64,000 bases of DNA from an uncultured Paracoccaceae bacterium. GTDB taxonomy: Bacteria; Pseudomonadota; Alphaproteobacteria; Rhodobacterales; Rhodobacteraceae. The notes under the pieces are model-generated. The model had not been told where the DNA came from, did no database searches, and saw only the letters and a program-made list of their open reading frames with translations. Shown piece by piece: positions 1 through 64,000 of this stretch. The position numbers and the translations under genes were made by a program. The DNA is taken from NCBI GenBank assembly GCA_947500775.1, contig CANMTD010000003.1:310001-374000 (forward strand), read 5' to 3'. Each line of letters begins with the position of its first letter. Position 1 is the stretch's first letter.

Positions 1-409
1 TCGCCCGCGCAAACCCGCGAAACAGCGCCCATGAGGCATCGTTGCCTTTGGTGATCGTGGTTTTCAGCTGCGTGGCGTCATCGCTGGCATCGCGTTCGAT
101 CAGCTCTAGCAGCATTTTGCGGCCCAGGCCCATGCCGCGCGCTTTGGGGCTTACAGCCACCTGCCAGACGAACAATTCTTGTCTGGCCGGAACCATGTGC
201 CCCGAAACCCAACCAACAATCTCTCCGTCCATCTCTGCGACGACACAGGTGTCGCGGAAATGATCGGCCTGGATCAGATTGCAATACATCGAGTTTTCAT
301 CAAGCGGCTTGCAGGTTTTTACAAGCGCCCAGATTGAAGCCCCGTCCGTCGCATCAGGTTTGCGCAGACGGGGCATTCCCGTTCGAGGGGTGTCACTGTC
401 TTTCGGCAT
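1..409 (-). CDS. ectA: L-2,4-diaminobutyrate N-acetyltransferase, N-terminal part (cut by window edge)
   Basis: GNAT-fold enzyme that acetylates L-2,4-diaminobutyrate with acetyl-CoA, the second step of ectoine synthesis in the cytoplasm. The reverse-strand reading frame opens at the ATG ending at 409 and stays open to base 1, so about 136 residues are visible and the C-terminus is missing. Seen: a segment reading PLDENSMYCNL near residues 39-49, VWQVAVSPKARGMGLGRK (the GNAT acetyl-CoA loop) and NDASWALFRGFA, all characteristic of EctA. A GAGAGG sequence lies about 8 bases upstream of the start. The divergent MarR-type gene next door fits known ectR-ectABC arrangements. ectB and ectC are expected just beyond the left edge (inference). 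Confidence 0.93.
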   Translation of the reverse strand, partial: MPKDSDTPRTGMPRLRKPDATDGASIWALVKTCKPLDENSMYCNLIQADHFRDTCVVAEMDGEIVGWVSGHMVPARQELFVWQVAVSPKARGMGLGRKMLLELIERDASDDATQLKTTITKGNDASWALFRGFARA

Positions 410-636
410 GCTGTTTGACCTCTCATTTCATTTGATTAGCTAAGTAATGTATTTCTGCCAAAACTTCAACAATCAAAGAAAAATAAGCTTAAACTACAAA
501 TTTCCCCTGATTTTCAAGGGACATCTTCGACATTTTCATTAGCGTTACAAACTATTGAAGAAGAGTTTGACTCCGCCAAAACCACCAAAGTGTTTCGCCG
601 ATTGAAGCATATACCCCCTTCATGCAATAATGCGAC
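410..636. promoter_or_regulatory. Divergent ectA / ectR promoter region
   Basis: This 227-base AT-rich spacer separates ectA (reverse) from the MarR-type regulator (forward). It holds a perfect 8-base palindrome, TTAGCTAA, at 436-443, close to where the ectA transcript should start, and an AATGTA at 446-451 that reads TACATT as a possible ectA -10 element. EctR-type MarR proteins repress ect promoters by binding palindromic sites near the start of transcription, so the palindrome is a candidate operator. Operator and promoter positions are inferred, not shown. Confidence 0.5.
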
Positions 637-1149
637 ATGACCACGAACCCACATGATCGCACCGATGACAGCCTGATTGCCTTGCGGCGCATTTTGCGCG
701 CCACAGAGCTTTTTGCGCGTGACCTTGCGCATGCCGTGGGGCTGACCCCGGCGCAGCTTCGCGTGCTACAGATCATCGCCGAAAAAAGCAGCGCCACACC
801 AAAAACGCTGGCCAATCAGATGGGGGTCAGCCAGGCCACGGTGACAGCCCTGGTCGACAAGCTGGTGACACGCGGGCTGGTTCAACGCGTCCCGTCAGAA
901 CAGGACCGGCGTCAGATCAACGTGGTGGCGACACCTCAGGGGCGCGACAGGTTGGTGGATGCGCCTGACGCGCTGCAACAACGCTATGTACGCGCCTTTT
1001 CCGAACTCGCCGACTGGGAGCAGGCCCAATTGGTATCCTCCCTGGAACGTGTCGCCGACATGCTTGACGCACAAGACATAGATGCCTCGCCAGTCTTGAC
1101 GACAGGCGACATCCGCGCGGGAAAAAAACCGGATGGCGGCACTTCGTGA
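637..1149 (+). CDS. ectR: MarR-family regulator, probable ectoine operon repressor
   Basis: A 170-residue cytoplasmic winged-helix regulator. Seen: the MarR core runs from about residue 10 to 140, with a helix-turn-helix (TPKTLANQMGVSQATVTALVDKL, about 53-75) followed by the wing, where the EQDRRQINV segment carries the conserved Asp-Arg-Arg. The gene is divergent from ectA, which matches EctR regulators that control ectABC in response to osmolarity; that role is inferred from position. No strong ribosome binding site precedes the ATG, so the start is less certain than the domain call. Another MarR target cannot be excluded. Confidence 0.8.
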   Translation: MTTNPHDRTDDSLIALRRILRATELFARDLAHAVGLTPAQLRVLQIIAEKSSATPKTLANQMGVSQATVTALVDKLVTRGLVQRVPSEQDRRQINVVATPQGRDRLVDAPDALQQRYVRAFSELADWEQAQLVSSLERVADMLDAQDIDASPVLTTGDIRAGKKPDGGTS

Positions 1150-1354
1150 AAGCAAACGCGCGGGCGTACTAAAAGCAGGGGCCCGCTCTGTAACGTTATA
1201 GTGTTGTCAGCGATGGACGATGCGGTCATTCGCGAGGTGAGCGTCCTGAAACCGACGGCCAGATTATCCCCAACACCACCCGGGACTGCCCGTCTGGCGC
1301 GAACATGCCAATGCGTATGCCGCATAAGAAATTGCTTTTATTCAACAAATACGA

Positions 1355-1444
1355 TGGCGGAGGAGGTGGGATTCGAACCCACGGTACGCTTTCACGCACG
1401 CCGGTTTTCAAGACCGGTGCATTCGACCACTCTGCCACTCCTCC
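1355..1444 (-). tRNA. tRNA-Ser (anticodon UGA)
   Basis: Reading the reverse strand, the 7-base acceptor GGAGGAG (1444-1438) pairs with CTCCTCC (1365-1359), followed by discriminator G and an encoded CCA (1357-1355). The T-arm GGTTCGAATCC and a long variable arm typical of class II tRNAs are present. The anticodon loop reads CTTGAAA, giving UGA. The length of 90 bases is normal for tRNA-Ser. Confidence 0.97.
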
Positions 1445-1645
1445 GGCGGTGCAGACGACTAGCCCACGGCATACGATTCTAAAAGCAAAAGTGCCAGCCG
1501 AAACTTGCCGGATGATGCAGCCCGGACTTTCCATAGCGGGCACTGACCGCTATCATACGCGTAATCGCGCCCGACGAACGGGCGTAACAGGCGCATAGAT
1601 CAGCACGCGTGGCATATTGTGGCACGTGGCATAGGGGGCAAGGCA

Positions 1646-2530
1646 ATGGGCAGAAAACGTATAGGGCAGCTTGTGCTGACCGTAGGTTTGGCATTTGCGG
1701 TCACGGGCTGCGAAGACGGCTTTAAAATGCCATCGTTCAAGAAAAAAGAGGGCACCGAAACAACCCAGACCGCCGCCAGGGCCAGTCAGGCCAAAGCGGT
1801 CGAACGGGATGTCGAAGCGCCCGAAGTGTTCCAATCCACTGAAACCGGGTTGTGGGACGGGCGCCCGTCCTTGGGCGGGGTCTGGGTGGCGCATCCCGAT
1901 GTCACCGATCCCGAACGGGTCATGATCCGGAACGAAGCCAACGGCAAATCCGTGGTCGGCGCGCTGTTCCGGCGCGAACGCAACAACCCCGGCCCGCTGT
2001 TTCAGGTGTCCTCGGACACGGCCTCGGCGATTGGCATGCTGGCCGGGCAGCCAACGAAGTTAAGCGTGGTGGCCCTGCGCCGCGAAACCGTGCCGGTGGT
2101 GACCCCGGAAGTGGACGCCGCAGATGCGCCGACCGACACGCTGGACGATCCCGAAACGATCGAGACCAAACCGCTGGACCCCATCGCCTCGGCCTCGGCC
2201 GCCATTGACGCCGCCGAAGGGATCACACCTGAAACCAAGGCCGCCACTGGTGCCGCTGCGATCACACCGGCAAAGACAAATGTACAAACTTCGCCGCTGG
2301 CCAAACCCTTCGTCCAGATCGGCATCTTCAACGTCGAAGAGAATGCCGACGCGGCAGGCGCCGCCCTGAAAAAGGCCGGTCTTGTTCCGACGGTTCTGGA
2401 CCAGGAAAGCAACGGCAAGGCCTTCTGGCGGGTCGTCGTCGGCCCCGCCGTCACCACATCCGAGCGGGCCTCGTATTTGGCCCAAGTCAAAAAGCTGGGC
2501 TATGGGGATGCTTATTTCGTAAGCAACTAG
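1646..2530 (+). CDS. SPOR-domain lipoprotein
   Basis: Predicted outer-membrane or periplasmic lipoprotein whose C-terminal SPOR domain (about residues 220-294, starting KPFVQIGIFN) should bind denuded peptidoglycan at division sites. The chosen start at 1646 gives a clean lipoprotein signal ending in AVTGC, with Cys22 as the lipidation site; an in-frame ATG at 1619 would put 9 residues in front of it. The middle, about residues 30-215, is acidic and Pro/Ala-rich, probably a flexible linker with little fold. It lies 12 bases upstream of the D,D-carboxypeptidase gene, so the pair probably acts together in cell-wall maturation (inference). Confidence 0.85.
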   Translation: MGRKRIGQLVLTVGLAFAVTGCEDGFKMPSFKKKEGTETTQTAARASQAKAVERDVEAPEVFQSTETGLWDGRPSLGGVWVAHPDVTDPERVMIRNEANGKSVVGALFRRERNNPGPLFQVSSDTASAIGMLAGQPTKLSVVALRRETVPVVTPEVDAADAPTDTLDDPETIETKPLDPIASASAAIDAAEGITPETKAATGAAAITPAKTNVQTSPLAKPFVQIGIFNVEENADAAGAALKKAGLVPTVLDQESNGKAFWRVVVGPAVTTSERASYLAQVKKLGYGDAYFVSN

Positions 2531-2542
2531 GCCCCTTGCACA

Positions 2543-3724
2543 ATGGAGCAGAGTAAAACGATGCGCCTTTTCCATCTTTTGCTGATCGCCGCCCTGTCGG
2601 TGATGACACTGTCCGGGGCCGCCCGGGCGTTCGATACGCGCGCCACGGCGGCCTATGTTCTGGATCAGACAACCGGCACCGTACTGCTGAGCAAGAACGC
2701 CGATACGCCGCTGCCGCCCGCGTCGATGTCCAAGCTGATGACGCTGAACATGCTGTTCGAGGCGCTGCGCGACGGGCGGGTGTCGATGGACACGCAATTC
2801 GCCGTATCCTCCAAGGCGCGCGCGATGGGCGGGTCGACCATGTTCCTGAACGAACGCGACCGCCCCCGCGTCGAGGACCTGATACAAGGGATCATCGTGC
2901 AATCGGGCAATGACGCCTGCGTCGTCGTGGCCGAAGGTCTGGCCGGGTCCGAAGACGCCTTTGCCCGGCTGATGAACGAACGCGCCCGCGCCCTGGGCAT
3001 GACCAATTCGACCTTTGCCAATGCCAGCGGCTGGCCCAACCCTAATCAACGCATGTCGATGCATGATCTGGGGCTGATCGCCAGCCGGATCATTCGCGAA
3101 TTCCCCGAATATTACGGCTATTTCGGTCAGGCCGAATATGAATTCGACGACCGCGCACCGAAGAACCGGTTCAACCGCAATCCTTTGCTGAAACTTGGCA
3201 TCGGGGCGGATGGGCTGAAAACCGGCCACACCAATGAGGCCGGCTATGGTCTGGTCGGGTCGGCCGTGCAGGGCAGCCGCCGGGTGGTTTTCGTGATCAC
3301 CGGTCTGGCCTCGGAAAAGGACCGCGCCGAAGAGGCCGAACGTGTGGTCAACTGGGCCTTTCGCCAGTTCGTGCAGAAAACCGTCGTTGAAAAAGGCACC
3401 CGCCTGGCCGAGGCCTCTGTCTGGATGGGCGGTTCGCAACGGATCGGGCTGATCGCGCCCGACGATATCACCCTGCTGGTGCCCGCCCTTGTCGCCGATA
3501 CCGTCGAGGCGCAGATCGTGTTTGAATCCCCGATCGAGGCCCCGATCGAAGAGGGGCAGCAGATCGGCGAACTGGTGGTCTCGCTGCCCGATATGGAAGA
3601 CCAGCGCCTGCCGCTGGTGGCCGACAAGGCCGTGCCGCGCGGCGGCTTTCTGCCCCGGGTGCGCACCGCCGCACAGGTGTTGATCCGCGACTATATTTCG
3701 GGTGGGGCCGAAGGCCTCTTTTGA
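2543..3724 (+). CDS. dacC: D-alanyl-D-alanine carboxypeptidase (PBP5/6 family)
   Basis: Penicillin-binding serine peptidase that removes the terminal D-Ala from peptidoglycan pentapeptides in the periplasm. Seen, numbered from the start at 2543: signal peptide ending about AARA (residue 29), nucleophile motif SMSK at 61-64, SGN at 121-123 and KTG at 226-228, then a C-terminal beta domain as in PBP5. A second ATG at 2561 (MRLFH) gives a more compact signal peptide and follows a GGAG, so it may be the true start. The stop overlaps the tmk start in TGATG, so the two genes are translationally linked. Confidence 0.93.
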   Translation: MEQSKTMRLFHLLLIAALSVMTLSGAARAFDTRATAAYVLDQTTGTVLLSKNADTPLPPASMSKLMTLNMLFEALRDGRVSMDTQFAVSSKARAMGGSTMFLNERDRPRVEDLIQGIIVQSGNDACVVVAEGLAGSEDAFARLMNERARALGMTNSTFANASGWPNPNQRMSMHDLGLIASRIIREFPEYYGYFGQAEYEFDDRAPKNRFNRNPLLKLGIGADGLKTGHTNEAGYGLVGSAVQGSRRVVFVITGLASEKDRAEEAERVVNWAFRQFVQKTVVEKGTRLAEASVWMGGSQRIGLIAPDDITLLVPALVADTVEAQIVFESPIEAPIEEGQQIGELVVSLPDMEDQRLPLVADKAVPRGGFLPRVRTAAQVLIRDYISGGAEGLF

Positions 3725-4350
3725 TGACGGCACAAGGCGCGTTCATCACCTTCGAAGGCATCGACGGGTCCGGCAAATCCACGCAGGCCCGGTTGCTGGC
3801 TCAGGCGTTGCAGCAGGCCGGGCATGACGTCGTGCTGACCCGCGAACCCGGCGGCAGCCCCGGCGCCGAGGAAATCCGGCGGCTGGTGCTGGAAGGCGAC
3901 CCCGACCGCTGGTCGGCGGAAACCGAACTTTTGCTGTTCACCGCCGCCCGGCGCGATCATCTGGAAAAGACCATTCAGCCCGCACTGGCGGCGGGCAAGG
4001 TGGTGATCTGCGACCGTTTCGCCGATTCCACCCGCGTTTATCAGGGGATCACCCGGGGCGCGCTGCGCGGCAAGGTCGATCAGCTGCACACCCTGATGAT
4101 CGGGCGCGACCCCGACCTGACCGTGATCATCGACATGGACCCGGCCACCGGCCTTGCCCGCGCCAAGGGGCGGCAGGGTGTGGAAGAACGGTTCGAAGAT
4201 TTCGGCGAAGAGATGCAGCACAGGATGCGTGCCGGGTTTCTGGCGCTGGCACAGGAATTCGTGGATCGCTGCGTGGTGATCGACGGCGCCCGCGCGATCG
4301 ACACCGTGGCCGCCGATGTCACCGCCACCGCAAAGGCCCATCTGGCATGA
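3724..4350 (+). CDS. tmk: Thymidylate kinase
   Basis: Phosphorylates dTMP to dTDP with ATP for DNA synthesis. The 208-residue protein opens with FITFEGIDGSGKST, the P-loop of the family. DRFADSTRVYQG, about residues 95-106, is the DR(Y/F)-type substrate motif, and the lid region carries GRQGVEERFE. The start is the ATG at 3724, overlapping the dacC stop; the upstream TTG is ignored. The stop overlaps the holB start in ATGA, consistent with one operon. Confidence 0.97.
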   Translation: MTAQGAFITFEGIDGSGKSTQARLLAQALQQAGHDVVLTREPGGSPGAEEIRRLVLEGDPDRWSAETELLLFTAARRDHLEKTIQPALAAGKVVICDRFADSTRVYQGITRGALRGKVDQLHTLMIGRDPDLTVIIDMDPATGLARAKGRQGVEERFEDFGEEMQHRMRAGFLALAQEFVDRCVVIDGARAIDTVAADVTATAKAHLA

Positions 4351-5489
4351 GCGATCCCGCCCCCGAACCCGATGTCGTCGACGGCGCCCCGCACCCGCGC
4401 GAAACCCTGACCCTGCTGGGCCAGTCCCCGGCCGAGGCCGCGTTTCTGGAGGCGTTCGCCACCGGGCGGATGCACCACGGCTGGCTGATCACCGGACCGC
4501 GCGGCGTTGGCAAGGCCACATTGGCTTGGCGCATCGCCCGGTTCCTGTTGACCCAGCCTGCCGACGCGGGCGACGGCGGGCTGTTCGGCGACGCCCCCCC
4601 TGCCCCCGACAGTCTTGAGGTATCGCCCGACCACCCGGTCGCGCACCGCATGGCCGCCATGTCCGAACCGCGCCTGTTCCTGCTGCGCCGCGCGGTGGAC
4701 GATAAGAAAGGCACGCTGAAAACGGTCATCACCGTGGACGAGGTGCGCAAGCTGAAGAATTTCTTCGCCCTGTCGGCCACCGATGGCGGGCGGCGGGTGG
4801 TGATCGTCGATGCCGCCGATGAAATGAACGTCAACGCCGCCAACGCCCTGTTGAAACTACTGGAAGAACCGCCCGCCGATGCGGTGCTGCTGTTGGTGTC
4901 GCACCAGCCTTCGCGCCTGTTGCCGACGATCCGGTCGCGGTGTCGCGAATTGCGTTGCGGCACGCTGTCGCCCGATGACATGGCGCAGGCCCTGTCCAAC
5001 GCGGGCGCCGAGGTGCCCGATCCCGCGGCACTGGCGGCCCTGTCCGGCGGTTCGGTGGGCGAGGCGCTGCGCCTGACCAATCTGGGGGGCATGGCGCTGT
5101 ATTCCGATCTGGTGGAACTGCTGAGCACCCTGCCCCGGCTGGACCGGCCCCGCGCGTTGAAACTGGCCGACAGCGCCACCGGCAAAACCGCCGCCGCCCG
5201 GTTCGATCTGCTGCTGCGCCTGTTCGATCTGTTCCTGTCCCGCCTGGCGCGCACCGGCGTCGCCGGACCGCCCGCCCCCGAGGCCGCAATGGGCGAGGCC
5301 GCGCTGATGTCGCGGCTGTGCCCGGACGCGCAGGCCGCCCGCATCTGGGCCGATGTGGCACAGGATCTGGGCGCCCGCGCGCGCCATGGTCAGTCGGTCA
5401 ACCTTGACCCCGCCGCGCTCATCCTTGATACGGTTCTCAGGATTGACCAGACGGCGGCCCGCGTGGCCTCCACGCAGGCGAGCGTATGA
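4347..5489 (+). CDS. holB: DNA polymerase III, delta' subunit
   Basis: Clamp-loader subunit of the replicative polymerase. Seen: an AAA+ fold with Walker A GPRGVGKAT around residue 50, a Walker B-like VVIVDAADEMN and the clamp-loader SRC motif in IRSRCRELRCG, followed by helical domains. As usual for delta', the protein lacks the tight zinc-binding cysteine cluster of tau/gamma. It starts 4 bases inside tmk and ends 4 bases inside tatD. The tmk-holB-tatD order is widespread in alphaproteobacteria and supports the call. Confidence 0.94.
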   Translation: MSDPAPEPDVVDGAPHPRETLTLLGQSPAEAAFLEAFATGRMHHGWLITGPRGVGKATLAWRIARFLLTQPADAGDGGLFGDAPPAPDSLEVSPDHPVAHRMAAMSEPRLFLLRRAVDDKKGTLKTVITVDEVRKLKNFFALSATDGGRRVVIVDAADEMNVNAANALLKLLEEPPADAVLLLVSHQPSRLLPTIRSRCRELRCGTLSPDDMAQALSNAGAEVPDPAALAALSGGSVGEALRLTNLGGMALYSDLVELLSTLPRLDRPRALKLADSATGKTAAARFDLLLRLFDLFLSRLARTGVAGPPAPEAAMGEAALMSRLCPDAQAARIWADVAQDLGARARHGQSVNLDPAALILDTVLRIDQTAARVASTQASV

Positions 5490-6292
5490 GCATTAACCCA
5501 GAGATTACCGACAGTCACTGCCACCTTGATTTCCCCGATTTCGCCGACGAACTGCCGCAGGTGGTGGACCGTGCGATTGCGGCCGGGGTGACCCGGATGG
5601 TGACGATCTGCACCAAGCTGCGGCTGGAACCGCAGGTCCGCACCATAGCCGAAACCTATGCCCCGGTATTCTATGCCGCGGGCACCCACCCGATGAGTGC
5701 TGCGGACGAACCGATGGCAACCATCGACGGCCTGATCGCACTGGCCCGGCATCCCAAATTCGTGGGCATCGGCGAAACCGGGCTGGATTACCACTATACC
5801 GCCGACAGCGCGCAGGTTCAGAAAGACAGCCTGCGGGTCCATATCTCCGCCGCGCGCCAGACCGGTCTGCCGCTGATCATCCACGCCCGCGCCGCCGACG
5901 ATGACATGGCCCGCATCCTGGCCGATGAATACCGCAACGGCGCCTACGCTTGTGTCATGCATTGCTTTTCCTCGTCCGCCGAACTGGCCAAGGCGGCGCT
6001 TGATCTGGGGTTCTACCTGTCGATGTCGGGCATCGCGGCCTTTCCCAAAAGCCAGGAATTGCGCGACATCTTTGCCGCCGCCCCGGTGGAGCGCATTCTG
6101 GTGGAAACCGACGCGCCCTATCTGGCCCCGCCGCCCCATCGCGGCAAACGCAATGAACCGGCCTTTACCGCCCACACCGCCCGCAAAGGAGCCGAGGTGT
6201 TCGGCATGGATTACGCCGATTTCGCCGCCCAGACGCAGGCCAATTTCGACCGGCTGTTCACCAAGGCCGCGGCCTGGCAGGGGGCGGCCTGA
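5486..6292 (+). CDS. tatD: TatD-family metal-dependent deoxyribonuclease
   Basis: Amidohydrolase-fold nuclease of the TatD/YcfH group, cytoplasmic, thought to trim single-stranded DNA ends. Seen: metal ligands in the N-terminal DSHCHLD, the conserved GIGETGLDYH (about residues 93-102), IHARAADDD, MHCFSSS and the late VETDAPYLAP motif. At 268 residues it has the normal family length. It overlaps holB upstream (ATGA) and the hydrolase downstream (TGATG). Confidence 0.93.
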   Translation: MSINPEITDSHCHLDFPDFADELPQVVDRAIAAGVTRMVTICTKLRLEPQVRTIAETYAPVFYAAGTHPMSAADEPMATIDGLIALARHPKFVGIGETGLDYHYTADSAQVQKDSLRVHISAARQTGLPLIIHARAADDDMARILADEYRNGAYACVMHCFSSSAELAKAALDLGFYLSMSGIAAFPKSQELRDIFAAAPVERILVETDAPYLAPPPHRGKRNEPAFTAHTARKGAEVFGMDYADFAAQTQANFDRLFTKAAAWQGAA

Positions 6293-7089
6293 TGGCGGCG
6301 GTGCGCTATACCATTCTGGGGTGCGGGTCGTCGGGCGGGGTGCCCCGGCTGGGCGGGCATTGGGGCGAATGCGATCCGGGCAACCCGAAAAACCACCGCA
6401 CGCGCTGTTCCATGCTGGTGGAACGCGACGGGCCAAAGGGCACGACCCGCGTGCTGATCGACACCACCCCCGACATGCGCACGCAACTGCTGCGCGCGGG
6501 GGTCGGGGCGCTGGATGCGGTGATCTATACCCACAGCCATGCCGACCATGTGCACGGGCTGGATGACCTGCGTCAGATCGTGTTCAACACGCACACGCGC
6601 CTGGCCGTCTGGGCCGATGGCGATACGCAGAACGACCTGTTTTCGCGCTTTGGCTATGCCTTCGTGCAGCCCGAGGATTCGCCCTATCCCCCCATTCTGG
6701 AAATGCACACCATCACCGGCGATGTCACCATCGACGGCGCCGGCGGACCGATCACACTGACCCCATTCAAGGTGCAGCACGGATCGATCGACGCCCTTGG
6801 CTTTCGCATCGGCGATCTGGCCTATCTGCCCGATGTGGCCGAGATGTACGACGACAGCTGGGCCGCCCTGCAGGGGCTGGAGGTGCTGGTGATCGACGCC
6901 CTGCGCCGCACGCCGCACCCCACCCACATCCATCTGGACAAGGCGCTGGAGTGGATCGCCCGGCTGGCCCCCACCCGCGCCGTGCTGACCAACATGCATA
7001 TCGATCTGGATTATGCCACGGTGGCCGCCGAAACCCCCGATCACATCACCCCAGCCTACGACGGGATGACCCTGACGCTGGAAGGATAG
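6292..7089 (+). CDS. MBL-fold metallo-hydrolase, PhnP-like
   Basis: Metallo-beta-lactamase-fold hydrolase of 265 residues. The zinc ligands are visible as H81-S-H83-A-D85-H86, with further ligands expected at YLPDVAEM (Asp) and in the C-terminal NMHID segment. The family includes PhnP-type cyclic phosphodiesterases and RNase Z relatives. It directly follows tatD with overlapping stop and start, an arrangement common in alphaproteobacteria, but the physiological substrate is not known. No phosphonate genes are nearby, so the name phnP is not used. Confidence 0.85.
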   Translation: MAAVRYTILGCGSSGGVPRLGGHWGECDPGNPKNHRTRCSMLVERDGPKGTTRVLIDTTPDMRTQLLRAGVGALDAVIYTHSHADHVHGLDDLRQIVFNTHTRLAVWADGDTQNDLFSRFGYAFVQPEDSPYPPILEMHTITGDVTIDGAGGPITLTPFKVQHGSIDALGFRIGDLAYLPDVAEMYDDSWAALQGLEVLVIDALRRTPHPTHIHLDKALEWIARLAPTRAVLTNMHIDLDYATVAAETPDHITPAYDGMTLTLEG

Positions 7090-7092
7090 ACC

Positions 7093-8022
7093 ATGCAGGC
7101 GCTGATCGAGGTCATCCTGCCCGTCTTTCTGGTGCTGGGCTTTGGCTATGTCGTGGTCTGGCGCGGGCTGTTCAGCGATACAGGCGTTGACGCGCTGATG
7201 ATCTTTACCCAGAAATTCGCGATCCCGGTGCTGTTGTTCCGCGCGATTTCGACGCTTGATCTGGGCCAGAACTTCGACGTCAATCTTCTGCTCAGCTTTT
7301 ACACCGGCGCGATTGCCGCCTTTGCCATCGCGATCCTTGGCGCGCGTTACCTGTTCCGCCGTCCGTGGCAGGACAGCGTGGCCATCGGTTTCATCGGGTT
7401 GTTTTCCAACACCCTGCTGCTGGGCCTGCCGATCACCGAACGCGCCTATGGGGCGGCGGCGCTGGCGCCCAACTATGCCATCATCGCGATCCATTCGCCG
7501 TTCTGCTATGGCGTCGGGATCACCGCGATGGAGATCGTGCGCAACCGGGGCAACGGGGTCTTCAGCACGATCCGCGCGATCCTGAAGGCGATGTTTTCCA
7601 ACGCGCTGGTCATCGGCATCCTGCTGGGTTTTGCGGTCAACCTGTCGGGCCTGCCCCTGCCCGCCCCGGTCTGGGACGCGATCGACCTGATCACCCGCGC
7701 CGCCCTGCCCGCCGCACTGTTCGGCCTTGGCGGGGTTCTGTATCGTTACCGCCCCGAAGGCGATCTGAAAACCATCGCCTTTGTCTGTTCGATCTCGCTG
7801 CTGATCCACCCGGCGATTGTCTGGGCCCTGGGCAGCACCCTGGGGCTGGGCACCGGGCAGTTCCGCTCGGCCATTCTGACCGCGGCCATGGCGCCGGGCA
7901 TCAACACCTATGTGTTCGCCAACATGTACGGGGTGGCGCGGCGGGTCGCGGCCTCGGCCGTGCTGCTGGGCACCACGGCGTCGATCTTTACCACATGGGT
8001 CTGGCTGGCGATCCTGCCCTGA
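7093..8022 (+). CDS. AEC-family (auxin efflux carrier-like) transporter
   Basis: A 309-residue inner-membrane protein with about ten hydrophobic helices in two five-helix halves, typical of the AEC family. The N-terminus VILPVFLVLGFGYV and a helix with paired prolines and asparagine (FSNTLLLGLP) are characteristic. Characterised members move malate, malonate or auxin-like organic anions; the substrate here cannot be read from sequence. GGAAGGA precedes the ATG by 6 bases. It closes the forward operon and meets the reverse ABC operon in a palindromic TGATCA that holds both stop codons. Confidence 0.85.
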   Translation: MQALIEVILPVFLVLGFGYVVVWRGLFSDTGVDALMIFTQKFAIPVLLFRAISTLDLGQNFDVNLLLSFYTGAIAAFAIAILGARYLFRRPWQDSVAIGFIGLFSNTLLLGLPITERAYGAAALAPNYAIIAIHSPFCYGVGITAMEIVRNRGNGVFSTIRAILKAMFSNALVIGILLGFAVNLSGLPLPAPVWDAIDLITRAALPAALFGLGGVLYRYRPEGDLKTIAFVCSISLLIHPAIVWALGSTLGLGTGQFRSAILTAAMAPGINTYVFANMYGVARRVAASAVLLGTTASIFTTWVWLAILP

Positions 8023-8874
8023 TCAGCCCGGGCTCATCCCGCGCAGCTTTTCAGACCGGCGGCGTAGCACTTCGACCGTGGTCAGCAGAGCGATCGAGAT
8101 CACGACCAAAATCGTCGCCACCGCTAGGATCGTCGGGCTGATCTGTTCGCGCAACCCGGTGAACATCTGCCACGGCAGGGTCTTCTGCCCGGCCGAACCG
8201 ACGAACAGCACCACGACCACCTCGTCGAATGAGGTGATGAAGGCGAACAAGCCGCCCGAGATTACGCCGGGCAGGATCAGCGGCATCTGCACCCGGAAAA
8301 AGGTGGTCACCGGATCGGCCCCCATATTGGCCGCGGCCCGCGTCAGCGATTTGTCGAACCCGACCAGCGTCGCCGTGACGGTGATGATCACAAACGGGAT
8401 GCCCAGAACCGCATGGGCCAGAACGACGCCCAGATAGGTGCCCTGCAGCCCCAGCCGCGAATAGAAGAAATACATGCCCGCCGCCGAAATGATCAGCGGC
8501 ACGATCATCGGCGAAATCAGGATCGCCATGATCGCGCGGCGGAACGGCACATGCGGCTGGCTCAGCCCGATGGCCGCCAGCGTGCCCAGCGTCACCGACA
8601 GGATCGTCGCCACCGGCGCGATCTGCACCGAATTGCGCAGCGCCTGCTGCCAGTCCGGGTTGGACAGGAAATCGCGGTAATGTTTCAGCGAATAGCCTTC
8701 GGCCTTCAGCGCCAGCATCTCGGGCGTGAAGGTAAAGAAGTTCTCGGCGTTGAAGCTAAGCGGGATCACCACCATGATCGGCGCGATCAGGAAGAACAGG
8801 ATCAGGCCGCAGATCACCCGGAAGGCATAGAACCAGATGCGTTGGCCGGTGGTGGCATAAGGGGGCAGTTCCAT
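8023..8874 (-). CDS. Polyamine-type ABC transporter permease (PotC-like)
   Basis: Inner-membrane permease of 283 residues with six predicted helices and the cytoplasmic EAA loop around LTRAAANMGADPVTTFFRVQMPLILPG, which contacts the ATPase. N-terminal helix LILFFLIAPIMVVIPLSF and the overall length match PotC/YdcV-type subunits. It is the last gene of a reverse operon (ATPase, binding protein, PotB-like, PotC-like). AGGAGAAAA precedes its ATG. The ligand is likely a polyamine or similar cation, by family only. Confidence 0.88.
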   Translation of the reverse strand: MELPPYATTGQRIWFYAFRVICGLILFFLIAPIMVVIPLSFNAENFFTFTPEMLALKAEGYSLKHYRDFLSNPDWQQALRNSVQIAPVATILSVTLGTLAAIGLSQPHVPFRRAIMAILISPMIVPLIISAAGMYFFYSRLGLQGTYLGVVLAHAVLGIPFVIITVTATLVGFDKSLTRAAANMGADPVTTFFRVQMPLILPGVISGGLFAFITSFDEVVVVLFVGSAGQKTLPWQMFTGLREQISPTILAVATILVVISIALLTTVEVLRRRSEKLRGMSPG

Positions 8875-8886
8875 GGTCTTTTCTCC

Positions 8887-10158
8887 TTATCCCAAGCTTA
8901 CGTTGTCGATGCCGACAATCTTGTCATAGACCCAATACAGGATCAGCACGGCGGCCAGCAGGATCGTGCCCAATGCCGCCCCCAGACCCCAGTTGCCCGA
9001 CCGCGAAATGTGATAGGCGATCCGGTTGGAAATGAACGTACCGTCAGTGCCGCCCACCAGTTCGGGGGTGATGTAATAGCCAATGGCCAGAATGAAGACC
9101 AGGATACAGCCCGCACCGATCCCCGGCACCGATTGCGGGAAATAGACCCGCCAGAACGCGGTCCAGTTCGTGGCCCCCAGCGATTTCGCGGCCCGGACAT
9201 AGGTCGGCGGGATCGTCTTCATCACCGAATACAGCGGCAGGATCATGAACGGCAGCAGGATGTGGGTCATCGCCACGATCGTGCCGAACTGGTTGTTGAT
9301 CATCACCAGCCGGTCGTTGTCGGCCACCAGCCCGATCCAGACCAGAATGTCATTGATCACACCTTGCTGTTGCAACAGCACCTTCCACGCCGATGTCCGC
9401 ACCAGAAGCGAGGTCCAGAACGGCAGCAGCACAAGGATCATCAACAGGTTCGAGGTACGCAGCGGCAGGTTGGCCAGCAGGAACGCGATCGGATAGCCCA
9501 GCAACACGCAACTGCCCATGATCGCAAGGCTCATGAAAATCGTGCGTTTGAACAACAGGTTATAGATCGCCAGATTCTCGTCGACCGGGCGGATGCCGTC
9601 CGGCCCCAGCTCCATGTCGACCGAATTCAGGAAATACCCCGAGGTATATTTGGACGAATAGGTCTGGATGATCTGCCACAGTTCGACATCGGCCCAATCC
9701 TCATCAACATCCAGAAATTTTTCCTTGAAAGGCGCATCGGCGGCCAGATCCCATTTCTTGACCTGTCGCCCGGATTTGCGAAACAGCGAAGACACGCCGG
9801 TTTTCTGATAGTTCAGCCGGATGCCAACCTTGGTATGTTCCTTGGCGGCCACGGCGACCTGCAGGTCGGCGGCCAGCGCGGCATAGACCGCTTCGGGCGG
9901 GGCCTCGCCGGTTTTGGCGTCCCAGTCTTTCAGCGCGACCACGGTCTTGGGCAGGGTTTCCGATACGATCTGGTTTTCAACCGACCGGAACAGCATATCG
10001 GCAATCGGAGCGATGAATGTCAGCAGCACAAAGATCAGCAATGGCGCGATCAGGGCCAGCGCACGCATTTTCTGGGCCCGAAGCGCCCGGGCCAGACTGC
10101 GTTTAAGGGGCGTGCCGTCGGCCGCCAGAACCGGGCCCGTGTCAGTTGCGTCGCTCAT
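8887..10158 (-). CDS. Polyamine-type ABC transporter permease with long periplasmic insert (PotB-like)
   Basis: Partner permease of the same importer. Seen: first helix about residues 33-58, then roughly 145 hydrophilic residues, then five more helices from about 206 onward, with the EAA loop YVRAAKSLGATNWTAFWRV. PotB proteins are usually near 280-300 residues; this one has 423 because of the loop between helices 1 and 2, which should lie in the periplasm. Related long-loop permeases exist in alphaproteobacterial polyamine/opine-type systems. It follows the binding-protein gene after an intercistronic hairpin. Confidence 0.87.
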   Translation of the reverse strand: MSDATDTGPVLAADGTPLKRSLARALRAQKMRALALIAPLLIFVLLTFIAPIADMLFRSVENQIVSETLPKTVVALKDWDAKTGEAPPEAVYAALAADLQVAVAAKEHTKVGIRLNYQKTGVSSLFRKSGRQVKKWDLAADAPFKEKFLDVDEDWADVELWQIIQTYSSKYTSGYFLNSVDMELGPDGIRPVDENLAIYNLLFKRTIFMSLAIMGSCVLLGYPIAFLLANLPLRTSNLLMILVLLPFWTSLLVRTSAWKVLLQQQGVINDILVWIGLVADNDRLVMINNQFGTIVAMTHILLPFMILPLYSVMKTIPPTYVRAAKSLGATNWTAFWRVYFPQSVPGIGAGCILVFILAIGYYITPELVGGTDGTFISNRIAYHISRSGNWGLGAALGTILLAAVLILYWVYDKIVGIDNVSLG

Positions 10159-10188
10159 GCTTGTCCCTGTCGTTTTTATGTGTTGGAT

Positions 10189-10209
10189 GAGGGGCCGGTT
10201 CGGCCCCTC
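10189..10209 (-). other. Intercistronic hairpin after the binding-protein gene
   Basis: Perfect inverted repeat GAGGGGCCG / CGGCCCCTC with a 3-base loop, in the 73-base gap between the binding-protein stop and the downstream permease. No U-run follows it on the reverse strand. In ABC operons such hairpins often protect the binding-protein mRNA 3' end or reduce read-through, giving excess binding protein. That role is inferred. Confidence 0.7.
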
Positions 10210-10231
10210 CCCTTATCTTGTCAGCGGTCGC

Positions 10232-11344
10232 TTATTGCGCCAGCCACGCCTGGAATTTTGCGTCCAGATCGTCGCGGTAATCCGCCCACCATTCGTAGTT
10301 GTACAGGAAGGTGTTGGTGGCGTTTGCCGGGTCGGTCGGCATATGCGGCGCCATGTCGATCCCCAGTGTGGCGTGCTGCGCCACCAGCGGGGCGGAAGAC
10401 GCCCGTGCCGGACCATAGGAGATATACTTGGACTGATCGGCCAGACGCTGTGTGTCGGTCGCGAATTTCACGAAATCCTTGACGCGGTTCAGGCGTTCTT
10501 CGGGCAGACCGGCGGGAATGATCCAACCGTCCAGGTCAAACACCTGAGCGTCCCACAGCATGTCAACCGGCTGATCCTGCTCAACAATCAGGCTGAACAG
10601 ACGACCGTTATAGGTGGTGCCCATGACAACTTCGCCATCGGCCAGCAACTGCGGGGTGTCCGCACCGGCGGACCACCAGATCACGTCGTCCTTGATGGTG
10701 TCCAGCTTGGCAAAGGCCTGTGCCTGACCTTCTTCGGTCTCCAGCACGTCATAGACGTCATCCTTGGCCACGCCGTCACACAGCAGCGCCCATTCCATGT
10801 TGTTGATCGGGCGCTTTTCCAGCGACCGCTTGCCGGGATAGGCTTCGGTGTCGAAGAAGGCGCAGATCGAGGTCGGCGGTGTGTCACCCACCAGATCCGT
10901 GCGATATCCGGCCGTGGTCGAATAAACGATCTGCGGGATAAAGCAGTCCGACACCAGCAGGTCGCCGAAATCTTCCGAGGCAGGCGTGCCATCGGGGGCC
11001 GCGGCCAGCAGCTCGTCGGCGTCGATTTCCATCGCCAGACCTTCGTCGCACAGGCGAATGGCGTCCGAGGCCACGACGTCGACCAGATCCCAGGTCACGT
11101 TACCGGCTTCGTTCATCGCGCGCAGTTTGGCGACCGCCTCGGCCGAGCTTTCGTCCCAGACGACCTCAAGACCTTCGTGCATGGCTTTGTAAGGATCGGA
11201 ATAGGCGTTGGTCTGGCTGGCCTGATAGGCCCCGCCCCAGGACACCAGCGTCATGCTATCCGCCATCGGCGCGTGGCCATCCGCAAATGCCACAGCCGCA
11301 CCGGCGATAGCACCGGATGTCAGCAGGATTGTCTTCAGTTTCAT
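10232..11344 (-). CDS. Polyamine-type ABC transporter, periplasmic binding protein (PotD-like)
   Basis: Extracytoplasmic solute receptor of the PotD / SBP_bac_8 type. The ATG at 11344 follows an AAGGAG and gives a signal peptide ending near AVAFA; the reading frame extends 19 codons upstream but without such support. Mature start reads MTLVSWGGAYQ, typical of the spermidine/putrescine group, followed by two alpha/beta lobes. At 370 residues the length is normal. Its operon partners are the ATPase upstream and two permeases downstream. Ligand specificity is not resolved. Confidence 0.9.
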   Translation of the reverse strand: MKLKTILLTSGAIAGAAVAFADGHAPMADSMTLVSWGGAYQASQTNAYSDPYKAMHEGLEVVWDESSAEAVAKLRAMNEAGNVTWDLVDVVASDAIRLCDEGLAMEIDADELLAAAPDGTPASEDFGDLLVSDCFIPQIVYSTTAGYRTDLVGDTPPTSICAFFDTEAYPGKRSLEKRPINNMEWALLCDGVAKDDVYDVLETEEGQAQAFAKLDTIKDDVIWWSAGADTPQLLADGEVVMGTTYNGRLFSLIVEQDQPVDMLWDAQVFDLDGWIIPAGLPEERLNRVKDFVKFATDTQRLADQSKYISYGPARASSAPLVAQHATLGIDMAPHMPTDPANATNTFLYNYEWWADYRDDLDAKFQAWLAQ

Positions 11345-11423
11345 TCGATTAGTCTCCTTGTTAAGTACCCGTTTTGCATGATCCCCATGACATGCGGGCA
11401 ATGTCGGGGGTTCCCTCGTACGC

Positions 11424-12521
11424 TTATGCGTCCAGCGCGCGGCAGTCTTCCGCCAGCCAGCCGATTTCGATCATTTCGCCCGGTTTCAGGCGCCGTTGAT
11501 CCGGCGCGTTCCGGGTCTTGATGATGAACTCATCATTGCCTGCCACTTTCAGACGGGTCCGGAAAATATCACCCATATAGATGAATTCCATGACCTCGGC
11601 CTGCAGGGTGTGGGCATCGGCGTGCAGCCGGTCCTTGTTGTATTCCACCCGTTCCGGGCGGATCGAAACCTTGGTGCGTTCGCCAGCCTTGGTCACATTG
11701 ACGGGCTTGGCATCGATCAGCCCACCACCGTCCAGATTGACCAGCGCGACGCCATCCTTGATCTCTTCGACAACGCCTTCCAGCGTGTTGTTTTCGCCGA
11801 TGAACTGGGCGACGAAGCTGTTTTTCGGCGCCTCATACAGCTCATCCGGCGGGGCCAGTTGCTGAATGCGGCCATCCTCGAACACCGCCACCCGGTCCGA
11901 CATGGTCAGCGCCTCGGTCTGGTCGTGGGTCACATAGACCACGGTGATGCCCAGATTGTCGGCGATATGCTTGATTTCGAACTGCATCTTTTCGCGCAGC
12001 TGTTTGTCCAGCGCGCCCAGCGGTTCGTCCATCAGCACCAGTTCGGGTTCGAACACCAGCGCCCGGGCCAGCGCGACCCGCTGTTGTTGCCCGCCCGACA
12101 GTTGCGCCGGTCGGCGACCACCGAAATCGCCCATCTCGACCATCTCCAGCGCACGCCGGACCTTGGCCTCGCGGTCGTCCTTGCCCATCTTGCGCACTTC
12201 CAAGGGGAAGGCCAGATTTTCGGCAATCGTCATATGCGGGAACAGGGCATAGTTCTGGAACACCATGCCGATGCCGCGCTTATGAGGGGGGATGTTGTTG
12301 ATCGGCTGACCATCCAGCAGGATATCGCCGTGGGTGGCCGTCTCGAACCCGGCCAGCATCATAAGGCAGGTGGTTTTGCCTGATCCCGACGGCCCGAGCA
12401 TCGTCAGAAACTCGCCTTTGCCGATTGAGAGGTTAAGGTCTTTTACGACAAGCACTTCGCCATCGTAGCTTTTTTGTACGCGGTCAAATACCACGAATCC
12501 GTCGTCGGACGCAGCGGTCAA
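11424..12521 (-). CDS. Polyamine-type ABC transporter ATP-binding protein (PotA-like)
   Basis: Cytoplasmic ATPase of the importer, 365 residues. Seen: Walker A GPSGSGKTT, Q-loop VFQNYALFPH, signature LSGGQQQR, Walker B LVLMDEP, H-loop THDQ, and a C-terminal TOBE domain (about 270-360). The start is set at a TTG (12521) because GGGGAG lies 5 bases upstream; the reading frame extends to an ATG at 12587, but that extension has no ribosome site and no family similarity. It is the first gene of the operon, about 80 bases before the binding-protein gene. Confidence 0.92.
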   Translation of the reverse strand: MTAASDDGFVVFDRVQKSYDGEVLVVKDLNLSIGKGEFLTMLGPSGSGKTTCLMMLAGFETATHGDILLDGQPINNIPPHKRGIGMVFQNYALFPHMTIAENLAFPLEVRKMGKDDREAKVRRALEMVEMGDFGGRRPAQLSGGQQQRVALARALVFEPELVLMDEPLGALDKQLREKMQFEIKHIADNLGITVVYVTHDQTEALTMSDRVAVFEDGRIQQLAPPDELYEAPKNSFVAQFIGENNTLEGVVEEIKDGVALVNLDGGGLIDAKPVNVTKAGERTKVSIRPERVEYNKDRLHADAHTLQAEVMEFIYMGDIFRTRLKVAGNDEFIIKTRNAPDQRRLKPGEMIEIGWLAEDCRALDA

Positions 12522-12766
12522 AATAACTCCCCTGTCTTCTTTTGGCGCAGTGTTTGCGCTCTTTGTCGGGTGCAGCACCCGAGTCACGGAACGTTAACAT
12601 CCCTGTTCTTAGGTGCAACGATGAATGTTTCCATAGATCGTCAAGGTTCAAAAACGACACTTGGTGTTCCTATTGCGCAACCTGCGTACGTTTTCAAACG
12701 GGACCGCCCAAAATAAAGGCCAAACAATTCCCCCCGGGGTCCTGCGTGTCAGATTTGTTGAATGGG

Positions 12767-12852
12767 TGGTGCGGGCGGTGGGACTCGAACCCACACGGGC
12801 ATACGCCCTTCAGATTTTAAGTCTGATATGTCTACCATTCCATCACGCCCGC
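12767..12852 (-). tRNA. tRNA-Leu (anticodon UAA)
   Basis: On the reverse strand the acceptor GCGGGCG (12852-12846) pairs with CGCCCGC (12777-12771), followed by discriminator A and encoded CCA (12769-12767). The T-arm GGTTCGAGTCC is present with a long variable arm. The anticodon loop CTTAAAA gives UAA. Length 86 bases. Confidence 0.97.
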
Positions 12853-12951
12853 GCACCGATGGGCGACCGTCCTGATCGGATGATGCCGCCCATTGATTGG
12901 GACATTTCTTAGGTCTTTAATATCGCTGGCACAAGGCGTTACCGCATCCGC

Positions 12952-13599
12952 TCAGGACCGGGGTGTGACATAGTTGGCGACGATATCGGCCACCCGTTCG
13001 GACGACAGGATCGGCGGGATCAGGGTCAGCACCTTGCCCTGACCGTCCAGCAGATAGATGTGGCTGCCATGGGCATAGACCGCACCGTATTCCGGATCGT
13101 CGAAGACCTTTTTGCTTTCGACCGAAAACAGCCCATAAACATGATCCAGCGCCGCCGCGTCGCCGGTCAGACCGACAAAATCAGGGTGCAGCTTTTTCAG
13201 CGCAGGCCCCATGTTTTCAACGGTATCGCGCGCGGGATCGACGGTGATCATCACCGGGCGCACGGCGATGTTCTGTTTGGCCAGCGTATCGGCCACCTGC
13301 CCCATCAGCGGCATGGCGACGGCGCAGATGCTGGGGCAATTGGCATAGCCGAAGAACAGCAATTGCAACTGCCCGTCGGGATCAGCCTCGGTCCGGGGGG
13401 TGCCGGTGTGGTCGATCAGTTCGAACGCCCCGCCCAGATCGAAGGGCAGCGCGGTGGGTGCCGCCAGTGGCGGCAAAGGGGCGGTTTCGGCGGCGTGGCG
13501 CGCGGCCTCGTCCTGTGATTTATGCACCACGCCGTCATGGGCCACGGCCACCTGCGCCACGGCAGACAGCAGCAGCGCGCTCAGCAGGGAATACCTCAC
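12952..13599 (-). CDS. SCO/SenC-family copper and thiol protein
   Basis: Exported thioredoxin-fold protein of the SCO family, which delivers copper to the CuA site of cytochrome oxidase or acts as a thiol reductant. The GTG at 13599 overlaps the upstream stop in GTGA, giving a 215-residue protein with a signal sequence ending about AVA (residue 20). Copper/thiol residues are visible: Cys88 and Cys92 in CPSIC, and His177 in the AHGSHIYL motif. It is the last gene of a three-gene operon behind two exported Cys-rich proteins, and no oxidase genes are in the window, so the target is unknown. Confidence 0.9.
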   Translation of the reverse strand: MRYSLLSALLLSAVAQVAVAHDGVVHKSQDEAARHAAETAPLPPLAAPTALPFDLGGAFELIDHTGTPRTEADPDGQLQLLFFGYANCPSICAVAMPLMGQVADTLAKQNIAVRPVMITVDPARDTVENMGPALKKLHPDFVGLTGDAAALDHVYGLFSVESKKVFDDPEYGAVYAHGSHIYLLDGQGKVLTLIPPILSSERVADIVANYVTPRS

Positions 13600-14162
13600 T
13601 CGAACAACTCCTTGATAAAGGGTTCGTCGACCTCGGTGCCCAGCCCCAGATATCCTTCGCGCGCGATCTCGGCCTTGACGCGGGGGTCGCGGCGGAACCA
13701 CGGGCCCTTGCCCTTCGCCTCGGGGTGGGCCTTGGCCCATTCCTTGGTCCAGCGATTGGCCTTGATCCAGTCGGCATCGCCCTTGGCGCGGATTTTCTGC
13801 ACCAGATAGATGTTCTTGGCGCCCAGATCGGGATCGTCGATCATCAGCCCGTCCACCTCGACCGCCTGCCCGCAGAACGGCAACAGTTCGACCGTCGCGC
13901 CGGTAAAGGCAGGGATCGAGTTTTTATTGGGATAAACCAACACGTTATCGGCTGCGCGCAGCAGGCCAAGCTGTCGCCGCCCGTCGCCGCAATTGTCCGG
14001 GCAATCGCCGCTGAGCAGGCACAGCATATCGACGACCTGCGCTTCGAACCGGGCCGGTTGTTCGGCGTAAAGGTTCCAGGATTTCGCCTCGGACCCCTGG
14101 GAGAAATCCTGGGCTCCGGCGGGGGCGGCCAACAGGCACACCATCGCAATCACACGTTTCAT
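13596..14162 (-). CDS. Exported cysteine-containing protein of unknown function
   Basis: I do not recognise a named family. The 188-residue product has a signal peptide (MKRVIAMVCLLAAPAGA, cleaved about residue 17), then a cluster VVDMLCLLSGDCPDNCG with three cysteines, a fourth in LLPFCGQ, and a basic Trp-rich C-terminus. The cysteine block resembles the neighbouring upstream protein (an acidic-hydrophobic D-x-x-C-x-x-SG pattern, then spaced cysteines, then a GLL segment), suggesting two diverged copies of one fold. The start at 14162 follows GAGG. It overlaps the SCO gene by 4 bases, so a role in metal or thiol chemistry with SCO is plausible. Confidence 0.75.
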   Translation of the reverse strand: MKRVIAMVCLLAAPAGAQDFSQGSEAKSWNLYAEQPARFEAQVVDMLCLLSGDCPDNCGDGRRQLGLLRAADNVLVYPNKNSIPAFTGATVELLPFCGQAVEVDGLMIDDPDLGAKNIYLVQKIRAKGDADWIKANRWTKEWAKAHPEAKGKGPWFRRDPRVKAEIAREGYLGLGTEVDEPFIKELFE

Positions 14163-14170
14163 GACGGGCC

Positions 14171-14635
14171 TCATTTGTTGGGGTTGGGAATGGCGAAAGA
14201 CGGCACCGGGCCGTAATCGTCGTGGTTCAGGTTGGTGATGTCGTTGTCGGCCACCACTTCGGACACCACCAGATATTTGATGCCGTCGCGTTCATAGACC
14301 ATGCCGTCGGCCGTGATCTCATGGCTGGCAAGATGCAGTTGCGTGTCACCGCTGGCCGAGCCATCGTCGCCCGCGATTTTCAGCACCATGTATACCTCGC
14401 CGTCGTCGCCCAGCAGCCCCACCGGGATACCGCCCGCCGAACACCACAGCGCGCAGGTGTGATGCGCCGATCCGCGCACCGCATCCGGCCCCCCCATGAC
14501 GCCCGAATAATAGCACCAGGTATCGATGATTTCGCCCGTCACCTGAATGCGGGTCCCTTCGGCGGCAAAGCTGCCGCCAGCCGTCAGAACGCCGGCCATC
14601 AGCCCCAGCGCACCACATGATCGTGTCAGAAACAT
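14171..14635 (-). CDS. Exported cysteine/histidine-containing protein of unknown function
   Basis: First gene of the SCO operon, with GGAGGGA upstream of its ATG. The 154-residue product has a signal peptide ending about SFA (residue 24), then TGEIIDTWCYYSGVMGG, then GSAHHTCALWCSAGG. Three cysteines and two adjacent histidines sit in about 40 residues and could bind a metal. The C-terminal half is beta-rich. No family name is recognised with confidence. Its cysteine block parallels that of the next gene 8 bases downstream. Confidence 0.75.
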   Translation of the reverse strand: MFLTRSCGALGLMAGVLTAGGSFAAEGTRIQVTGEIIDTWCYYSGVMGGPDAVRGSAHHTCALWCSAGGIPVGLLGDDGEVYMVLKIAGDDGSASGDTQLHLASHEITADGMVYERDGIKYLVVSEVVADNDITNLNHDDYGPVPSFAIPNPNK

Positions 14636-14728
14636 CGTGCAATCCCTCCAAGAAACATCTGCGGCGCCAGCCTTGCACAGGCCCGCCCGAAGGCAAAAGC
14701 ACGTGCTTTCAAACCATCGTGAACGGGG

Positions 14729-15268
14729 TTACAGATCGGTTCCCGGCTCGATATTCAGCAAATACCGTTCTGGCAGCCACGGGTTCAGGCGCAGCGCCTG
14801 ATCCAGCACCCCGCGCGCGGCCTTGACCCGGCCCAGCCCCATCAGCGACAGCGCCTTGCCCGACAGGGCGGCGATGTGATCGGGGTCCAGATCGATCGCG
14901 CGGTCCAGATCCTCCAGCGCGGTGGCGTAGTCTTCGCGCAGAAAGGCGACAAAGGCGCGCTGGTTATAGCCTTCGGCATAATCGGGGCAATATCCGACCA
15001 GCGCGTCAAAGGCGATGACCGCGCCGTCGAAATCGAAACTGCGCCGCCGTTCCATCCCCTCGTCCAGCAATTCCTGCGCGTGGGCATCCGGTGCCTCGGC
15101 CCAGATTTTCCACAGCTCGTTGGTCAGCGCCTGCGCCGCGCCTTCATCCGGGGCGGTGCGCACAAGGTCCATCAGCGCGCTGCGTTCGGGGGTTTCGGGG
15201 GACACCATCGGGCAGGTGTCGGCAAAGGCGGGGGCCGCAAAAAGGCTTATCAAGACAATCCATTTCAT
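14729..15268 (-). CDS. Exported tetratricopeptide-repeat protein
   Basis: A 179-residue protein with a signal peptide (MKWIVLISLFAAPAFA) and about three TPR-like helical pairs between residues 60 and 165, including AYNQRAF-type and ALEDLDRAIDLDPDHIAAL segments. TPR domains mediate protein contacts, and this one should act in the periplasm. It lies 93 bases upstream of the SCO operon on the same strand, but no shared function can be shown. Confidence 0.82.
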   Translation of the reverse strand: MKWIVLISLFAAPAFADTCPMVSPETPERSALMDLVRTAPDEGAAQALTNELWKIWAEAPDAHAQELLDEGMERRRSFDFDGAVIAFDALVGYCPDYAEGYNQRAFVAFLREDYATALEDLDRAIDLDPDHIAALSGKALSLMGLGRVKAARGVLDQALRLNPWLPERYLLNIEPGTDL

Positions 15269-15311
15269 GCCCCAAAGGGTGCCGCATCAGGAAAATCTGT
15301 CAATTCACATT

Positions 15312-15800
15312 TCAGTAAGCACCCTCTTTCACCGCCTCCATCACCACATAGGTCGAGGTGTTGGCGACATGCGGCAACAGCGACAGTTTATCGGCCAGAA
15401 CCGCGCGATAGCTGGGCATGTCCTGCGTGCGGATTTTCAGCAGGTAATCGTATCCCCCCGCCAGCATGTGGCACTGTTCGATCTCGGGGATTTTGCGCAC
15501 CGCCGCGTTGAACGCCTGCAACGCCGCCTCGCGCGTGTCGCTCAGGCGCACCTCGACAAAGGCGACATGGGCCAGCCCCATGCGCACCGGGTTCAGCAGC
15601 GCGGTATAGCCGGTGATGAACCCGTCAGCCTCCAGCCGCCGCAGCCGCGCTTGCGTGGGGGATTTCGACAGGCCGATGGTCCGCGCCAGTTCGGCCACGG
15701 ACATCCGGCCGTCGGTCGACAGGTTGCGCAGAATCGCGTGATCGAACCGGTCCAGATCGGAAAGCCCGTTTGATCCGTCTTGATCAGGTATTTCAGCCAT
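15312..15800 (-). CDS. putR: Lrp/AsnC-family regulator of proline catabolism
   Basis: A 162-residue Lrp-type regulator: N-terminal helix-turn-helix (about 17-65, including SVAELARTIGLSKSPTQARLRRLE) and a C-terminal ligand-binding RAM domain (VRLSDTREAAL, GGYDYLLKI). It is divergent from putA with an 80-base spacer, the standard arrangement for PutR, which activates putA when proline is present. AAGGCGG lies just upstream of the ATG. The assignment rests on family plus position. Confidence 0.9.
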   Translation of the reverse strand: MAEIPDQDGSNGLSDLDRFDHAILRNLSTDGRMSVAELARTIGLSKSPTQARLRRLEADGFITGYTALLNPVRMGLAHVAFVEVRLSDTREAALQAFNAAVRKIPEIEQCHMLAGGYDYLLKIRTQDMPSYRAVLADKLSLLPHVANTSTYVVMEAVKEGAY

Positions 15801-15824
15801 TATGCCGCCTTTTTTGCCAAACTA

Positions 15825-15839
15825 CGGTCCATCAGACCG
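15825..15839. promoter_or_regulatory. Inverted repeat in putR-putA spacer, candidate PutR site
   Basis: CGGTC and GACCG form a perfect 5-base inverted repeat around CATCA, centred in the divergent spacer. A TATACT at 15852-15857, about 24 bases before the putA start, is a possible -10 box. The location suits binding by PutR, which acts on both genes. The arms are short, so chance is possible. Confidence 0.4.
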
Positions 15840-15880
15840 ATAAATTCCCGGTATACTACCCCAAATTGCGGAGCATCACC

Positions 15881-18800
15881 ATGACAAAAAACAGCCTGAC
15901 CGCCCTACGGGCCGCCATCGACGACGCGACCTATGCGCCAGAGGGGCCCGTGCTGGCCCGCCTGATCCGCGACGCCGCCCTGTCGCCGAAGGACCGCGCC
16001 CGCATCGCCGCCGATGCCGCCGATCTGGTGCGCAGCATCCGCAGCAGCACCAGGCCCGGGCTGATGGAGGTGTTCCTGGCCGAATACGGGCTGTCCACCG
16101 ACGAAGGCGTGGCGCTGATGTGTCTGGCCGAGGCGCTGTTGCGCGTGCCCGACGCGGGCACCATGGATGCGCTGATCGAGGATAAGATCGCGCCGTCGGA
16201 CTGGGGCCGCCATCTGGGGCATTCCAGCTCGTCCCTGGTCAACGCCTCGACCTGGGCGCTGATGCTGACCGGCCGGGTGCTGGAGGACGCCGAACCGGGC
16301 ATCACCGGGCTGTTGCGCGGGGCCGTCAAACGGCTGGGCGAACCGGTGATCCGCACCGCCGTGTCCCGTGCGATGCGCGAAATGGGGCGCCAGTTCGTGC
16401 TGGGCGAATCCATCGACAGCGCCATGAAACGTGCCGCCGGGATGGAGGCGCGCGGTTACACCTATTCCTATGACATGCTGGGCGAAGCCGCCCGCACCGG
16501 CGCCGACGCCGCCCGTTATCACGGCTCTTACAGCCGCGCGATCGCCGCCATCGCGGGGGCCTGCGGGTCGGAGGACGTGCGCCGCAACCCCGGCATCTCG
16601 GTCAAATTCTCGGCCCTGCATCCCCGGTACGAGGTTGCCCAGCGCGCCCGCGTGATGGACGAGCTGGTGCCCCGCGTCCGCGCCCTGGCGCTGGAAGCGA
16701 AAGCCGCCGGCATGGGCTTCAACGTCGACGCGGAAGAGGCCGACCGCCTGTCGCTGTCGCTGGATGTGATCGAAGCGGTGGCCAGCGATCCCGCACTGGC
16801 CGGGTGGGACGGGTTCGGCGTGGTGGTGCAGGCCTTTGGCCCACGCACCGGCCCGGTGCTGGACTGGATCAACGCGCTGGCGCAGAAACTGGACCGCCGG
16901 TTCATGGTCCGGCTGGTCAAGGGCGCCTATTGGGATACCGAAATCAAACACGCCCAGGTCATGGGCGTGGACGGGTTCCCGGTGTTTTCCCGCAAACCGT
17001 CGACCGACGTCAGCTATATCGCCAATGCCCGCAAACTGCTGGGCATGACCGACCGGATTTACCCGCAGTTTGCCACCCACAACGCCCATACGGTCGCCGC
17101 GATTCTGGACATGGGACAGGACCGCGAGGCCTATGAGTTTCAGCGTCTGCACGGCATGGGCGAACAGCTGCATGACATCGTGATGGAACGCCCCGGCGCC
17201 ACCCGCTGCCGGATTTACGCCCCCGTCGGCGCGCACCGCGATCTGCTGGCCTATCTGGTGCGGCGCCTGCTGGAAAACGGCGCCAACAGCTCTTTCGTCA
17301 ACCAGATCGTCGACGAAGAGGTCGCGCCCGAAGAGGTCGCCGCCGATCCCTTTGCTGAGGTCGAGGGCTATCTTGATGCGCCCGAACATCCGATGCTGAA
17401 ATCCGGCCCTGCGCTGTTTGGCCTGGACCGGCGCAATGCGCGCGGCTGGGACATCGCGCACCGCCCGACGCTGGACCGGATCGACGCCGCCCGCGCGCCG
17501 TTCCAAAGCACCCTGTTCACCGCTGCACCGCTGATCGCGGGCGCGCTGTCCGACGGCCCGGCGCAGGACATCCACAACCCCGCAAACCCCGGCGATCACG
17601 TCGGCACCGTTACCCTTGCCGCCCCCGACACCATTGCAACCGCCCTTGCCGCCGCCCAACCCTGGGACGCCCCCGCCAAGGACCGCGCTGCCACCCTGCG
17701 CCGCGCCGCAGACCTGTTCGAGGAACACCACGGGCTGTTCTTTGCCCTGCTCGCACGCGAGGCGGGCAAGACCCTGATGGACGCGGTGGGCGAGCTGCGC
17801 GAGGCGGTGGATTTCCTGCGGTTTTATGCAGGCGAGGCTGCCAAGCTGGACAGCCCCGCGCGCGGTATTTTCACCTGCATTTCCCCGTGGAACTTTCCGC
17901 TGGCGATTTTCAGCGGGCAGGTTTCGGCCGCCCTTGCCGCGGGCAACGGCGTGCTGGCCAAACCCGCCGAACAGACCCCGCTGGTGGCCCATGCCGCCGT
18001 GCAACTGCTGCATCAGGCGGGCGTGCCGCGCGCTGTGCTGCAATATCTGCCGGGCGACGGGGCGACCGTGGGCCGCGCGCTGACCTCGGACGCGCGGGTG
18101 GGCGGGGTCGCCTTTACCGGATCGACCGAAACCGCGCAGGTGATCCGCCGTGCCATGGCCGCCCATATGGCCCCCGGCACCCCGCTGATCGCCGAAACCG
18201 GCGGGCTGAACGCGATGATCGTCGACAGCACCGCCCTGCCCGAACAGGCCGTGCGCGATGTGCTGCAATCGGCGTTCCAATCCGCCGGGCAACGCTGTTC
18301 GGCGCTGCGGTGTCTCTATGTGCAGGAAGACATCGCCGAGAATTTCCAGAAGATGCTGTTCGGCGCGATGCAGGAACTGGCGATGGGCGATCCCTGGCAT
18401 CTGCCCACCGATGTGGGCCCGCTGATCGATGCTACCGCACAGGCCCAGATCGCCGACTATGTCGCCGCCGCCCGTACTGAGGGCCGCCTGTTGTGGCAGG
18501 CCCCGGTGCCCGAAACCGGGCATTTCCTGTCGCCCGTGGCCCTCCGCGTGGATGGCATCGCCCAGATGACGCGCGAGATTTTCGGGCCCGTCCTGCATAT
18601 CGCAACCTACAAGGCCAGCCAGCTTGACGATGTGATCGCCGCGATCAACGCCACCGGCTATGGGCTGACCTTCGGCCTGCACACCCGGATCGACGACCGA
18701 GTGCAGCATGTGGTCGAACGGCTGCATGTCGGCAACATCTATGTCAACCGCAACCAGATCGGCGCGATTGTCGGCAGCCAGCCCTTCGGCGGCGAAGGGC

Positions 18801-19348
18801 TGTCGGGCACCGGCCCCAAGGCGGGCGGGCCGCAATACCTGCGCCGCTTTGCGCAATCGGCACCCCCCGCCCTCGGCGGCGCCCCCGACGGGCAGGCCGA
18901 TGAATATAAGGTGCAGGCCGCGCTGACCGCCTGCGCGGTGCCTGCCGATCCGCGTCACGGCACCGCCCTGCCCGGCCCCACCGGCGAATCCAACCGCCTG
19001 TCGGCCTTTGCCCGCCCGCCGCTTTTGTGTCTGGGGCCGGGGCCTGATCTGGCGGCGCAGCAGGTGCAACAGGTGCAGTCGCTGGGCGGTAACGGCGTCG
19101 CCGTGACGGGCCACCTGCCCGCCGGGGCGCTGCGCCATCTGACCGGGTTCGGCGGCGTGATCTTCTGGGGCGACACCGATCTGGCGCGCGCATATGAAAC
19201 CGCGCTGGCCGCCCGCCCCGGTGCGATCCTGCCGCTGATCACCGGCGCGCCGGACATGGCCCATGTGCTGCTGGAACGGCACGTCTGCGTCGACACAACC
19301 GCATCAGGTGGCAACGCCGCCTTGCTGGCCGAGGTCGCAATGGCTTGA
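15881..19348 (+). CDS. putA: Bifunctional proline dehydrogenase / L-glutamate-gamma-semialdehyde dehydrogenase
   Basis: Oxidises proline to glutamate in two steps: FAD-dependent proline dehydrogenase, then NAD-dependent semialdehyde dehydrogenase with channelling, at the inner face of the membrane. The start at 15881 follows GCGGAG and gives 1155 residues. Seen: PRODH barrel with RLVKGAYWD at 344-352, ALDH domain with nucleophile Cys806 in AGQRCSALR, and a C-terminal ALDH-superfamily tail after about 1000. There is no N-terminal ribbon-helix-helix, so this is the longer non-DNA-binding form, and regulation falls to the divergent PutR. The reverse frame is also open for most of its length, which is a shadow. 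Confidence 0.96.
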   Translation: MTKNSLTALRAAIDDATYAPEGPVLARLIRDAALSPKDRARIAADAADLVRSIRSSTRPGLMEVFLAEYGLSTDEGVALMCLAEALLRVPDAGTMDALIEDKIAPSDWGRHLGHSSSSLVNASTWALMLTGRVLEDAEPGITGLLRGAVKRLGEPVIRTAVSRAMREMGRQFVLGESIDSAMKRAAGMEARGYTYSYDMLGEAARTGADAARYHGSYSRAIAAIAGACGSEDVRRNPGISVKFSALHPRYEVAQRARVMDELVPRVRALALEAKAAGMGFNVDAEEADRLSLSLDVIEAVASDPALAGWDGFGVVVQAFGPRTGPVLDWINALAQKLDRRFMVRLVKGAYWDTEIKHAQVMGVDGFPVFSRKPSTDVSYIANARKLLGMTDRIYPQFATHNAHTVAAILDMGQDREAYEFQRLHGMGEQLHDIVMERPGATRCRIYAPVGAHRDLLAYLVRRLLENGANSSFVNQIVDEEVAPEEVAADPFAEVEGYLDAPEHPMLKSGPALFGLDRRNARGWDIAHRPTLDRIDAARAPFQSTLFTAAPLIAGALSDGPAQDIHNPANPGDHVGTVTLAAPDTIATALAAAQPWDAPAKDRAATLRRAADLFEEHHGLFFALLAREAGKTLMDAVGELREAVDFLRFYAGEAAKLDSPARGIFTCISPWNFPLAIFSGQVSAALAAGNGVLAKPAEQTPLVAHAAVQLLHQAGVPRAVLQYLPGDGATVGRALTSDARVGGVAFTGSTETAQVIRRAMAAHMAPGTPLIAETGGLNAMIVDSTALPEQAVRDVLQSAFQSAGQRCSALRCLYVQEDIAENFQKMLFGAMQELAMGDPWHLPTDVGPLIDATAQAQIADYVAAARTEGRLLWQAPVPETGHFLSPVALRVDGIAQMTREIFGPVLHIATYKASQLDDVIAAINATGYGLTFGLHTRIDDRVQHVVERLHVGNIYVNRNQIGAIVGSQPFGGEGLSGTGPKAGGPQYLRRFAQSAPPALGGAPDGQADEYKVQAALTACAVPADPRHGTALPGPTGESNRLSAFARPPLLCLGPGPDLAAQQVQQVQSLGGNGVAVTGHLPAGALRHLTGFGGVIFWGDTDLARAYETALAARPGAILPLITGAPDMAHVLLERHVCVDTTASGGNAALLAEVAMA

Positions 19349-19378
19349 CGACAGCGATGGGGCAGCTAGCGTTGCCCC

Positions 19379-20116
19379 ATGTTTCCGATCCGCGATCACA
19401 ACCCGTCGACCCGCACGCCCTATGTCACCTATGGGCTGATGGCGATCAATATTCTGGTATTCATCAGCTATTGGTCCCTGTTTTCCAACCCGCCGCGATT
19501 GCAGGGGTTTTTCTTCGACTGGGCGCTGATCCCCGCCGCCGTTTCCGAAGGGCAGCGGTACCACGGGTTCCTGACCTCGATGTTCCTGCATGGCGGGCTG
19601 ATGCATCTGGGCGGCAATATGCTGTTTCTCTACATCTTCGGCGACAATCTTGAGGATGAACTGGGCCATACCCGGTTCCTGGGCTTCTATCTGGCCAGCG
19701 GGCTGGCGGCCGGATACGCGCAGTATATCTCGGACCCCGGCTCGCTGGCGCCGATGGTGGGGGCGTCGGGGGCGATCGCCGGGGTGATGGGGGGCTATCT
19801 GCTGATGTTCCCCAAGGCGCGGGTCGATGTGCTGTTCATCTTCATCATCATCTTCCGGGTTTTCCCGATGCCTGCCTGGATCATGCTGGGCCTGTGGTTT
19901 GGGCTGCAGATCTTCAGCGGCATCGGCGCCAGCTCCGAAACCGGCGGCGTTGCCTATTGGGCCCATGCGGGCGGGTTTGCCGCCGGAATTCTGCTGATGG
20001 TCCCGCTTTGGCGGGCGCGGGGCGGCACGGCGTTTTGGAACCGGACCCACGGCCACCCGCCCCACCCCGAGGCGACCTATCGCCGATCCTCGATCCCGAC
20101 CGTGCGGAGAAGATGA
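19379..20116 (+). CDS. Rhomboid-family intramembrane serine protease
   Basis: Inner-membrane protease of 245 residues that cleaves substrates within transmembrane helices. The catalytic pair is visible as Ser130 in GASG and His196 in AHAGG, with the structural HGGLMHLGGNM loop at 71-81. Six or more hydrophobic segments are present, and the tail after about 212 is basic and cytoplasmic. It starts 30 bases after putA and overlaps the next gene by ATGA. Its substrate is unknown. Confidence 0.93.
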   Translation: MFPIRDHNPSTRTPYVTYGLMAINILVFISYWSLFSNPPRLQGFFFDWALIPAAVSEGQRYHGFLTSMFLHGGLMHLGGNMLFLYIFGDNLEDELGHTRFLGFYLASGLAAGYAQYISDPGSLAPMVGASGAIAGVMGGYLLMFPKARVDVLFIFIIIFRVFPMPAWIMLGLWFGLQIFSGIGASSETGGVAYWAHAGGFAAGILLMVPLWRARGGTAFWNRTHGHPPHPEATYRRSSIPTVRRR

Positions 20117-20481
20117 TGCCACAGGAACTGACCTGCCATTGCGGCGCGGTGGTGCTGGAACTGGAATTGCTGGAGCCGCTGTCCAAGGCCCGGCGCTGCG
20201 ACTGTTCCTATTGCCGGCGGCGCGGCGCGATCATGGCGGCGGTCGAACTGGACAAGCTGACGGTCGTGCAGGGCGCGGATAACCTGACGCTTTACACCTG
20301 GGGCACCGGCACGGCGCAGCATTATTTCTGCAAGACCTGCGGCATCTACACCCACCACCGGCGCCGGTCGAACCCGAACCATTACGGCGTGAACGTCGGC
20401 GCGCTGACCGGGGTGAACCCGCGCGATCTGGGCGATGTGCCGTGGACGGATGGGGTGAACCATTCGTCGGACCGCAACTAG
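20113..20481 (+). CDS. GFA-family (CENP-V/GFA domain) zinc protein
   Basis: Small zinc protein of the glutathione-dependent formaldehyde-activating (GFA) type, 122 residues. Zinc ligands appear as C-H-C near residues 8-10, C-D-C-S-Y-C around 29-34, and CKTCG near 75-79. Most GFA proteins have no proven formaldehyde role, so only the fold is claimed. GGAG lies upstream; either ATG (20113 or 20116) could be used. Its TAG stop is shared with the convergent gene within one CTAG. Confidence 0.85.
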   Translation: MMPQELTCHCGAVVLELELLEPLSKARRCDCSYCRRRGAIMAAVELDKLTVVQGADNLTLYTWGTGTAQHYFCKTCGIYTHHRRRSNPNHYGVNVGALTGVNPRDLGDVPWTDGVNHSSDRN

Positions 20482-21143
20482 CCGTTCTTGCGTTTTTCAA
20501 TCGCCGCCAGATGTTCGTTCACGACCCGCGTCGTCGTCGACAGCGCATCCCGCACCCCCTTGCTCAGGGCACGGCGTTTTTCAATATTCTTCTGGGCCGG
20601 ACCATCCAGAACCTTACCGAATTTCTTGTCCAGTTTGACGCAATCCTGAACCAGACGCTCGGCCGCCTTGGGGTTCTTGGTCAGCGTCTTTTCGAACTCG
20701 GTCTGTTTGGCGATAATCGCATTGCCCAGCCGTTCCCATTCGGCCCAAAAGCTTTTGGCCTCTTTGAACAGCGTGTCGCGGCGTTTGGCCAGCGCGGCCA
20801 GCGTGTCGGACAGTTTCGCGATCTCGGCGTCGATCTTGACATAGCTTGCGATGTCTTCGGCATTCAGCGCCTTGATCCGCAAAAACGCCGTCATGTAGGA
20901 ATCGTATTCCATGACCGTCATTTCCGGCAATTTCCCGCCAAAGCTGATGGCGGCCTGCGTCATCTCTCCGACCTGACCGTCCGGCTTCAGCGCCGCTTTC
21001 TTCTGAAACTTGCGCACGGCCTCTTCGGTTTTGGGGCCGAAATCGCCGTCGATATCCAACGCCGGGCGCGCGCCCAGCTTGTTCAACGCTTTCTGCAAGG
21101 CTTCAACGTCGCGCCCCTTGGCGCCTTTTTTCAATACGGCCAT
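20478..21143 (-). CDS. Peptidoglycan-binding-domain protein with helical C-terminus
   Basis: The 221-residue product starts with a PG_binding_1 domain (about 4-62: KGRDVEALQKALNKLG, then DGDFGPKTEEAVRKFQ), followed by about 150 residues of charged helix, probably coiled coil. There is no signal peptide or membrane segment, which is odd for a domain that normally binds cell wall. The ATG at 21143 is preferred over upstream GTGs because it follows a GGAG and begins at the domain. Function unknown; the style (charged coiled coil, no signal) resembles the coiled-coil protein at 53965-55044. Confidence 0.8.
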   Translation of the reverse strand: MAVLKKGAKGRDVEALQKALNKLGARPALDIDGDFGPKTEEAVRKFQKKAALKPDGQVGEMTQAAISFGGKLPEMTVMEYDSYMTAFLRIKALNAEDIASYVKIDAEIAKLSDTLAALAKRRDTLFKEAKSFWAEWERLGNAIIAKQTEFEKTLTKNPKAAERLVQDCVKLDKKFGKVLDGPAQKNIEKRRALSKGVRDALSTTTRVVNEHLAAIEKRKNG

Positions 21144-21301
21144 CCCAATCACCACTCCGAAAAAATCGTCTGTAATAAAAATCGAAGTACAGTCGACGAT
21201 ATCGTGGCCGTCACGTCAAGGGTCGGCCAGAACGGTCGCGTTCTGGCACAGTGCCCCGGCCGGGGGGAACTCTGGCAATGGGGTGTCAGGCCTGCGGGGG
21301 C

Positions 21302-22090
21302 TTACCGTTCGCGGACGACCTTGGCGAAGGTTTCGAAAATCGTGCCGTTGGCGGCGATGATATCGCCATCTTCGACCGGGTTGTGCCCGTCGCGGATCGG
21401 GCCGACCAGGCCACCCGCCTCTTTGACGATGATGATGCCCGCGGCGATGTCCCAGGCGTTCAGCTCGCGTTCCCAATAGCCATCGTAGCGGCCCGCCGCG
21501 ACGTAAGCCAGGTCAAGCGACGCAGCCCCCCAGCGCCGGACGCCCGCGCATTGCGGCAGCAGCCGACCGAAATCATGCAGGGTCGCGGGCAGGGTTTTCT
21601 TGCTGGCAAACGGCACGCCGGTGGCGAAAATCGCCTCGATCATCCGGTGACGGCCCGACACCCGCAACCGGGTTTCGTTCATCCAGGCGCCCGCACCTTT
21701 TTCGGCAAAGAACATTTCGTCCTTGGCGGCGTCGAACACCACACCGGCGACGATTTCACCCTTGTGTTCCAGCGCGATGGAAACCGCCCAATGCGGCAGC
21801 CCGTGCAGAAAGTTGGTGGTGCCATCCAGCGGATCGACGATCCAGCGGCGGGTCGGGTCCTGCCCGTCGGCCCCGCCGGTTTCCTCGCCCAGCCAGCCAT
21901 AGGTCGGCCGTGCGCCCAGCAACTCTTCTTTCAGGATGTTTTCAGCAGAGATATCGGCCTTGGATACGAAATCCCCCGCCCCTTTGGTCGACACCTGCAG
22001 GTTCTCGACCTCGCGGAAATCCTTGACCAGACTGCGGCCCGCCAGACGGGCGGCTTTGATCATGATGTTAAGATTTGCACTGCCTACCAT
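21302..22090 (-). CDS. suhB: Inositol monophosphatase family protein
   Basis: Mg-dependent phosphatase of the IMPase/SuhB family, 262 residues. Seen: LGEETGG (about 66-72), the metal-binding WIVDPLDGTTNFLHG (about 83-97) and the late WDIAAGIIIVKEAGG. Family members hydrolyse inositol-1-phosphate and related sugar phosphates, and SuhB also joins rRNA antitermination complexes in E. coli. Which applies here is not known. Confidence 0.93.
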   Translation of the reverse strand: MVGSANLNIMIKAARLAGRSLVKDFREVENLQVSTKGAGDFVSKADISAENILKEELLGARPTYGWLGEETGGADGQDPTRRWIVDPLDGTTNFLHGLPHWAVSIALEHKGEIVAGVVFDAAKDEMFFAEKGAGAWMNETRLRVSGRHRMIEAIFATGVPFASKKTLPATLHDFGRLLPQCAGVRRWGAASLDLAYVAAGRYDGYWERELNAWDIAAGIIIVKEAGGLVGPIRDGHNPVEDGDIIAANGTIFETFAKVVRER

Positions 22091-22405
22091 GGGCCCGGAC
22101 TCCTATATCAGGCCGCGCGTATACGCGTCCCGCCCGCCGATGCCAAGGGGGGAACGCCCCCGGGGGTCCGGCCATGCCCAAGTTTCTGGGCTCTGTCTTT
22201 GAATGGCGCCCCTGCATTGGCGGGCATCCGCCGCCAGATCGCTCTTTGGGCGACGCAGTCTGGTGTTGGTTACCACGGCGGTGTCGGTGAATGGCACAAA
22301 GCGGTCCGGGCCGTGAAGATCACCGCCTGTCTGATCTCGCCTTCTATCCTGTCAGATTCAGCTTGGGCGGGGCCGACCATAGGATGGCCCCGCCATTCCC
22401 TTGGA
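22091..22405. other. Non-coding stretch with a hairpin
   Basis: No convincing gene in 315 bases between suhB and a small exported-protein gene. A perfect 9-base inverted repeat GGCGGGGCC / GGCCCCGCC (22366-22374 and 22386-22394, 11-base loop) sits 12 bases past the stop of the upstream reverse gene and may end its transcript, though no U-run follows. A GGGGG-AACG-CCCCC hairpin lies near 22147-22160. A 64-codon reverse frame at 22103-22297 has no ribosome site or recognisable motif. Confidence 0.5.
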
Positions 22406-22681
22406 TCAGTTGTGCCCGCGTTGGCGGCCACCCTTTTCGCCGGAATGTTGCGCGGTTTGCTCGGCGCCGCGTCCGGGGTCGTCCAGCTTGCCGTGGGCGT
22501 TTTGCTCCATCACGCCCCGCATTTCGTCTTCGCCCGGCGTGCCCACACTCTGAGCCAGGTTGGTTTCGTGGTTCTTGCTGAGGATCGTATCGTCCTCGGT
22601 GGCCCAGGGGTTGGCGTGGCCCGCAAGTGCCGGGGCCGCCAGAAGTGCCAGAACGGCGGTAAGGGCCAGTTGTCTTGTCAT
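22406..22681 (-). CDS. Small exported hydrophilic protein, unknown function
   Basis: A 91-residue product with a clear signal peptide (MTRQLALTAVLALLAAPALA, cleaved about residue 20) and a short mature part of about 70 residues rich in Glu, Asp, His, Asn and Gly, so probably disordered. AAGGA lies 8 bases before the ATG at 22681. The frame extends further upstream but without support. No family recognised. Confidence 0.65.
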   Translation of the reverse strand: MTRQLALTAVLALLAAPALAGHANPWATEDDTILSKNHETNLAQSVGTPGEDEMRGVMEQNAHGKLDDPGRGAEQTAQHSGEKGGRQRGHN

Positions 22682-22841
22682 CGTTGTGATCCTTTGCGCA
22701 ACAAGTTGGGATCGTTCCGATATGAATTCCGGACAATGAATATCAAGCACGGGTGCCCCGAACGCAGCAAATGTCGCACCTTCAGCGCGGGCCTTGGCGG
22801 TTTTTCGCCTCTTTCCGGTCCCGGAACGGAACGGCGCCCCC

Positions 22842-23453
22842 TTATCCCGGATGGGAACAGGCCTGCATTTTCTGATCCCCCTGACGGTCGGCAGGGCGGG
22901 GTGTGGCCGCGATGAAGTCTTCCAAAGCCCTGACATAACCTTCGCCCGCCGCATCCAGAACATCCGGGTCCAGCTTGTCCGCGGCGAAAACGACATATGG
23001 GGTGTGCCACGGCAGGCCGCAGCGGTATGCCGTGGCCTTGAGCGGGGTCAGCAGTTCGTCGACGGTATAGTAATTGGCGCCGTCGCGGGTATAGGCCTCT
23101 GGCACATTGCCCGCCGTTGCCGCCACCATCAGCGGCGTGCCGGTCAGACCCGCGCCCTCGGTCTTGGCAAAGACATAGTACATCCGCGTCAGAACGGCAT
23201 CCTGCCAGGCTTTCAAAAGCGCCGGGGTCGAATACCACTGGATCGGGAATTGCAGGACGATCCGGTCGGCGCCCAACAGCATCGCGGCCTCGGCTTCGGC
23301 ATCCGTGGACATGTCGATCACGCCAGTGGGGTAACGGGCCTGCATGTCGACCACCTTGACGCCGCTCACGGCGCTGGCGGCCTTGGAAAGGGCGGCATTG
23401 GCCTTGGATCGCGACAGATCGCGGTGGAAAAGAAGGATGAGAGTTTCGGACAT
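22842..23453 (-). CDS. NAD(P)H-dependent oxidoreductase, flavodoxin-like fold
   Basis: A 203-residue flavoprotein of the NQO1/KefF/MdaB type (Flavodoxin_2). Seen: N-terminal strand with HRDLSRSKAN, the FPIQWYSTPALLKAWQD active-site helix (about 69-85), and MVAATAGN before a loop with GANYYTVDELLTPL. Members reduce quinones or electrophiles with NAD(P)H. It is divergent from a LysR-type gene across an 88-base spacer with a strong palindrome, so control by that regulator is likely. Confidence 0.88.
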   Translation of the reverse strand: MSETLILLFHRDLSRSKANAALSKAASAVSGVKVVDMQARYPTGVIDMSTDAEAEAAMLLGADRIVLQFPIQWYSTPALLKAWQDAVLTRMYYVFAKTEGAGLTGTPLMVAATAGNVPEAYTRDGANYYTVDELLTPLKATAYRCGLPWHTPYVVFAADKLDPDVLDAAGEGYVRALEDFIAATPRPADRQGDQKMQACSHPG

Positions 23454-23518
23454 TTCTGATCTCCGGCTGTGTGTGACAATACGGATGTAGGAGGCGCCAA
23501 CAAATCATTCTAACAAAT

Positions 23519-23537
23519 ATAATATATAGTATATTAT
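23519..23537. promoter_or_regulatory. Perfect AT-rich palindrome before the LysR-type gene
   Basis: ATAATATA-TAG-TATATTAT is a perfect 8-base inverted repeat with a 3-base centre, lying 4 bases before the LysR-gene ATG at 23542. It occupies the place where a ribosome binding site would be. LysR proteins often bind AT-rich dyads in divergent spacers, so it is a candidate autoregulatory site; it could equally hold the regulator's own -10 region with a leaderless transcript. Confidence 0.5.
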
Positions 23538-23541
23538 TCAC

Positions 23542-24471
23542 ATGATGAATTTACGAACCCTCGACCTGAACCTGCTGACGGTGCTGGATGCCCTGCTGGA
23601 CGAAGCGCATGTCAGCCGCGCGGCGCTGCGGCTGAACATGTCGCAACCGGCTGTTTCCAATGCGTTACAGCGCTGCCGGGATTTGTTTGGTGATCCGCTT
23701 TTGATACGCGGGCGCGGCGTCATGTACCGCACCCCCAAGGCCGAAGCGCTGCGCGCGCCGCTCAAATCACTGCTTCTGGACGTTGTGCATCTGATCGACC
23801 CGCCGCAGATCGACCCCAAGGATGTCACACAGGTCATCCGGATCACCACAGCCGACGATCCGATGGCCATCCTTGCCGGGCCGCTGACCGCAGCACTGCG
23901 CGCGTCGGCTCCGGGGATCACGGTGGTGTTCCAGCCGTGGCACGGCGCGCATGTGTCTTTGCGGCAGCTGCGGGATGGGGATGCCGATTTGGCGATCTCG
24001 GTATTCAGCGGGGATATCGAAGACATCGACACGGTCACATTGATCGAAGAAGACTATGTTGTCGCAATGCGCGCCGATCATCCCGCCGCGCGGTCATTCG
24101 ACCTTGATGTCTGGCTTGACTGGCCGCATGTGCTTGTGTCGGGGCAAGGGTCCCTGCGGTCGCCGTTGGACGCCACGCTGCGGTCCATGGGACGTTCCCG
24201 ACAGGTTGGCGTTGTCGTCCCTTCATTTCAAATGATACCGCGCATCCTTGCCGGGTCGGATTTCATGGCGATGGTGCCCAGACACAGCATGGCGCTGCAC
24301 GACCGGGCCAACCTGAGGTGTTTCGCGCCGCCGGTGCCCGTCGATGGCTTTCCGCTGCATCTGGCATGGCACAAACGGCGGTCTGCCGATGTCGGTCTGC
24401 GGCATGTGGCGGAAGTGATCGGAACCATCTTTGGCGATCTGAAGGCCGTGCTTGCGGATCAACAAGGCTGA
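23542..24471 (+). CDS. LysR-family transcriptional regulator
   Basis: A 309-residue LysR regulator. Seen: N-terminal winged helix-turn-helix (about 4-63, with VSRAALRLNMSQPAVSNALQR) and a periplasmic-binding-protein-like effector domain (about 90-300). The NLLTVLDALLDE opening and FGDPLLIRGRG resemble the NodD/PcpR-like LysR subgroup. No Shine-Dalgarno sequence is visible; ATGs occur at 23542 and 23545. Divergent to the flavodoxin-like oxidoreductase, which is its likely target. Inducer unknown. Confidence 0.9.
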   Translation: MMNLRTLDLNLLTVLDALLDEAHVSRAALRLNMSQPAVSNALQRCRDLFGDPLLIRGRGVMYRTPKAEALRAPLKSLLLDVVHLIDPPQIDPKDVTQVIRITTADDPMAILAGPLTAALRASAPGITVVFQPWHGAHVSLRQLRDGDADLAISVFSGDIEDIDTVTLIEEDYVVAMRADHPAARSFDLDVWLDWPHVLVSGQGSLRSPLDATLRSMGRSRQVGVVVPSFQMIPRILAGSDFMAMVPRHSMALHDRANLRCFAPPVPVDGFPLHLAWHKRRSADVGLRHVAEVIGTIFGDLKAVLADQQG

Positions 24472-24558
24472 GTTGGCGATCACACCAATGGCACACGGAA
24501 CAGGCCTTTCCGGTCCCTCAGGATATCCCCCGACGGTGTGAAACCCGGCGTTCGCCCC

Positions 24559-25464
24559 CTACCCCCGCTGCAATTTCACCGGTTCGGTCCGCGCCAGCCG
24601 GATGAAATGCGCCATGAAGGGTTTGGCCGCGTCCTCATCCCGGGTGGCGGCGTACATGCGTTTGTTGATGCCTTTTTCGGTCAGCGGGCGGGTGATGTAA
24701 TCGGCGCTGGACTGCACCTCGCGCACCACCCAGTCGGGCAGAACCGTCACCCCCCGGCCCGAGGCGACCAGCATCAGGATCACCGCCGTCAGTTCGACCC
24801 TGCGGTGGCTGGCCGGTTCCACCCGCGCGGGCGTCAGCAGCGTGGTGAACACATCCAGCCGCGACCGGTCCACCGGATAGGTGATCAGGTTTTCGTCGCG
24901 AAAATCCTCGGCCTCGACAAAGGCTTTGCCCGCCAGCCGGTGCCCCGCCGCCGCCACGAAGACCGGCGCATAATCAAACAGCGGCGCGAAACTGATACCG
25001 GGCAGTTTTTCGGGGTCGGACGAGATCACCAGATCGACCTCTTCGCGCGCCAGCGCGGGCATCGCGTCGAAGGCCAGACCGGTGCGGATGTCCACGTCCA
25101 CCTCGGGCCAGGCTTTGCGGAACTCCTCCAGCACCGGCAGTAGCCATTCGTAACAGGCGTGGCATTCCATGGTAATATGCAGCCGCCCGGCGCGGCCCGA
25201 ATGCAGCCCGGCGAATTCCTCTTCCATCGCGGCCACTTCGGGCAATACCTTGTCGGCCAGCCGCAGCAGGCGCATCCCCGCCGCCGACAGTTTCAGCGGC
25301 TTGGTCCGGCGCACGAACAGCTCCACCCCGACCTGTTCCTCCAGCCCCTTGACCTGATGGCTTAGCGCCGATTGAGTGATATTCAGCGTCTCGGCTGCCC
25401 GCGCCAGACCGCCGGTTTCATGGATGGCGCGGATCGTGCGCAGATGCCTTAGCTCCAGATGCAT
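24559..25464 (-). CDS. metR: LysR-family regulator of methionine genes
   Basis: A 301-residue LysR regulator starting at the ATG ending at 25464 (MHLELRHLRTI), where the family begins; the upstream extension of about 88 codons is rejected. The helix-turn-helix spans about residues 18-60 (LARAAETLNITQSALSHQ). The HLRTIRAIHETGGLARAAETL opening and CHACYEWLLPVLEEFR are typical of MetR, whose cofactor is homocysteine. It is divergent from metF, a classic MetR target. Confidence 0.9.
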   Translation of the reverse strand: MHLELRHLRTIRAIHETGGLARAAETLNITQSALSHQVKGLEEQVGVELFVRRTKPLKLSAAGMRLLRLADKVLPEVAAMEEEFAGLHSGRAGRLHITMECHACYEWLLPVLEEFRKAWPEVDVDIRTGLAFDAMPALAREEVDLVISSDPEKLPGISFAPLFDYAPVFVAAAGHRLAGKAFVEAEDFRDENLITYPVDRSRLDVFTTLLTPARVEPASHRRVELTAVILMLVASGRGVTVLPDWVVREVQSSADYITRPLTEKGINKRMYAATRDEDAAKPFMAHFIRLARTEPVKLQRG

Positions 25465-25509
25465 ATTCAAACGAAACTCATAGTGTTCTTGAAGATTATG
25501 AATTTGTCT

Positions 25510-25525
25510 CACATCGCGCGATATG
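25510..25525. promoter_or_regulatory. Near-perfect palindrome in the metR-metF spacer
   Basis: CACATCGCGCGATATG pairs at 7 of 8 positions about its centre, 35 bases before the metF start. It is a candidate operator for MetR or another methionine-cycle regulator. It does not match the TGAA-N5-TTCA MetR site of enterobacteria, so the binder is unknown. Confidence 0.4.
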
Positions 25526-25559
25526 CGACAACCCCCGCAATCCAGCCAAAAGGTATCCC

Positions 25560-26426
25560 ATGTCCGCGCCCCGCATTTCGTTCGAATTCTTTCCGCCCCA
25601 ATCGCTTGAGGCGTCGTTCCGCCTGTGGGACACGGTGCAGACACTGGCCCCGCTGGCGCCGCGCTTTGTCTCGGTGACTTACGGCGCGGGCGGCACCACC
25701 CGCAAACTGACGCATGAGGCGGTGTCAACCATCCACAAGAATTACGGCCTGAACGTCGCCGCCCATCTGACCTGCGTCGATGCCAGCCGCGCGGAAACCC
25801 TTGAAATCGCCCAGGCCTATGCCGAGGCCGGCGTGACCGAGATCGTCGCCCTGCGCGGCGACCCGCCCAAGGGGCAAGGCCGGTTCAGCGCCCATCCCGA
25901 CGGGTTCGCCGATTCCTGCGAACTGGTTTCAGCACTGGCCGAGACCGGCAAATTCCATATCCGCGTCGGCGCCTATCCCGATCCCCACCCCGAAGCCGCC
26001 GATGCCAACGCCGATGTCGACTGGCTGAAGCGCAAGATCGACGCGGGCGCCGATTCGGCGATCACCCAGTTCTTTTTCGAGGCGGAGACCTTCTTTCGCT
26101 TCCGTGACCGCTGTGCCAAGGCCGGGATCGACGCGCCGATCCTGCCCGGCATCCTGCCCATCGAAAACTGGACGGGGGTGCGGAAATTCGCGGCCCGCTG
26201 CGGCACCACGATCCCCACATGGCTGGACGACATGTTCGACACCGCCCGGCGCGACGGGCGCGAGGATCTGCTGGCCACCGCGCTGGCGACCGAACTGTGC
26301 ACCGAACTGCTGGACGGCGGCGTCGAGGATTTGCATTTCTATACGCTGAACAAACCGCATCTGACCCGCGACATCTGTCACGCGCTGGGGGTCCAGCCCA
26401 GCACCGTTCTGGAAAAAGTCGCCTGA
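25560..26426 (+). CDS. metF: 5,10-methylenetetrahydrofolate reductase
   Basis: FAD enzyme that reduces methylene-THF to methyl-THF, the methyl donor for methionine synthesis. The 288-residue product shows the family opening ISFEFFPPQS, SVTYGAGG near residue 40, the LRGDPP loop near 98 and the FFFEAETFFRF segment with ITQ before it. The length fits bacterial MetF. Divergent from metR, which probably activates it. Confidence 0.95.
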   Translation: MSAPRISFEFFPPQSLEASFRLWDTVQTLAPLAPRFVSVTYGAGGTTRKLTHEAVSTIHKNYGLNVAAHLTCVDASRAETLEIAQAYAEAGVTEIVALRGDPPKGQGRFSAHPDGFADSCELVSALAETGKFHIRVGAYPDPHPEAADANADVDWLKRKIDAGADSAITQFFFEAETFFRFRDRCAKAGIDAPILPGILPIENWTGVRKFAARCGTTIPTWLDDMFDTARRDGREDLLATALATELCTELLDGGVEDLHFYTLNKPHLTRDICHALGVQPSTVLEKVA

Positions 26427-26480
26427 CGATTGCACCCGCCCCCGCGGACTGATTATCTGCGCCGCGAAAAGGGGGCGCAT

Positions 26481-26969
26481 ATGTCAGAACCATTCATCGC
26501 GGAAACACCGGCCGGTCTGCCCGGCCGCGACACCATGCTGTCGCTGTCGGGGCTGGAATTCATGCAGGCGATGCTGCGCGGCGATATCTCGGGGCCGCCG
26601 ATCTGCACGCCCATGGGGTACCGGCTGCATGCGGTGGCGGACGGACACGTCACCTTTCGCGGCACGCCCGAGTTTCAGCACATGAACCCGATCGGCGGGG
26701 TGCACGGCGGCTGGTACGGCACCTTGCTGGACAGTTGCATGGCCTGCGCGGTGATGACCAAAGTGCCCAAGGGGTCCGCCTATACGACGCTGGAATACAA
26801 GATCAACATCACCCGCGCGATCCCGCTTGGGACCCAGATCGAGGCGATCGGCCAGATCGATCATGCGGGCCGGTCCACCGGTGTGGCCCATGGTGAAATT
26901 CGCGGCGTGGCCGACGGGCGGCTTTATGCCACCGGATCGACCACCTGCCTGATCATGCAGATGGCCTAG
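26481..26969 (+). CDS. PaaI-family hotdog-fold thioesterase
   Basis: A 162-residue hotdog-fold protein. The catalytic-site helix is visible as NPIGGVHGGWYGTLLDSCM (about 75-93), where HGG and the following Asp are typical of the PaaI subgroup, followed by TTLEYKINITRAI. It should hydrolyse acyl-CoA thioesters; the substrate is unknown. The start at 26481 follows AAAAGGGGGC. Its TAG stop is shared in a CTAG with the convergent DUF2235 gene. Confidence 0.88.
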   Translation: MSEPFIAETPAGLPGRDTMLSLSGLEFMQAMLRGDISGPPICTPMGYRLHAVADGHVTFRGTPEFQHMNPIGGVHGGWYGTLLDSCMACAVMTKVPKGSAYTTLEYKINITRAIPLGTQIEAIGQIDHAGRSTGVAHGEIRGVADGRLYATGSTTCLIMQMA

Positions 26970-28033
26970 GCACCTTCGCTGAGTTCGGACAACGGCAGGC
27001 TTTGCTCCACGCGGTGGCCGCGCGCGGTGGGGTGCAGCGCCTCGGACGGGTCCTGCCCCACCACGCGGCGGCGGCGATAGAGAAACAGCTTGCCCCAGGC
27101 CCGGTTCATGCCCACCGACGGCGCCTCGGGGTCGGTGGGGTATCGGGCGCGCCAGCCTTCGGGCAGGGTCAAGCCGCAGAATTCTATCTTTTCCAGCATC
27201 CAGACAAGCGAGATATTGGCCAGCGGGCGGGATTCTTCGACCCCGTTGATCTGACCGCCGACATCGCCATGCGATCCGCGGAACCAGACCTGTTCGACAT
27301 GCCCGCGCCAATCCTGCGGCGCCCGCCACAGCACCGGCTCGAACGCCGCCCGCGTTTCATCCAGCGCCAGCGCATGGAACCCGTGGCGGACAAGCGGGCT
27401 GAGCGCGTGGTTGTGAAACGCATGGCGCGGTTCGGTCAGCATCCAGAACAGCGGCAGCCGCAGGCCCAGCGCCTTGACCGTGTCCCAGACGCCCAGCATT
27501 TCGATCTCGGCCCGGGCGTGGCAATGGGCCCGGGCAAAGGCCGTCACCGTGGCGGTGTCGGGGGCGCATTCATAATGGCGATAGGCCTGGCGCACATTGC
27601 GTTCGGTGGCGTGCTGGGCCTGCAACAGGCCCACCCGGTCGATCACCCCGGCCAGCGACCGCACCGCAAAGGCGCCACGCGAAAACCCCAGCAGGAAAAT
27701 CCGGTCGCCCGGATGATAGCGCGACGCCAGATAACCATAGGCGCGCCTGATCTGGCGGTTGATCCCGTTGCCCAGCGCCACGTCGCGGGTGCCGCGCCAG
27801 TCGGGCCACTGGATGCCCGCCTCGTAATACAGCGACACCGGCGTGCCCGCGGGCAGATCGCACAGCAGCTTATAGGTCATCCCGGCGTGGGTTTCGCAGC
27901 CGTCGGACAGGGACGACATCGTGCCGTCCAGAATGACCACATGGGTGACCGGCTGACGGGTGATCGCGGTGCTGTGCGCGGCCACCAATCGGCGGTCGCG
28001 CAGCCAGTTCCATATTCGATCACGTAGTCGCAC
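26966..28033 (-). CDS. DUF2235-domain alpha/beta hydrolase
   Basis: The product of about 355 residues has the features of DUF2235 hydrolases: an early Asp-rich strand (VVILDGTM), nucleophile elbow GFSRGA, acid motif GVWDTVKALG and a late RGSHGDVGG with the probable catalytic His. Relatives include type VI secretion phospholipases, but no secretion genes are here and no signal peptide is present. The start is set at GTG 28033 because AGGAG lies 4 bases upstream; an ATG at 28045 is possible. Either start lies inside the end of the CoxL-like gene, so the two are co-translated. Confidence 0.85.
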   Translation of the reverse strand: MRLRDRIWNWLRDRRLVAAHSTAITRQPVTHVVILDGTMSSLSDGCETHAGMTYKLLCDLPAGTPVSLYYEAGIQWPDWRGTRDVALGNGINRQIRRAYGYLASRYHPGDRIFLLGFSRGAFAVRSLAGVIDRVGLLQAQHATERNVRQAYRHYECAPDTATVTAFARAHCHARAEIEMLGVWDTVKALGLRLPLFWMLTEPRHAFHNHALSPLVRHGFHALALDETRAAFEPVLWRAPQDWRGHVEQVWFRGSHGDVGGQINGVEESRPLANISLVWMLEKIEFCGLTLPEGWRARYPTDPEAPSVGMNRAWGKLFLYRRRRVVGQDPSEALHPTARGHRVEQSLPLSELSEGA

Positions 28034-30317
28034 GGCGCTCCTCATTCAGGGACGACCATACCCGCAGCGGGGTAAACGGCATGTCAATATGACCGGCCCC
28101 GGCCTGTGCCACGGCATCCTGAACCGCATTGCCGACAGCCGCCAGCGCGCCCACGGTTCCGGCCTCGCCGCAGCCCTTCATGCCCAGCGCGTTGGCCGTC
28201 GATGGCACGGGTTCGGTCGTGAATGTGAACATGGGAACGTCCTGCGCCCGTGGCAAGCCATAGTCCATGAACGTTGCCGTGAGCAGCTGACCGCTGTCGT
28301 CAAAGACCACATGTTCGCTCAGCGCCTGACCGATGCCCTGCACCACGCCGCCATGCACCTGCCCTTCGACAAGCTGCGGGTTGATCAGCGTGCCGAAATC
28401 ATCGGTGACCGTATAGGCCAGAACGTCGACCCCGCCGGTGTCGGGGTCCACCTCGACCTCGCAGACATGCGCGCCGTTGGGATAGGATCGCGCGGGCAGC
28501 GTCGCGGTTTCATCGTGGCGCAGCAGATCGCTGCGCCCTTCGGCGCGGGCCAGATCGGCCATGTCCATCAGGGTCGGCGTCAGGTTCGACCCTTCGGCGC
28601 GGAACCGGCCCTCGTCGAACCGGACGTCTGCGTCATCCACACCCATGTGCTCTGCCACAAAGGGGGTGAAGGTCCTGACCATCTTGGTCACCACGGCGGT
28701 GGTGGCATTGGTCTGGGTCGTGACCGAACGCGACCCGCCGGTGCCGCCGCCCCTTGCGATCCGGTCGCTGTCGCCCTGCACGATGCGGATCGCATCCGCC
28801 GGGATACCGCTTTGCTCGGACAGGAAACGGGTAAAGACGGTTTCATGGCCCTGCCCGTTGGATTGGGTGCCCACGAACAGATCGACGGTGCCATCGGCGT
28901 TGAATTCCACCGCCGCATCTTCGGACGGCGCGCCCAGAATAGCCTCGATATAGAAACACAGGCCCAGCCCGCGCAGCTTGCCCCGCGCCGCCGATGCCGC
29001 CCTGCGCCCGGCAAACCCGGCGACATCGGCCTCGACCTCGACCCGGTCCAGCACCTGGCCGAAATTGCCGACGTCGTACAGCTCGCCCATCGCCGACCTG
29101 TAGGGGAACTCCGCAGGCCGGATGAAGTTGCGCCGCCGCAGCTCCCACGGATCGACACCCAGTGTCCGGGCGGCATAATCCATCGTGCGTTCCAGCGTGT
29201 AAATCGCCTCGGGCCGACCGGCGCCGCGATAGGCGTCGACCTGCGTGGTGTTGGTGTAAACGCCTTTGACGTTCAGAAACACCGCCTGCACGTCATAGGT
29301 GCCCGGCATCACCTTGGAATACAGCACCGACTGAATCGCCTGACCGTTTTCGGCATTATAGGCCCCAAGGTTCGACACGACATCGACGCGGTAGCCGGTG
29401 ATCTTCAGATCCGCGTCGAAGGTCAGCACCGCATCGGTCACCAGATCGCGGCCCGCGTTGTCGCTTAGCATCGCCTCGGTCCGGTCCGACATCCAGCGCA
29501 CCGGCCGCCCCAATGCGCGCGCCGCCTGCGCCACGCAGAAATATTCCGGATAGGCAAAGGCCTTGGTGCCAAACCCGCCGCCCACATCGGGGGTGGTGAC
29601 GCGCACATCTTCGGGGGTCAGATGCATCATCGCGGACAGTTGATCCTTCATCCCCCAGACACCCTGCCCGTTCACGCACAGATGCAGGCGGGTGCCGTCC
29701 CATTCGGCCCAGGCGCCGCGCGGTTCCATCGAATTGGGGATGATCCGGTTGTCGACCGTGCGCAAGCTGACCACATGCGCCGCTGCGGCCCGGGCATCCT
29801 CGAACGCCGCCCGGTCGCCCATCGCCCAGTCATAGGCCAGGTTGCCCGGCGCCTCGGGGTGGATGTCGGCGCCGCCCGTGGCGACCTCCAGATGCGGCTC
29901 CAGCTCATTGAAATCGAACAGGATCTCTTCGGCGGCATCGCGCGCCTGTTCCATGGTTTCGGCGACCACGGCGGCAATCGGTTCGCCCACGAACCGCACC
30001 CGCCCCACCGCCAGGATCGGGCGCACCGGGGCCGCCCCCGGCGTGCCGTCCTGATTGTTGACCAGCCCCGCCTTCATCGCCGTGTCGATCCCGGCGGCCA
30101 CCAGATCATCCGCCGTCAGCACCAGATGCACCCCCGGCATGTCGCGGGCGGCGCTGACGTCCAGCTCGGTGATTTCGGCATGGGCGACGGGCGAACGCAG
30201 GAAATAGGTGACCAGCGCCCCCTGCGGCGCGATATCGTCCACATAGCGTCCGGCCCCGGTCAGAAACCGGGCATCCTCCACCCGGCCAACGCCCTGGCTT
30301 TTCCCAAAAGTCTTCAT
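28020..30317 (-). CDS. CoxL-like molybdopterin-binding oxidoreductase large subunit (form II type)
   Basis: Large subunit of the xanthine dehydrogenase / CO dehydrogenase superfamily, 765 residues, starting at 30317 after GGAGA. Seen: an N-terminal a/b hammerhead domain (RVEDARFLTGAGRYVDD), GGGFG in the molybdopterin domain, and the active-site loop AYRGAGR. Form I (true) CO dehydrogenases carry AYXCSFR, so this is form II, whose substrate is usually unknown. The usual medium (FAD) and small (2Fe-2S) subunits are not adjacent, so it must use partners elsewhere or be part of a different complex. It shares its 3' end with the DUF2235 gene. Confidence 0.88.
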   Translation of the reverse strand: MKTFGKSQGVGRVEDARFLTGAGRYVDDIAPQGALVTYFLRSPVAHAEITELDVSAARDMPGVHLVLTADDLVAAGIDTAMKAGLVNNQDGTPGAAPVRPILAVGRVRFVGEPIAAVVAETMEQARDAAEEILFDFNELEPHLEVATGGADIHPEAPGNLAYDWAMGDRAAFEDARAAAAHVVSLRTVDNRIIPNSMEPRGAWAEWDGTRLHLCVNGQGVWGMKDQLSAMMHLTPEDVRVTTPDVGGGFGTKAFAYPEYFCVAQAARALGRPVRWMSDRTEAMLSDNAGRDLVTDAVLTFDADLKITGYRVDVVSNLGAYNAENGQAIQSVLYSKVMPGTYDVQAVFLNVKGVYTNTTQVDAYRGAGRPEAIYTLERTMDYAARTLGVDPWELRRRNFIRPAEFPYRSAMGELYDVGNFGQVLDRVEVEADVAGFAGRRAASAARGKLRGLGLCFYIEAILGAPSEDAAVEFNADGTVDLFVGTQSNGQGHETVFTRFLSEQSGIPADAIRIVQGDSDRIARGGGTGGSRSVTTQTNATTAVVTKMVRTFTPFVAEHMGVDDADVRFDEGRFRAEGSNLTPTLMDMADLARAEGRSDLLRHDETATLPARSYPNGAHVCEVEVDPDTGGVDVLAYTVTDDFGTLINPQLVEGQVHGGVVQGIGQALSEHVVFDDSGQLLTATFMDYGLPRAQDVPMFTFTTEPVPSTANALGMKGCGEAGTVGALAAVGNAVQDAVAQAGAGHIDMPFTPLRVWSSLNEERRATT

Positions 30318-30467
30318 CCTGAAATCTCCGCGCGCTAGGGGCTGTCGCTGCGACATTAGGGCTTCGCCCCGCATAGTCCACCCCCGCCATCCGGTTTTTC
30401 CGCCCCCGAAAACAAACCGCCCCGCGCGCTGATCCCCTTTCCCTTCCCGCCCCCATTCGTTAGAGCA

Positions 30468-33400
30468 ATGCCAACCGAAAACGCCGATGTGGGAACACCC
30501 CTGATGCCGATGGAAAAGACATTCAACGCCGCCGACGCCGAAAGCCGCCTGTACCAAGCCTGGGAACAGGCCGGATGCTTTACCGCCGGGGCCAACGCCA
30601 GCCGCGCCGAAACCTACAGCATCATGATCCCGCCGCCCAACGTCACCGGCGTTCTGCACATGGGGCACGCGTTCAACAACACCCTGCAGGACATCCTGAT
30701 CCGCTGGAAACGGATGCAGGGGTTCGACACGCTGTGGCAGCCCGGCACCGATCACGCGGGCATCGCCACCCAGATGGTCGTCGAACGCAAACTGGCCGAA
30801 ACCCAGCAACCCAAACGCACCGAACTGGGGCGCGAGAAATTTCTGGAAAAGGTCTGGGAATGGAAAGAGCAATCCGGCGGCACCATTTCCAACCAGCTTA
30901 AACGCCTTGGTGCGTCGTGCGACTGGTCGCGCGAAGCATTCACCATGTCGGGCAATTTCCCCGACGCGGTGATCAAGGTCTTTGTCGACATGTACAGCAA
31001 GGGGCTGATCTATCGCGGCAAGCGGCTGGTCAACTGGGACCCGCATTTCGAAACCGCGATTTCCGATCTTGAGGTCGAGAATATCGAGGTCGCCGGCCAC
31101 ATGTGGCATTTCAAATACCCGCTGGCGGGCGGCGAAACCTATGAATACGTCGAAAAGGACGCCGACGGGAACGTCACCCTGCGCGAAACCCGCGATTATA
31201 TCTCGATCGCCACCACCCGACCCGAAACCATGCTGGGCGACGGCGCGGTCGCGGTGCATCCCAGCGATGAACGCTATGCCCCGATCGTCGGCAAGCTGTG
31301 CGAAATCCCCGTGGGCCCCAAGGCGCAGCGCCGCCTGATCCCGATCATCACCGATGACTATCCGGACAAGGATTTCGGCTCGGGTGCTGTGAAAATCACC
31401 GGCGCGCATGATTTCAACGACTATCAGGTCGCCAGACGCGGCGGCATCCCGATGTACAACCTGATGGACACGCGGGGCGCGATGCGCGCCGATGGCAGGC
31501 CCTATGCAGAAGAGGCCGCCGTGGCCCAGGCCATCGCCAATGGCGAACAAGACTTCACCGAGGCGATGATCGCCGCGATGAATCTGGTCCCCGAGGAATA
31601 TCGCGGGCTGGACCGGTTCGAGGCGCGCAAAGCCGTGGTCGCCGACATCACCGCCGAAGGTCTGGCCGTGACCCACGATGTGACCAAGACCGACCCCGAC
31701 ACCGGCGAAGACGTCACCATCGCCGAACCCTATGTCGAGGCGAAACCGATCATGCAGCCCTTCGGCGACCGCTCCAAGGTGGTGATCGAACCGATGCTGA
31801 CCGACCAGTGGTTCGTGGACACCGATAAAATCGTCGGTCCGGCGCTGGATGCGGTCAGGAACGGCGACATCAAGATCATGCCGGAGTCGGGCGAAAAGAC
31901 CTATTACCACTGGCTGGAAAACATCGAACCCTGGTGCATCTCGCGCCAGTTGTGGTGGGGGCATCAGATTCCGGTCTGGTATGGCTTTGATCTGTCCGGC
32001 GAAGGTTTCAGGGACGATGAAGGCGACGGCGCGCTGGACGAGGTCGAACTGGGGCGGCTGCTGTCCGACCAGTCCTTGCTGAAAGGCAATGAACGGCACC
32101 ATTGCGCGGCCGATTTCGAAACGGTCACTGGCCAGTTCGACGACATATTGGCAACCTTGCCGACCCCGCTGAACCATGCGCGGGTGGTCGAAGTTGCCGA
32201 CCGCGACGAAGCCGTGCATGTGATCGCCGCCAGCCTTGCCAAATACAACGTCAGCCAGGACCCGACCCAGCTTGTCTATCCGGTCTGGCGCGACCCCGAC
32301 GTGCTGGACACGTGGTTCTCTTCCGGTCTCTGGCCCATCGGCACGCTGGGCTGGCCCGAAGACACGCCCGAGCTGCACAAATACTTTCCCACCTCGACCC
32401 TTGTCACCGGGCAGGACATCCTGTTCTTCTGGGTCGCCCGGATGATCATGATGCAGCTTGCCGTGGTCGATCAGATCCCCTTCGACACCGTCTATCTGCA
32501 TGGCCTCGTGCGCGACGCCAAGGGCAAGAAGATGTCGAAATCCACCGGCAACGTCATCGACCCGCTGGACATCATCGACGAATACGGCGCCGACGCGCTG
32601 CGCTTTACCAATGCGGCCATGGCCAGCCTTGGCGGCGCGCTGAAACTGGATACCCAGCGCATCGCGGGCTATCGCAATTTCGGCACCAAACTGTGGAACG
32701 CCGCGCGTTTCGCCGAAATGAACGGGGTCTACGGGCCGGACGTTGTGCGCACAACGTGTGTACAGGATCTGCACGCAAAGCAGACGGTCAACAAATGGAT
32801 CATCGGCGAGGTCGCCAAGACCCGGCAAGAGGTCGACGCAGCCCTCGAAGCCTTCCGTTTCAACGACGCCGCCACCGCGCTTTATGCCTTTGTCTGGGGC
32901 AAGGTCTGTGACTGGTACGTCGAATTCGCCAAGCCGCTGCTTTATGGCGAAGATGCTGAAATGCTTGCAGAAACCCGCGCCACCATGGCCTGGGTTCTGG
33001 ATCAGTGTTTCATCCTGCTGCACCCGATCATGCCCTTCATCACCGAAGAGCTGTGGGGCACTCTTGCCCCCCGCGACAAGATGCTGGTGCACGCCGATTG
33101 GCCGACCTATCAAGCCGCTGATCTTGTTGATGAAAATGCCGATTCCGAAATGAACTGGGTGATCAACCTGATCGACGATATCCGCTCGGCCCGCGCCCAG
33201 ATGCACGTGCCCGCGGGGCTGCATCTGCCGATGCTGCGCCTTGATCTGGACGCCGCCGGACAGGCCGCCTGGGACCGCAATGAAACCCTGATCAAACGTC
33301 TGGCCCGGATCGATTCTCTGACGCCGGTCGACGCCCTGCCCAAGGGCTGCATCACCATCGCGGCACCGGGCGGCACCTTTGCCCTGCCATTGGCCGATGT

Positions 33401-33614
33401 CATTGATGTTGCAGAGGAAAAGGCGCGTCTGAAAAAAACGCTGGGCAAATTGGCCAAGGAAATCGGCGGTCTGTCAGGGCGCCTGAACAACCCCAAATTC
33501 GCCGCCTCCGCCCCCGAAGAGGTGGTGGCCGAAGCCCGCGAGAATCTGGCCGCCCGTCAGGCCGAGGCCGAACAGTTGAACGCCGCCCTCGCCCGTCTGG
33601 CCGAACTGGGCTGA
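30468..33614 (+). CDS. valS: Valyl-tRNA synthetase
   Basis: Class I aminoacyl-tRNA synthetase charging tRNA-Val, 1048 residues. Seen: HIGH-type motif HMGH in [13 protein letters not shown], editing (CP1) domain in the middle with [10 protein letters not shown], signature KMSKS in KKMSKSTGN, anticodon-binding helices, and the C-terminal coiled-coil arm (about 985-1045). The family usually begins near MEKTFN (ATG at 30510), so a shorter start is possible. Divergent from the CoxL-like gene. Confidence 0.97.
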
Positions 33615-33640
33615 TCCGCCCGCTTGACTTGCACAGCTTT

Positions 33641-33659
33641 CGGGGCCACATAGGCCCCG
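33641..33659 (+). promoter_or_regulatory. Stem-loop in the valS-thrS spacer
   Basis: CGGGGCC-ACATA-GGCCCCG forms a perfect 7-base stem in the 101-base spacer between valS and thrS. No U-run follows, so it is a weak terminator. It may be part of the thrS leader or a partial terminator for valS. A TTGACT at 33624-33629 just before it could be a -35 box, but no good -10 is seen. Confidence 0.45.
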
Positions 33660-33715
33660 ACCATAACCCGCAACCGGGCGTTTTGTAGGCGCCAAACTGA
33701 CGAGGAGCGCCAAAA

Positions 33716-35662
33716 ATGGCCCCCATTTCCCTGACCTTTCCCGACGGCAATTCCCGCGACTATGACGCAGGCATCACCCCTGCCGAAATCGCGGCCAGCA
33801 TCTCCAACTCATTGGCAAAAAAGGCGATTTCGGCCACCGTCAATGGTGCGCATTGGGATCTGCAATGGCCGATCCAATCGGATGCCAGCATCGCCATTCA
33901 CACCATGAAGGACGACGCGCAGGCGCTGGAACTGATCCGCCACGACTGCGCCCACATCATGGCCCGCGCGGTGCAGGAACTGTGGCCCGACGTCAAGGTC
34001 ACCATCGGCCCGGTGATCGAAAACGGCTGGTATTACGATTTCGACCGCGCCGAACCCTTCACCCCCGAAGACCTTGGCGCGATTGAAAAAAAGATGAAGG
34101 AAATCATCAACAAACGCGACCCCGTCACCACCGAGGTCTGGGATCGCGCGCGCGCAGTGAAGTTCTACGAGGCCAACAACGAACCCTATAAGGTCGAACT
34201 GATCGACGCCATCCCCGGCGACGAACCGCTGCGGATGTATTGGCACGGCCACTGGCAGGATCTGTGCCGCGGCCCGCATCTGCAGAACACCGGTCAGGTG
34301 CCGGGCGACGCGTTCAAGCTGATGTCGATCGCGGGCGCCTATTGGCGTGGCGACAGCAACCGCGCGATGCTGCAACGCATCTATGGCGTCGCCTTTCAGA
34401 ACAAGGAAGGTCTGAAAAAACACCTGCACATGCTGGAAGAGGCTGCCAAACGCGACCACCGCAAACTAGGCCGCGAGATGCAGCTGTTCCACATGCAAGA
34501 GGAAGCCCCAGGCCAGATTTTCTGGCACTCCAACGGCTGGACCATCTACACCACCCTGCAGGATTACATGCGCCGCAAACAGCGCGCGGCAGGGTATCAA
34601 GAGGTGAACACCCCGCAGGTCGTCGACCGCAAACTGTGGGAGGCCTCGGGCCACTGGGACAAATACCAGGAACATATGTTCATCGTCGAAGTGGACGAAG
34701 AACACGCCCGCGAAAAATCGATCAACGCGCTGAAGCCGATGAACTGCCCCTGCCATGTGCAGGTGTTCAATCAGGGCCTGAAATCCTATCGCGACCTGCC
34801 GCTGCGGCTGGCCGAATTCGGCTCCTGCGCGCGTTATGAACCCTCGGGCGCGCTGCATGGCATCATGCGGGTGCGCGGCTTCACTCAGGATGACGGGCAT
34901 ATCTTCTGCACCGAAGACCAGATCGAAGCGGAATGCGCCGCCTTCATCACCTATCTGTCGTCGGTCTATCAGGACCTCGGCTTCGAGAAGTTCGAGATCA
35001 TGTTCGCCACCCGCCCCGAAAAACGGGTGGGCTCTGAAGAAAGCTGGGATCACGTTGAAAACGCTTTGGAAAACGCGATCAAAGCGACCGGCCACCCCTA
35101 TACCCTGGACCCCGGCGAAGGTGCGTTTTACGGGCCCAAGCTGGACTTCAAACTGACCGATGCGATCGGGCGCGAATGGCAATGCGGCACCTTTCAGGTG
35201 GACCCCAACCTGCCCGAACGTCTGGGGGCGACCTATATCGGCGAAGACGGCGCCAAGCACCGGCCCTATATGCTGCACCGGGCCTGCCTTGGGTCGTTCG
35301 AACGGTTCATCGGCATCCTGATCGAAAACAGCGCCGGTAAACTGCCGTTCTGGCTGGCCCCGCGTCAGGTGGTTGTCGCCTCGATCATCTCGGATGCGGA
35401 TGACTATGTGCACGAGGTCGTGGCCGCCCTGACCGCCGCAGGCCTGCGCGCCGAGGCGGACATCCGCAACGAAAAGATCAACTACAAGATCCGCGAACAT
35501 TCCGTGGGCAAGGTGCCGGTGATCCTGGCCGTGGGCGCGCGCGAGGTCGAAGAGCGTACCGTGACCGTCCGCCGGTTGGGTGAAAAACAGACGCAGGTTG
35601 TGGCGCTGGACGACATCCTTGCCGACCTGTCCGTCGCAGGCAAAGCCCCCGATCTGCTTTGA
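33716..35662 (+). CDS. thrS: Threonyl-tRNA synthetase
   Basis: Class II synthetase charging tRNA-Thr, 648 residues. Domains in order: N-terminal TGS domain (1-65), editing domain with HDCAH at about 76-80 and the later [12 protein letters not shown], catalytic core with zinc ligands in MNCPCH and motif 2 around [10 protein letters not shown] and [11 protein letters not shown], and the C-terminal anticodon domain (about 545-640). A GAGGAG precedes the ATG. Followed by a strong terminator. Confidence 0.98.
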
Positions 35663-35681
35663 CCACGCCGACATCGACAAT

Positions 35682-35713
35682 AAAAAAAGGCGCCCGTTCC
35701 GGCGCCTTTTTTT
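35682..35713 (+). terminator. Rho-independent terminator after thrS (bidirectional form)
   Basis: A7-GGCGCC, a 6-base loop, GGCGCC-T7. The stem extends through the A/T tracts, and the T-run follows the stem on either strand, so it can also end the convergent membrane-protein gene that finishes at 35731. Confidence 0.92.
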
Positions 35714-35730
35714 GTGCGACCCGCCTAAAT

Positions 35731-36087
35731 TCAGGCGGTATCGGGTTGCCGCGCCAGCAGCGCCAGCAGCCCGCCCAAGGCACACATGGCAATCGGGAAC
35801 ATGGTGAAAACGCCAAAGCCGAACGCCCAGAACATGCCCGCGGCCGACACCAGCATCAGCACCCCGGCGGCGATGTTCTGCGACCGGGCCATCGCCCCGC
35901 CGGCAATCGCAAGGATCGGCGAAATCAGCGATGCTGCACGAATTAGCGCCACGTTTTCAACCTGTTCCGCGACATCGGCCACCTCGCCGAACCTGTCCAC
36001 AAACACCGTATAGCCGTATCCGAAAAACCCCACGACCAGCCCGATCAACCCCGCGATCACACCAAGGGTCAGCGCCGCATTCCGCAT
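35731..36087 (-). CDS. Small integral membrane protein, unknown function
   Basis: A 118-residue protein with about four hydrophobic segments (roughly 6-28, 48-66, 70-92 and 94-112) and little else. A GGAGA lies 6 bases before the ATG at 36087. No family is assigned. It is convergent with thrS across the shared terminator. Confidence 0.75.
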   Translation of the reverse strand: MRNAALTLGVIAGLIGLVVGFFGYGYTVFVDRFGEVADVAEQVENVALIRAASLISPILAIAGGAMARSQNIAAGVLMLVSAAGMFWAFGFGVFTMFPIAMCALGGLLALLARQPDTA

Positions 36088-36353
36088 CTCATCGTCTCCT
36101 GTTCCTGCCCGACCGATGTATGCGAAGCCGCCCCGATATCCAAGTCACCCGGTCGCAAAGGCCGAAACTCCGGACAGGGAACACCAGTTCATCCTTGATT
36201 TTATCGCGATTCGCCCCCCATCCTTTCGCATGTGACCGCAGACTTTCTATGACGACCGCTCCTCCTTCAGGGGCAGCCGGAAGACTTGGAAGACCTGGCT
36301 GTGACCCAACCGTCGCAATCGTGCGGACGGAGACTGAAAGAAGGAGAGACGGT

Positions 36354-36560
36354 ATGCCAACCGGTACCGTGAAATGGTTCAACACCACCAAAGGCTTTGG
36401 CTTCATTGCCCCCGATGATGGCGGCAGCGATGTGTTTGTGCATATTTCGGCTGTGGAACGCGCCGGGATGACAGGCCTCGCCGACAATCAGAAGGTCGCC
36501 TATGAGATGATCGCAGGCCGCGATGGTCGTGAATCCGCCGGAGAGCTGAAAGCCCTCTGA
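36354..36560 (+). CDS. Cold-shock protein, CspA family
   Basis: A 68-residue OB-fold RNA chaperone. The nucleic-acid-binding motifs KGFGFIAP (RNP1-type) and DVFVHIS (RNP2-type) are intact. AAGGAGAGAC precedes the ATG. The 266 bases between it and the divergent membrane-protein gene leave room for a long 5' leader, as is usual for csp genes, but no thermosensor structure is proven. Confidence 0.95.
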   Translation: MPTGTVKWFNTTKGFGFIAPDDGGSDVFVHISAVERAGMTGLADNQKVAYEMIAGRDGRESAGELKAL

Positions 36561-36625
36561 TCCCGGGTTGTTTTTACAAAGTTCTTCGCGTCGCCGGTCC
36601 GCCCGGGGGCGCGTATTGCACTGGG

Positions 36626-36934
36626 TCAGGCCGGATCTTTGGCCGGGGTCATCTGTTCCCAGTTTTCCCCCATAGCGACGATACAGCTGTTGCCGTTGGT
36701 ATAGGTCAGCACCAGCGTCCAGTCGCCTGACCGATCATGGGTCCAAACCTCCATCACCGCTTCGGGGCCACGCGTACCGATCCCGGCCTGATGCGCGCCA
36801 AACTGTTGCGACAGCTTGGTTTTCATCTCGTCCCGCGGGGCGCACAGAATCTCGCCAATCGGCGAAGCCGCCTGTGCGGGCAGTGCAAAAGCCGCAATCA
36901 GCAGCGTCGAAACAAGGGGTTTGAACCAGTCCAT
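36626..36934 (-). CDS. Small exported protein, unknown function
   Basis: A 102-residue product with a signal peptide ending about PAQA (residue 22) and two cysteines (LCAPRDE and NSCIVA) that may form a disulphide in the periplasm. The WTLVLTYTNGNSCIVAMGENW segment looks like a compact beta structure. No family recognised. The start ATG ends at 36934 with only a weak ribosome site. Confidence 0.7.
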   Translation of the reverse strand: MDWFKPLVSTLLIAAFALPAQAASPIGEILCAPRDEMKTKLSQQFGAHQAGIGTRGPEAVMEVWTHDRSGDWTLVLTYTNGNSCIVAMGENWEQMTPAKDPA

Positions 36935-37031
36935 GGCTCAATCGTAACAGATATATGACAGCTTGTGGATAGAATTTACATCACATTCAGGTGTCGCCTG
37001 CCCGAATGTGCCTGCGGGGGCCGGGCGGGGC

Positions 37032-37358
37032 CTAAACCCCCCAGGCGGCCTGCACCTCGGCGTCCCAGCCAAGGGTCAGCTTATCGCCGTCCTGCAACAC
37101 CGGGCGCTTCATCAAGGTGGGTTGGGCGGCCAGCTGCGCATCCGCCTCAGACGCTTTCAGCCAATCGGACAGCCCGCGCCAAGTGGTGGATTTCTGATTG
37201 ACCAGCCGGGTGCCGAATTCGGTCAACAAGGGCGCCCATTCCGCCTCGGACAGGGGTTCGGCCCGCACATCGCGAAAGGTGACGCTGTGGCCCGCGTTTT
37301 CCAGCGCCTTGCGGGCCTTTTTGCAGGTGTCGCAGGTGGGAATGCCGTAAAGGATCAT
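37032..37358 (-). CDS. ArsC/Spx-family thioredoxin-fold protein
   Basis: A 108-residue protein starting at 37358, with AAGGAG upstream. CxxC at Cys9 and Cys12 (TCDTC), the RPVL loop, and the LGW end fit the ArsC/YffB group. YffB-like proteins are glutathione-linked reductases; no arsenic genes are nearby, so arsenate reduction is not claimed. The reading frame extends 25 codons upstream without support. Confidence 0.88.
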   Translation of the reverse strand: MILYGIPTCDTCKKARKALENAGHSVTFRDVRAEPLSEAEWAPLLTEFGTRLVNQKSTTWRGLSDWLKASEADAQLAAQPTLMKRPVLQDGDKLTLGWDAEVQAAWGV

Positions 37359-37447
37359 GGGGGCTCCTTGGATTGAGTTAAATCTGGATAGACGAGACGG
37401 GCGAACCATTTCGCCACCATGCCACCGAAACATCTTAATTGCCGGTT

Positions 37448-38500
37448 TCAGTCCGTTTTATATTGCTCAGCCGTCACTCTCAAACGATCAGCCAAATCGT
37501 AGATCTGATTGAGGCCTTCAATTGGCACACGGTCTTCGGTTTCGCCATCAAACAGACCCAGATACCATTGCTTCCGGTTGAAATGCATCCGCGCCAACGG
37601 CTTGCGATTGTTGTCATCAACAAGAACGGCGCAATAGGATTTCGCATCCCTCAAATTGATGCGCTCTGCATCCAACACATCCCGCACAACGGCCCGAATT
37701 GTCAGCATGCCCTCAAACTCTTCTGCGGTCGTCTCAATCTCTGAGGGCGCATCCAATGCAACCTCTTCAGGTTCCGCCTCTGAATTACCTTCCAGAGCAG
37801 ATGACAGCCTTGATTGAACGGCTTCACGGATGATTTCTTTGAATGCGGCTTTAGTTGCCGCCCCAACCATATCGCGAACTTGCGATGTAATGCGGCCTTC
37901 GTAGACGTCTGCGGCGACAATTTTTACCAGTTCCGCATTCGGTTCATCCATCTGAGCGGACAGGAATTTCTTTATTGCCGAAACATATTTCAGGCGCTCG
38001 GCAGTCGCCAATATTTTGTCCACGTCAAACGCCGATTTGTCGAACTTTTGTAGTTCCGAAACTGTCGCGGCGCGCATTTCCAAAAGATCAAAGGTGAAAA
38101 AGGGCCGCACGTCCAGCTTGTTGGGTTCTTCCAAATCAGAATAGAATTCGAAACACCGGCCATTGGTAAGAATGGCAAAACGGGCTTTTGTTACGGTGAA
38201 ATACCGAAACAGTTGCGCAAGGTGTTTCTTATCAAGCTTGGCGTTCAATCCCTTGCACTCGATCAGAATTCGAACGTCACCGTCCAGCTTTATAGCATAG
38301 TCGACTTTTTCACCCTTCTTGCCCGGAGTATCCGCAGTGAATTCCGGAACGACCTCGTCGGGGTTGAAGACATCATATCCCAGCGCCTGCAAAAAAGGCA
38401 TAACCAGGGATGTTTTTGTAGCTTCTTCGGTGGCGATTGTATCTGTGTGATTTCGTATTCTGCTTGCCAATGTTTGCAGTTCGGCTTCAATAGATGTCAT
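37448..38500 (-). CDS. Stand-alone type I restriction R-subunit-like nuclease-domain protein
   Basis: A 350-residue protein starting at 38500 (GGAG upstream). The N-terminal half matches the HsdR_N fold with a PD-(D/E)xK centre: Asp67, then Glu81-x-Lys83 in LIECKG. The C-terminal part (about 230-350) has an acidic linker and a small beta domain. No helicase, HsdM or HsdS is present, so it is not a complete restriction system. Base composition is visibly more AT-rich than its neighbours and codon use differs, suggesting horizontal gain. Function is unknown; defence is possible. Confidence 0.82.
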   Translation of the reverse strand: MTSIEAELQTLASRIRNHTDTIATEEATKTSLVMPFLQALGYDVFNPDEVVPEFTADTPGKKGEKVDYAIKLDGDVRILIECKGLNAKLDKKHLAQLFRYFTVTKARFAILTNGRCFEFYSDLEEPNKLDVRPFFTFDLLEMRAATVSELQKFDKSAFDVDKILATAERLKYVSAIKKFLSAQMDEPNAELVKIVAADVYEGRITSQVRDMVGAATKAAFKEIIREAVQSRLSSALEGNSEAEPEEVALDAPSEIETTAEEFEGMLTIRAVVRDVLDAERINLRDAKSYCAVLVDDNNRKPLARMHFNRKQWYLGLFDGETEDRVPIEGLNQIYDLADRLRVTAEQYKTD

Positions 38501-38652
38501 ATAAAAGCACTCCCAATATCCCCACAGACCTCTTCCCTTTTCCATTTGGTTTTGCGGGAACAATCCGGTCTGTGCGTTCATCTTTGAGCATAGAAAGACT
38601 GCAGTCAATCGCCCCGAACAGCACGATCCGCTTCGCGATCACCCCATTCGGA

Positions 38653-39819
38653 TCACCCGATGGGATGTATTTCTATCCCACCCTGCCAGACCCGCGTCAG
38701 GGTCAGCCCCGCGTCCAGATGCAGGAAATCCGCCTGTCCGCCCGGTTTCAGCACGCCAAGCGTGTCGTCGCGCCCGATGACACGGGCCGGGCCTTGCGTG
38801 GCGCGGCGGAAGGCGTCGTCACGTGGCTGCCCGACCTGATCGACCAGCACCCGGATCGCGGTGCTCAGGTCCAGATCGGCGCCTGCAAGCGTGCCGTCCT
38901 CCAGCGTCAGGCGCCCGTCCTTGCGCAGGATACGGCGCCCGTTCAGCGTGAAGTCGTGGATATCCGACCCGGCGGGGGCCATGGAATCGCTGACCAGAAA
39001 GATATCTCCGGGGCCGGCCTTGGCGCGCAAAACCATGGCCATGTTCTGCGGGTGCACGTGGATGCCATCGGCGATCAGCCCTGCCGATAGCCCCCCAAAG
39101 GCCAGCGCCGCCCCCACGACCCCAGGGTCGCGGTTGGCGATCTGGCGCATGGCGTTGAACAGATGGGTGACACAGGTGGCGCCTGCGTCAACCGCTGCGG
39201 CGCAGGTGGCGAAATCGGCCTCGGAATGGCCCAGCGACACGATGGCCCCGGCCGCCGTCAGCGCCCGGATCTGATCGGGGGTCACGGTTTCCGGCGCGAC
39301 GGTCAGCATCAGGACCGGCAGGCGCCCCGCCGCCGCGCAAAGCGTGTCCAGATCCGAGGCCTCCATCGGCCGGATCAGCGACGGATCATGCGCCCCCTTG
39401 CGCGCCAGTGACAGATGCGGGCCTTCCAGATGCAGACCGATGATGCCCGGCACCCCCGCCGCAATCGCCTGTTCCACAGCCGCAATCGCGGCCCGGGTCC
39501 GGTCTGCGGTGTCGGTGATCAGCGTCGGCAGGATCGCGGTCGCCCCCAGCCCCGCATGGGCGGCGGCGATGGTGCGCAGGGCCGCAACCGACGGGTCATC
39601 GTTGAACTGCACCCCGCCGCCGCCATTGACCTGCAGATCGACATAGCCGGGCAAAATCGTGCCACCCGGCAGCGTCACCGTTTCAGCCGCGGGCGGTATC
39701 TCTGCCACCGGCAAGATATCCTGCACCCGGTCCCCAGACACAATCAGCGCGTGGTTGGTCTGCGTGGCAGCGCCATCAAAGATATCGGCACCCAGATAGG
39801 CTGTCAGCGTTTTGGTCAT
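38653..39819 (-). CDS. nagA: N-acetylglucosamine-6-phosphate deacetylase
   Basis: Removes acetate from GlcNAc-6-P to give GlcN-6-P in the cytoplasm. The 388-residue amidohydrolase shows GYVDLQVNGGGG near residue 58, metal ligands in HLEGPH (about 130), GHSEAD and THLFNAM, and catalytic Asp in VSDSMAPAG. Its start overlaps the stop of the SIS-domain gene by ATGA. Last gene of the nag operon. Confidence 0.95.
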   Translation of the reverse strand: MTKTLTAYLGADIFDGAATQTNHALIVSGDRVQDILPVAEIPPAAETVTLPGGTILPGYVDLQVNGGGGVQFNDDPSVAALRTIAAAHAGLGATAILPTLITDTADRTRAAIAAVEQAIAAGVPGIIGLHLEGPHLSLARKGAHDPSLIRPMEASDLDTLCAAAGRLPVLMLTVAPETVTPDQIRALTAAGAIVSLGHSEADFATCAAAVDAGATCVTHLFNAMRQIANRDPGVVGAALAFGGLSAGLIADGIHVHPQNMAMVLRAKAGPGDIFLVSDSMAPAGSDIHDFTLNGRRILRKDGRLTLEDGTLAGADLDLSTAIRVLVDQVGQPRDDAFRRATQGPARVIGRDDTLGVLKPGGQADFLHLDAGLTLTRVWQGGIEIHPIG

Positions 39820-40847
39820 ACCGTTTCCGTCACTTTTTTCAGATGGCGCGGGGTGTCGGGGTTGATGCCCCGTTCAACGGCCACTTTTTCCACCATCGCA
39901 TAGAGCGACACGATCAGGCTAAGCGGGTCGGTCAGCGGATGATCCGTGCGGATATGATCGATCCCCGTCGCCAGCTTGGCCTGATCCGAGGTGACGAACA
40001 CCTTGGCCCCTTTGCCCGCGATCTGATCGGCGATGCCGACCAAAGACGCCTCAGCCGCGTCGCCCGAGGCAAACCCCAGCACCGGGAACCCTTCGCCCAC
40101 GATCGACACCGGGCCGTGCAGCACCTCGGCCGAGGAATAGCTTTCGGCGTGAATCTGGCAGGTTTCCTTGAATTTCAACGCGGCCTCGTTGGAAATCGCC
40201 CAGGCCGGCCCGCGCCCAAGCGTGAACAAAGAGGTTTCATCGCCGATGGTGGCGCGCACTTCGGGCCAGTCGATTTTCGCGGCCTTTTCCAAGGCTTGCG
40301 GCAGGGAATGCAGGGCCGCCAGCAATGTATCGTCCCCGCGCCAATGCGCCAGCAGCAACATCCCCGCCACCGCCGAGCTGACAAAAGTCTTGGTGGCCGC
40401 CACGCTGCGTTCGGCCCCTGCGTGCAGGTTCAGCGTATGCGCCGATGCCGCCGCAAGCGGCGAGGACGGGTCGTTCGTGATGGCGATCGACAGGGCGCCA
40501 TCCCGGCGGGACGAGCGTGCCAGATCGACGATATCGGGGCTTTGGCCCGATTGCGACACCGCCAGACACAGGCTGTTGGCCAGCTTCAGCGGCGCCTTGT
40601 AGATCGAGGCCACCGACGGCCCGACCGAGGCGACCGGAACCCCCAGCAGCAACTCGCTCGCGTATTTCAGATAGGTGCAGACATGGTCCGACGATCCCCG
40701 CGCGACGGTCACGACAAAGGCCGGATCAAGGGCGCGCACGGCCTGTGCCGCGGCCGCGACCTCTTGCGCGCCCTGCGTCAAAAGACGGTCGACGGCGGCG
40801 GGGATTTCTTCGACTTCGCGGCGCATCTGGCTGATGTGATCTGACAT
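39816..40847 (-). CDS. SIS-domain glucosamine-6-phosphate deaminase (NagB-II type)
   Basis: A 343-residue protein with two SIS sugar-isomerase domains; ARGSSDH and SQSGQSPD bind the sugar phosphate. It resembles the isomerase half of GlmS without the glutaminase half. Placed between nagR and nagA, it most likely converts GlcN-6-P to fructose-6-P plus ammonia, replacing classical NagB. The start ATG ends at 40847 (MSDHISQMRREV); the frame extends upstream over nagR in another register and is rejected. Confidence 0.9.
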   Translation of the reverse strand: MSDHISQMRREVEEIPAAVDRLLTQGAQEVAAAAQAVRALDPAFVVTVARGSSDHVCTYLKYASELLLGVPVASVGPSVASIYKAPLKLANSLCLAVSQSGQSPDIVDLARSSRRDGALSIAITNDPSSPLAAASAHTLNLHAGAERSVAATKTFVSSAVAGMLLLAHWRGDDTLLAALHSLPQALEKAAKIDWPEVRATIGDETSLFTLGRGPAWAISNEAALKFKETCQIHAESYSSAEVLHGPVSIVGEGFPVLGFASGDAAEASLVGIADQIAGKGAKVFVTSDQAKLATGIDHIRTDHPLTDPLSLIVSLYAMVEKVAVERGINPDTPRHLKKVTETV

Positions 40848-40854
40848 GCTGATC

Positions 40855-41613
40855 CTATTCGTTTGCCAACCGCAGTTCCGCCACGAAATCATAGGCGTCA
40901 CCGCGATAGACCGAGCGGGTGAATTCGGCGACGCGGCCGCCGGGCAGATATGATGTGCGTTCGATCCGCAGCCCCGCCGCACCGTGCGACAGGTCCAGCA
41001 AGGCCGCATCCTCTGCGCCCAGATTGATGGCCGAGATTTTCTGCAAGGCGCGGACCGGCCGGTTGCCGTCGCGTTCCAGCACCTCGTACAGCGATTTCGT
41101 GACCGCCATCGGATCGGGCAGGATATCCAGCGCCAGCGAGGCCCGTTCCAACGCCATCGGCCGATCCCCCGCCAGCCGCAACCGGGCGATCCGGGCGACG
41201 GAATCGCCCGATGACAGGCCAAGGGTGACCAGTTCTTCGGGCGAGGGCATAAAGACGCCCCGCTCCAACCAGGTCGAGGTCGACGCCATGCCACGCCGCG
41301 CCATGTCTTCGGTGAAAGAGGTCAGCAGTGACAGGGATTGTTCCACCCGCGTGGCCCGTTCCGTGACGAATGATCCCGACCCCTGTTTCTGGATGATGGT
41401 CCCTTTGTCGACCAGTTCCTGAATGGCCTTGCGCACGGTCACCCGCGACAGTTCGGTCAGGCTTGCAATCTCGCGTTCGGGCGGCAGCGGGGTGTTGGGC
41501 GCCAGCAAACCGCTTTCGATCCCCTCTTCGATCCGCTTGCGCAGTTGCACATATCGCGGCCCCGAAGCTTCGGCTTTCCAGTGAACCGGTCTGAGGAATT
41601 CCGATACGCTCAT
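40855..41613 (-). CDS. nagR: GntR/HutC-family regulator of the nag operon
   Basis: A 252-residue regulator with an N-terminal GntR winged helix (about 20-85: PPEREIASLTELSRVTVRKAIQEL) and a C-terminal UTRA effector domain (about 100-245), as in NagR/NagQ/YvoA proteins that respond to GlcN-6-P or GlcNAc-6-P. It overlaps the kinase gene by ATGA, so it is encoded within the operon it should control. Operator candidates lie before nagK. Confidence 0.9.
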   Translation of the reverse strand: MSVSEFLRPVHWKAEASGPRYVQLRKRIEEGIESGLLAPNTPLPPEREIASLTELSRVTVRKAIQELVDKGTIIQKQGSGSFVTERATRVEQSLSLLTSFTEDMARRGMASTSTWLERGVFMPSPEELVTLGLSSGDSVARIARLRLAGDRPMALERASLALDILPDPMAVTKSLYEVLERDGNRPVRALQKISAINLGAEDAALLDLSHGAAGLRIERTSYLPGGRVAEFTRSVYRGDAYDFVAELRLANE

Positions 41614-42500
41614 CCCGCCACCTGCATGTCCCGTCTGGCGAATTTCGCGGCCAGTCGCAGCGCGCCCTCCAGCGCGGATTCCTTGGCCGGCGTCACCGAT
41701 TGCGCCATGTCCGCTGGCAGGTACCCCTGATAATGCGGGGCCACGCCGCCCACCAGGCACAAGGGTTCCGGCGGGGTCCACCCCAACGCGCGGACGGTTT
41801 CCGACACATAGCCCGCCCCGCGCTGCATCAGCGTCACGGCCACCGCATCCCCGGCCCCGGCAGCGCGGACGATCGCAGGCGCAAAACGCGCAAAATCGGC
41901 CGGTGTGGCCGACAGGCTGAAATGCACCAATGTGCCCGCAGAGCCGTCAAAATCCGCATAGGTGTTTTCGGTCAGCCCGGTCCAGTCGCGCAGCCCATCG
42001 ACAGATTGCAGGACCATGTTCAAAAGCTGTTTGCCAAGCCATGCCCCCGACGCCTCATCCCCGATCTGAAATCCCCAGCCGCCCACCAGACGCAATCCTG
42101 CGTCAGAATTACGCGCCAGAAAACTGCCCGTACCGATCCCGGCAACGGTGCCCGGCCCGCCAGCCAGCGCGCCCACAACCGCCGCCGAACGGTCGTCCTC
42201 AACCATGACCCGTTTCAACGACACGGCTGCCGCCACCGCTTCGGCCGCAGCGCGGTCAACCGCGCCCGCCAGCCCCAGATAGGCCGGACAGCTTTGCAAT
42301 TGGGACAGGGGCATTCCCGCCTTGTCCGCCAATGCCTCAAGCCCCGCTTCTATCGTGGAAATCGCGCCGGACCGGTCGGTTGCCACATTGGCGCGGCCAA
42401 GCGTGACCTCGGTCCGCTGCCCCCGCCACAAAAGCGCGAACCGGCACGAGCTTCCGCCGCCGTCCACCCCGATCAGGCCATATTCGCAAGATTCGATCAT
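41610..42500 (-). CDS. nagK: N-acetylglucosamine kinase, BadF/BadG/BcrA/BcrD ATPase family
   Basis: A 296-residue ASKHA-fold kinase. Phosphate-binding loops are seen as GVDGGGSSCR near residue 12 and GIGTGS near 120, with GGWGFQIGDEASG typical of GlcNAc kinases. It should phosphorylate imported GlcNAc (from chitin or wall turnover) to feed nagA. First gene of the operon. AAAGG, part of a repeated element, is the likely ribosome site. Confidence 0.88.
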   Translation of the reverse strand: MIESCEYGLIGVDGGGSSCRFALLWRGQRTEVTLGRANVATDRSGAISTIEAGLEALADKAGMPLSQLQSCPAYLGLAGAVDRAAAEAVAAAVSLKRVMVEDDRSAAVVGALAGGPGTVAGIGTGSFLARNSDAGLRLVGGWGFQIGDEASGAWLGKQLLNMVLQSVDGLRDWTGLTENTYADFDGSAGTLVHFSLSATPADFARFAPAIVRAAGAGDAVAVTLMQRGAGYVSETVRALGWTPPEPLCLVGGVAPHYQGYLPADMAQSVTPAKESALEGALRLAAKFARRDMQVAG

Positions 42501-42630
42501 ATAATACCTTTATAATACCTTTTCGAACTTCAAAAGGCCCACTTCAACCACGACACCCGTCTTCGGCCTTTGTCACAGCCATTCATGTCGTCACATCAGG
42601 TGACGCGGATAAAAGGTATTGCATAGGTAT
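42500..42630. promoter_or_regulatory. Repeated TATAATACCTT / AAGGTATT elements before the nag operon
   Basis: TATAATACCTT occurs twice in exact tandem at 42500-42510 and 42511-42521, touching the nagK start. On the other strand, AAGGTATT recurs at 42613-42620 and a related TAGGTAT at 42624-42630. GntR/HutC regulators usually bind paired sites of this kind, so these are candidate NagR operators, the proximal pair covering the nagK ribosome site. The rest of the 300-base spacer (42501-42800) shows no gene. Confidence 0.55.
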
Positions 42631-42800
42631 CACGCCGGAAATCACGGGCTATCGCGCACGCGCCGCAGGATGGCCCGAAAAGCTTGCCCCAAAGCATCCC
42701 CCGGCATAGTCTGCGCCGGTGGGGGTGCGCGCGAATTTCGGCAAACACCTGAGTTTTAACGAGATATTGACCTGACGCTTCTGGCGCGGGGGGTTTTTCT

Positions 42801-43157
42801 ATGGGTATTTCAAATGCTGTTCCCGATCCGGTCACAGAGGGGATGACCGAACAGGCGCTGCAAATTCTTTTGGCCGCCCCCGACGGGTGGCGGTCGGTCG
42901 TGCGCGATCTGGCGGCGGGCTGGCCAGCGGCGCGGCCGCTGGAGCTGTCTTATGCACTGGTCTGCGCGGCGCAGGCGATCGAAACCAATTTCGACGACGA
43001 CAGCCCGTCGCGCACCGCCTCGGACAAGGTGCTGCGGCTGACCGCGCTTCTGTCCACCGACCTTTACGCGATGGAAGTTCTGGAAATGCCCGCCAATTGC
43101 GCCGCCGACCTGCGCAGTTACTGGACCATTCACGATCCGTATTTCCTGCAGCTCTGA
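42801..43157 (+). CDS. Small conserved-looking cytoplasmic protein, unknown function
   Basis: A 118-residue acidic, mostly helical product without signal or membrane segment, beginning after a G-run 9 bases upstream. Composition is typical of the surrounding genes. It precedes deoC by 83 bases on the same strand and may be co-transcribed. No family is recognised. Confidence 0.65.
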   Translation: MGISNAVPDPVTEGMTEQALQILLAAPDGWRSVVRDLAAGWPAARPLELSYALVCAAQAIETNFDDDSPSRTASDKVLRLTALLSTDLYAMEVLEMPANCAADLRSYWTIHDPYFLQL

Positions 43158-43240
43158 CCTGCCGTTATGCTGTCACACGGCTTGCCTTAGCCCCGCCCGC
43201 GTGCGAGTTTTCACCGGTAACTCCACGAAAGGGACGCCCC

Positions 43241-44248
43241 GTGAAGACAGAGGCATCAACCCAGGACGCCACCGTGCCCGGCACCGCATCGCTCCCGCAG
43301 CTCAGCCATGCCCGGAATCCCGGTGTCCCGCTGGATATGGACTGGGTGCGCGCCGCACAGGCCAATACATCCGCGATCGAACGGCGGGTGAAATCCCTGC
43401 CCGGCCGACGCTCGGTCAAAAAGGAATTTCAGGCCGCATGGCTGCTGAAGGCGATCACGCTGATCGATCTGACCACCCTGTCGGGCGATGACACCGCCGA
43501 CCGCGTGCGCCGCCTGTGCGCCAAGGCGCGCCAGCCCGTGCGCGCCGATCTGCTGGACCAACTGGGCGTCGGTCCGATCCACACCGGCGCGGTCTGCGTC
43601 TATCACGACATGATCGAAACCGCGGTCGCGGCACTTGAGGGCACCGGCATTCCGGTCGCCGCCGTATCCACCGGATTTCCCGCCGGATTGTCGCCGTTTC
43701 ACCTGCGGGTGGCCGAGATCGGCGAAAGCGTCAAGGCCGGGGCCGAAGAGATCGACATCGTGATTTCCCGCCGCCATGTGCTCAGCGGCAACTGGCAGGC
43801 GCTTTACGATGAAATGCGCAGCTTTCGCGAAGCCTGTGGCGAGGCCCACGTCAAGGCAATTCTGGCCACCGGAGAGCTGGAAACCCTGCGCAATGTCGCC
43901 CGCGCCTCGTTGGTGTGCATGATGGCGGGGGCCGATTTCATCAAGACCTCGACCGGCAAGGAACCGGTCAACGCCACCCTGCCCGTTTCGCTGGTCATGA
44001 TCCGCGCGATCCGCGACTATCACCAACGCACCGGCCACCGGGTCGGATACAAACCCGCAGGCGGTATTTCCAAGGCCAAGGACGCGCTGGTCTATCTGAG
44101 CCTGATCAAGGACGAACTGGGCAACCGCTGGCTGCAACCGGACCTCTTCCGTTTTGGCGCCTCGTCGCTGCTGGGTGATATCGAACGCCAGCTGGAACAC
44201 CACATCACCGGCCAGTATTCGGCCGGTTACCGCCACGCGATGGGATAA
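43241..44248 (+). CDS. deoC: Deoxyribose-phosphate aldolase
   Basis: Class I aldolase splitting 2-deoxyribose-5-phosphate into glyceraldehyde-3-phosphate and acetaldehyde. Start is a GTG at 43241 with AAAGGGA about 6 bases upstream, giving 335 residues. The Schiff-base lysine appears in FIKTSTGK and the second active lysine in GYKPAGGI; VSTGFPAG is also typical. The long form with about 80 extra N-terminal residues is common in proteobacteria. The next gene, an aldehyde dehydrogenase, could remove the acetaldehyde. Confidence 0.95.
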   Translation: MKTEASTQDATVPGTASLPQLSHARNPGVPLDMDWVRAAQANTSAIERRVKSLPGRRSVKKEFQAAWLLKAITLIDLTTLSGDDTADRVRRLCAKARQPVRADLLDQLGVGPIHTGAVCVYHDMIETAVAALEGTGIPVAAVSTGFPAGLSPFHLRVAEIGESVKAGAEEIDIVISRRHVLSGNWQALYDEMRSFREACGEAHVKAILATGELETLRNVARASLVCMMAGADFIKTSTGKEPVNATLPVSLVMIRAIRDYHQRTGHRVGYKPAGGISKAKDALVYLSLIKDELGNRWLQPDLFRFGASSLLGDIERQLEHHITGQYSAGYRHAMG

Positions 44249-44252
44249 CGCC

Positions 44253-46610
44253 ATGACAGTTAAAGAAATCTTCGACACCATGGAATACGGTCCCGCCCCC
44301 GAAAGTGCTGCCGAGGCGCTGGCGTGGCTGGTGGATGGCGGCGACCGGTTCGGTCATTTCATCGGCGGGGCCTTCACCCCGCCCGCCGACGGGTTCGAAA
44401 GCCGCAACCCCGCCACCGGCGAGGTGCTGGCCACGCTGTCACAGGCCACGCAGGCCGATGTGGATGCCGCGGTCGACGCCGCCCGCAAGGCACAGGGAAA
44501 ATGGGCTAGATTGCCCGGCCACGACCGCGCCAAGTACCTGTATGCGCTGGCCCGGCTGATCCAGAAACACGCGCGCCTGTTTGCGGTGCTGGAAACGCTG
44601 GACAATGGCAAACCGATCCGCGAAAGCCGCGACATCGATATCCCGCTGGTGCAGCGGCATTTCTATTACCACGCCGGTCTGGCGCAACTGATCGACAGCG
44701 AATTGCCCGGCCATGTGCCGCATGGCGTCTGCGGGCAGATCATCCCGTGGAACTTCCCCCTGCTGATGCTGGCGTGGAAGGTCGCGCCGGCACTGGCGGC
44801 GGGCAATACGGTGGTATTGAAACCGGCTGAATACACCTCGCTGACCGCGCTGCTGTTCGCCGACATCTGCCGCGAGGCGGGGTTGCCCAAAGGCGTGGTC
44901 AATATCGTGACCGGCGATGGCGCCGTGGGCGAAATGATCGTGACCCACCCGGGCATCGACAAGATCGCCTTTACCGGCTCCACCGATGTGGGCCGCCGCA
45001 TCCGCGAGGCGACCGCCGGATCGGGCAAGGCGCTGACGCTGGAGCTGGGCGGCAAATCCCCCTACATCGTCTTTGACGACGCCGATATCGATTCAGCGGT
45101 CGAAGGGCTGGTTGATGCGATCTGGTTCAATCAGGGTCAGGTCTGTTGCGCCGGATCGCGCCTGTTGGTGCAGGAAGGCATTGCCGAACAGTTCTATACC
45201 AAACTCAAGGCCCGGATGGACGGGCTGCGCATCGGTGATCCGCTGGACAAATGTATCGACGTGGGCGCGGTGGTGGACCCGGTGCAACTGGCCACCATCA
45301 CCCGGCTGGTGGACGATCACGGCGGCGAAGGTCAGGTCTACCGCGCCGCGACACCCCTGCCCGAAGGGTGCTTTTACCCGCCGACCCTGATCACCGGCCT
45401 GTCCCCCGCCGCGACGTTGATGCAAGAGGAAATCTTTGGCCCCGTGCTGGTCGGCTGTACCTTCCGCACCCCGTCCGAGGCGGTGGCGCTGGCCAACAAC
45501 AGCCGCTATGGGCTGGCCGCCAGCCTGTGGACCGAAAACGTCAATCTGTCGCTGGATATCGCTGCCAAACTGGTGGCGGGCGTGGTCTGGGTCAATGCCA
45601 CCAACCTGTTCGACGCCGCCGCCGGGTTCGGCGGAATGCGCGAAAGCGGCTTTGGCCGCGAAGGCGGTTGGGAAGGGCTGCACGCCTATCTGAAGCCCGA
45701 TCAGGCGACCAAACCGCTGAAACCGCTGCTGCCCTTCGCCAAACCCGAAGAACCCGAGGTCACGGACCCGCTGGACCGCACCGCCAAACTGTATGTCGGT
45801 GGCAAACAGGCCCGCCCGGACAGTGGCTATTCGCGCAGCATCTTTGGCCCGCGCGGCCAGTTGCTGGGCCATATGGGGCTGGGCAGCCGCAAGGATATCC
45901 GCAACGCGGTCGAGGCCGCCCATGCCGCCAAGGGCTGGGCACGCACCACCGGCCACCTGCGGGCGCAGATCCTGTATTACGTGGCCGAAAACCTGTCGGC
46001 GCGCGGGGCAGAATTCACCGAACGGCTGCGCGGTCTGACCGGGCAACATGCCAAAACCTGCCGGGTTGAGGTCGACGCCGCCATCGCGCGGCTGTTCACC
46101 TATGCCGCCTGGGCCGACAAATACGATGGCGCGGCGCATGGCGTGCCGGTGCGCGGCATTGCCCTTGCAATGAACGAACCCACAGGCGTGATCGGCGCGC
46201 TCTGCCCGGACGAGGCGCCGCTGCTGGGTCTGGTGTCGGTGATGGCGCCCGCCGTGGCGATGGGCAACACCTGCGTGCTGGTCCCAAGCGAGGCCTTCCC
46301 GCTGGCCGCCACCGATTTCTATCAGGTGCTCGATACCTCGGACCTGCCGGCGGGCGTGGTCAATATCGTGACCGGCGCCCACGCCGAACTGGCCCCGCCG
46401 CTGGCCGGACACCTGAATGTCGATGCGGTCTGGTCGTTCTCTTCCACCGATCTGTCGGGCGTGATCGAAAAAGCCGCCAGCGGCAACATCAAACGCACTT
46501 GGGTCAACCACGCCCGCACCCGCGACTGGGCAGGCCCCGCAGGCGAAGGCCGCGAATTCCTGCGCGCGGCGACCGAGGTCAAGAATATCTGGGTGCCCTA
46601 CGGGGAGTGA
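44253..46610 (+). CDS. Aldehyde dehydrogenase with a second, incomplete ALDH half
   Basis: A 785-residue protein starting 4 bases after deoC. Residues about 35-490 form a complete NAD(P)-dependent ALDH: IIPWNFPLLM, FTGSTDVG, LELGGKSP, and nucleophile Cys298 in GQVCCAGSR. Residues about 510-785 form a second ALDH-like region with a Rossmann part (GVIGALCPDEAPLL, LVPSE) but no nucleophile motif, so it is presumably non-catalytic and structural. This layout recurs downstream of deoC in related bacteria as far as I know. It probably oxidises acetaldehyde released by DeoC. Confidence 0.88.
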   Translation: MTVKEIFDTMEYGPAPESAAEALAWLVDGGDRFGHFIGGAFTPPADGFESRNPATGEVLATLSQATQADVDAAVDAARKAQGKWARLPGHDRAKYLYALARLIQKHARLFAVLETLDNGKPIRESRDIDIPLVQRHFYYHAGLAQLIDSELPGHVPHGVCGQIIPWNFPLLMLAWKVAPALAAGNTVVLKPAEYTSLTALLFADICREAGLPKGVVNIVTGDGAVGEMIVTHPGIDKIAFTGSTDVGRRIREATAGSGKALTLELGGKSPYIVFDDADIDSAVEGLVDAIWFNQGQVCCAGSRLLVQEGIAEQFYTKLKARMDGLRIGDPLDKCIDVGAVVDPVQLATITRLVDDHGGEGQVYRAATPLPEGCFYPPTLITGLSPAATLMQEEIFGPVLVGCTFRTPSEAVALANNSRYGLAASLWTENVNLSLDIAAKLVAGVVWVNATNLFDAAAGFGGMRESGFGREGGWEGLHAYLKPDQATKPLKPLLPFAKPEEPEVTDPLDRTAKLYVGGKQARPDSGYSRSIFGPRGQLLGHMGLGSRKDIRNAVEAAHAAKGWARTTGHLRAQILYYVAENLSARGAEFTERLRGLTGQHAKTCRVEVDAAIARLFTYAAWADKYDGAAHGVPVRGIALAMNEPTGVIGALCPDEAPLLGLVSVMAPAVAMGNTCVLVPSEAFPLAATDFYQVLDTSDLPAGVVNIVTGAHAELAPPLAGHLNVDAVWSFSSTDLSGVIEKAASGNIKRTWVNHARTRDWAGPAGEGREFLRAATEVKNIWVPYGE

Positions 46611-46905
46611 GAGTTTGGCAGGTCGAACAAGCTTTTTCCAAGTATACAGCAATTTTTTCGATACTGACGAAAACACCTAGGGCAACCAGAGCGCGCGCAA
46701 ATTCAACAATTGTCCCGCAAAAGCCATTCAGGTTTCTTGTGGATATCTACTATCTATGCGTTTAGTTTATGCCCACATACGCACAACGAGATAAGTTGAA
46801 AGTTCAGGCCAGAGCTTTAGCTATTGAATTTACAGAAAAACATGGGTCTGCTACCCATACAAGTACATTAGGTGATTAATCCTGGACTTTGAAGGGAGAA
46901 GCGAG
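46611..46905. other. AT-rich spacer with a possible 36-codon reading frame
   Basis: This stretch is visibly richer in A and T than the genes on its left. It contains one open frame at 46769-46879 (ATG to TAA, product starting MPTYAQRDKLKVQAR, 36 residues, charged and helical), with no clear ribosome site. No repeat or insertion-sequence end was found. It may be the edge of transferred DNA that also brought the next gene. Confidence 0.4.
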
Positions 46906-47415
46906 TTGTCGGAAGCTTTTAAGGCGATATTCTTTTCCGGAACTCTACTGGCGCTTGGCGCATGCGTACCAACTACAAGCTACTACCTTTATAACTCTGG
47001 CGCGGATGTTTCTCGCGCTCATCGAGACGACTATGACTGCAATTTAGCGTCGGCACGAGCCGTTCCACAAGCCGTGCGAGTTGCTACAACCCCCACTTAC
47101 ACGGCACCTACATACACAAATTGCTATAAGGTCGGTTATTCTGTTCAGTGCGACACAACCGGAGGACAGACCTATGGCGGCAACACATACAGCTATGATG
47201 CCAATCAGAAACTTCGCAACGAATTCTATGCACGCTGCATGATCGATAAAGGCTGGGAGGTTTTCGAAATGCCCAATTGCGATCCAAAAAAAGTGCCCGA
47301 TGGACTTCGGACGAAATTGATGGGGCAACTGAGAGAACCCACTGAGGGCGCTTGCTATCAACGTTTGACAGAGCGGGCGGGCAATATCGTTTTCGCATCA
47401 GAGTTAAAAAAGTGA
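46906..47415 (+). CDS. Predicted lipoprotein, unknown function
   Basis: A 169-residue product read from a TTG start at 46906, chosen because GAAGGGAGAAG lies upstream and a lipoprotein signal follows directly (LLALGAC, lipid Cys at residue 20). The mature part is Tyr/Thr-rich in the middle (TYTAPTYTNCYKVGYSVQ), with several cysteines that could form disulphides. Codon use is AT-rich relative to neighbours, which suggests recent acquisition. No family recognised. Confidence 0.65.
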   Translation: MSEAFKAIFFSGTLLALGACVPTTSYYLYNSGADVSRAHRDDYDCNLASARAVPQAVRVATTPTYTAPTYTNCYKVGYSVQCDTTGGQTYGGNTYSYDANQKLRNEFYARCMIDKGWEVFEMPNCDPKKVPDGLRTKLMGQLREPTEGACYQRLTERAGNIVFASELKK

Positions 47416-47520
47416 TCTAAGGTTTTTCTAAAAGCGTAAGATCTAGCGACACGAATTTATAGATATAGCTTTCTACCCAACAAGGAACCGCCGAGCCCAG
47501 AATCGAGGGGAGGGCGAGAA

Positions 47521-47568
47521 GCGCCCGCCCCGTTGCGGTTCGGGCGCTGCCTGAGCAGAGCTCAGGCA
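47521..47568. repeat. Two adjacent hairpins
   Basis: First: GCGCCCG (47521-47527) pairs with CGGGCGC (47541-47547). Second, immediately next to it: TGCCTGAG-CAGAG-CTCAGGCA (47548-47568), a perfect 8-base stem. They lie past the 3' end of the reverse DUF1523 gene without a U-run. They may be a transcript-end structure, a small structured RNA or a REP-type element. No second copy was seen in the window. Confidence 0.5.
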
Positions 47569-47636
47569 GGTTGCGTAGCTTGGATGGCGTGCGTTCAAAG
47601 CAGAACACTAAGCGGGACTTCGCCCAAGCCCCCACT

Positions 47637-48290
47637 CTATTTCCGCGGCTTGCCCCGCCAACTGTCCAGCCAGCCCCGGAACCGGCCGCGCGCCTTGCTG
47701 GCGCGTTCGTCCACCGCGTCCCATGTGTCTTCGGCATCCTCCAGCAGCGGGTCGATGGTGCGTTCGCGGAACTGCGCCCAAAGCCGCCACAGGAACAGGA
47801 TGAACAGCGCAAGCCCGCCCAGAATGATGATATTGGTCCAGGGGACCAGCCGCGCATCGGGGCTGTCGACCGGGCGCAGCCCGACCGCGTTGGGAAAGAT
47901 CGACAGGAATTCGTTGCGCCAGCCGTAATGGGTGATCGCGTACCATTCCGGCGCATCCTTGGTGGATTTGGCGTCATTCGCCTCGGTATAGAGGTTCGCC
48001 GTGTCGAACTTGAAATAGGGTGGCCAGCCCCAGCCGGTATCCTCGTTGCGGTAAACCATCGTCTTGCCGTTGGATTTCACCGCCTGAATGAACTGCACAT
48101 CCCGGTTCGACAAGGTTCCCGACTGATCGTCCGGCACCGACCAGAACAGGCGCGTCCAGTCGTTCAGGTCCTGGCGTTCCTCATAGGTGTTCACGATCCG
48201 CACGATGTCGCGCTGGGGCAGCGTATAATGCAGGAAGCTGAAGACGATGATCGCCACCAACAGCCGGAAGGTCCATTTCACATAGCGCAT
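47637..48290 (-). CDS. DUF1523-family membrane protein
   Basis: A 217-residue protein with an N-terminal membrane helix (about 6-22), an extracytoplasmic domain with FIQAVKSNGKTMVYRNEDTGWGWPPYFKFDTANL, a second helix (about 150-172) and a charged helical cytoplasmic tail. These features fit DUF1523, which has no known function. AAGGA precedes the ATG. Last gene of the seven-gene reverse cluster, 10 bases after the small membrane protein gene. Confidence 0.82.
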   Translation of the reverse strand: MRYVKWTFRLLVAIIVFSFLHYTLPQRDIVRIVNTYEERQDLNDWTRLFWSVPDDQSGTLSNRDVQFIQAVKSNGKTMVYRNEDTGWGWPPYFKFDTANLYTEANDAKSTKDAPEWYAITHYGWRNEFLSIFPNAVGLRPVDSPDARLVPWTNIIILGGLALFILFLWRLWAQFRERTIDPLLEDAEDTWDAVDERASKARGRFRGWLDSWRGKPRK

Positions 48291-48300
48291 CGATCGTCCT

Positions 48301-48582
48301 TCACATGAAATTCGTCATATAGATCAGCACCGTCACCGCAATGATCGGCACCACATAGACCCCAAGGATCAGCTTTTTGCGCAACGAAACGTCATAGTCC
48401 CGCATGCCCTCTTCGATATAGGTATCGCGCGCGGCGGGCTCCAGCGCGCCCTCGGCGATCTTTTCGTCGGCCCAGCCTTCCAGCTTTTCACGCCGGACGG
48501 ACCGCGAATACCACGACACCAGAAAATACAGCACGGTCAGGGCGATCAGCCCGAAAAAGCCCAGCCGGATCAGCGCAATCAT
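48301..48582 (-). CDS. Small two-helix membrane protein, unknown function
   Basis: A 93-residue product with hydrophobic helices at about 4-23 and 71-91 and a charged middle (SRSVRREKLEGWADEKIAEG). Both termini should lie on the same side of the membrane. AAGGGA precedes the ATG, which directly abuts the previous stop. It is part of the uncharacterised cluster. Confidence 0.75.
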   Translation of the reverse strand: MIALIRLGFFGLIALTVLYFLVSWYSRSVRREKLEGWADEKIAEGALEPAARDTYIEEGMRDYDVSLRKKLILGVYVVPIIAVTVLIYMTNFM

Positions 48583-49929
48583 TCAGCGTCCCTTCCTTAC
48601 CGCGCCCCAGGGGCCCACCAGATCAATCAGGTCCTCATCGGGTGGGGGCGCATCCCCCATCGCCGGTTCCGACCCGAACAGCGCCTTGCGCGCGCCTGCC
48701 TTGTCTACCTGATATTCGCGTTCCAGAAAATCGGCAACAAAGGCTTTCTTGGCCTCGGGCCATGTGGCGTACAGCCGGTAAAACAGCGCCTTGTGGCAGA
48801 TGAACAGCTGCCGTACGTCCAGCGGCGCCAGTTCGGCCAGCAGCTGGTTGACCAGATCGCGGTTCGGCCCCGCCGTTGCCCGCAGCGTGTAGAAATAGGC
48901 CGGGTGGCGCGAATTGATATGCGGCCAGCCACCGCCGCCTTCGGCCCAGCGCAGCATTTCGGCCAGCCCCTTGAACGCATCGGGCAGCGCATCGCCCAAC
49001 CGCTGCGCCAACTGGCGCAGATCGCGGCGGGTGACGTGGCCCAGATCATGGCCCAGCGTGGCGCCCGCCTCGACCAAAATGAAATCCATCTTCTGACGCA
49101 GGATCGCGGCCCCGTCTGCCCCCTTGGCCCGCACGATCGGTTCGGCCAGATGGTTCAGCTCCAGAAACCGGGCGATATAGTCGCGGTCCTTCAGCTCAAA
49201 CACATAGCGCAGGGGCAAATCGCCCAGATCGGCGCGCGCGCCCGTCGTGATCGCCGCCGGGTGTTCCACGTCGCGAAACACGTAAAGCCCGCCGAAATGT
49301 TCGGTCCAGAAATTGCCCTGCTCGGCGACGGTCCCGGTCAGGGCCACCGGGTTGCGGGTGACGTCGCCGGTTTCCCTGGCAAGGCCGATCATTTCGGCGA
49401 TCAGCACATCGTCCCACCAGCCATCCTCTTCGTCGCGGAACCGGGTGATCAGCCCGGCCAGCTCTTCGGCGTTCTTGACATGGGCGCGGGTGGTATCGGC
49501 CTCGACCACGATCCGGCGGATGTCGAATAGGCGCGCGGGGCTGGACAGCTCATAAACCGAATTGGCCAGTTCCCCCGCCACCGCGTCATGGGCGGTCAGC
49601 GCGAACAACTGCGGCTCGTTCGCCTCGATGAAATCGCGCAAAATCCCGCGCGAGGTCGAGAATTTGGCTCCCAGCAAAGGCGCGGTTTTCTGCTCCGTGG
49701 TCAGCAGGATGAACTGCCGGTTCACCCCATTGGGGTTCAGGTACAGATGATCGTCCAGCTCATCGCCGACCTCGGGCGAATATCCCGAGATATCGATATG
49801 AAAATCGCTCAGCCCCGTGGTCTTGCCCGTCAGATGGTCCAGCGCACGGTTATAGCGATCCACCAACGCCGGGCTGGAGACATGGATCAGATTGCCGAAC
49901 ATCAGGCCTTTTTCGATGAGGCGTTTCAT
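48583..49929 (-). CDS. Conserved protein of unknown function, DUF6638-like
   Basis: A 448-residue soluble protein with no signal or membrane helix. It contains a mixed alpha/beta N-terminal half and helical repeats later (QKMDFILVEAGATLGHDLGHVTRRDLRQLAQRLG). I associate it with DUF6638 from memory of alphaproteobacterial annotations, with limited certainty. HDLGH is reminiscent of a metal site but not diagnostic. The start overlaps the upstream stop by ATGA. Function unknown. Confidence 0.72.
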   Translation of the reverse strand: MKRLIEKGLMFGNLIHVSSPALVDRYNRALDHLTGKTTGLSDFHIDISGYSPEVGDELDDHLYLNPNGVNRQFILLTTEQKTAPLLGAKFSTSRGILRDFIEANEPQLFALTAHDAVAGELANSVYELSSPARLFDIRRIVVEADTTRAHVKNAEELAGLITRFRDEEDGWWDDVLIAEMIGLARETGDVTRNPVALTGTVAEQGNFWTEHFGGLYVFRDVEHPAAITTGARADLGDLPLRYVFELKDRDYIARFLELNHLAEPIVRAKGADGAAILRQKMDFILVEAGATLGHDLGHVTRRDLRQLAQRLGDALPDAFKGLAEMLRWAEGGGGWPHINSRHPAYFYTLRATAGPNRDLVNQLLAELAPLDVRQLFICHKALFYRLYATWPEAKKAFVADFLEREYQVDKAGARKALFGSEPAMGDAPPPDEDLIDLVGPWGAVRKGR

Positions 49930-50699
49930 TGCATTGGCTTTCGAAAAAATAGTGGCATCTGAGGCGGTTGAATCTCTCCCACAAGTTCCTCCGGCAGCCA
50001 GTATTCTCTCATGCGGGCAACTCTGTCGGGGAAATTGGGCACGACGATCTTTTCATAGGCATCCAGATGCACGTCCTTCATCCAATCACTTGCCTTGAAA
50101 TTCCAATCCATCCAGTGATCCAACATCTCAGCTTTCTCTTCGCAAGTACGAAGTGAAGCTCCATGTCGATTCAGTCTGCCAATGAACATCACTTCTTCAC
50201 CCATCGGATAGTAAGAGTTCGAGGTCATATCATGCAGATACATGTTGCAATTCGCATGATCTGGAACGTGCGAGATATTCTTCCTTGCAGCTTTAAAACT
50301 GTAGTGATTTGCAGCCTCGTGCCGAACGTTGCGCGCGATTTTGTAACCTTTAAGAAGCTCAAGGCCCGCAAATGTACTCTTTGCTTGCTCAGCGACAGAT
50401 ATGACGGTCGCATCTATTTTCTTAGATCCCTCTGCTAGCGGGAGAATGCACTCCGAAATCTCGAACAATTTCGCTGACCAAGTTCGCAATACGATGTGAC
50501 GTTGAGTGGCTGTCGCCACATCGATGTCTTCTTCCCCATAGGGCAGGTGAGCTAACTGCAAATATATTCTCTGAAGAATATTCGCCTCCGTCGCCGCATA
50601 GTGCAGTAATGACAGGAGAGCCAATTGATCTTCCGAAAGCACAGAAAGCTCTTTCCAAGACAGCTTCAGCACCGCCAATTTTTGAAGGGCTCTGTTCAC
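49926..50699 (-). CDS. Unknown protein with atypical composition inside the AAA+ cluster
   Basis: Not recognised. The helical N-terminal half contains repeated leucines, and the C-terminal half has NCNMYLHDMTSNSYYPMGEEVMF. Base composition is clearly more AT-rich than both neighbours. The GTG at 50699 is chosen because the AT-rich coding begins right after the AAA+ stop; an ATG at 50723 would overlap the AAA+ gene. Neither has a good ribosome site, so translation may depend on coupling. It ends in a 4-base overlap with the DUF6638-like gene, so it is fully embedded in the operon. Confidence 0.68.
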   Translation of the reverse strand: MNRALQKLAVLKLSWKELSVLSEDQLALLSLLHYAATEANILQRIYLQLAHLPYGEEDIDVATATQRHIVLRTWSAKLFEISECILPLAEGSKKIDATVISVAEQAKSTFAGLELLKGYKIARNVRHEAANHYSFKAARKNISHVPDHANCNMYLHDMTSNSYYPMGEEVMFIGRLNRHGASLRTCEEKAEMLDHWMDWNFKASDWMKDVHLDAYEKIVVPNFPDRVARMREYWLPEELVGEIQPPQMPLFFRKPMQ

Positions 50700-50703
50700 C
50701 GGA

Positions 50704-52638
50704 CTACTGCTTCCCCTCCGCATACCTTCTGCGCGCCTCTTCCATCCGGCCCATCTCGCGCACCGCATTCTCAATCGCCACCTCGTCGGACTTATCGGCA
50801 TAGCGGAACTCGGAATCCGCGTAGCGGTTGATTTCCTGAATGACCATGTCGACCGTGATCGGCTGCGTCATCTCGCGGATCATGCCCAGCTTTTCATCGT
50901 ATCCTTTGAACAGGAACAACTCGGGCTCTTCCATCCACTCGTCGGGCAGTTCGAAATCCATCGCCCGCACCTTGACCGCATCGGTGATATTCTTGATCGC
51001 GCGGCCGGTGAAACGGTGGTCCGCCTCCTGAATGGCTTTCAGATAGCTGCCCAGTTTGGCGATGGTGTCCAGCCGCCCGATCTGCGCCTCGACCTTCTCC
51101 CAGACCGCCAGCAACCCCTTTTCCTGCGGGCGGCCGTGGCCTTCGAACGACGCGGCGACGGCCTTTTTGATCTGCTGTGCGGCAAACAGCTCATGATCGC
51201 CCACGGGGATATCGTGGTTCTTGCCCATCAGCAGATGCAGGATGTCGATGTAATCCGCGCGCGTCTGCGGCCCGTCGACCAGAAACCGCGCGCCCGCCCG
51301 TTGGCGCAGGGCGTCGTCGACATTCTCGGGGAAGTTCGAGAACATGCCAAAGGTGCAGTTCCCACGCACCACGGTGTTGGCGCCGGCAAAGGCCTCCATG
51401 AACACCGCCGTCACCTCTTGCTGGCCCGCGCTGGATTGCCGGTCGCCGCGTTTGCCCGCGATCTGGTCGATGTCGTCGATGGTGCCAAAGCCGATCACAT
51501 TGGGGTCCAGCACATTTTGCACAAACGCCTTGGCGTTCTGCCCCGATTTCCCCTGATAGCTGTCGATTTGATCGATGCTGAAATTCTGGTACCGGAAGGG
51601 ATAGCCCGCGGTCTGGCAGTAGTCATTCATCAACCCCGCCATCATCTGGATCAGCGTGGTTTTGCCCGTGCCCGGCGCGCCGTCGCCCATGAAGGTAAAG
51701 ATGAACCCGCCCATTTCGGCGAAGGGATTCAGCCGCCGGTCGAAATCATAGGCCATCAGCATCTTGGCCAGCCTCAAAGCCTGATATTTGGCGATATGGT
51801 TGCCCACCACCTCGTCCGGCTTCTTGAACGTCATGGTCAGGGTGCTGCCCTTGCCGCGACGGGCGGGGGTGAACCCCTGAATGGTGAAATCATCGGCCTC
51901 GACCCGGTAACTGGCCCCGGCGAACCCGTCCAGCCGCGGGGCGGTCTGGGCGCGCAGCCCCAGTTTTTCCATCAACTGTTCGGCATAGGCCGCGACGGTG
52001 GCAACCATGCGCGCCTCGTCGCTGGCAAAGGCGGCCAGATCCTGATCCAGCTCCCACAAACAGCCATGCAGGGCCAGTTGCGCATTGTCGGTCAAAATTT
52101 CCTCGACCCCGCCCAGTTCCACCGTCACCTCGCTCAGATGCGGGGCCAGCAGAAAGGCGGTCGCATTGGCAAACCCGGCCATCGTCACCAAAGCCTCGGC
52201 CGCCAGCAGCTCGGAGAACTCGGTCTTGCGGGCCTCGGGCAGGTTCCCGGCCAGATTGACCTTTTTCAACTCGGCCAGCCCGGTCTGTTCGGAAAACCCC
52301 TCGCCCAGCGCCAGCCCGATCGACAGCGCCCGGCGCAGCGCCTGCAAGGTGGTGGCCTGCAGGGGCGACACCAGCGGATCATCGCCATCCGCCGCCTCGA
52401 TCCGTTCGATCAGCCGCACGCCTTCAGGCCGCGCGGTGCTGCGCGTCACCAACCCCGGCGTGGTCGACCGAAACCGCCGCCGGGTCCCCAATCCCGCAGA
52501 GCGTTCCGCCACCACCGGCTCCTTGCCCCTGGCGATGCGCGGCGTGTGATCCACGCCCTCCAGCATCGCCGCGGCGGCGGGATAATGTTTGCGGATATCA
52601 TCTTCCCGCAGCTCCATTGCATCAGTGGGAATACTCAC
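50704..52638 (-). CDS. AAA+ ATPase of unknown role
   Basis: A 644-residue cytoplasmic ATPase. The first 300 residues are helical with no known domain. The AAA+ module follows: Walker A GAPGTGKT at 320-327, Walker B ending in Asp388-Asp389 (GFGTIDD), a sensor-1 Asn at about 435 (FSNFPENVDDAL) and an arginine-finger-type Arg at about 445-447, then a helical lid. The layout is close to the classic FtsH/Cdc48-like clade. Such proteins remodel protein complexes or membranes. It sits centrally in the cluster, with coiled-coil and unknown proteins upstream and membrane proteins downstream. Confidence 0.88.
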   Translation of the reverse strand: MSIPTDAMELREDDIRKHYPAAAAMLEGVDHTPRIARGKEPVVAERSAGLGTRRRFRSTTPGLVTRSTARPEGVRLIERIEAADGDDPLVSPLQATTLQALRRALSIGLALGEGFSEQTGLAELKKVNLAGNLPEARKTEFSELLAAEALVTMAGFANATAFLLAPHLSEVTVELGGVEEILTDNAQLALHGCLWELDQDLAAFASDEARMVATVAAYAEQLMEKLGLRAQTAPRLDGFAGASYRVEADDFTIQGFTPARRGKGSTLTMTFKKPDEVVGNHIAKYQALRLAKMLMAYDFDRRLNPFAEMGGFIFTFMGDGAPGTGKTTLIQMMAGLMNDYCQTAGYPFRYQNFSIDQIDSYQGKSGQNAKAFVQNVLDPNVIGFGTIDDIDQIAGKRGDRQSSAGQQEVTAVFMEAFAGANTVVRGNCTFGMFSNFPENVDDALRQRAGARFLVDGPQTRADYIDILHLLMGKNHDIPVGDHELFAAQQIKKAVAASFEGHGRPQEKGLLAVWEKVEAQIGRLDTIAKLGSYLKAIQEADHRFTGRAIKNITDAVKVRAMDFELPDEWMEEPELFLFKGYDEKLGMIREMTQPITVDMVIQEINRYADSEFRYADKSDEVAIENAVREMGRMEEARRRYAEGKQ

Positions 52639-52700
52639 ACGACCCTCGCTTCTTTTTGGTCAAAATACTCAAAATCCAGCCCTCTCATCCCGCGCCCCGC

Positions 52701-53843
52701 TCAACGATAGCTCAGAACGCGGCCACCGGGGCTGACGACAAACTTGCGCACATCGTGAAACCCCGGCGGGTTCTGCTCGGCCAGCACCTGATAGGGGCGC
52801 TGCGGCAGGATGATCGCGCGCGTGGTATGGGTGGCGCCGGTATCGACGCCCCGGCCCGAAAACGGGTCCAGCGCAAAAACCTCGCGCTCGACCGTGCCGA
52901 ACCAGCCCTTGCGCTCTTCGATCACCCGTTCGCTTTCCAGTTCTTCGACCGTCCAGGCCAGCGTCCAATCCTCGCCTGCGGGTGCGCGGGCCTGTTCCAG
53001 AACCGACCGGATCGGGCCCGATTGCCGGGTGAAGGCCGAGGAATACATCGGCCCCACGTGAAACCGGCGGAACCGTTTGGGATGCAGATCGTCGAAATCC
53101 GTGTCGAACCCCTTGGCGATGGTCAACAGTTTCAGCCCGCCCACCGATTGCGCCATCAGATGGCGCTGTGCCTCGGGCCAGCGATGCTGGTCGCGCGGCA
53201 ACGCCTCGCGCCCGGTATCCTCCAGCTCCATCAGATAGATCACCGGCAGGTTGATCTGGCTGTCATAGACGGCCCAGTGCAACAGATAGCGACGGCGCGG
53301 ATCGCGGCGTTCATCGCCATTGTTGCCCAGCCAGATCGCCTCGGGATCGTTCTGCGCCCAGAACAGCGTGCCCTTTTGCAGCGCCTCATAGTACAGCCGC
53401 TGCGACAGCGCGAATTGCAGCTTGGTCGGGATCGCCAGATCGCCGACAATCGTCTGCACCATCTGGTTTTTCAACGCCTCCACCGCAGGCATGTTGCGCA
53501 AATGGCGTTCGGCCTGCTGCGCGTCATTGGCCATGGTCAGCAGTTCGGAATAGACCGGAAAGCCGCTTTCATGCCGGTCGATCATCAACGAGCCGAAAAA
53601 CTGCCCCGTGTCCCGCCCGGTCATCAGGTATTTGTTGCCAAGCGCCTGAAAGCTATGGCTGATCCGCTGGATATAAGCCGACAGGATATTGACGTCGGCC
53701 TTCGACAACCGCGCCTCGGCCTGCATGGTGCCCGCCACCCGTGCCAGATGTTCGGTGATCCGCTCGAACTTGCGGAAATAGCGCCGGGCGGCCAGCGTGT
53801 CGGTCAGGCCGGCGTGGTCGCGGGTGAGGTTGGTCTCAGTCAT
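52701..53843 (-). CDS. Uncharacterised cluster protein
   Basis: A 380-residue soluble protein starting at 53843 after GGGAG. The first 150 residues are helical (ARRYFRKFERITEHLARVAG); the middle is mixed alpha/beta (LLHWAVYDSQINLPVIYLMELED), and the end is beta-rich (FHDVRKFVVSPGGRVLSYR). I recognise no family. It lies between the coiled-coil gene and the AAA+ gene on one strand and is a likely partner or substrate of the ATPase (inference). Confidence 0.78.
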   Translation of the reverse strand: MTETNLTRDHAGLTDTLAARRYFRKFERITEHLARVAGTMQAEARLSKADVNILSAYIQRISHSFQALGNKYLMTGRDTGQFFGSLMIDRHESGFPVYSELLTMANDAQQAERHLRNMPAVEALKNQMVQTIVGDLAIPTKLQFALSQRLYYEALQKGTLFWAQNDPEAIWLGNNGDERRDPRRRYLLHWAVYDSQINLPVIYLMELEDTGREALPRDQHRWPEAQRHLMAQSVGGLKLLTIAKGFDTDFDDLHPKRFRRFHVGPMYSSAFTRQSGPIRSVLEQARAPAGEDWTLAWTVEELESERVIEERKGWFGTVEREVFALDPFSGRGVDTGATHTTRAIILPQRPYQVLAEQNPPGFHDVRKFVVSPGGRVLSYR

Positions 53844-53964
53844 TTCGCTCTCCCACCGCCTCTGTTCTGCGCCCCCCCCGGCGGACAATCAGACCCAAAA
53901 AGCGACCCTGCCCATGTGACGTCGAAGACTTGGACAAACGTCATGGCCGGGCCCTTCAGTGCCC

Positions 53965-55044
53965 TCATTGGGATCCATACAGGTTCTTGTCATGCTTCTC
54001 GACGATCTTCTGGAATCGGCGGGCGAAACGTTCGTCGGATTTCGCCTTCTGCTCCAGCACCTTGCGGGCGAATACCATGTGATCCTCATGCGCCTCCATC
54101 ATGTCGGCCATCCGTTTGTTGGTGGCGGCCCCGATCCCGGCCATGGCGGCCTGCGCCTCTTGGTCGGTTTTCACGCCGATCTCGTTGATGCGGTGGGCCA
54201 CATCCTGTTGCTGGGCGGTTTTCAGCGATTTGGTCAGCGCGTCATACAGCACGACCCGCTGCTTGGTGTCCGTCTGCAGCTTGTTGATCAGAACCATCTG
54301 CGTCGCCGCCTGGTTCTGCAGGCTGTCGACCCAGGTCTTGCCCTTTTCGATGTAACGTTCCAGCGTCTGGGATTTCGCCAGTTTGACCTGTTCGTTCTGC
54401 ACCATTTCATTATAGCGCGCGTTCAGCTCGGCCAGTTCGGTTTCCAGCTTGGTGCGCGCGGCGGCGTCCTGTTCGACCGAGATTTTGTTTTCCAACTCGA
54501 TGATCTTGGGGTCCATCCCCTGAATATCGACCCGCAGGGCTTCCAGATCGCCCACGGTCACTTCGCGTTCGTCCAGCGTGCCGGACAGGTTCGCCTCGAC
54601 CTTTTCCTTTTGCTGGTCCAGCATTTCAAGCTGGCCTTCCAGCAGTTTCACGATCATGTCGGATTTGCCGATCAGGTCCTGCAGCTTGTCGTCGATGCTG
54701 GCGGTGCGCATGCGTTCCTGACGCATGGATTCCGATTTGCCACGGGCAAAGATACCGACAAAGCTTTCCCAGCCGGTCTTGTTCCGCATTTCATCGAAAT
54801 CTTTGGAAAAACCGGCGGTTACGTCGTCCAGCCCCATGATCAGTTCGGCGATATTGGCGTTCATCAGCTCGGTATGCGCATGCACATCGTCCAGCGTGGC
54901 GTTTTCGATATCCAGCGTGATATCGCTGCCTGCCTCCATCTTGGAGCGCGCGGTTTCAATGCGGCTGGTCAATTCGGAAATCTTGGATTGTGCTTTGGCA
55001 ACCTCATCCTGGCTTTTGCGGATCTGAGCGTCAAAATCGGCCAT
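53965..55044 (-). CDS. Long coiled-coil protein, unknown function
   Basis: A 359-residue protein dominated by heptad-like helices (about 1-55 and 130-345), rich in Glu, Lys, Gln and Leu, with no signal or membrane segment. The centre (about 90-105, TGWESFVGIFARGKS) is the only non-coil part. It bears a general resemblance to TelA-like or PspA-like coiled-coil proteins, but no motif proves either. AAGGAG precedes the ATG. First gene of the cluster. Confidence 0.82.
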   Translation of the reverse strand: MADFDAQIRKSQDEVAKAQSKISELTSRIETARSKMEAGSDITLDIENATLDDVHAHTELMNANIAELIMGLDDVTAGFSKDFDEMRNKTGWESFVGIFARGKSESMRQERMRTASIDDKLQDLIGKSDMIVKLLEGQLEMLDQQKEKVEANLSGTLDEREVTVGDLEALRVDIQGMDPKIIELENKISVEQDAAARTKLETELAELNARYNEMVQNEQVKLAKSQTLERYIEKGKTWVDSLQNQAATQMVLINKLQTDTKQRVVLYDALTKSLKTAQQQDVAHRINEIGVKTDQEAQAAMAGIGAATNKRMADMMEAHEDHMVFARKVLEQKAKSDERFARRFQKIVEKHDKNLYGSQ

Positions 55045-55172
55045 ATGTACTCCTTAAAACGATGTGCTATGTCCCCGATATGGGGAATGTTACGTCTATT
55101 TACATCTTTCCGGCGTTTGTTTTCGCCAAGTGTTGCATTGCGGCATCAAAACTCCCCCATTACGGTAGCTAC

Positions 55173-56459
55173 ATGGCAGAGATGACACAAGAACGACTGA
55201 GCAGTGAAATTGAGGCGCGGCGCGACCAACTGATCGCGCTGACGCAGGATCTGATCCGCATTCCCACGCTGAACCCGCCCGGATTGAATTACCGTGAGAT
55301 TTGCGCGTTTCTGGCCGAACGGCTGGCGAAATCGGGGTTTTCGGTCGAAATGGTGCGGGCCGAAGGCGCCCCCGCCGACAGCGCCAAACACCCCCGCTGG
55401 AACCTTATCGCCCGCCACGAAGGCGCCAACCCGGGCGAATGCGTGCATTTCAACAGCCACCATGATGTGGTCGAGGTCGGGCACGGCTGGACGGTCGATC
55501 CCTTCGGCGGCGAGGTCAAGGACGGCCGCGTTTACGGGCGTGGGGCCTGCGACATGAAGGGCGGGCTGGCCGCCAGCATCATCGCGGCCGAAGCCTTCAT
55601 CGCCGCCTGCCCCGACTATCGCGGTGCGATTGAAATCAGCGCCACGGCGGATGAGGAATCCGGCGGCTATGGCGGCGTCGCCTATCTGGCCGAAAAGGGC
55701 TATTTCAGCCCCGACCGGGTGCAGCACGTCATCATCCCCGAACCGCTGAACAAGGATCGTATCTGCCTTGGCCATCGCGGCGTCTGGTGGGCCGAGATCG
55801 AAACCAAGGGCCGCATCGCCCATGGGTCAATGCCGTTTCTGGGCGATTGCGCCGTGCGCCACATGGGCGCGGTGCTGGAGGAAATGGAGGCGACGCTGTT
55901 CCCCTTGCTGGCCACCAAACGCACGGCCATGCCCGTGGTCCCCGAAGGTGCCAAGCAATCGACGATGAACATCAACGCCATTCACGGCGGCGAACCCGAA
56001 CAGGACCCCGATTATACCGGCCTGCCCGCGCCCTGCGTGCCCGACCGGTGCCGGATCACATTGGACCGCCGGTTCCTGATCGAAGAGGATATCGCCGAGG
56101 TCAAGGCCGAGGTCACCGCCCTGATGGAACGGGTCAAGGCCCAGCGCCCCAGCTTCGACTATGAAATCCGCGATCTGTTCGAGGTGCAGCCGACCATGAC
56201 CGATCAGGATGCGCCGGTCGTGCGCACCGTGACGCAAGCGATCCAACAGGTGCTGGACACCGTGCCCGAATATGTGGTGTCGCCCGGCACCTATGACCAG
56301 AAACATATCGACCGGATCGGGCGGCTGAAAAACTGTATCGCCTATGGCCCCGGCATTCTGGATCTGGCCCATCAGCCCGACGAATGGGTCGGCATCGACG
56401 ATATGGTCGACAGCGCCAAAGTGATGGCGCTGACCCTTGCGGCTTTGCTGTCGCCCTAG
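55173..56459 (+). CDS. M20-family peptidase/deacylase (ArgE/DapE type)
   Basis: Di-zinc amidohydrolase of 428 residues. Seen: first zinc ligand in FNSHHDVV (about 95-102), bridging Asp in GACDMKGG, Glu pair in ADEESGG, then the dimerisation domain, and a final His in the LAHQPDEWV motif. Family members remove acyl groups from amino acids (N-acetylornithine, succinyl-DAP). The exact substrate is unknown. The start at 55173 (MAEMTQ) or 55182 (MTQ) is uncertain; the longer frame from 54990 is rejected. It is divergent from the coiled-coil gene. Confidence 0.85.
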   Translation: MAEMTQERLSSEIEARRDQLIALTQDLIRIPTLNPPGLNYREICAFLAERLAKSGFSVEMVRAEGAPADSAKHPRWNLIARHEGANPGECVHFNSHHDVVEVGHGWTVDPFGGEVKDGRVYGRGACDMKGGLAASIIAAEAFIAACPDYRGAIEISATADEESGGYGGVAYLAEKGYFSPDRVQHVIIPEPLNKDRICLGHRGVWWAEIETKGRIAHGSMPFLGDCAVRHMGAVLEEMEATLFPLLATKRTAMPVVPEGAKQSTMNINAIHGGEPEQDPDYTGLPAPCVPDRCRITLDRRFLIEEDIAEVKAEVTALMERVKAQRPSFDYEIRDLFEVQPTMTDQDAPVVRTVTQAIQQVLDTVPEYVVSPGTYDQKHIDRIGRLKNCIAYGPGILDLAHQPDEWVGIDDMVDSAKVMALTLAALLSP

Positions 56460-56521
56460 GTGCGGCAAAGGTCAGCATGACCTGTTGGTGCAGGCCACCG
56501 GCCGTATCCGGACCTCCGGCA

Positions 56522-56734
56522 CTATTGCCCCCAGGTCGACCGTTTTACGTTGCCGTGCCAGTCGTGGTCATCCACCTGCGCCGCGTGGTCTGTGGCGGTC
56601 GGCGATGTCTGGATATCGGACAGGATATAGCCCAGCGCAAAACTGGACAGGATCAGAACCAGCCCCGGCAATGAGATCAGCTTATGGGGATCGGCGATGG
56701 CGGGGCGGGTGTTGGCGTGAAGGGTCTGGGTCAT
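56522..56734 (-). CDS. Small single-helix membrane protein, unknown function
   Basis: A 70-residue product beginning MTQTLHANTR, with AGGAGAGAAAG just before the ATG. One membrane helix (about 21-40, LISLPGLVLILSSFALGYIL) and a polar, His/Asp-rich tail follow. Strong ribosome site and helix support it as a real small gene; the role is unknown. Confidence 0.68.
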   Translation of the reverse strand: MTQTLHANTRPAIADPHKLISLPGLVLILSSFALGYILSDIQTSPTATDHAAQVDDHDWHGNVKRSTWGQ

Positions 56735-56856
56735 CTTTCTCTCCTGTGAATTTGCGCGTTCCGAAGTAGAACGAGAGAAAGATAGGCGCACCACACTCAT
56801 GAATAAAATGAATGATTGATCGGGTCAATATCATCAATCGTGATGAAAGGACTATG

Positions 56857-56890
56857 GTGTAAAAGCACCCTGCGACGGGCGCTTTTACAC
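56857..56890 (-). terminator. Hairpin terminator after the dipeptide-type binding protein gene
   Basis: Perfect 10-base inverted repeat GTGTAAAAGC / GCTTTTACAC, with an inner CCC/GGG pair around TGCGAC. It lies 20 bases past the stop at 56910. On the reverse strand the descending arm ends in CTTTTACAC, a short U-containing tail. Confidence 0.75.
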
Positions 56891-56909
56891 TATCACGCGG
56901 CTCTGCCGA

Positions 56910-58379
56910 TCAGTCGGACCAGGACACGCCGGTCAGATCGTTGGCCTGTGTCGGCGCATTGGCCCACAGCCCCTTGATCTTGGCATTGGCCACACCGGTC
57001 TTGGCCAGTTGGAACAGATAGCCGTTCACGAAATCGACCGCGATCTTGGCCTGCGCCGCTTTCAACAAATCCGCGCGGGCCACCGGGTCCGATGTGGTAT
57101 CCAGCGCGGCCATCAGCGCCTGAAACCCCGGATCGTCATACTGGAAATAGTAATCGGGCCGGGCATAGATGTTGATATCGGCGGGTTCGGTATGGCTGAC
57201 GATGGTCAGATCGAAATCCTTGCCCCGGAACACCTGTTCCAGCCACTGCGCCCATTCCAGATTGGTGATCTCGGTCTCGATCCCGACATCGCGCAACTGG
57301 GCGGCGATGATTTCCCCGCCACGCCGGGCATAGGTGGGCGGCGGCAGGGCCAGCCGCAGTTTCAGATCGGTCACGCCCGCCTCGGCCAGCAATTGCCGGG
57401 ACAGATCGGGATCGAACCGCGACAGCGCCATCAGGTTCATATAGTCGGGGTTATGCGGCGCGAAATGGGTGCCGATGGGGGTGCCATAGCCGAACATCGC
57501 GCCATCGATGATGTCCTGCCGGTTGATCGCATGGCTGATCGCCGCACGCACCTTGGCGTTATCCAGCGGCGTCTGTTTGTTGTTCATCGCCAGAATGGTT
57601 TCGCCTTCGGTCGATCCGACAATCACCGCGAACCTTGGGTCAGCTTCGAACTGGGCCAGAGTTTCGGGGGCCGGGAACACCGGAAACGCATCGACATCCC
57701 CCGCCATCATCGCCGCGAAGGCCGCGTTGGGGTCCGAGATGAATTTGAACGTGGCCGTGGCCAACGCCGGGGCCGTTCCCCAGTAATCGGGGTTGCGGCT
57801 GATTTCGACGCGGTCCCCCTTGACCCAGCGATCAAACTTGAACGGGCCGGTCCCGATGGGGGTCGTTGCCGCCTCACCCGCCGTTTCGGGCGCCAGGATC
57901 ACCGCGTCCCCCCAGGCCATCTTGAACGGAAAGGCCCCGTCGGGCGTGGTAAGTGTGACCCTGACGGTCATGGGGTTCACGACCTCGACCATCTCAATGC
58001 CTGCAAACAGCGCCTTTTGGGCGTTCGTGCTATCCTCGGCCCGGGCACGGTCCAGGCTGAATTTCACATCCTCGGCATCCATCGCCGTGCCGTCGTGAAA
58101 CACCACCCCGTCGCGCAGCGCGAAAGTATAGGTTTTCCCGTCGTCGCTGACCTGCCAACTGGCCGCCAGCCCCGGCAGAACCGCGCCATCGGGGCCAAAA
58201 CGGGTCAACCCCTCGAACAGATTGGCATAGACCACCTCGTCGATCGCGGCGGCGGCGCCGCCGGTCGGGTCCAGATTTGGCGGTTCAAGCTGCATGCCGA
58301 TGGTGATGCTGTCCTGCGCGGCCAGCGCGATACCGGCGCTGAAAAACAAAGCGATGGCGGAAAAATGAACGGGTCGCAT
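56910..58379 (-). CDS. Dipeptide/oligopeptide-type ABC transporter binding protein
   Basis: Periplasmic receptor of the SBP_bac_5 (DppA/OppA) family, 489 residues, signal peptide ending about LAA (residue 21). Mature start ITIGMQLEPPNLDPTGG, then LRDGVVFHDGTAMDAEDVKFSLDRA, and GTGPFKFDRW, all family hallmarks. It is transcribed alone and in the opposite direction; dppBCD-type genes lie about 3.3 kb away on the other strand, with panBC and creatinase between. Whether they form one system is uncertain. Confidence 0.9.
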   Translation of the reverse strand: MRPVHFSAIALFFSAGIALAAQDSITIGMQLEPPNLDPTGGAAAAIDEVVYANLFEGLTRFGPDGAVLPGLAASWQVSDDGKTYTFALRDGVVFHDGTAMDAEDVKFSLDRARAEDSTNAQKALFAGIEMVEVVNPMTVRVTLTTPDGAFPFKMAWGDAVILAPETAGEAATTPIGTGPFKFDRWVKGDRVEISRNPDYWGTAPALATATFKFISDPNAAFAAMMAGDVDAFPVFPAPETLAQFEADPRFAVIVGSTEGETILAMNNKQTPLDNAKVRAAISHAINRQDIIDGAMFGYGTPIGTHFAPHNPDYMNLMALSRFDPDLSRQLLAEAGVTDLKLRLALPPPTYARRGGEIIAAQLRDVGIETEITNLEWAQWLEQVFRGKDFDLTIVSHTEPADINIYARPDYYFQYDDPGFQALMAALDTTSDPVARADLLKAAQAKIAVDFVNGYLFQLAKTGVANAKIKGLWANAPTQANDLTGVSWSD

Positions 58380-58555
58380 GGTCCGGTCTCCCTGTGGAAC
58401 CCCGAAATGGTGGGATCGGCTGCATCAAACGCTGCAACGGGCGGTAAGGCAAGCATTACAAACACGATATTTGCGATGCGACCCAGCGGCAGACTAGCAT
58501 TCCGGCGGGGTCACGCTATAACGCGGCCACCCGTTTTTCCCCGCAGGAGGGCGTT

Positions 58556-59389
58556 TTGAGCGCATCGGCAAAGTCAAAGATCCCCACCCCCTCAGATATT
58601 CTGGCCCGCAAGGGCGGCACCCCGCTGGTCTGTCTGACGGCCTATACCACCCCCGTGGCGCAGCTGACCGATCCGCATTGCGACATCGTTCTGGTCGGCG
58701 ACAGCGTGGGGATGGTGCTGCATGGTCTGCCTTCGACCCTTGGCGTCACGATGGAGATGATGGTGCTGCACGGTCAGGCGGTCGCGCGCGGGCTGAGCCA
58801 GGCGATGATGGTGGTCGACATGCCGTTCGGGTCCTACGAGGAAAGCCCCGAACAGGCGTTCCGCAACGCCGCCACGATCATGCGTGACACCGGGGCGGCG
58901 GCGGTCAAGCTGGAAGGCGGGGTCGAAATGGCCCCCACCATCCGGCATCTGACCAGCCGCTCGATCCCGGTGATGGCGCATATCGGGCTGACCCCGCAGG
59001 CGATCAACACGCTGGGCGGATATAAGGTTCAGGGGCGCGGCGACGATGCGGCCCGCGTTCTGGCCGATGCCGATGCCGTGGCGCAGGCCGGGGCGTTTTC
59101 CGTCGTGCTGGAAAAGGTGCCGGCCGTTCTGGCCGATCAGATCACCGCGCAGGTGGCCATCCCGACCATCGGCATCGGTGCCTCGGCAGGCTGCGACGGG
59201 CAGATACTGGTGGTGGATGACATGCTGGGCCTGTTCACCGCCTTCAAACCCAAATTCGCCAAACGCTATGCCACGCTGGGGCAGGATGCGGATAAAGCCA
59301 TCGCCGCCTATGCCGAAGAGGTGCGCGCGCGATCCTTTCCCGCCGCCGAACATGTCTTTGGCGCCGATGTTCCGGGCGCGGCCAAATGA
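58556..59389 (+). CDS. panB: 3-methyl-2-oxobutanoate hydroxymethyltransferase
   Basis: Makes ketopantoate from ketoisovalerate and methylene-THF, the first step of pantothenate synthesis. TTG start at 58556, with AGGAGG 5 bases before it. The 277-residue TIM barrel shows [22 protein letters not shown] (Mg ligand Asp), DMPFGSY, KLEGG and the GIGAS loop. It overlaps panC by ATGA. Confidence 0.96.
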
Positions 59390-60249
59390 CGGCGCCCATT
59401 CTGCGCCAGCTGGCTGATCTGCGCGCCCTGACGAAAACCTGGCAACAGGCGGGCGAACGGATTGCCGTGGTTCCGACCATGGGCGCGCTGCATGACGGAC
59501 ACCTCAGCCTGGTCAAATCCGCCAAGGCGGGCGCCGACCGGGTGATCGTCACGATCTTCGTGAACCCCAAACAGTTCAACAACCCCGACGATCTGGCCAA
59601 CTATCCCCGTACCGAACACGACGACGCGGCCAAGCTGCGCCCTTACGGGGTCGATGTCATCTATGCCCCCGATGCCGATCAGATCTACCCCGAAGGCTTT
59701 GCCACCAACGTCAGCGTCAGCGGCATCAGCGCGGGCCTGTGCGGCGCGCATCGTCCGGGCCATTTCGACGGGGTGGCCACCGTGGTCACCAAGCTGTTTC
59801 TGCAGACCTCGGCCGATCAGGCCTATTTCGGGGAAAAGGATTATCAGCAATTGATGCTGGTGCGCCGCGTGGCGCGCGATCTGGATATCCCGATCGACGT
59901 CGTCGGCTGCCCCACGGTGCGCGAGGCCGACGGCCTGGCCCTGTCGTCGCGCAACACCCATCTGTCAGACAGCGCCCGCGCGATTGCCCCCGCCCTGCAC
60001 CGCGCGATGGACCGGGCCGCGGCGCAGATCACCGCCGGGGCACCGGTGGACGACAGTCTGGAACAGGCCCGTGCCGACATCCTGGCCGCAAGGTTCGCGG
60101 ATGTAGAGTATCTGGAGCTGCGATCCGCCGCGACGCTGACCCCCATGACGCTGGCGAACGCACCCGCCCGCCTGTTGGCGGCCGCCATGCTGGACGGCGT
60201 CCGCCTGATCGACAATATCGCGGTGGCGCCCGTTACCCCACCACGTTGA
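59386..60249 (+). CDS. panC: Pantothenate synthetase
   Basis: ATP-dependent ligation of pantoate and beta-alanine. Nucleotidyltransferase-fold protein of 287 residues with [10 protein letters not shown] at 30-39, VSVFVNPxQF-type [18 protein letters not shown] and the LALSSRN-type loop with KMSKS-like function. Overlaps panB at the start, and its last 17 bases overlap the convergent creatinase gene. Confidence 0.97.
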
Positions 60250-61447
60250 AATCGGGGCCGTAAGGGTAGCCGGTGATGTTTTCGGCGCCGTCTTCGGTGA
60301 TGATCAGGATATCGTGTTCGCGGTATCCGCCCGCCCCCGGCTGGCCCTGCGGGATGGTCAGCATCGGTTCCATGCTGATCACCATGCCCGGTTCCAGAAC
60401 CGTGTCGATATCTTCGCGCAGCTCCAGCCCCGCCTCGCGCCCGTAGTAATGGCTGAGCACGCCGAAGGAATGGCCATAGCCGAACGACCGGTATTGCAGC
60501 AAATCGCGCTCGGCGAAGAAACCGTTGACCGCATGGGTCACCTCGGCGCAGCTGACCCCCGGCTTCAACTGCGACATGCCGAATTCATGGGCGCCGACAT
60601 TCGCCTGCCATATCGCGAGTGAGGCGGCATCGACCGCACCCACGAACAGCGTGCGTTCCAGCGCGGTATAATAGCCCGAGATCATCGGAAACGTATTCAG
60701 GCTAAGGATATCGCCGCGTTCCAGCACGCGCCCCGTCACCGGATTATGCGCACCGTCCGTGTTCAGCCCCGATTGAAACCAGACCCAAGTGTCGCGGTAT
60801 TCGGCATCGGGAAACCGGGCCGCGATGTCCTGCTCCATCGCGTCGCGCCCGGCCATGGACACGTCAATCTCGCGCGCGCCGGCCTTCACCGCATCCCGGA
60901 TCGCATAGCCACCGATATCGGCCACCGCTGCCCCCGCTCGGATCAGCGCGATCTCGGCCGGGGATTTGCGCATCCGCTGTTGCATGGTGGCGGGCGCTAT
61001 GTCGATGATATCGCGCGGTTCCAGCATCGCGCACAGCCGGTCGCGCTGGACGATCGTCATATGATCGCCCTCATACCCCAGCACGCGCCCCGTACCGGTG
61101 ACCGAGGCCACCGCCCGCCAGAAATTATCCCGCCGCCAGTCGGTATAGGTGATGTTGTCGCCATGGCACCGGCGCCACGGCTGGCCCGCATCGATGCCCG
61201 CGCTGATCGTCACCGCCTCGGACGCCGTTACGACCAGCCCATAGGGCCGCCCGAAACTGCAATACAGAAACCCCGAATAATAGGCGATGTTCTGCATCGA
61301 GGTCAGGACAACCGCCTGAACCCCCGCCGCGTCCATCGCGCTGCGCAGGCCCATCAGGCGGGTGTCGTATTCATCGGCTGAAAACGGCAGGGGGGCTTTG
61401 TCGCCATTGTGCAGGCGATAAAAATCAGGACGTTGGATTTGTGTCAT
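60233..61447 (-). CDS. Creatinase (creatine amidinohydrolase)
   Basis: Hydrolyses creatine to sarcosine and urea. This M24 (pita-bread) fold protein of 404 residues closely follows the known Pseudomonas creatinase pattern: [10 protein letters not shown] near residue 60, GQPWRR, the active-site His234 in NTDGAHNP, and GYGHSFG with YREHDIL near the end. It lacks the metal-ligand set of true aminopeptidase P, as expected for creatinase. Start at 61447, with GGAGG 5 bases upstream; ATG 61450 is too close. Divergent from an ABC importer operon that might supply substrate. Creatininase or sarcosine oxidase genes are not in view. Confidence 0.9.
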
Positions 61448-61679
61448 CATGACCTCCGATAAGCGGCGCATCCACTGTGCGACCACCCTAAAAAGGTCCC
61501 GGCGTTCAGGACGGCGCACGGGGGGAACCCCCGCCAAGCATGGGGCAATGCCCCGGGGCGACGCCATCGCCACCGCTCACCCCCAGATTTCGCCAAACCC
61601 CGCGATTTGGCAAGCCCAAAGCGCCCCTGCCCCGGCAAAGCCTCTGGCGTGGCGGCACATCCCGTTCTAGGCTCCGCCC

Positions 61680-62624
61680 ATGCTTCGATTTGCCCTGACG
61701 CGGTTCGTGTCGCTGACCCTTAGCCTGATCGCCGCCAGCCTTGTGATCTTTCTGGTGATCGAGGTCATTCCCGGCGATCCTGCGGCCTATATGCTGGGGC
61801 TGAACGCCACGCCCGAGGCGGTGACCGCCCTGCGCGACACATTGGGCCTGAACGGCACGCTGGCCGAACGGTATCTGAACTGGGCTGGCGGGCTGCTGCG
61901 CGGTGATTTCGGGCAATCCTACAGCTACCGGGTGCCGGTGGCCGAACTGGTGTTCGAACGGCTGTGGGTTTCCCTTCCACTGGCGATCTATGCGCTGGCG
62001 CTGTCCACGCTGATCGCCTTTCCGGTCGGGCTGATCGCGGCGGCGCGGCGCGGGGGTGTCACCGATTACGGCATCATGGGGGTCACGCAGCTGGGCATCG
62101 CCGTGCCCAATTTCTGGTTCGCGATGCTGCTGGTTCTGGTCTTCGCCATCAACCTGCGCTGGTTTTCCGCAGGCGGCTTTCCGGGGTGGCAGGACGGGCT
62201 GTTGCCCGGGTTCAAGGCGCTGACCCTGCCCGCCGTGGCGCTGGCGCTGCCGCAGGCGTCGATCCTGGCGCGGGTCATGCGCTCGGCCCTGATCGAAACG
62301 CTGGGGCAGGATTACATCCGCACCGCCCGCGCCAAGGGGTTAAGCCAGCGGCAGGCGCTGACCCGCCATGCGCTGCGCAACGCGCTGATCCCGGTGCTGA
62401 CCATCATCGGGCTGCAGTTTTCCTTTCTGATCGCCGGGGCCATCATCATCGAGAACGTGTTTTTCCTGCCCGGGCTGGGGCGGCTGATCTTTCAGGGCAT
62501 CACCCAGCGCGATCTGATCGTGGTGGAAAGCGTGGTGATGCTGCTGGTCTTTGCCGTGATTTCGGTGACCTTTCTGGTCGATATCGCCTATGCGGCGGTG
62601 GACCCAAGGCTGAGGCGACGATGA
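61680..62624 (+). CDS. Dipeptide-type ABC transporter permease (DppB-like)
   Basis: Inner-membrane permease, 314 residues, with six helices. The N-terminal helix FVSLTLSLIAASLVIFLVIEVIPGDPA and the ARAKGLSQRQALTRHALRNALIP EAA loop fit DppB/OppB. It overlaps the next permease by ATGA. First gene of an operon that continues past the right edge. Confidence 0.92.
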   Translation: MLRFALTRFVSLTLSLIAASLVIFLVIEVIPGDPAAYMLGLNATPEAVTALRDTLGLNGTLAERYLNWAGGLLRGDFGQSYSYRVPVAELVFERLWVSLPLAIYALALSTLIAFPVGLIAAARRGGVTDYGIMGVTQLGIAVPNFWFAMLLVLVFAINLRWFSAGGFPGWQDGLLPGFKALTLPAVALALPQASILARVMRSALIETLGQDYIRTARAKGLSQRQALTRHALRNALIPVLTIIGLQFSFLIAGAIIIENVFFLPGLGRLIFQGITQRDLIVVESVVMLLVFAVISVTFLVDIAYAAVDPRLRRR

Positions 62625-63442
62625 GGGTTCCCGCGCAACTGATCCTTGGGGCCGGGCTGTCGGTGGTGTTTCTGGCGGTGGCCCTGCTGTCGCTGGTCTG
62701 GGTGCCGCAGGATGTGACGACGCTGTCCATCGCCGACAGGCTGCAACCGCCGTCGGATCTACACTGGCTGGGCACCGACCATTTCGGGCGCGACGTGTTG
62801 TCGATGCTGATGGTGGGCGCGCGCATTTCGATCGCGGTCGCCCTGCTGGCCGTGGGCATCGGGATCGCCGTCGGGGTGCCGCTGGGCCTGTGGGCGGCGG
62901 CAAAACGCGGCAGTTGGGTGGATGAGGTGATCATGCGCGGCAACGATCTGATCTTTGCCTTTCCGTCGCTGGTCATCGCCATCCTGATCACGGCCGTCTT
63001 CGGCCCCTCGGCCGTGAACGCGATCATCGCCATCGGCATTTTCAACATCCCCGTGTTTGCCCGGGTCACGCGCGGCGGCGCGCTCAGCCTGTGGACGCTG
63101 GATTACATTCTGGCAGCCCGGGTCGCGGGCAAAAAAGCATTCCGGATCAGCCTGGAACATATCCTGCCCAATATCGCGAACCTTCTGATCGTTCAGGGCA
63201 CCATCCAGTTCAGCCTTGGCATTCTGGCCGAGGCCGGGCTGAGCTATGTCGGGCTGGGCGCGCAGCCGCCCACCCCCAGTTGGGGCCGGATGCTGGCCGA
63301 GGCGCAGACGCTGATCTATACCGCCCCGCGCCTTGCCATTCTGCCGGGGCTGGCGATTGTCTTCATGGTGCTGGGGCTGAACCTGATGGGCGACGGGCTG
63401 CGCGATCTGCTGGACCCGCGGCTGCGGCGGGCGGCGCGATGA
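62621..63442 (+). CDS. Dipeptide-type ABC transporter permease (DppC-like)
   Basis: Partner permease of 273 residues. The HWLGTDHFGRDVLSMLMVGAR segment near residues 48-68 is diagnostic for DppC/OppC, and the EAA loop RVAGKKAFRISLEHILPN is present. Both ends overlap neighbours by 4 bases (ATGA), so translation is tightly coupled. Confidence 0.93.
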   Translation: MRVPAQLILGAGLSVVFLAVALLSLVWVPQDVTTLSIADRLQPPSDLHWLGTDHFGRDVLSMLMVGARISIAVALLAVGIGIAVGVPLGLWAAAKRGSWVDEVIMRGNDLIFAFPSLVIAILITAVFGPSAVNAIIAIGIFNIPVFARVTRGGALSLWTLDYILAARVAGKKAFRISLEHILPNIANLLIVQGTIQFSLGILAEAGLSYVGLGAQPPTPSWGRMLAEAQTLIYTAPRLAILPGLAIVFMVLGLNLMGDGLRDLLDPRLRRAAR

Positions 63443-64000
63443 TCCGGCTGGAAAACCTTGCCCTTTCAATCCACGGCACCCCGATCCTGCGCAACATGTC
63501 GCTGTCGATGGCCGAAGGCCAGGTGTTCGGGCTGGTCGGCGAAAGCGGATCGGGCAAATCCATGACCGCGCTGGCGATGATGGGGCTGTTGCCGCCGGGC
63601 GCGCAGGTTTCAGGCCACATCCATCTGGGTGACACCGATCTGCTGACCCGGACCGAACCACAGATGTGCGCGCTGCGCGGCAACGAACTGGCAATGATCT
63701 TTCAGGAACCGATGACCGCGCTGAACCCGGTGCAGACCATCGGCGATCAGGTCGCCGAAACCCTGTTGATCCACGGTCAGGCCACCCGGGCCGAGGCGCG
63801 GCGCATCGCGCAGGACCGGCTGGCCCGCGTCGGCCTGCCGCCCGACCGGTTCCCGCTGTCGCGCTATCCGCATGAGCTGTCGGGCGGGCAACGCCAAAGG
63901 GTCTGCATCGCCATGGCCATCGCCCTGCGCCCGCGCCTGTTGATCGCGGATGAACCGACCACCGCGCTGGATGTCACCACGCAGGCGGGTATTCTGGACC
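63439..64000 (+). CDS. Dipeptide-type ABC transporter ATP-binding protein, N-terminal part (cut by window edge)
   Basis: The ATPase of the same importer, starting at 63439 by ATGA overlap; about 187 residues are visible. Seen: Walker [10 protein letters not shown]-loop [11 protein letters not shown], signature LSGGQRQR and Walker B LLIADEP followed by TTALDVTTQ, the DppD/OppD pattern. The C-terminus, possibly fused to a second ATPase domain, lies beyond the window. Confidence 0.93.

Follow-up and report, generated by a model that had tools for sequence, protein, structure and literature searches.

The operon described here lies in the window (the whole 64,000-nucleotide stretch of DNA that was analysed, from an uncultured Paracoccaceae bacterium), where seven ORFs follow one another on the minus strand, all of them present in the order reported by an earlier note made from the sequence. 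Listed from the upstream end, the genes and the two intervals that matter for what follows are:

53965..55044, minus strand: cc, a coiled-coil protein of 359 aa, core member (homologues in Rhodobacterales, Rhizobiaceae and Vibrio)
53844..53964, no strand: cc-unk6 gap, the second hypervariable slot of the operon, empty in the window (locus comparison)
52701..53843, minus strand: unk6, 380 aa, core member, with a helical N-terminal part and a beta-rich C-terminal part (AlphaFold model, pLDDT 87)
50704..52638, minus strand: AAA, a classical AAA ATPase of 644 aa, core member (Pfam and motif alignment)
49926..50703, no strand: AAA-DUF6638 hypervariable cargo slot (locus comparison)
49926..50699, minus strand: low-GC (47%) cargo gene, candidate HEPN-type RNase (R-x5-H in nine relatives), with a 4-bp overlap between its stop and the start of DUF6638
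48583..49929, minus strand: DUF6638 protein, 448 aa, core member (PF20343; AlphaFold model, pLDDT 84)
48301..48582, minus strand: TM2, 93 aa, two predicted membrane helices, Rhodobacterales-type partner (locus comparison)
47637..48290, minus strand: DUF1523 membrane protein, 217 aa (PF07509), in place of which Rhizobiaceae have DUF2333

The two family names that had been proposed were borne out by full-length Pfam matches, DUF6638 to PF20343 (positions 1-439 of 439, E = 3.2e-226) and DUF1523 to PF07509 (positions 1-176 of 176, E = 6e-71), and no Pfam family was found above cut-off for cc, unk6, TM2 or the low-GC protein. Two gene starts have been revised: homologues place that of unk6 at 53843, versus a listed TTG at 53888, and in the low-GC ORF the first ATG falls within the AAA gene, the likely start being the GTG at 50697-50699, 4 bp past the AAA stop. 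Scans for sigma-70 promoters and terminators gave no clear excess over shuffled sequence. On the plus strand, an ORF of low GC (~47%) with a lipoprotein-like start (46906-47415) converges with the 3' end of the operon.

The core of this operon is inherited as one unit. Of 149 Rhodobacterales genomes, 89 have DUF6638 and, when genome lists are compared, exactly the same 89 have cc, with a distribution of the core that is largely coherent within genera apart from sporadic losses. The arrangement cc-unk6-AAA-DUF6638-TM2-DUF1523 is found in full and in the same order in 93 of 101 fetched loci. Of the others, five are truncated at contig ends, one has a TM2 that has diverged yet is present (L034), and one, from a different alphaproteobacterial family, is without TM2 (L148); in Roseovarius sp. 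ZX-A-9 (L111) the operon is split at the slot, with DUF6638 on a separate contig. The unit also decays together, since in genome G123, one of the 89, each of the genes cc, unk6, AAA and DUF6638 is reduced to fragments, still in the original order. The earlier claim that seven genes belong together holds for six of them, and at depth for four, but the low-GC gene is variable cargo. The ATPase and cc are not routinely found apart from their partners, the loosened cases being L111 and some divergent rhizobial cc genes accompanied by DUF2333 alone.

How far does this core extend? An apparent confinement of the system to Rhodobacteraceae plus one genome is a sampling effect, and both plasmid records and a phylum scan extend its range. 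On plasmids, cc was found in Sinorhizobium, Shinella, Rhizobium and Vibrio, with AAA on 10 of the same 11 records, the eleventh (R. leguminosarum pSK03) carrying a divergent cc (about 25% identity) that adjoins DUF2333 only. The phylum scan was positive for 30 of 398 genomes, many of them from one alphaproteobacterial family, with loci of rhizobial arrangement. Gene order in Sinorhizobium and Shinella is cc-unk6-AAA-DUF6638-DUF2333, and Vibrio megaplasmids have cc-unk6-AAA-DUF6638 alone. Since the membrane partner of rhizobia is DUF2333 and Vibrio has none, it is the set of four cytosolic genes that is constant, and the membrane partner that varies between lineages. The description of the whole set as envelope-associated is accordingly weakly supported, by the lineage-specific partners (TM2 and DUF1523, or DUF2333), but not by the four core proteins, which have no predicted membrane helix. 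One genome outside the class (G602, locus L199) has a full Rhodobacterales-type operon without cargo, which suggests a recent horizontal transfer of the core, TM2 being 35% and the other proteins 54-75% identical to their counterparts, with cc at 75% to the nearest query. In two Vibrio megaplasmids of 0.88-0.93 Mb, from oyster- or clam-associated strains (L180 and L184), mfd is the next gene downstream of the four-gene core. The divergent rhizobial cc proteins, which share about 22-33% identity with cc of intact operons, keep DUF2333 where AAA, unk6 and DUF6638 are missing, and cc seems to diverge fast where the other core genes are absent. The order in L182 and L209-L212, without AAA, unk6 and DUF6638, is thymidine kinase, divergent cc, DUF2333.

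Within this frame, which many marine bacteria share nearly unaltered, the interval between AAA and DUF6638 is hypervariable. Its median length is 704 bp, with more than 250 bp in 82 of 99 loci, whereas the next gaps measure 6 and 16 bp, and the ORFs that it holds are mostly unrelated from locus to locus. Turnover is seen even between close relatives, as a slot homologue is common to 4 of 49 pairs of loci whose AAA proteins are 95-99% identical. Among 66 pairs with AAA 93-99% identical (drawn from 24 loci, so that the same locus enters several pairs and these are not independent), cc has a median blastn coverage of 1.00, and unk6 and DUF6638 of 0.99 each, versus 0.00 for each of the AAA-DUF6638 and cc-unk6 slots; the 2 kb downstream of the operon score 0.91, and the 2 kb upstream are fairly variable (0.69). 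Slot ORFs have an average GC of 51%, about 8.6 points under AAA and DUF6638, and a membrane segment is predicted for 65 of 100 of them, versus 29 of 108 flanking ORFs. Since about 19 loci are without a recognisable cargo ORF, occupancy of the slot is not obligatory. No integrase was seen in the slots, and the sole IS element was in one Sinorhizobium slot. The cc-unk6 gap (e.g. L117:8457-8792, L137:8048-8559 and L145:8150-8431) is a second hypervariable slot, which holds mostly short proteins that belong to no known family and are predicted to lie in the membrane (45 of 57 ORFs have a predicted membrane segment).

What is exchanged was sampled by annotating 54 slot proteins of at least 140 aa with Pfam and PADLOC, whose category lists overlap. 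Matches include putAbiC (4), Mrr (2), AbiJ_NTD4 (1), DUF2971 (2), DUF4145 (2), HATPase (2), AbiP (3) and type IV restriction (2), together with the candidate defence families PDC-S02, PDC-S31 and PDC-S14, and many slot proteins are small membrane proteins without defence annotation. For putAbiC (PF16872), the best of the four Pfam members has an E-value of 3e-19, and iterative profiles find putAbiC-like proteins in 15 loci. Flanking control ORFs encode hydrolases, transporters, peptidases and other metabolic proteins, with scattered PADLOC matches, so that the contrast with the slots is strong, but not exhaustive since the control listing consists of the 25 commonest Pfam families.

The downstream border of the main slot is as constant as its content is not. 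Where the slot is occupied, its last gene and the start of DUF6638 overlap by exactly 4 bp in 53 of 80 loci, with cargo genes that are mostly unrelated, and the same exact overlap occurs at 17 of 89 DUF6638-TM2 junctions and 1 of 97 unk6-AAA junctions. In the cargo-free loci L198 and L199, it is the AAA stop itself that overlaps the DUF6638 start. The simplest reading of this exact spacing is that translation of DUF6638 would be coupled to the gene that precedes it, whichever that is, and that exchange would leave the coupling intact. Our search of the open-access literature found no description of the slot, its host operon, the breadth of exchange or the fixed junction.

The ATPase offers a clue as to what the core may do. 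Its AAA domain matches PF00004 (E = 9e-12, 46 bits versus a gathering cut-off of 21.2) and contains a Walker A motif (GDGAPGTGKT), a pore loop (SYQGKSG), a Walker B motif (IDDID) and an ALRQR segment, GDGxPGTGKT and IDDID being invariant in Rhodobacterales, rhizobial and Vibrio homologues. The Walker motifs had been described as intact, which is correct for Walker A but not for Walker B, where an Asp, Asp389 in this protein, takes the place of the catalytic Glu in all these homologues. Both the pore-loop aromatic residue and the second-region-of-homology arginines are present, as Y361 and R445/R447; these residues line up with those of i-AAA, katanin and fidgetin-like 1, and they and the ALRQR segment do not vary from Rhodobacterales to Vibrio, so that a threading motor is the natural inference from these motifs. 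AAA resembles the i-AAA/FtsH group and the katanin and fidgetin-like group in Walker A, in the pore-loop aromatic and in the overall AAA domain, and the EALRRR of katanin resembles its ALRQR segment. It differs from classical threading ATPases in the Walker B substitution, in an N-terminal region of ~270 residues without known family, and in its new gene partners. No paralogue was found in the same genome at E<=1e-5.

For unk6 and DUF6638, the AlphaFold models are confident, and Foldseek found no significant match to solved structures for either. Residues 175-342 of the unk6 model give weak but consistent VIA-align matches to T-fold-like proteins (dihydroneopterin aldolase and urate oxidase, Z about 4-4.7), a likeness that is a lead only, and the structural matches listed for DUF6638 are limited to short helical stretches. 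We found no open-access paper naming DUF6638, and DUF1523 is mentioned in tables only in the open-access literature found.

We favour, with moderate confidence, a reading in two layers: the conserved genes would encode a remodelling machine, and their operon would also serve as a dock at which cargo, enriched in anti-phage types, is exchanged. On the side of the machine, cc, unk6, AAA and DUF6638 would work together in the cytoplasm, and in Rhodobacterales TM2 and DUF1523 would tie them to the inner membrane. AAA would most likely form a ring and pull a protein client through its pore via the Tyr361 loop, its ATP turnover possibly slowed by the Walker B Asp, and the likeliest client or scaffold would be an assembly of the coiled-coil protein, for which unk6 and DUF6638 might be adaptors. 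On the side of the dock, unrelated AT-rich genes, many of anti-phage type, are exchanged at the AAA-DUF6638 and cc-unk6 junctions, and homologous recombination between the conserved genes on either side is the probable route. Since the last cargo gene usually overlaps DUF6638 by 4 bp, its expression would be expected to take place within the operon, with DUF6638 translationally coupled to its upstream neighbour. The low-GC gene of the window is a passenger of this kind, and we infer that cargo functions independently of the core.

The implications are several: (i) a strictly co-inherited ATPase operon that spans Rhodobacterales, Rhizobiaceae and Vibrio is now testable as one unit, (ii) two of its proteins combine confident models with no significant solved-structure match, (iii) the slot amounts to a collection of exchangeable genes that only has to be read, and AAA-DUF6638 intervals from more genomes should bring new defence genes to light and (iv) the fixed 4-bp junction makes the question of coupling directly testable.

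The alternative that survives best, although we consider it unlikely, is that the operon in its entirety is a single modular defence system, in which the conserved core would sense attack and the slot would supply interchangeable effectors (AbiC-like membrane proteins, HEPN RNases and nucleases). Many slot genes are indeed of defence type, cargo is present in most loci and is bound to the operon by a shared strand and the fixed junction, and rapid exchange is typical of effectors. However, Mrr, AbiJ and AbiC-type proteins can act alone, and a core that is coherent within genera with sporadic losses is unlike a highly mobile defence system. Lamassu and CBASS also have a constant core beside variable effectors and provide a works-like comparison, but no PADLOC model fits the present core (there are a weak TRIP13-like match for AAA and low-scoring coiled-coil matches only), and empty slots are common, so that the core must function without cargo.

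The principle of embedding has precedent in the defence genes found within type I restriction-modification operons, such as tgvAB on VPI-2 of V. cholerae (PMC11411939) and DarTG2 in EPEC (PMC12255303), where anti-phage-type genes likewise sit between the genes of another operon. In contrast to these, the host operon here is not a known defence system, its cargo differs in nearly every species, and the overlap of that cargo with DUF6638 is fixed at 4 bp. On genomic islands, e.g. in Pseudomonas (PMC12629846), defence islands and hotspots likewise replace their defence genes quickly at one constant site, but the slot consists of one to a few genes and lies within a conserved operon, flanked by two partners that are inherited together. 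Were the modular immune reading true after all, against our expectation, Alphaproteobacteria would have a modular immune system so far unrecognised, with the core as the engine that both senses and triggers. Species would retain this engine and exchange the effector, and synthesis of the swapped effectors would be translationally coupled to DUF6638.

More doubtful is a second alternative, which would make the core a TelA-type envelope-stress module, with cc as a remote TelA relative, the operon as a cousin of TerC-XpaC-TelA, and the ATPase as remodeller of a TelA-like scaffold at the membrane. The cc protein is well conserved (83% mean column identity across diverse Rhodobacterales) and has no match in phage records. 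When its profile is aligned with diverse TelA by hhalign, the score is above those of all 120 + 200 block-shuffled controls and the alignment is collinear over about 300 columns, but the probability is only 15-27%, with no gain from the addition of diverse cc sequences, and chance similarity is common among coiled coils. Membership of the TelA family (PF05816) is not supported, TelA not being among the Pfam matches listed at E<=10 for 13 cc members, and the link is suggestive only. The same genome has a canonical TelA in a Ter-type operon, which speaks for the module, and the two loci are alike in having a cytosolic coiled-coil protein near membrane proteins, but the TelA locus has no counterpart of AAA, unk6 or DUF6638. 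That locus (L178; G000:C2, about 589700-595000) reads TerC, XpaC, TelA, lipoprotein and SPFH-like protein, names that come from sequence reading.

Our preferred reading, a remodelling machine with a cargo dock, leaves the low-GC gene outside the machine. It belongs to a family of at least nine, and R126 and H132 (R-x5-H) are invariant in nine relatives, which fits the R-x4-6-H pattern and makes the protein a candidate HEPN RNase; it matched no Pfam family, and no match was found in phage records or on plasmids. The earlier proposal that all seven genes, this one included, form one envelope machine draws on their common strand and short gaps, but is most improbable, since the low-GC family occurs in a minority of loci and is replaced elsewhere by an unrelated gene or by nothing, and its GC is 47% versus 63% for AAA and DUF6638. 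Among other cargo, assignment of the L091 gene to GIY-YIG was dropped, as it came from a motif reading and Pfam gave no confirmation. In Rhizobiaceae, the AAA-DUF6638 slot (L197, L202-L205, L208; L179:12399-12803) repeatedly holds a small endonuclease gene with repeat-like flanks, which we take from its sequence to be of DUF559 type. In S. meliloti Ak57, the slot gene is annotated as 'endonuclease domain-containing protein' and is adjoined by an IS element, and it has look-alikes in six further loci.
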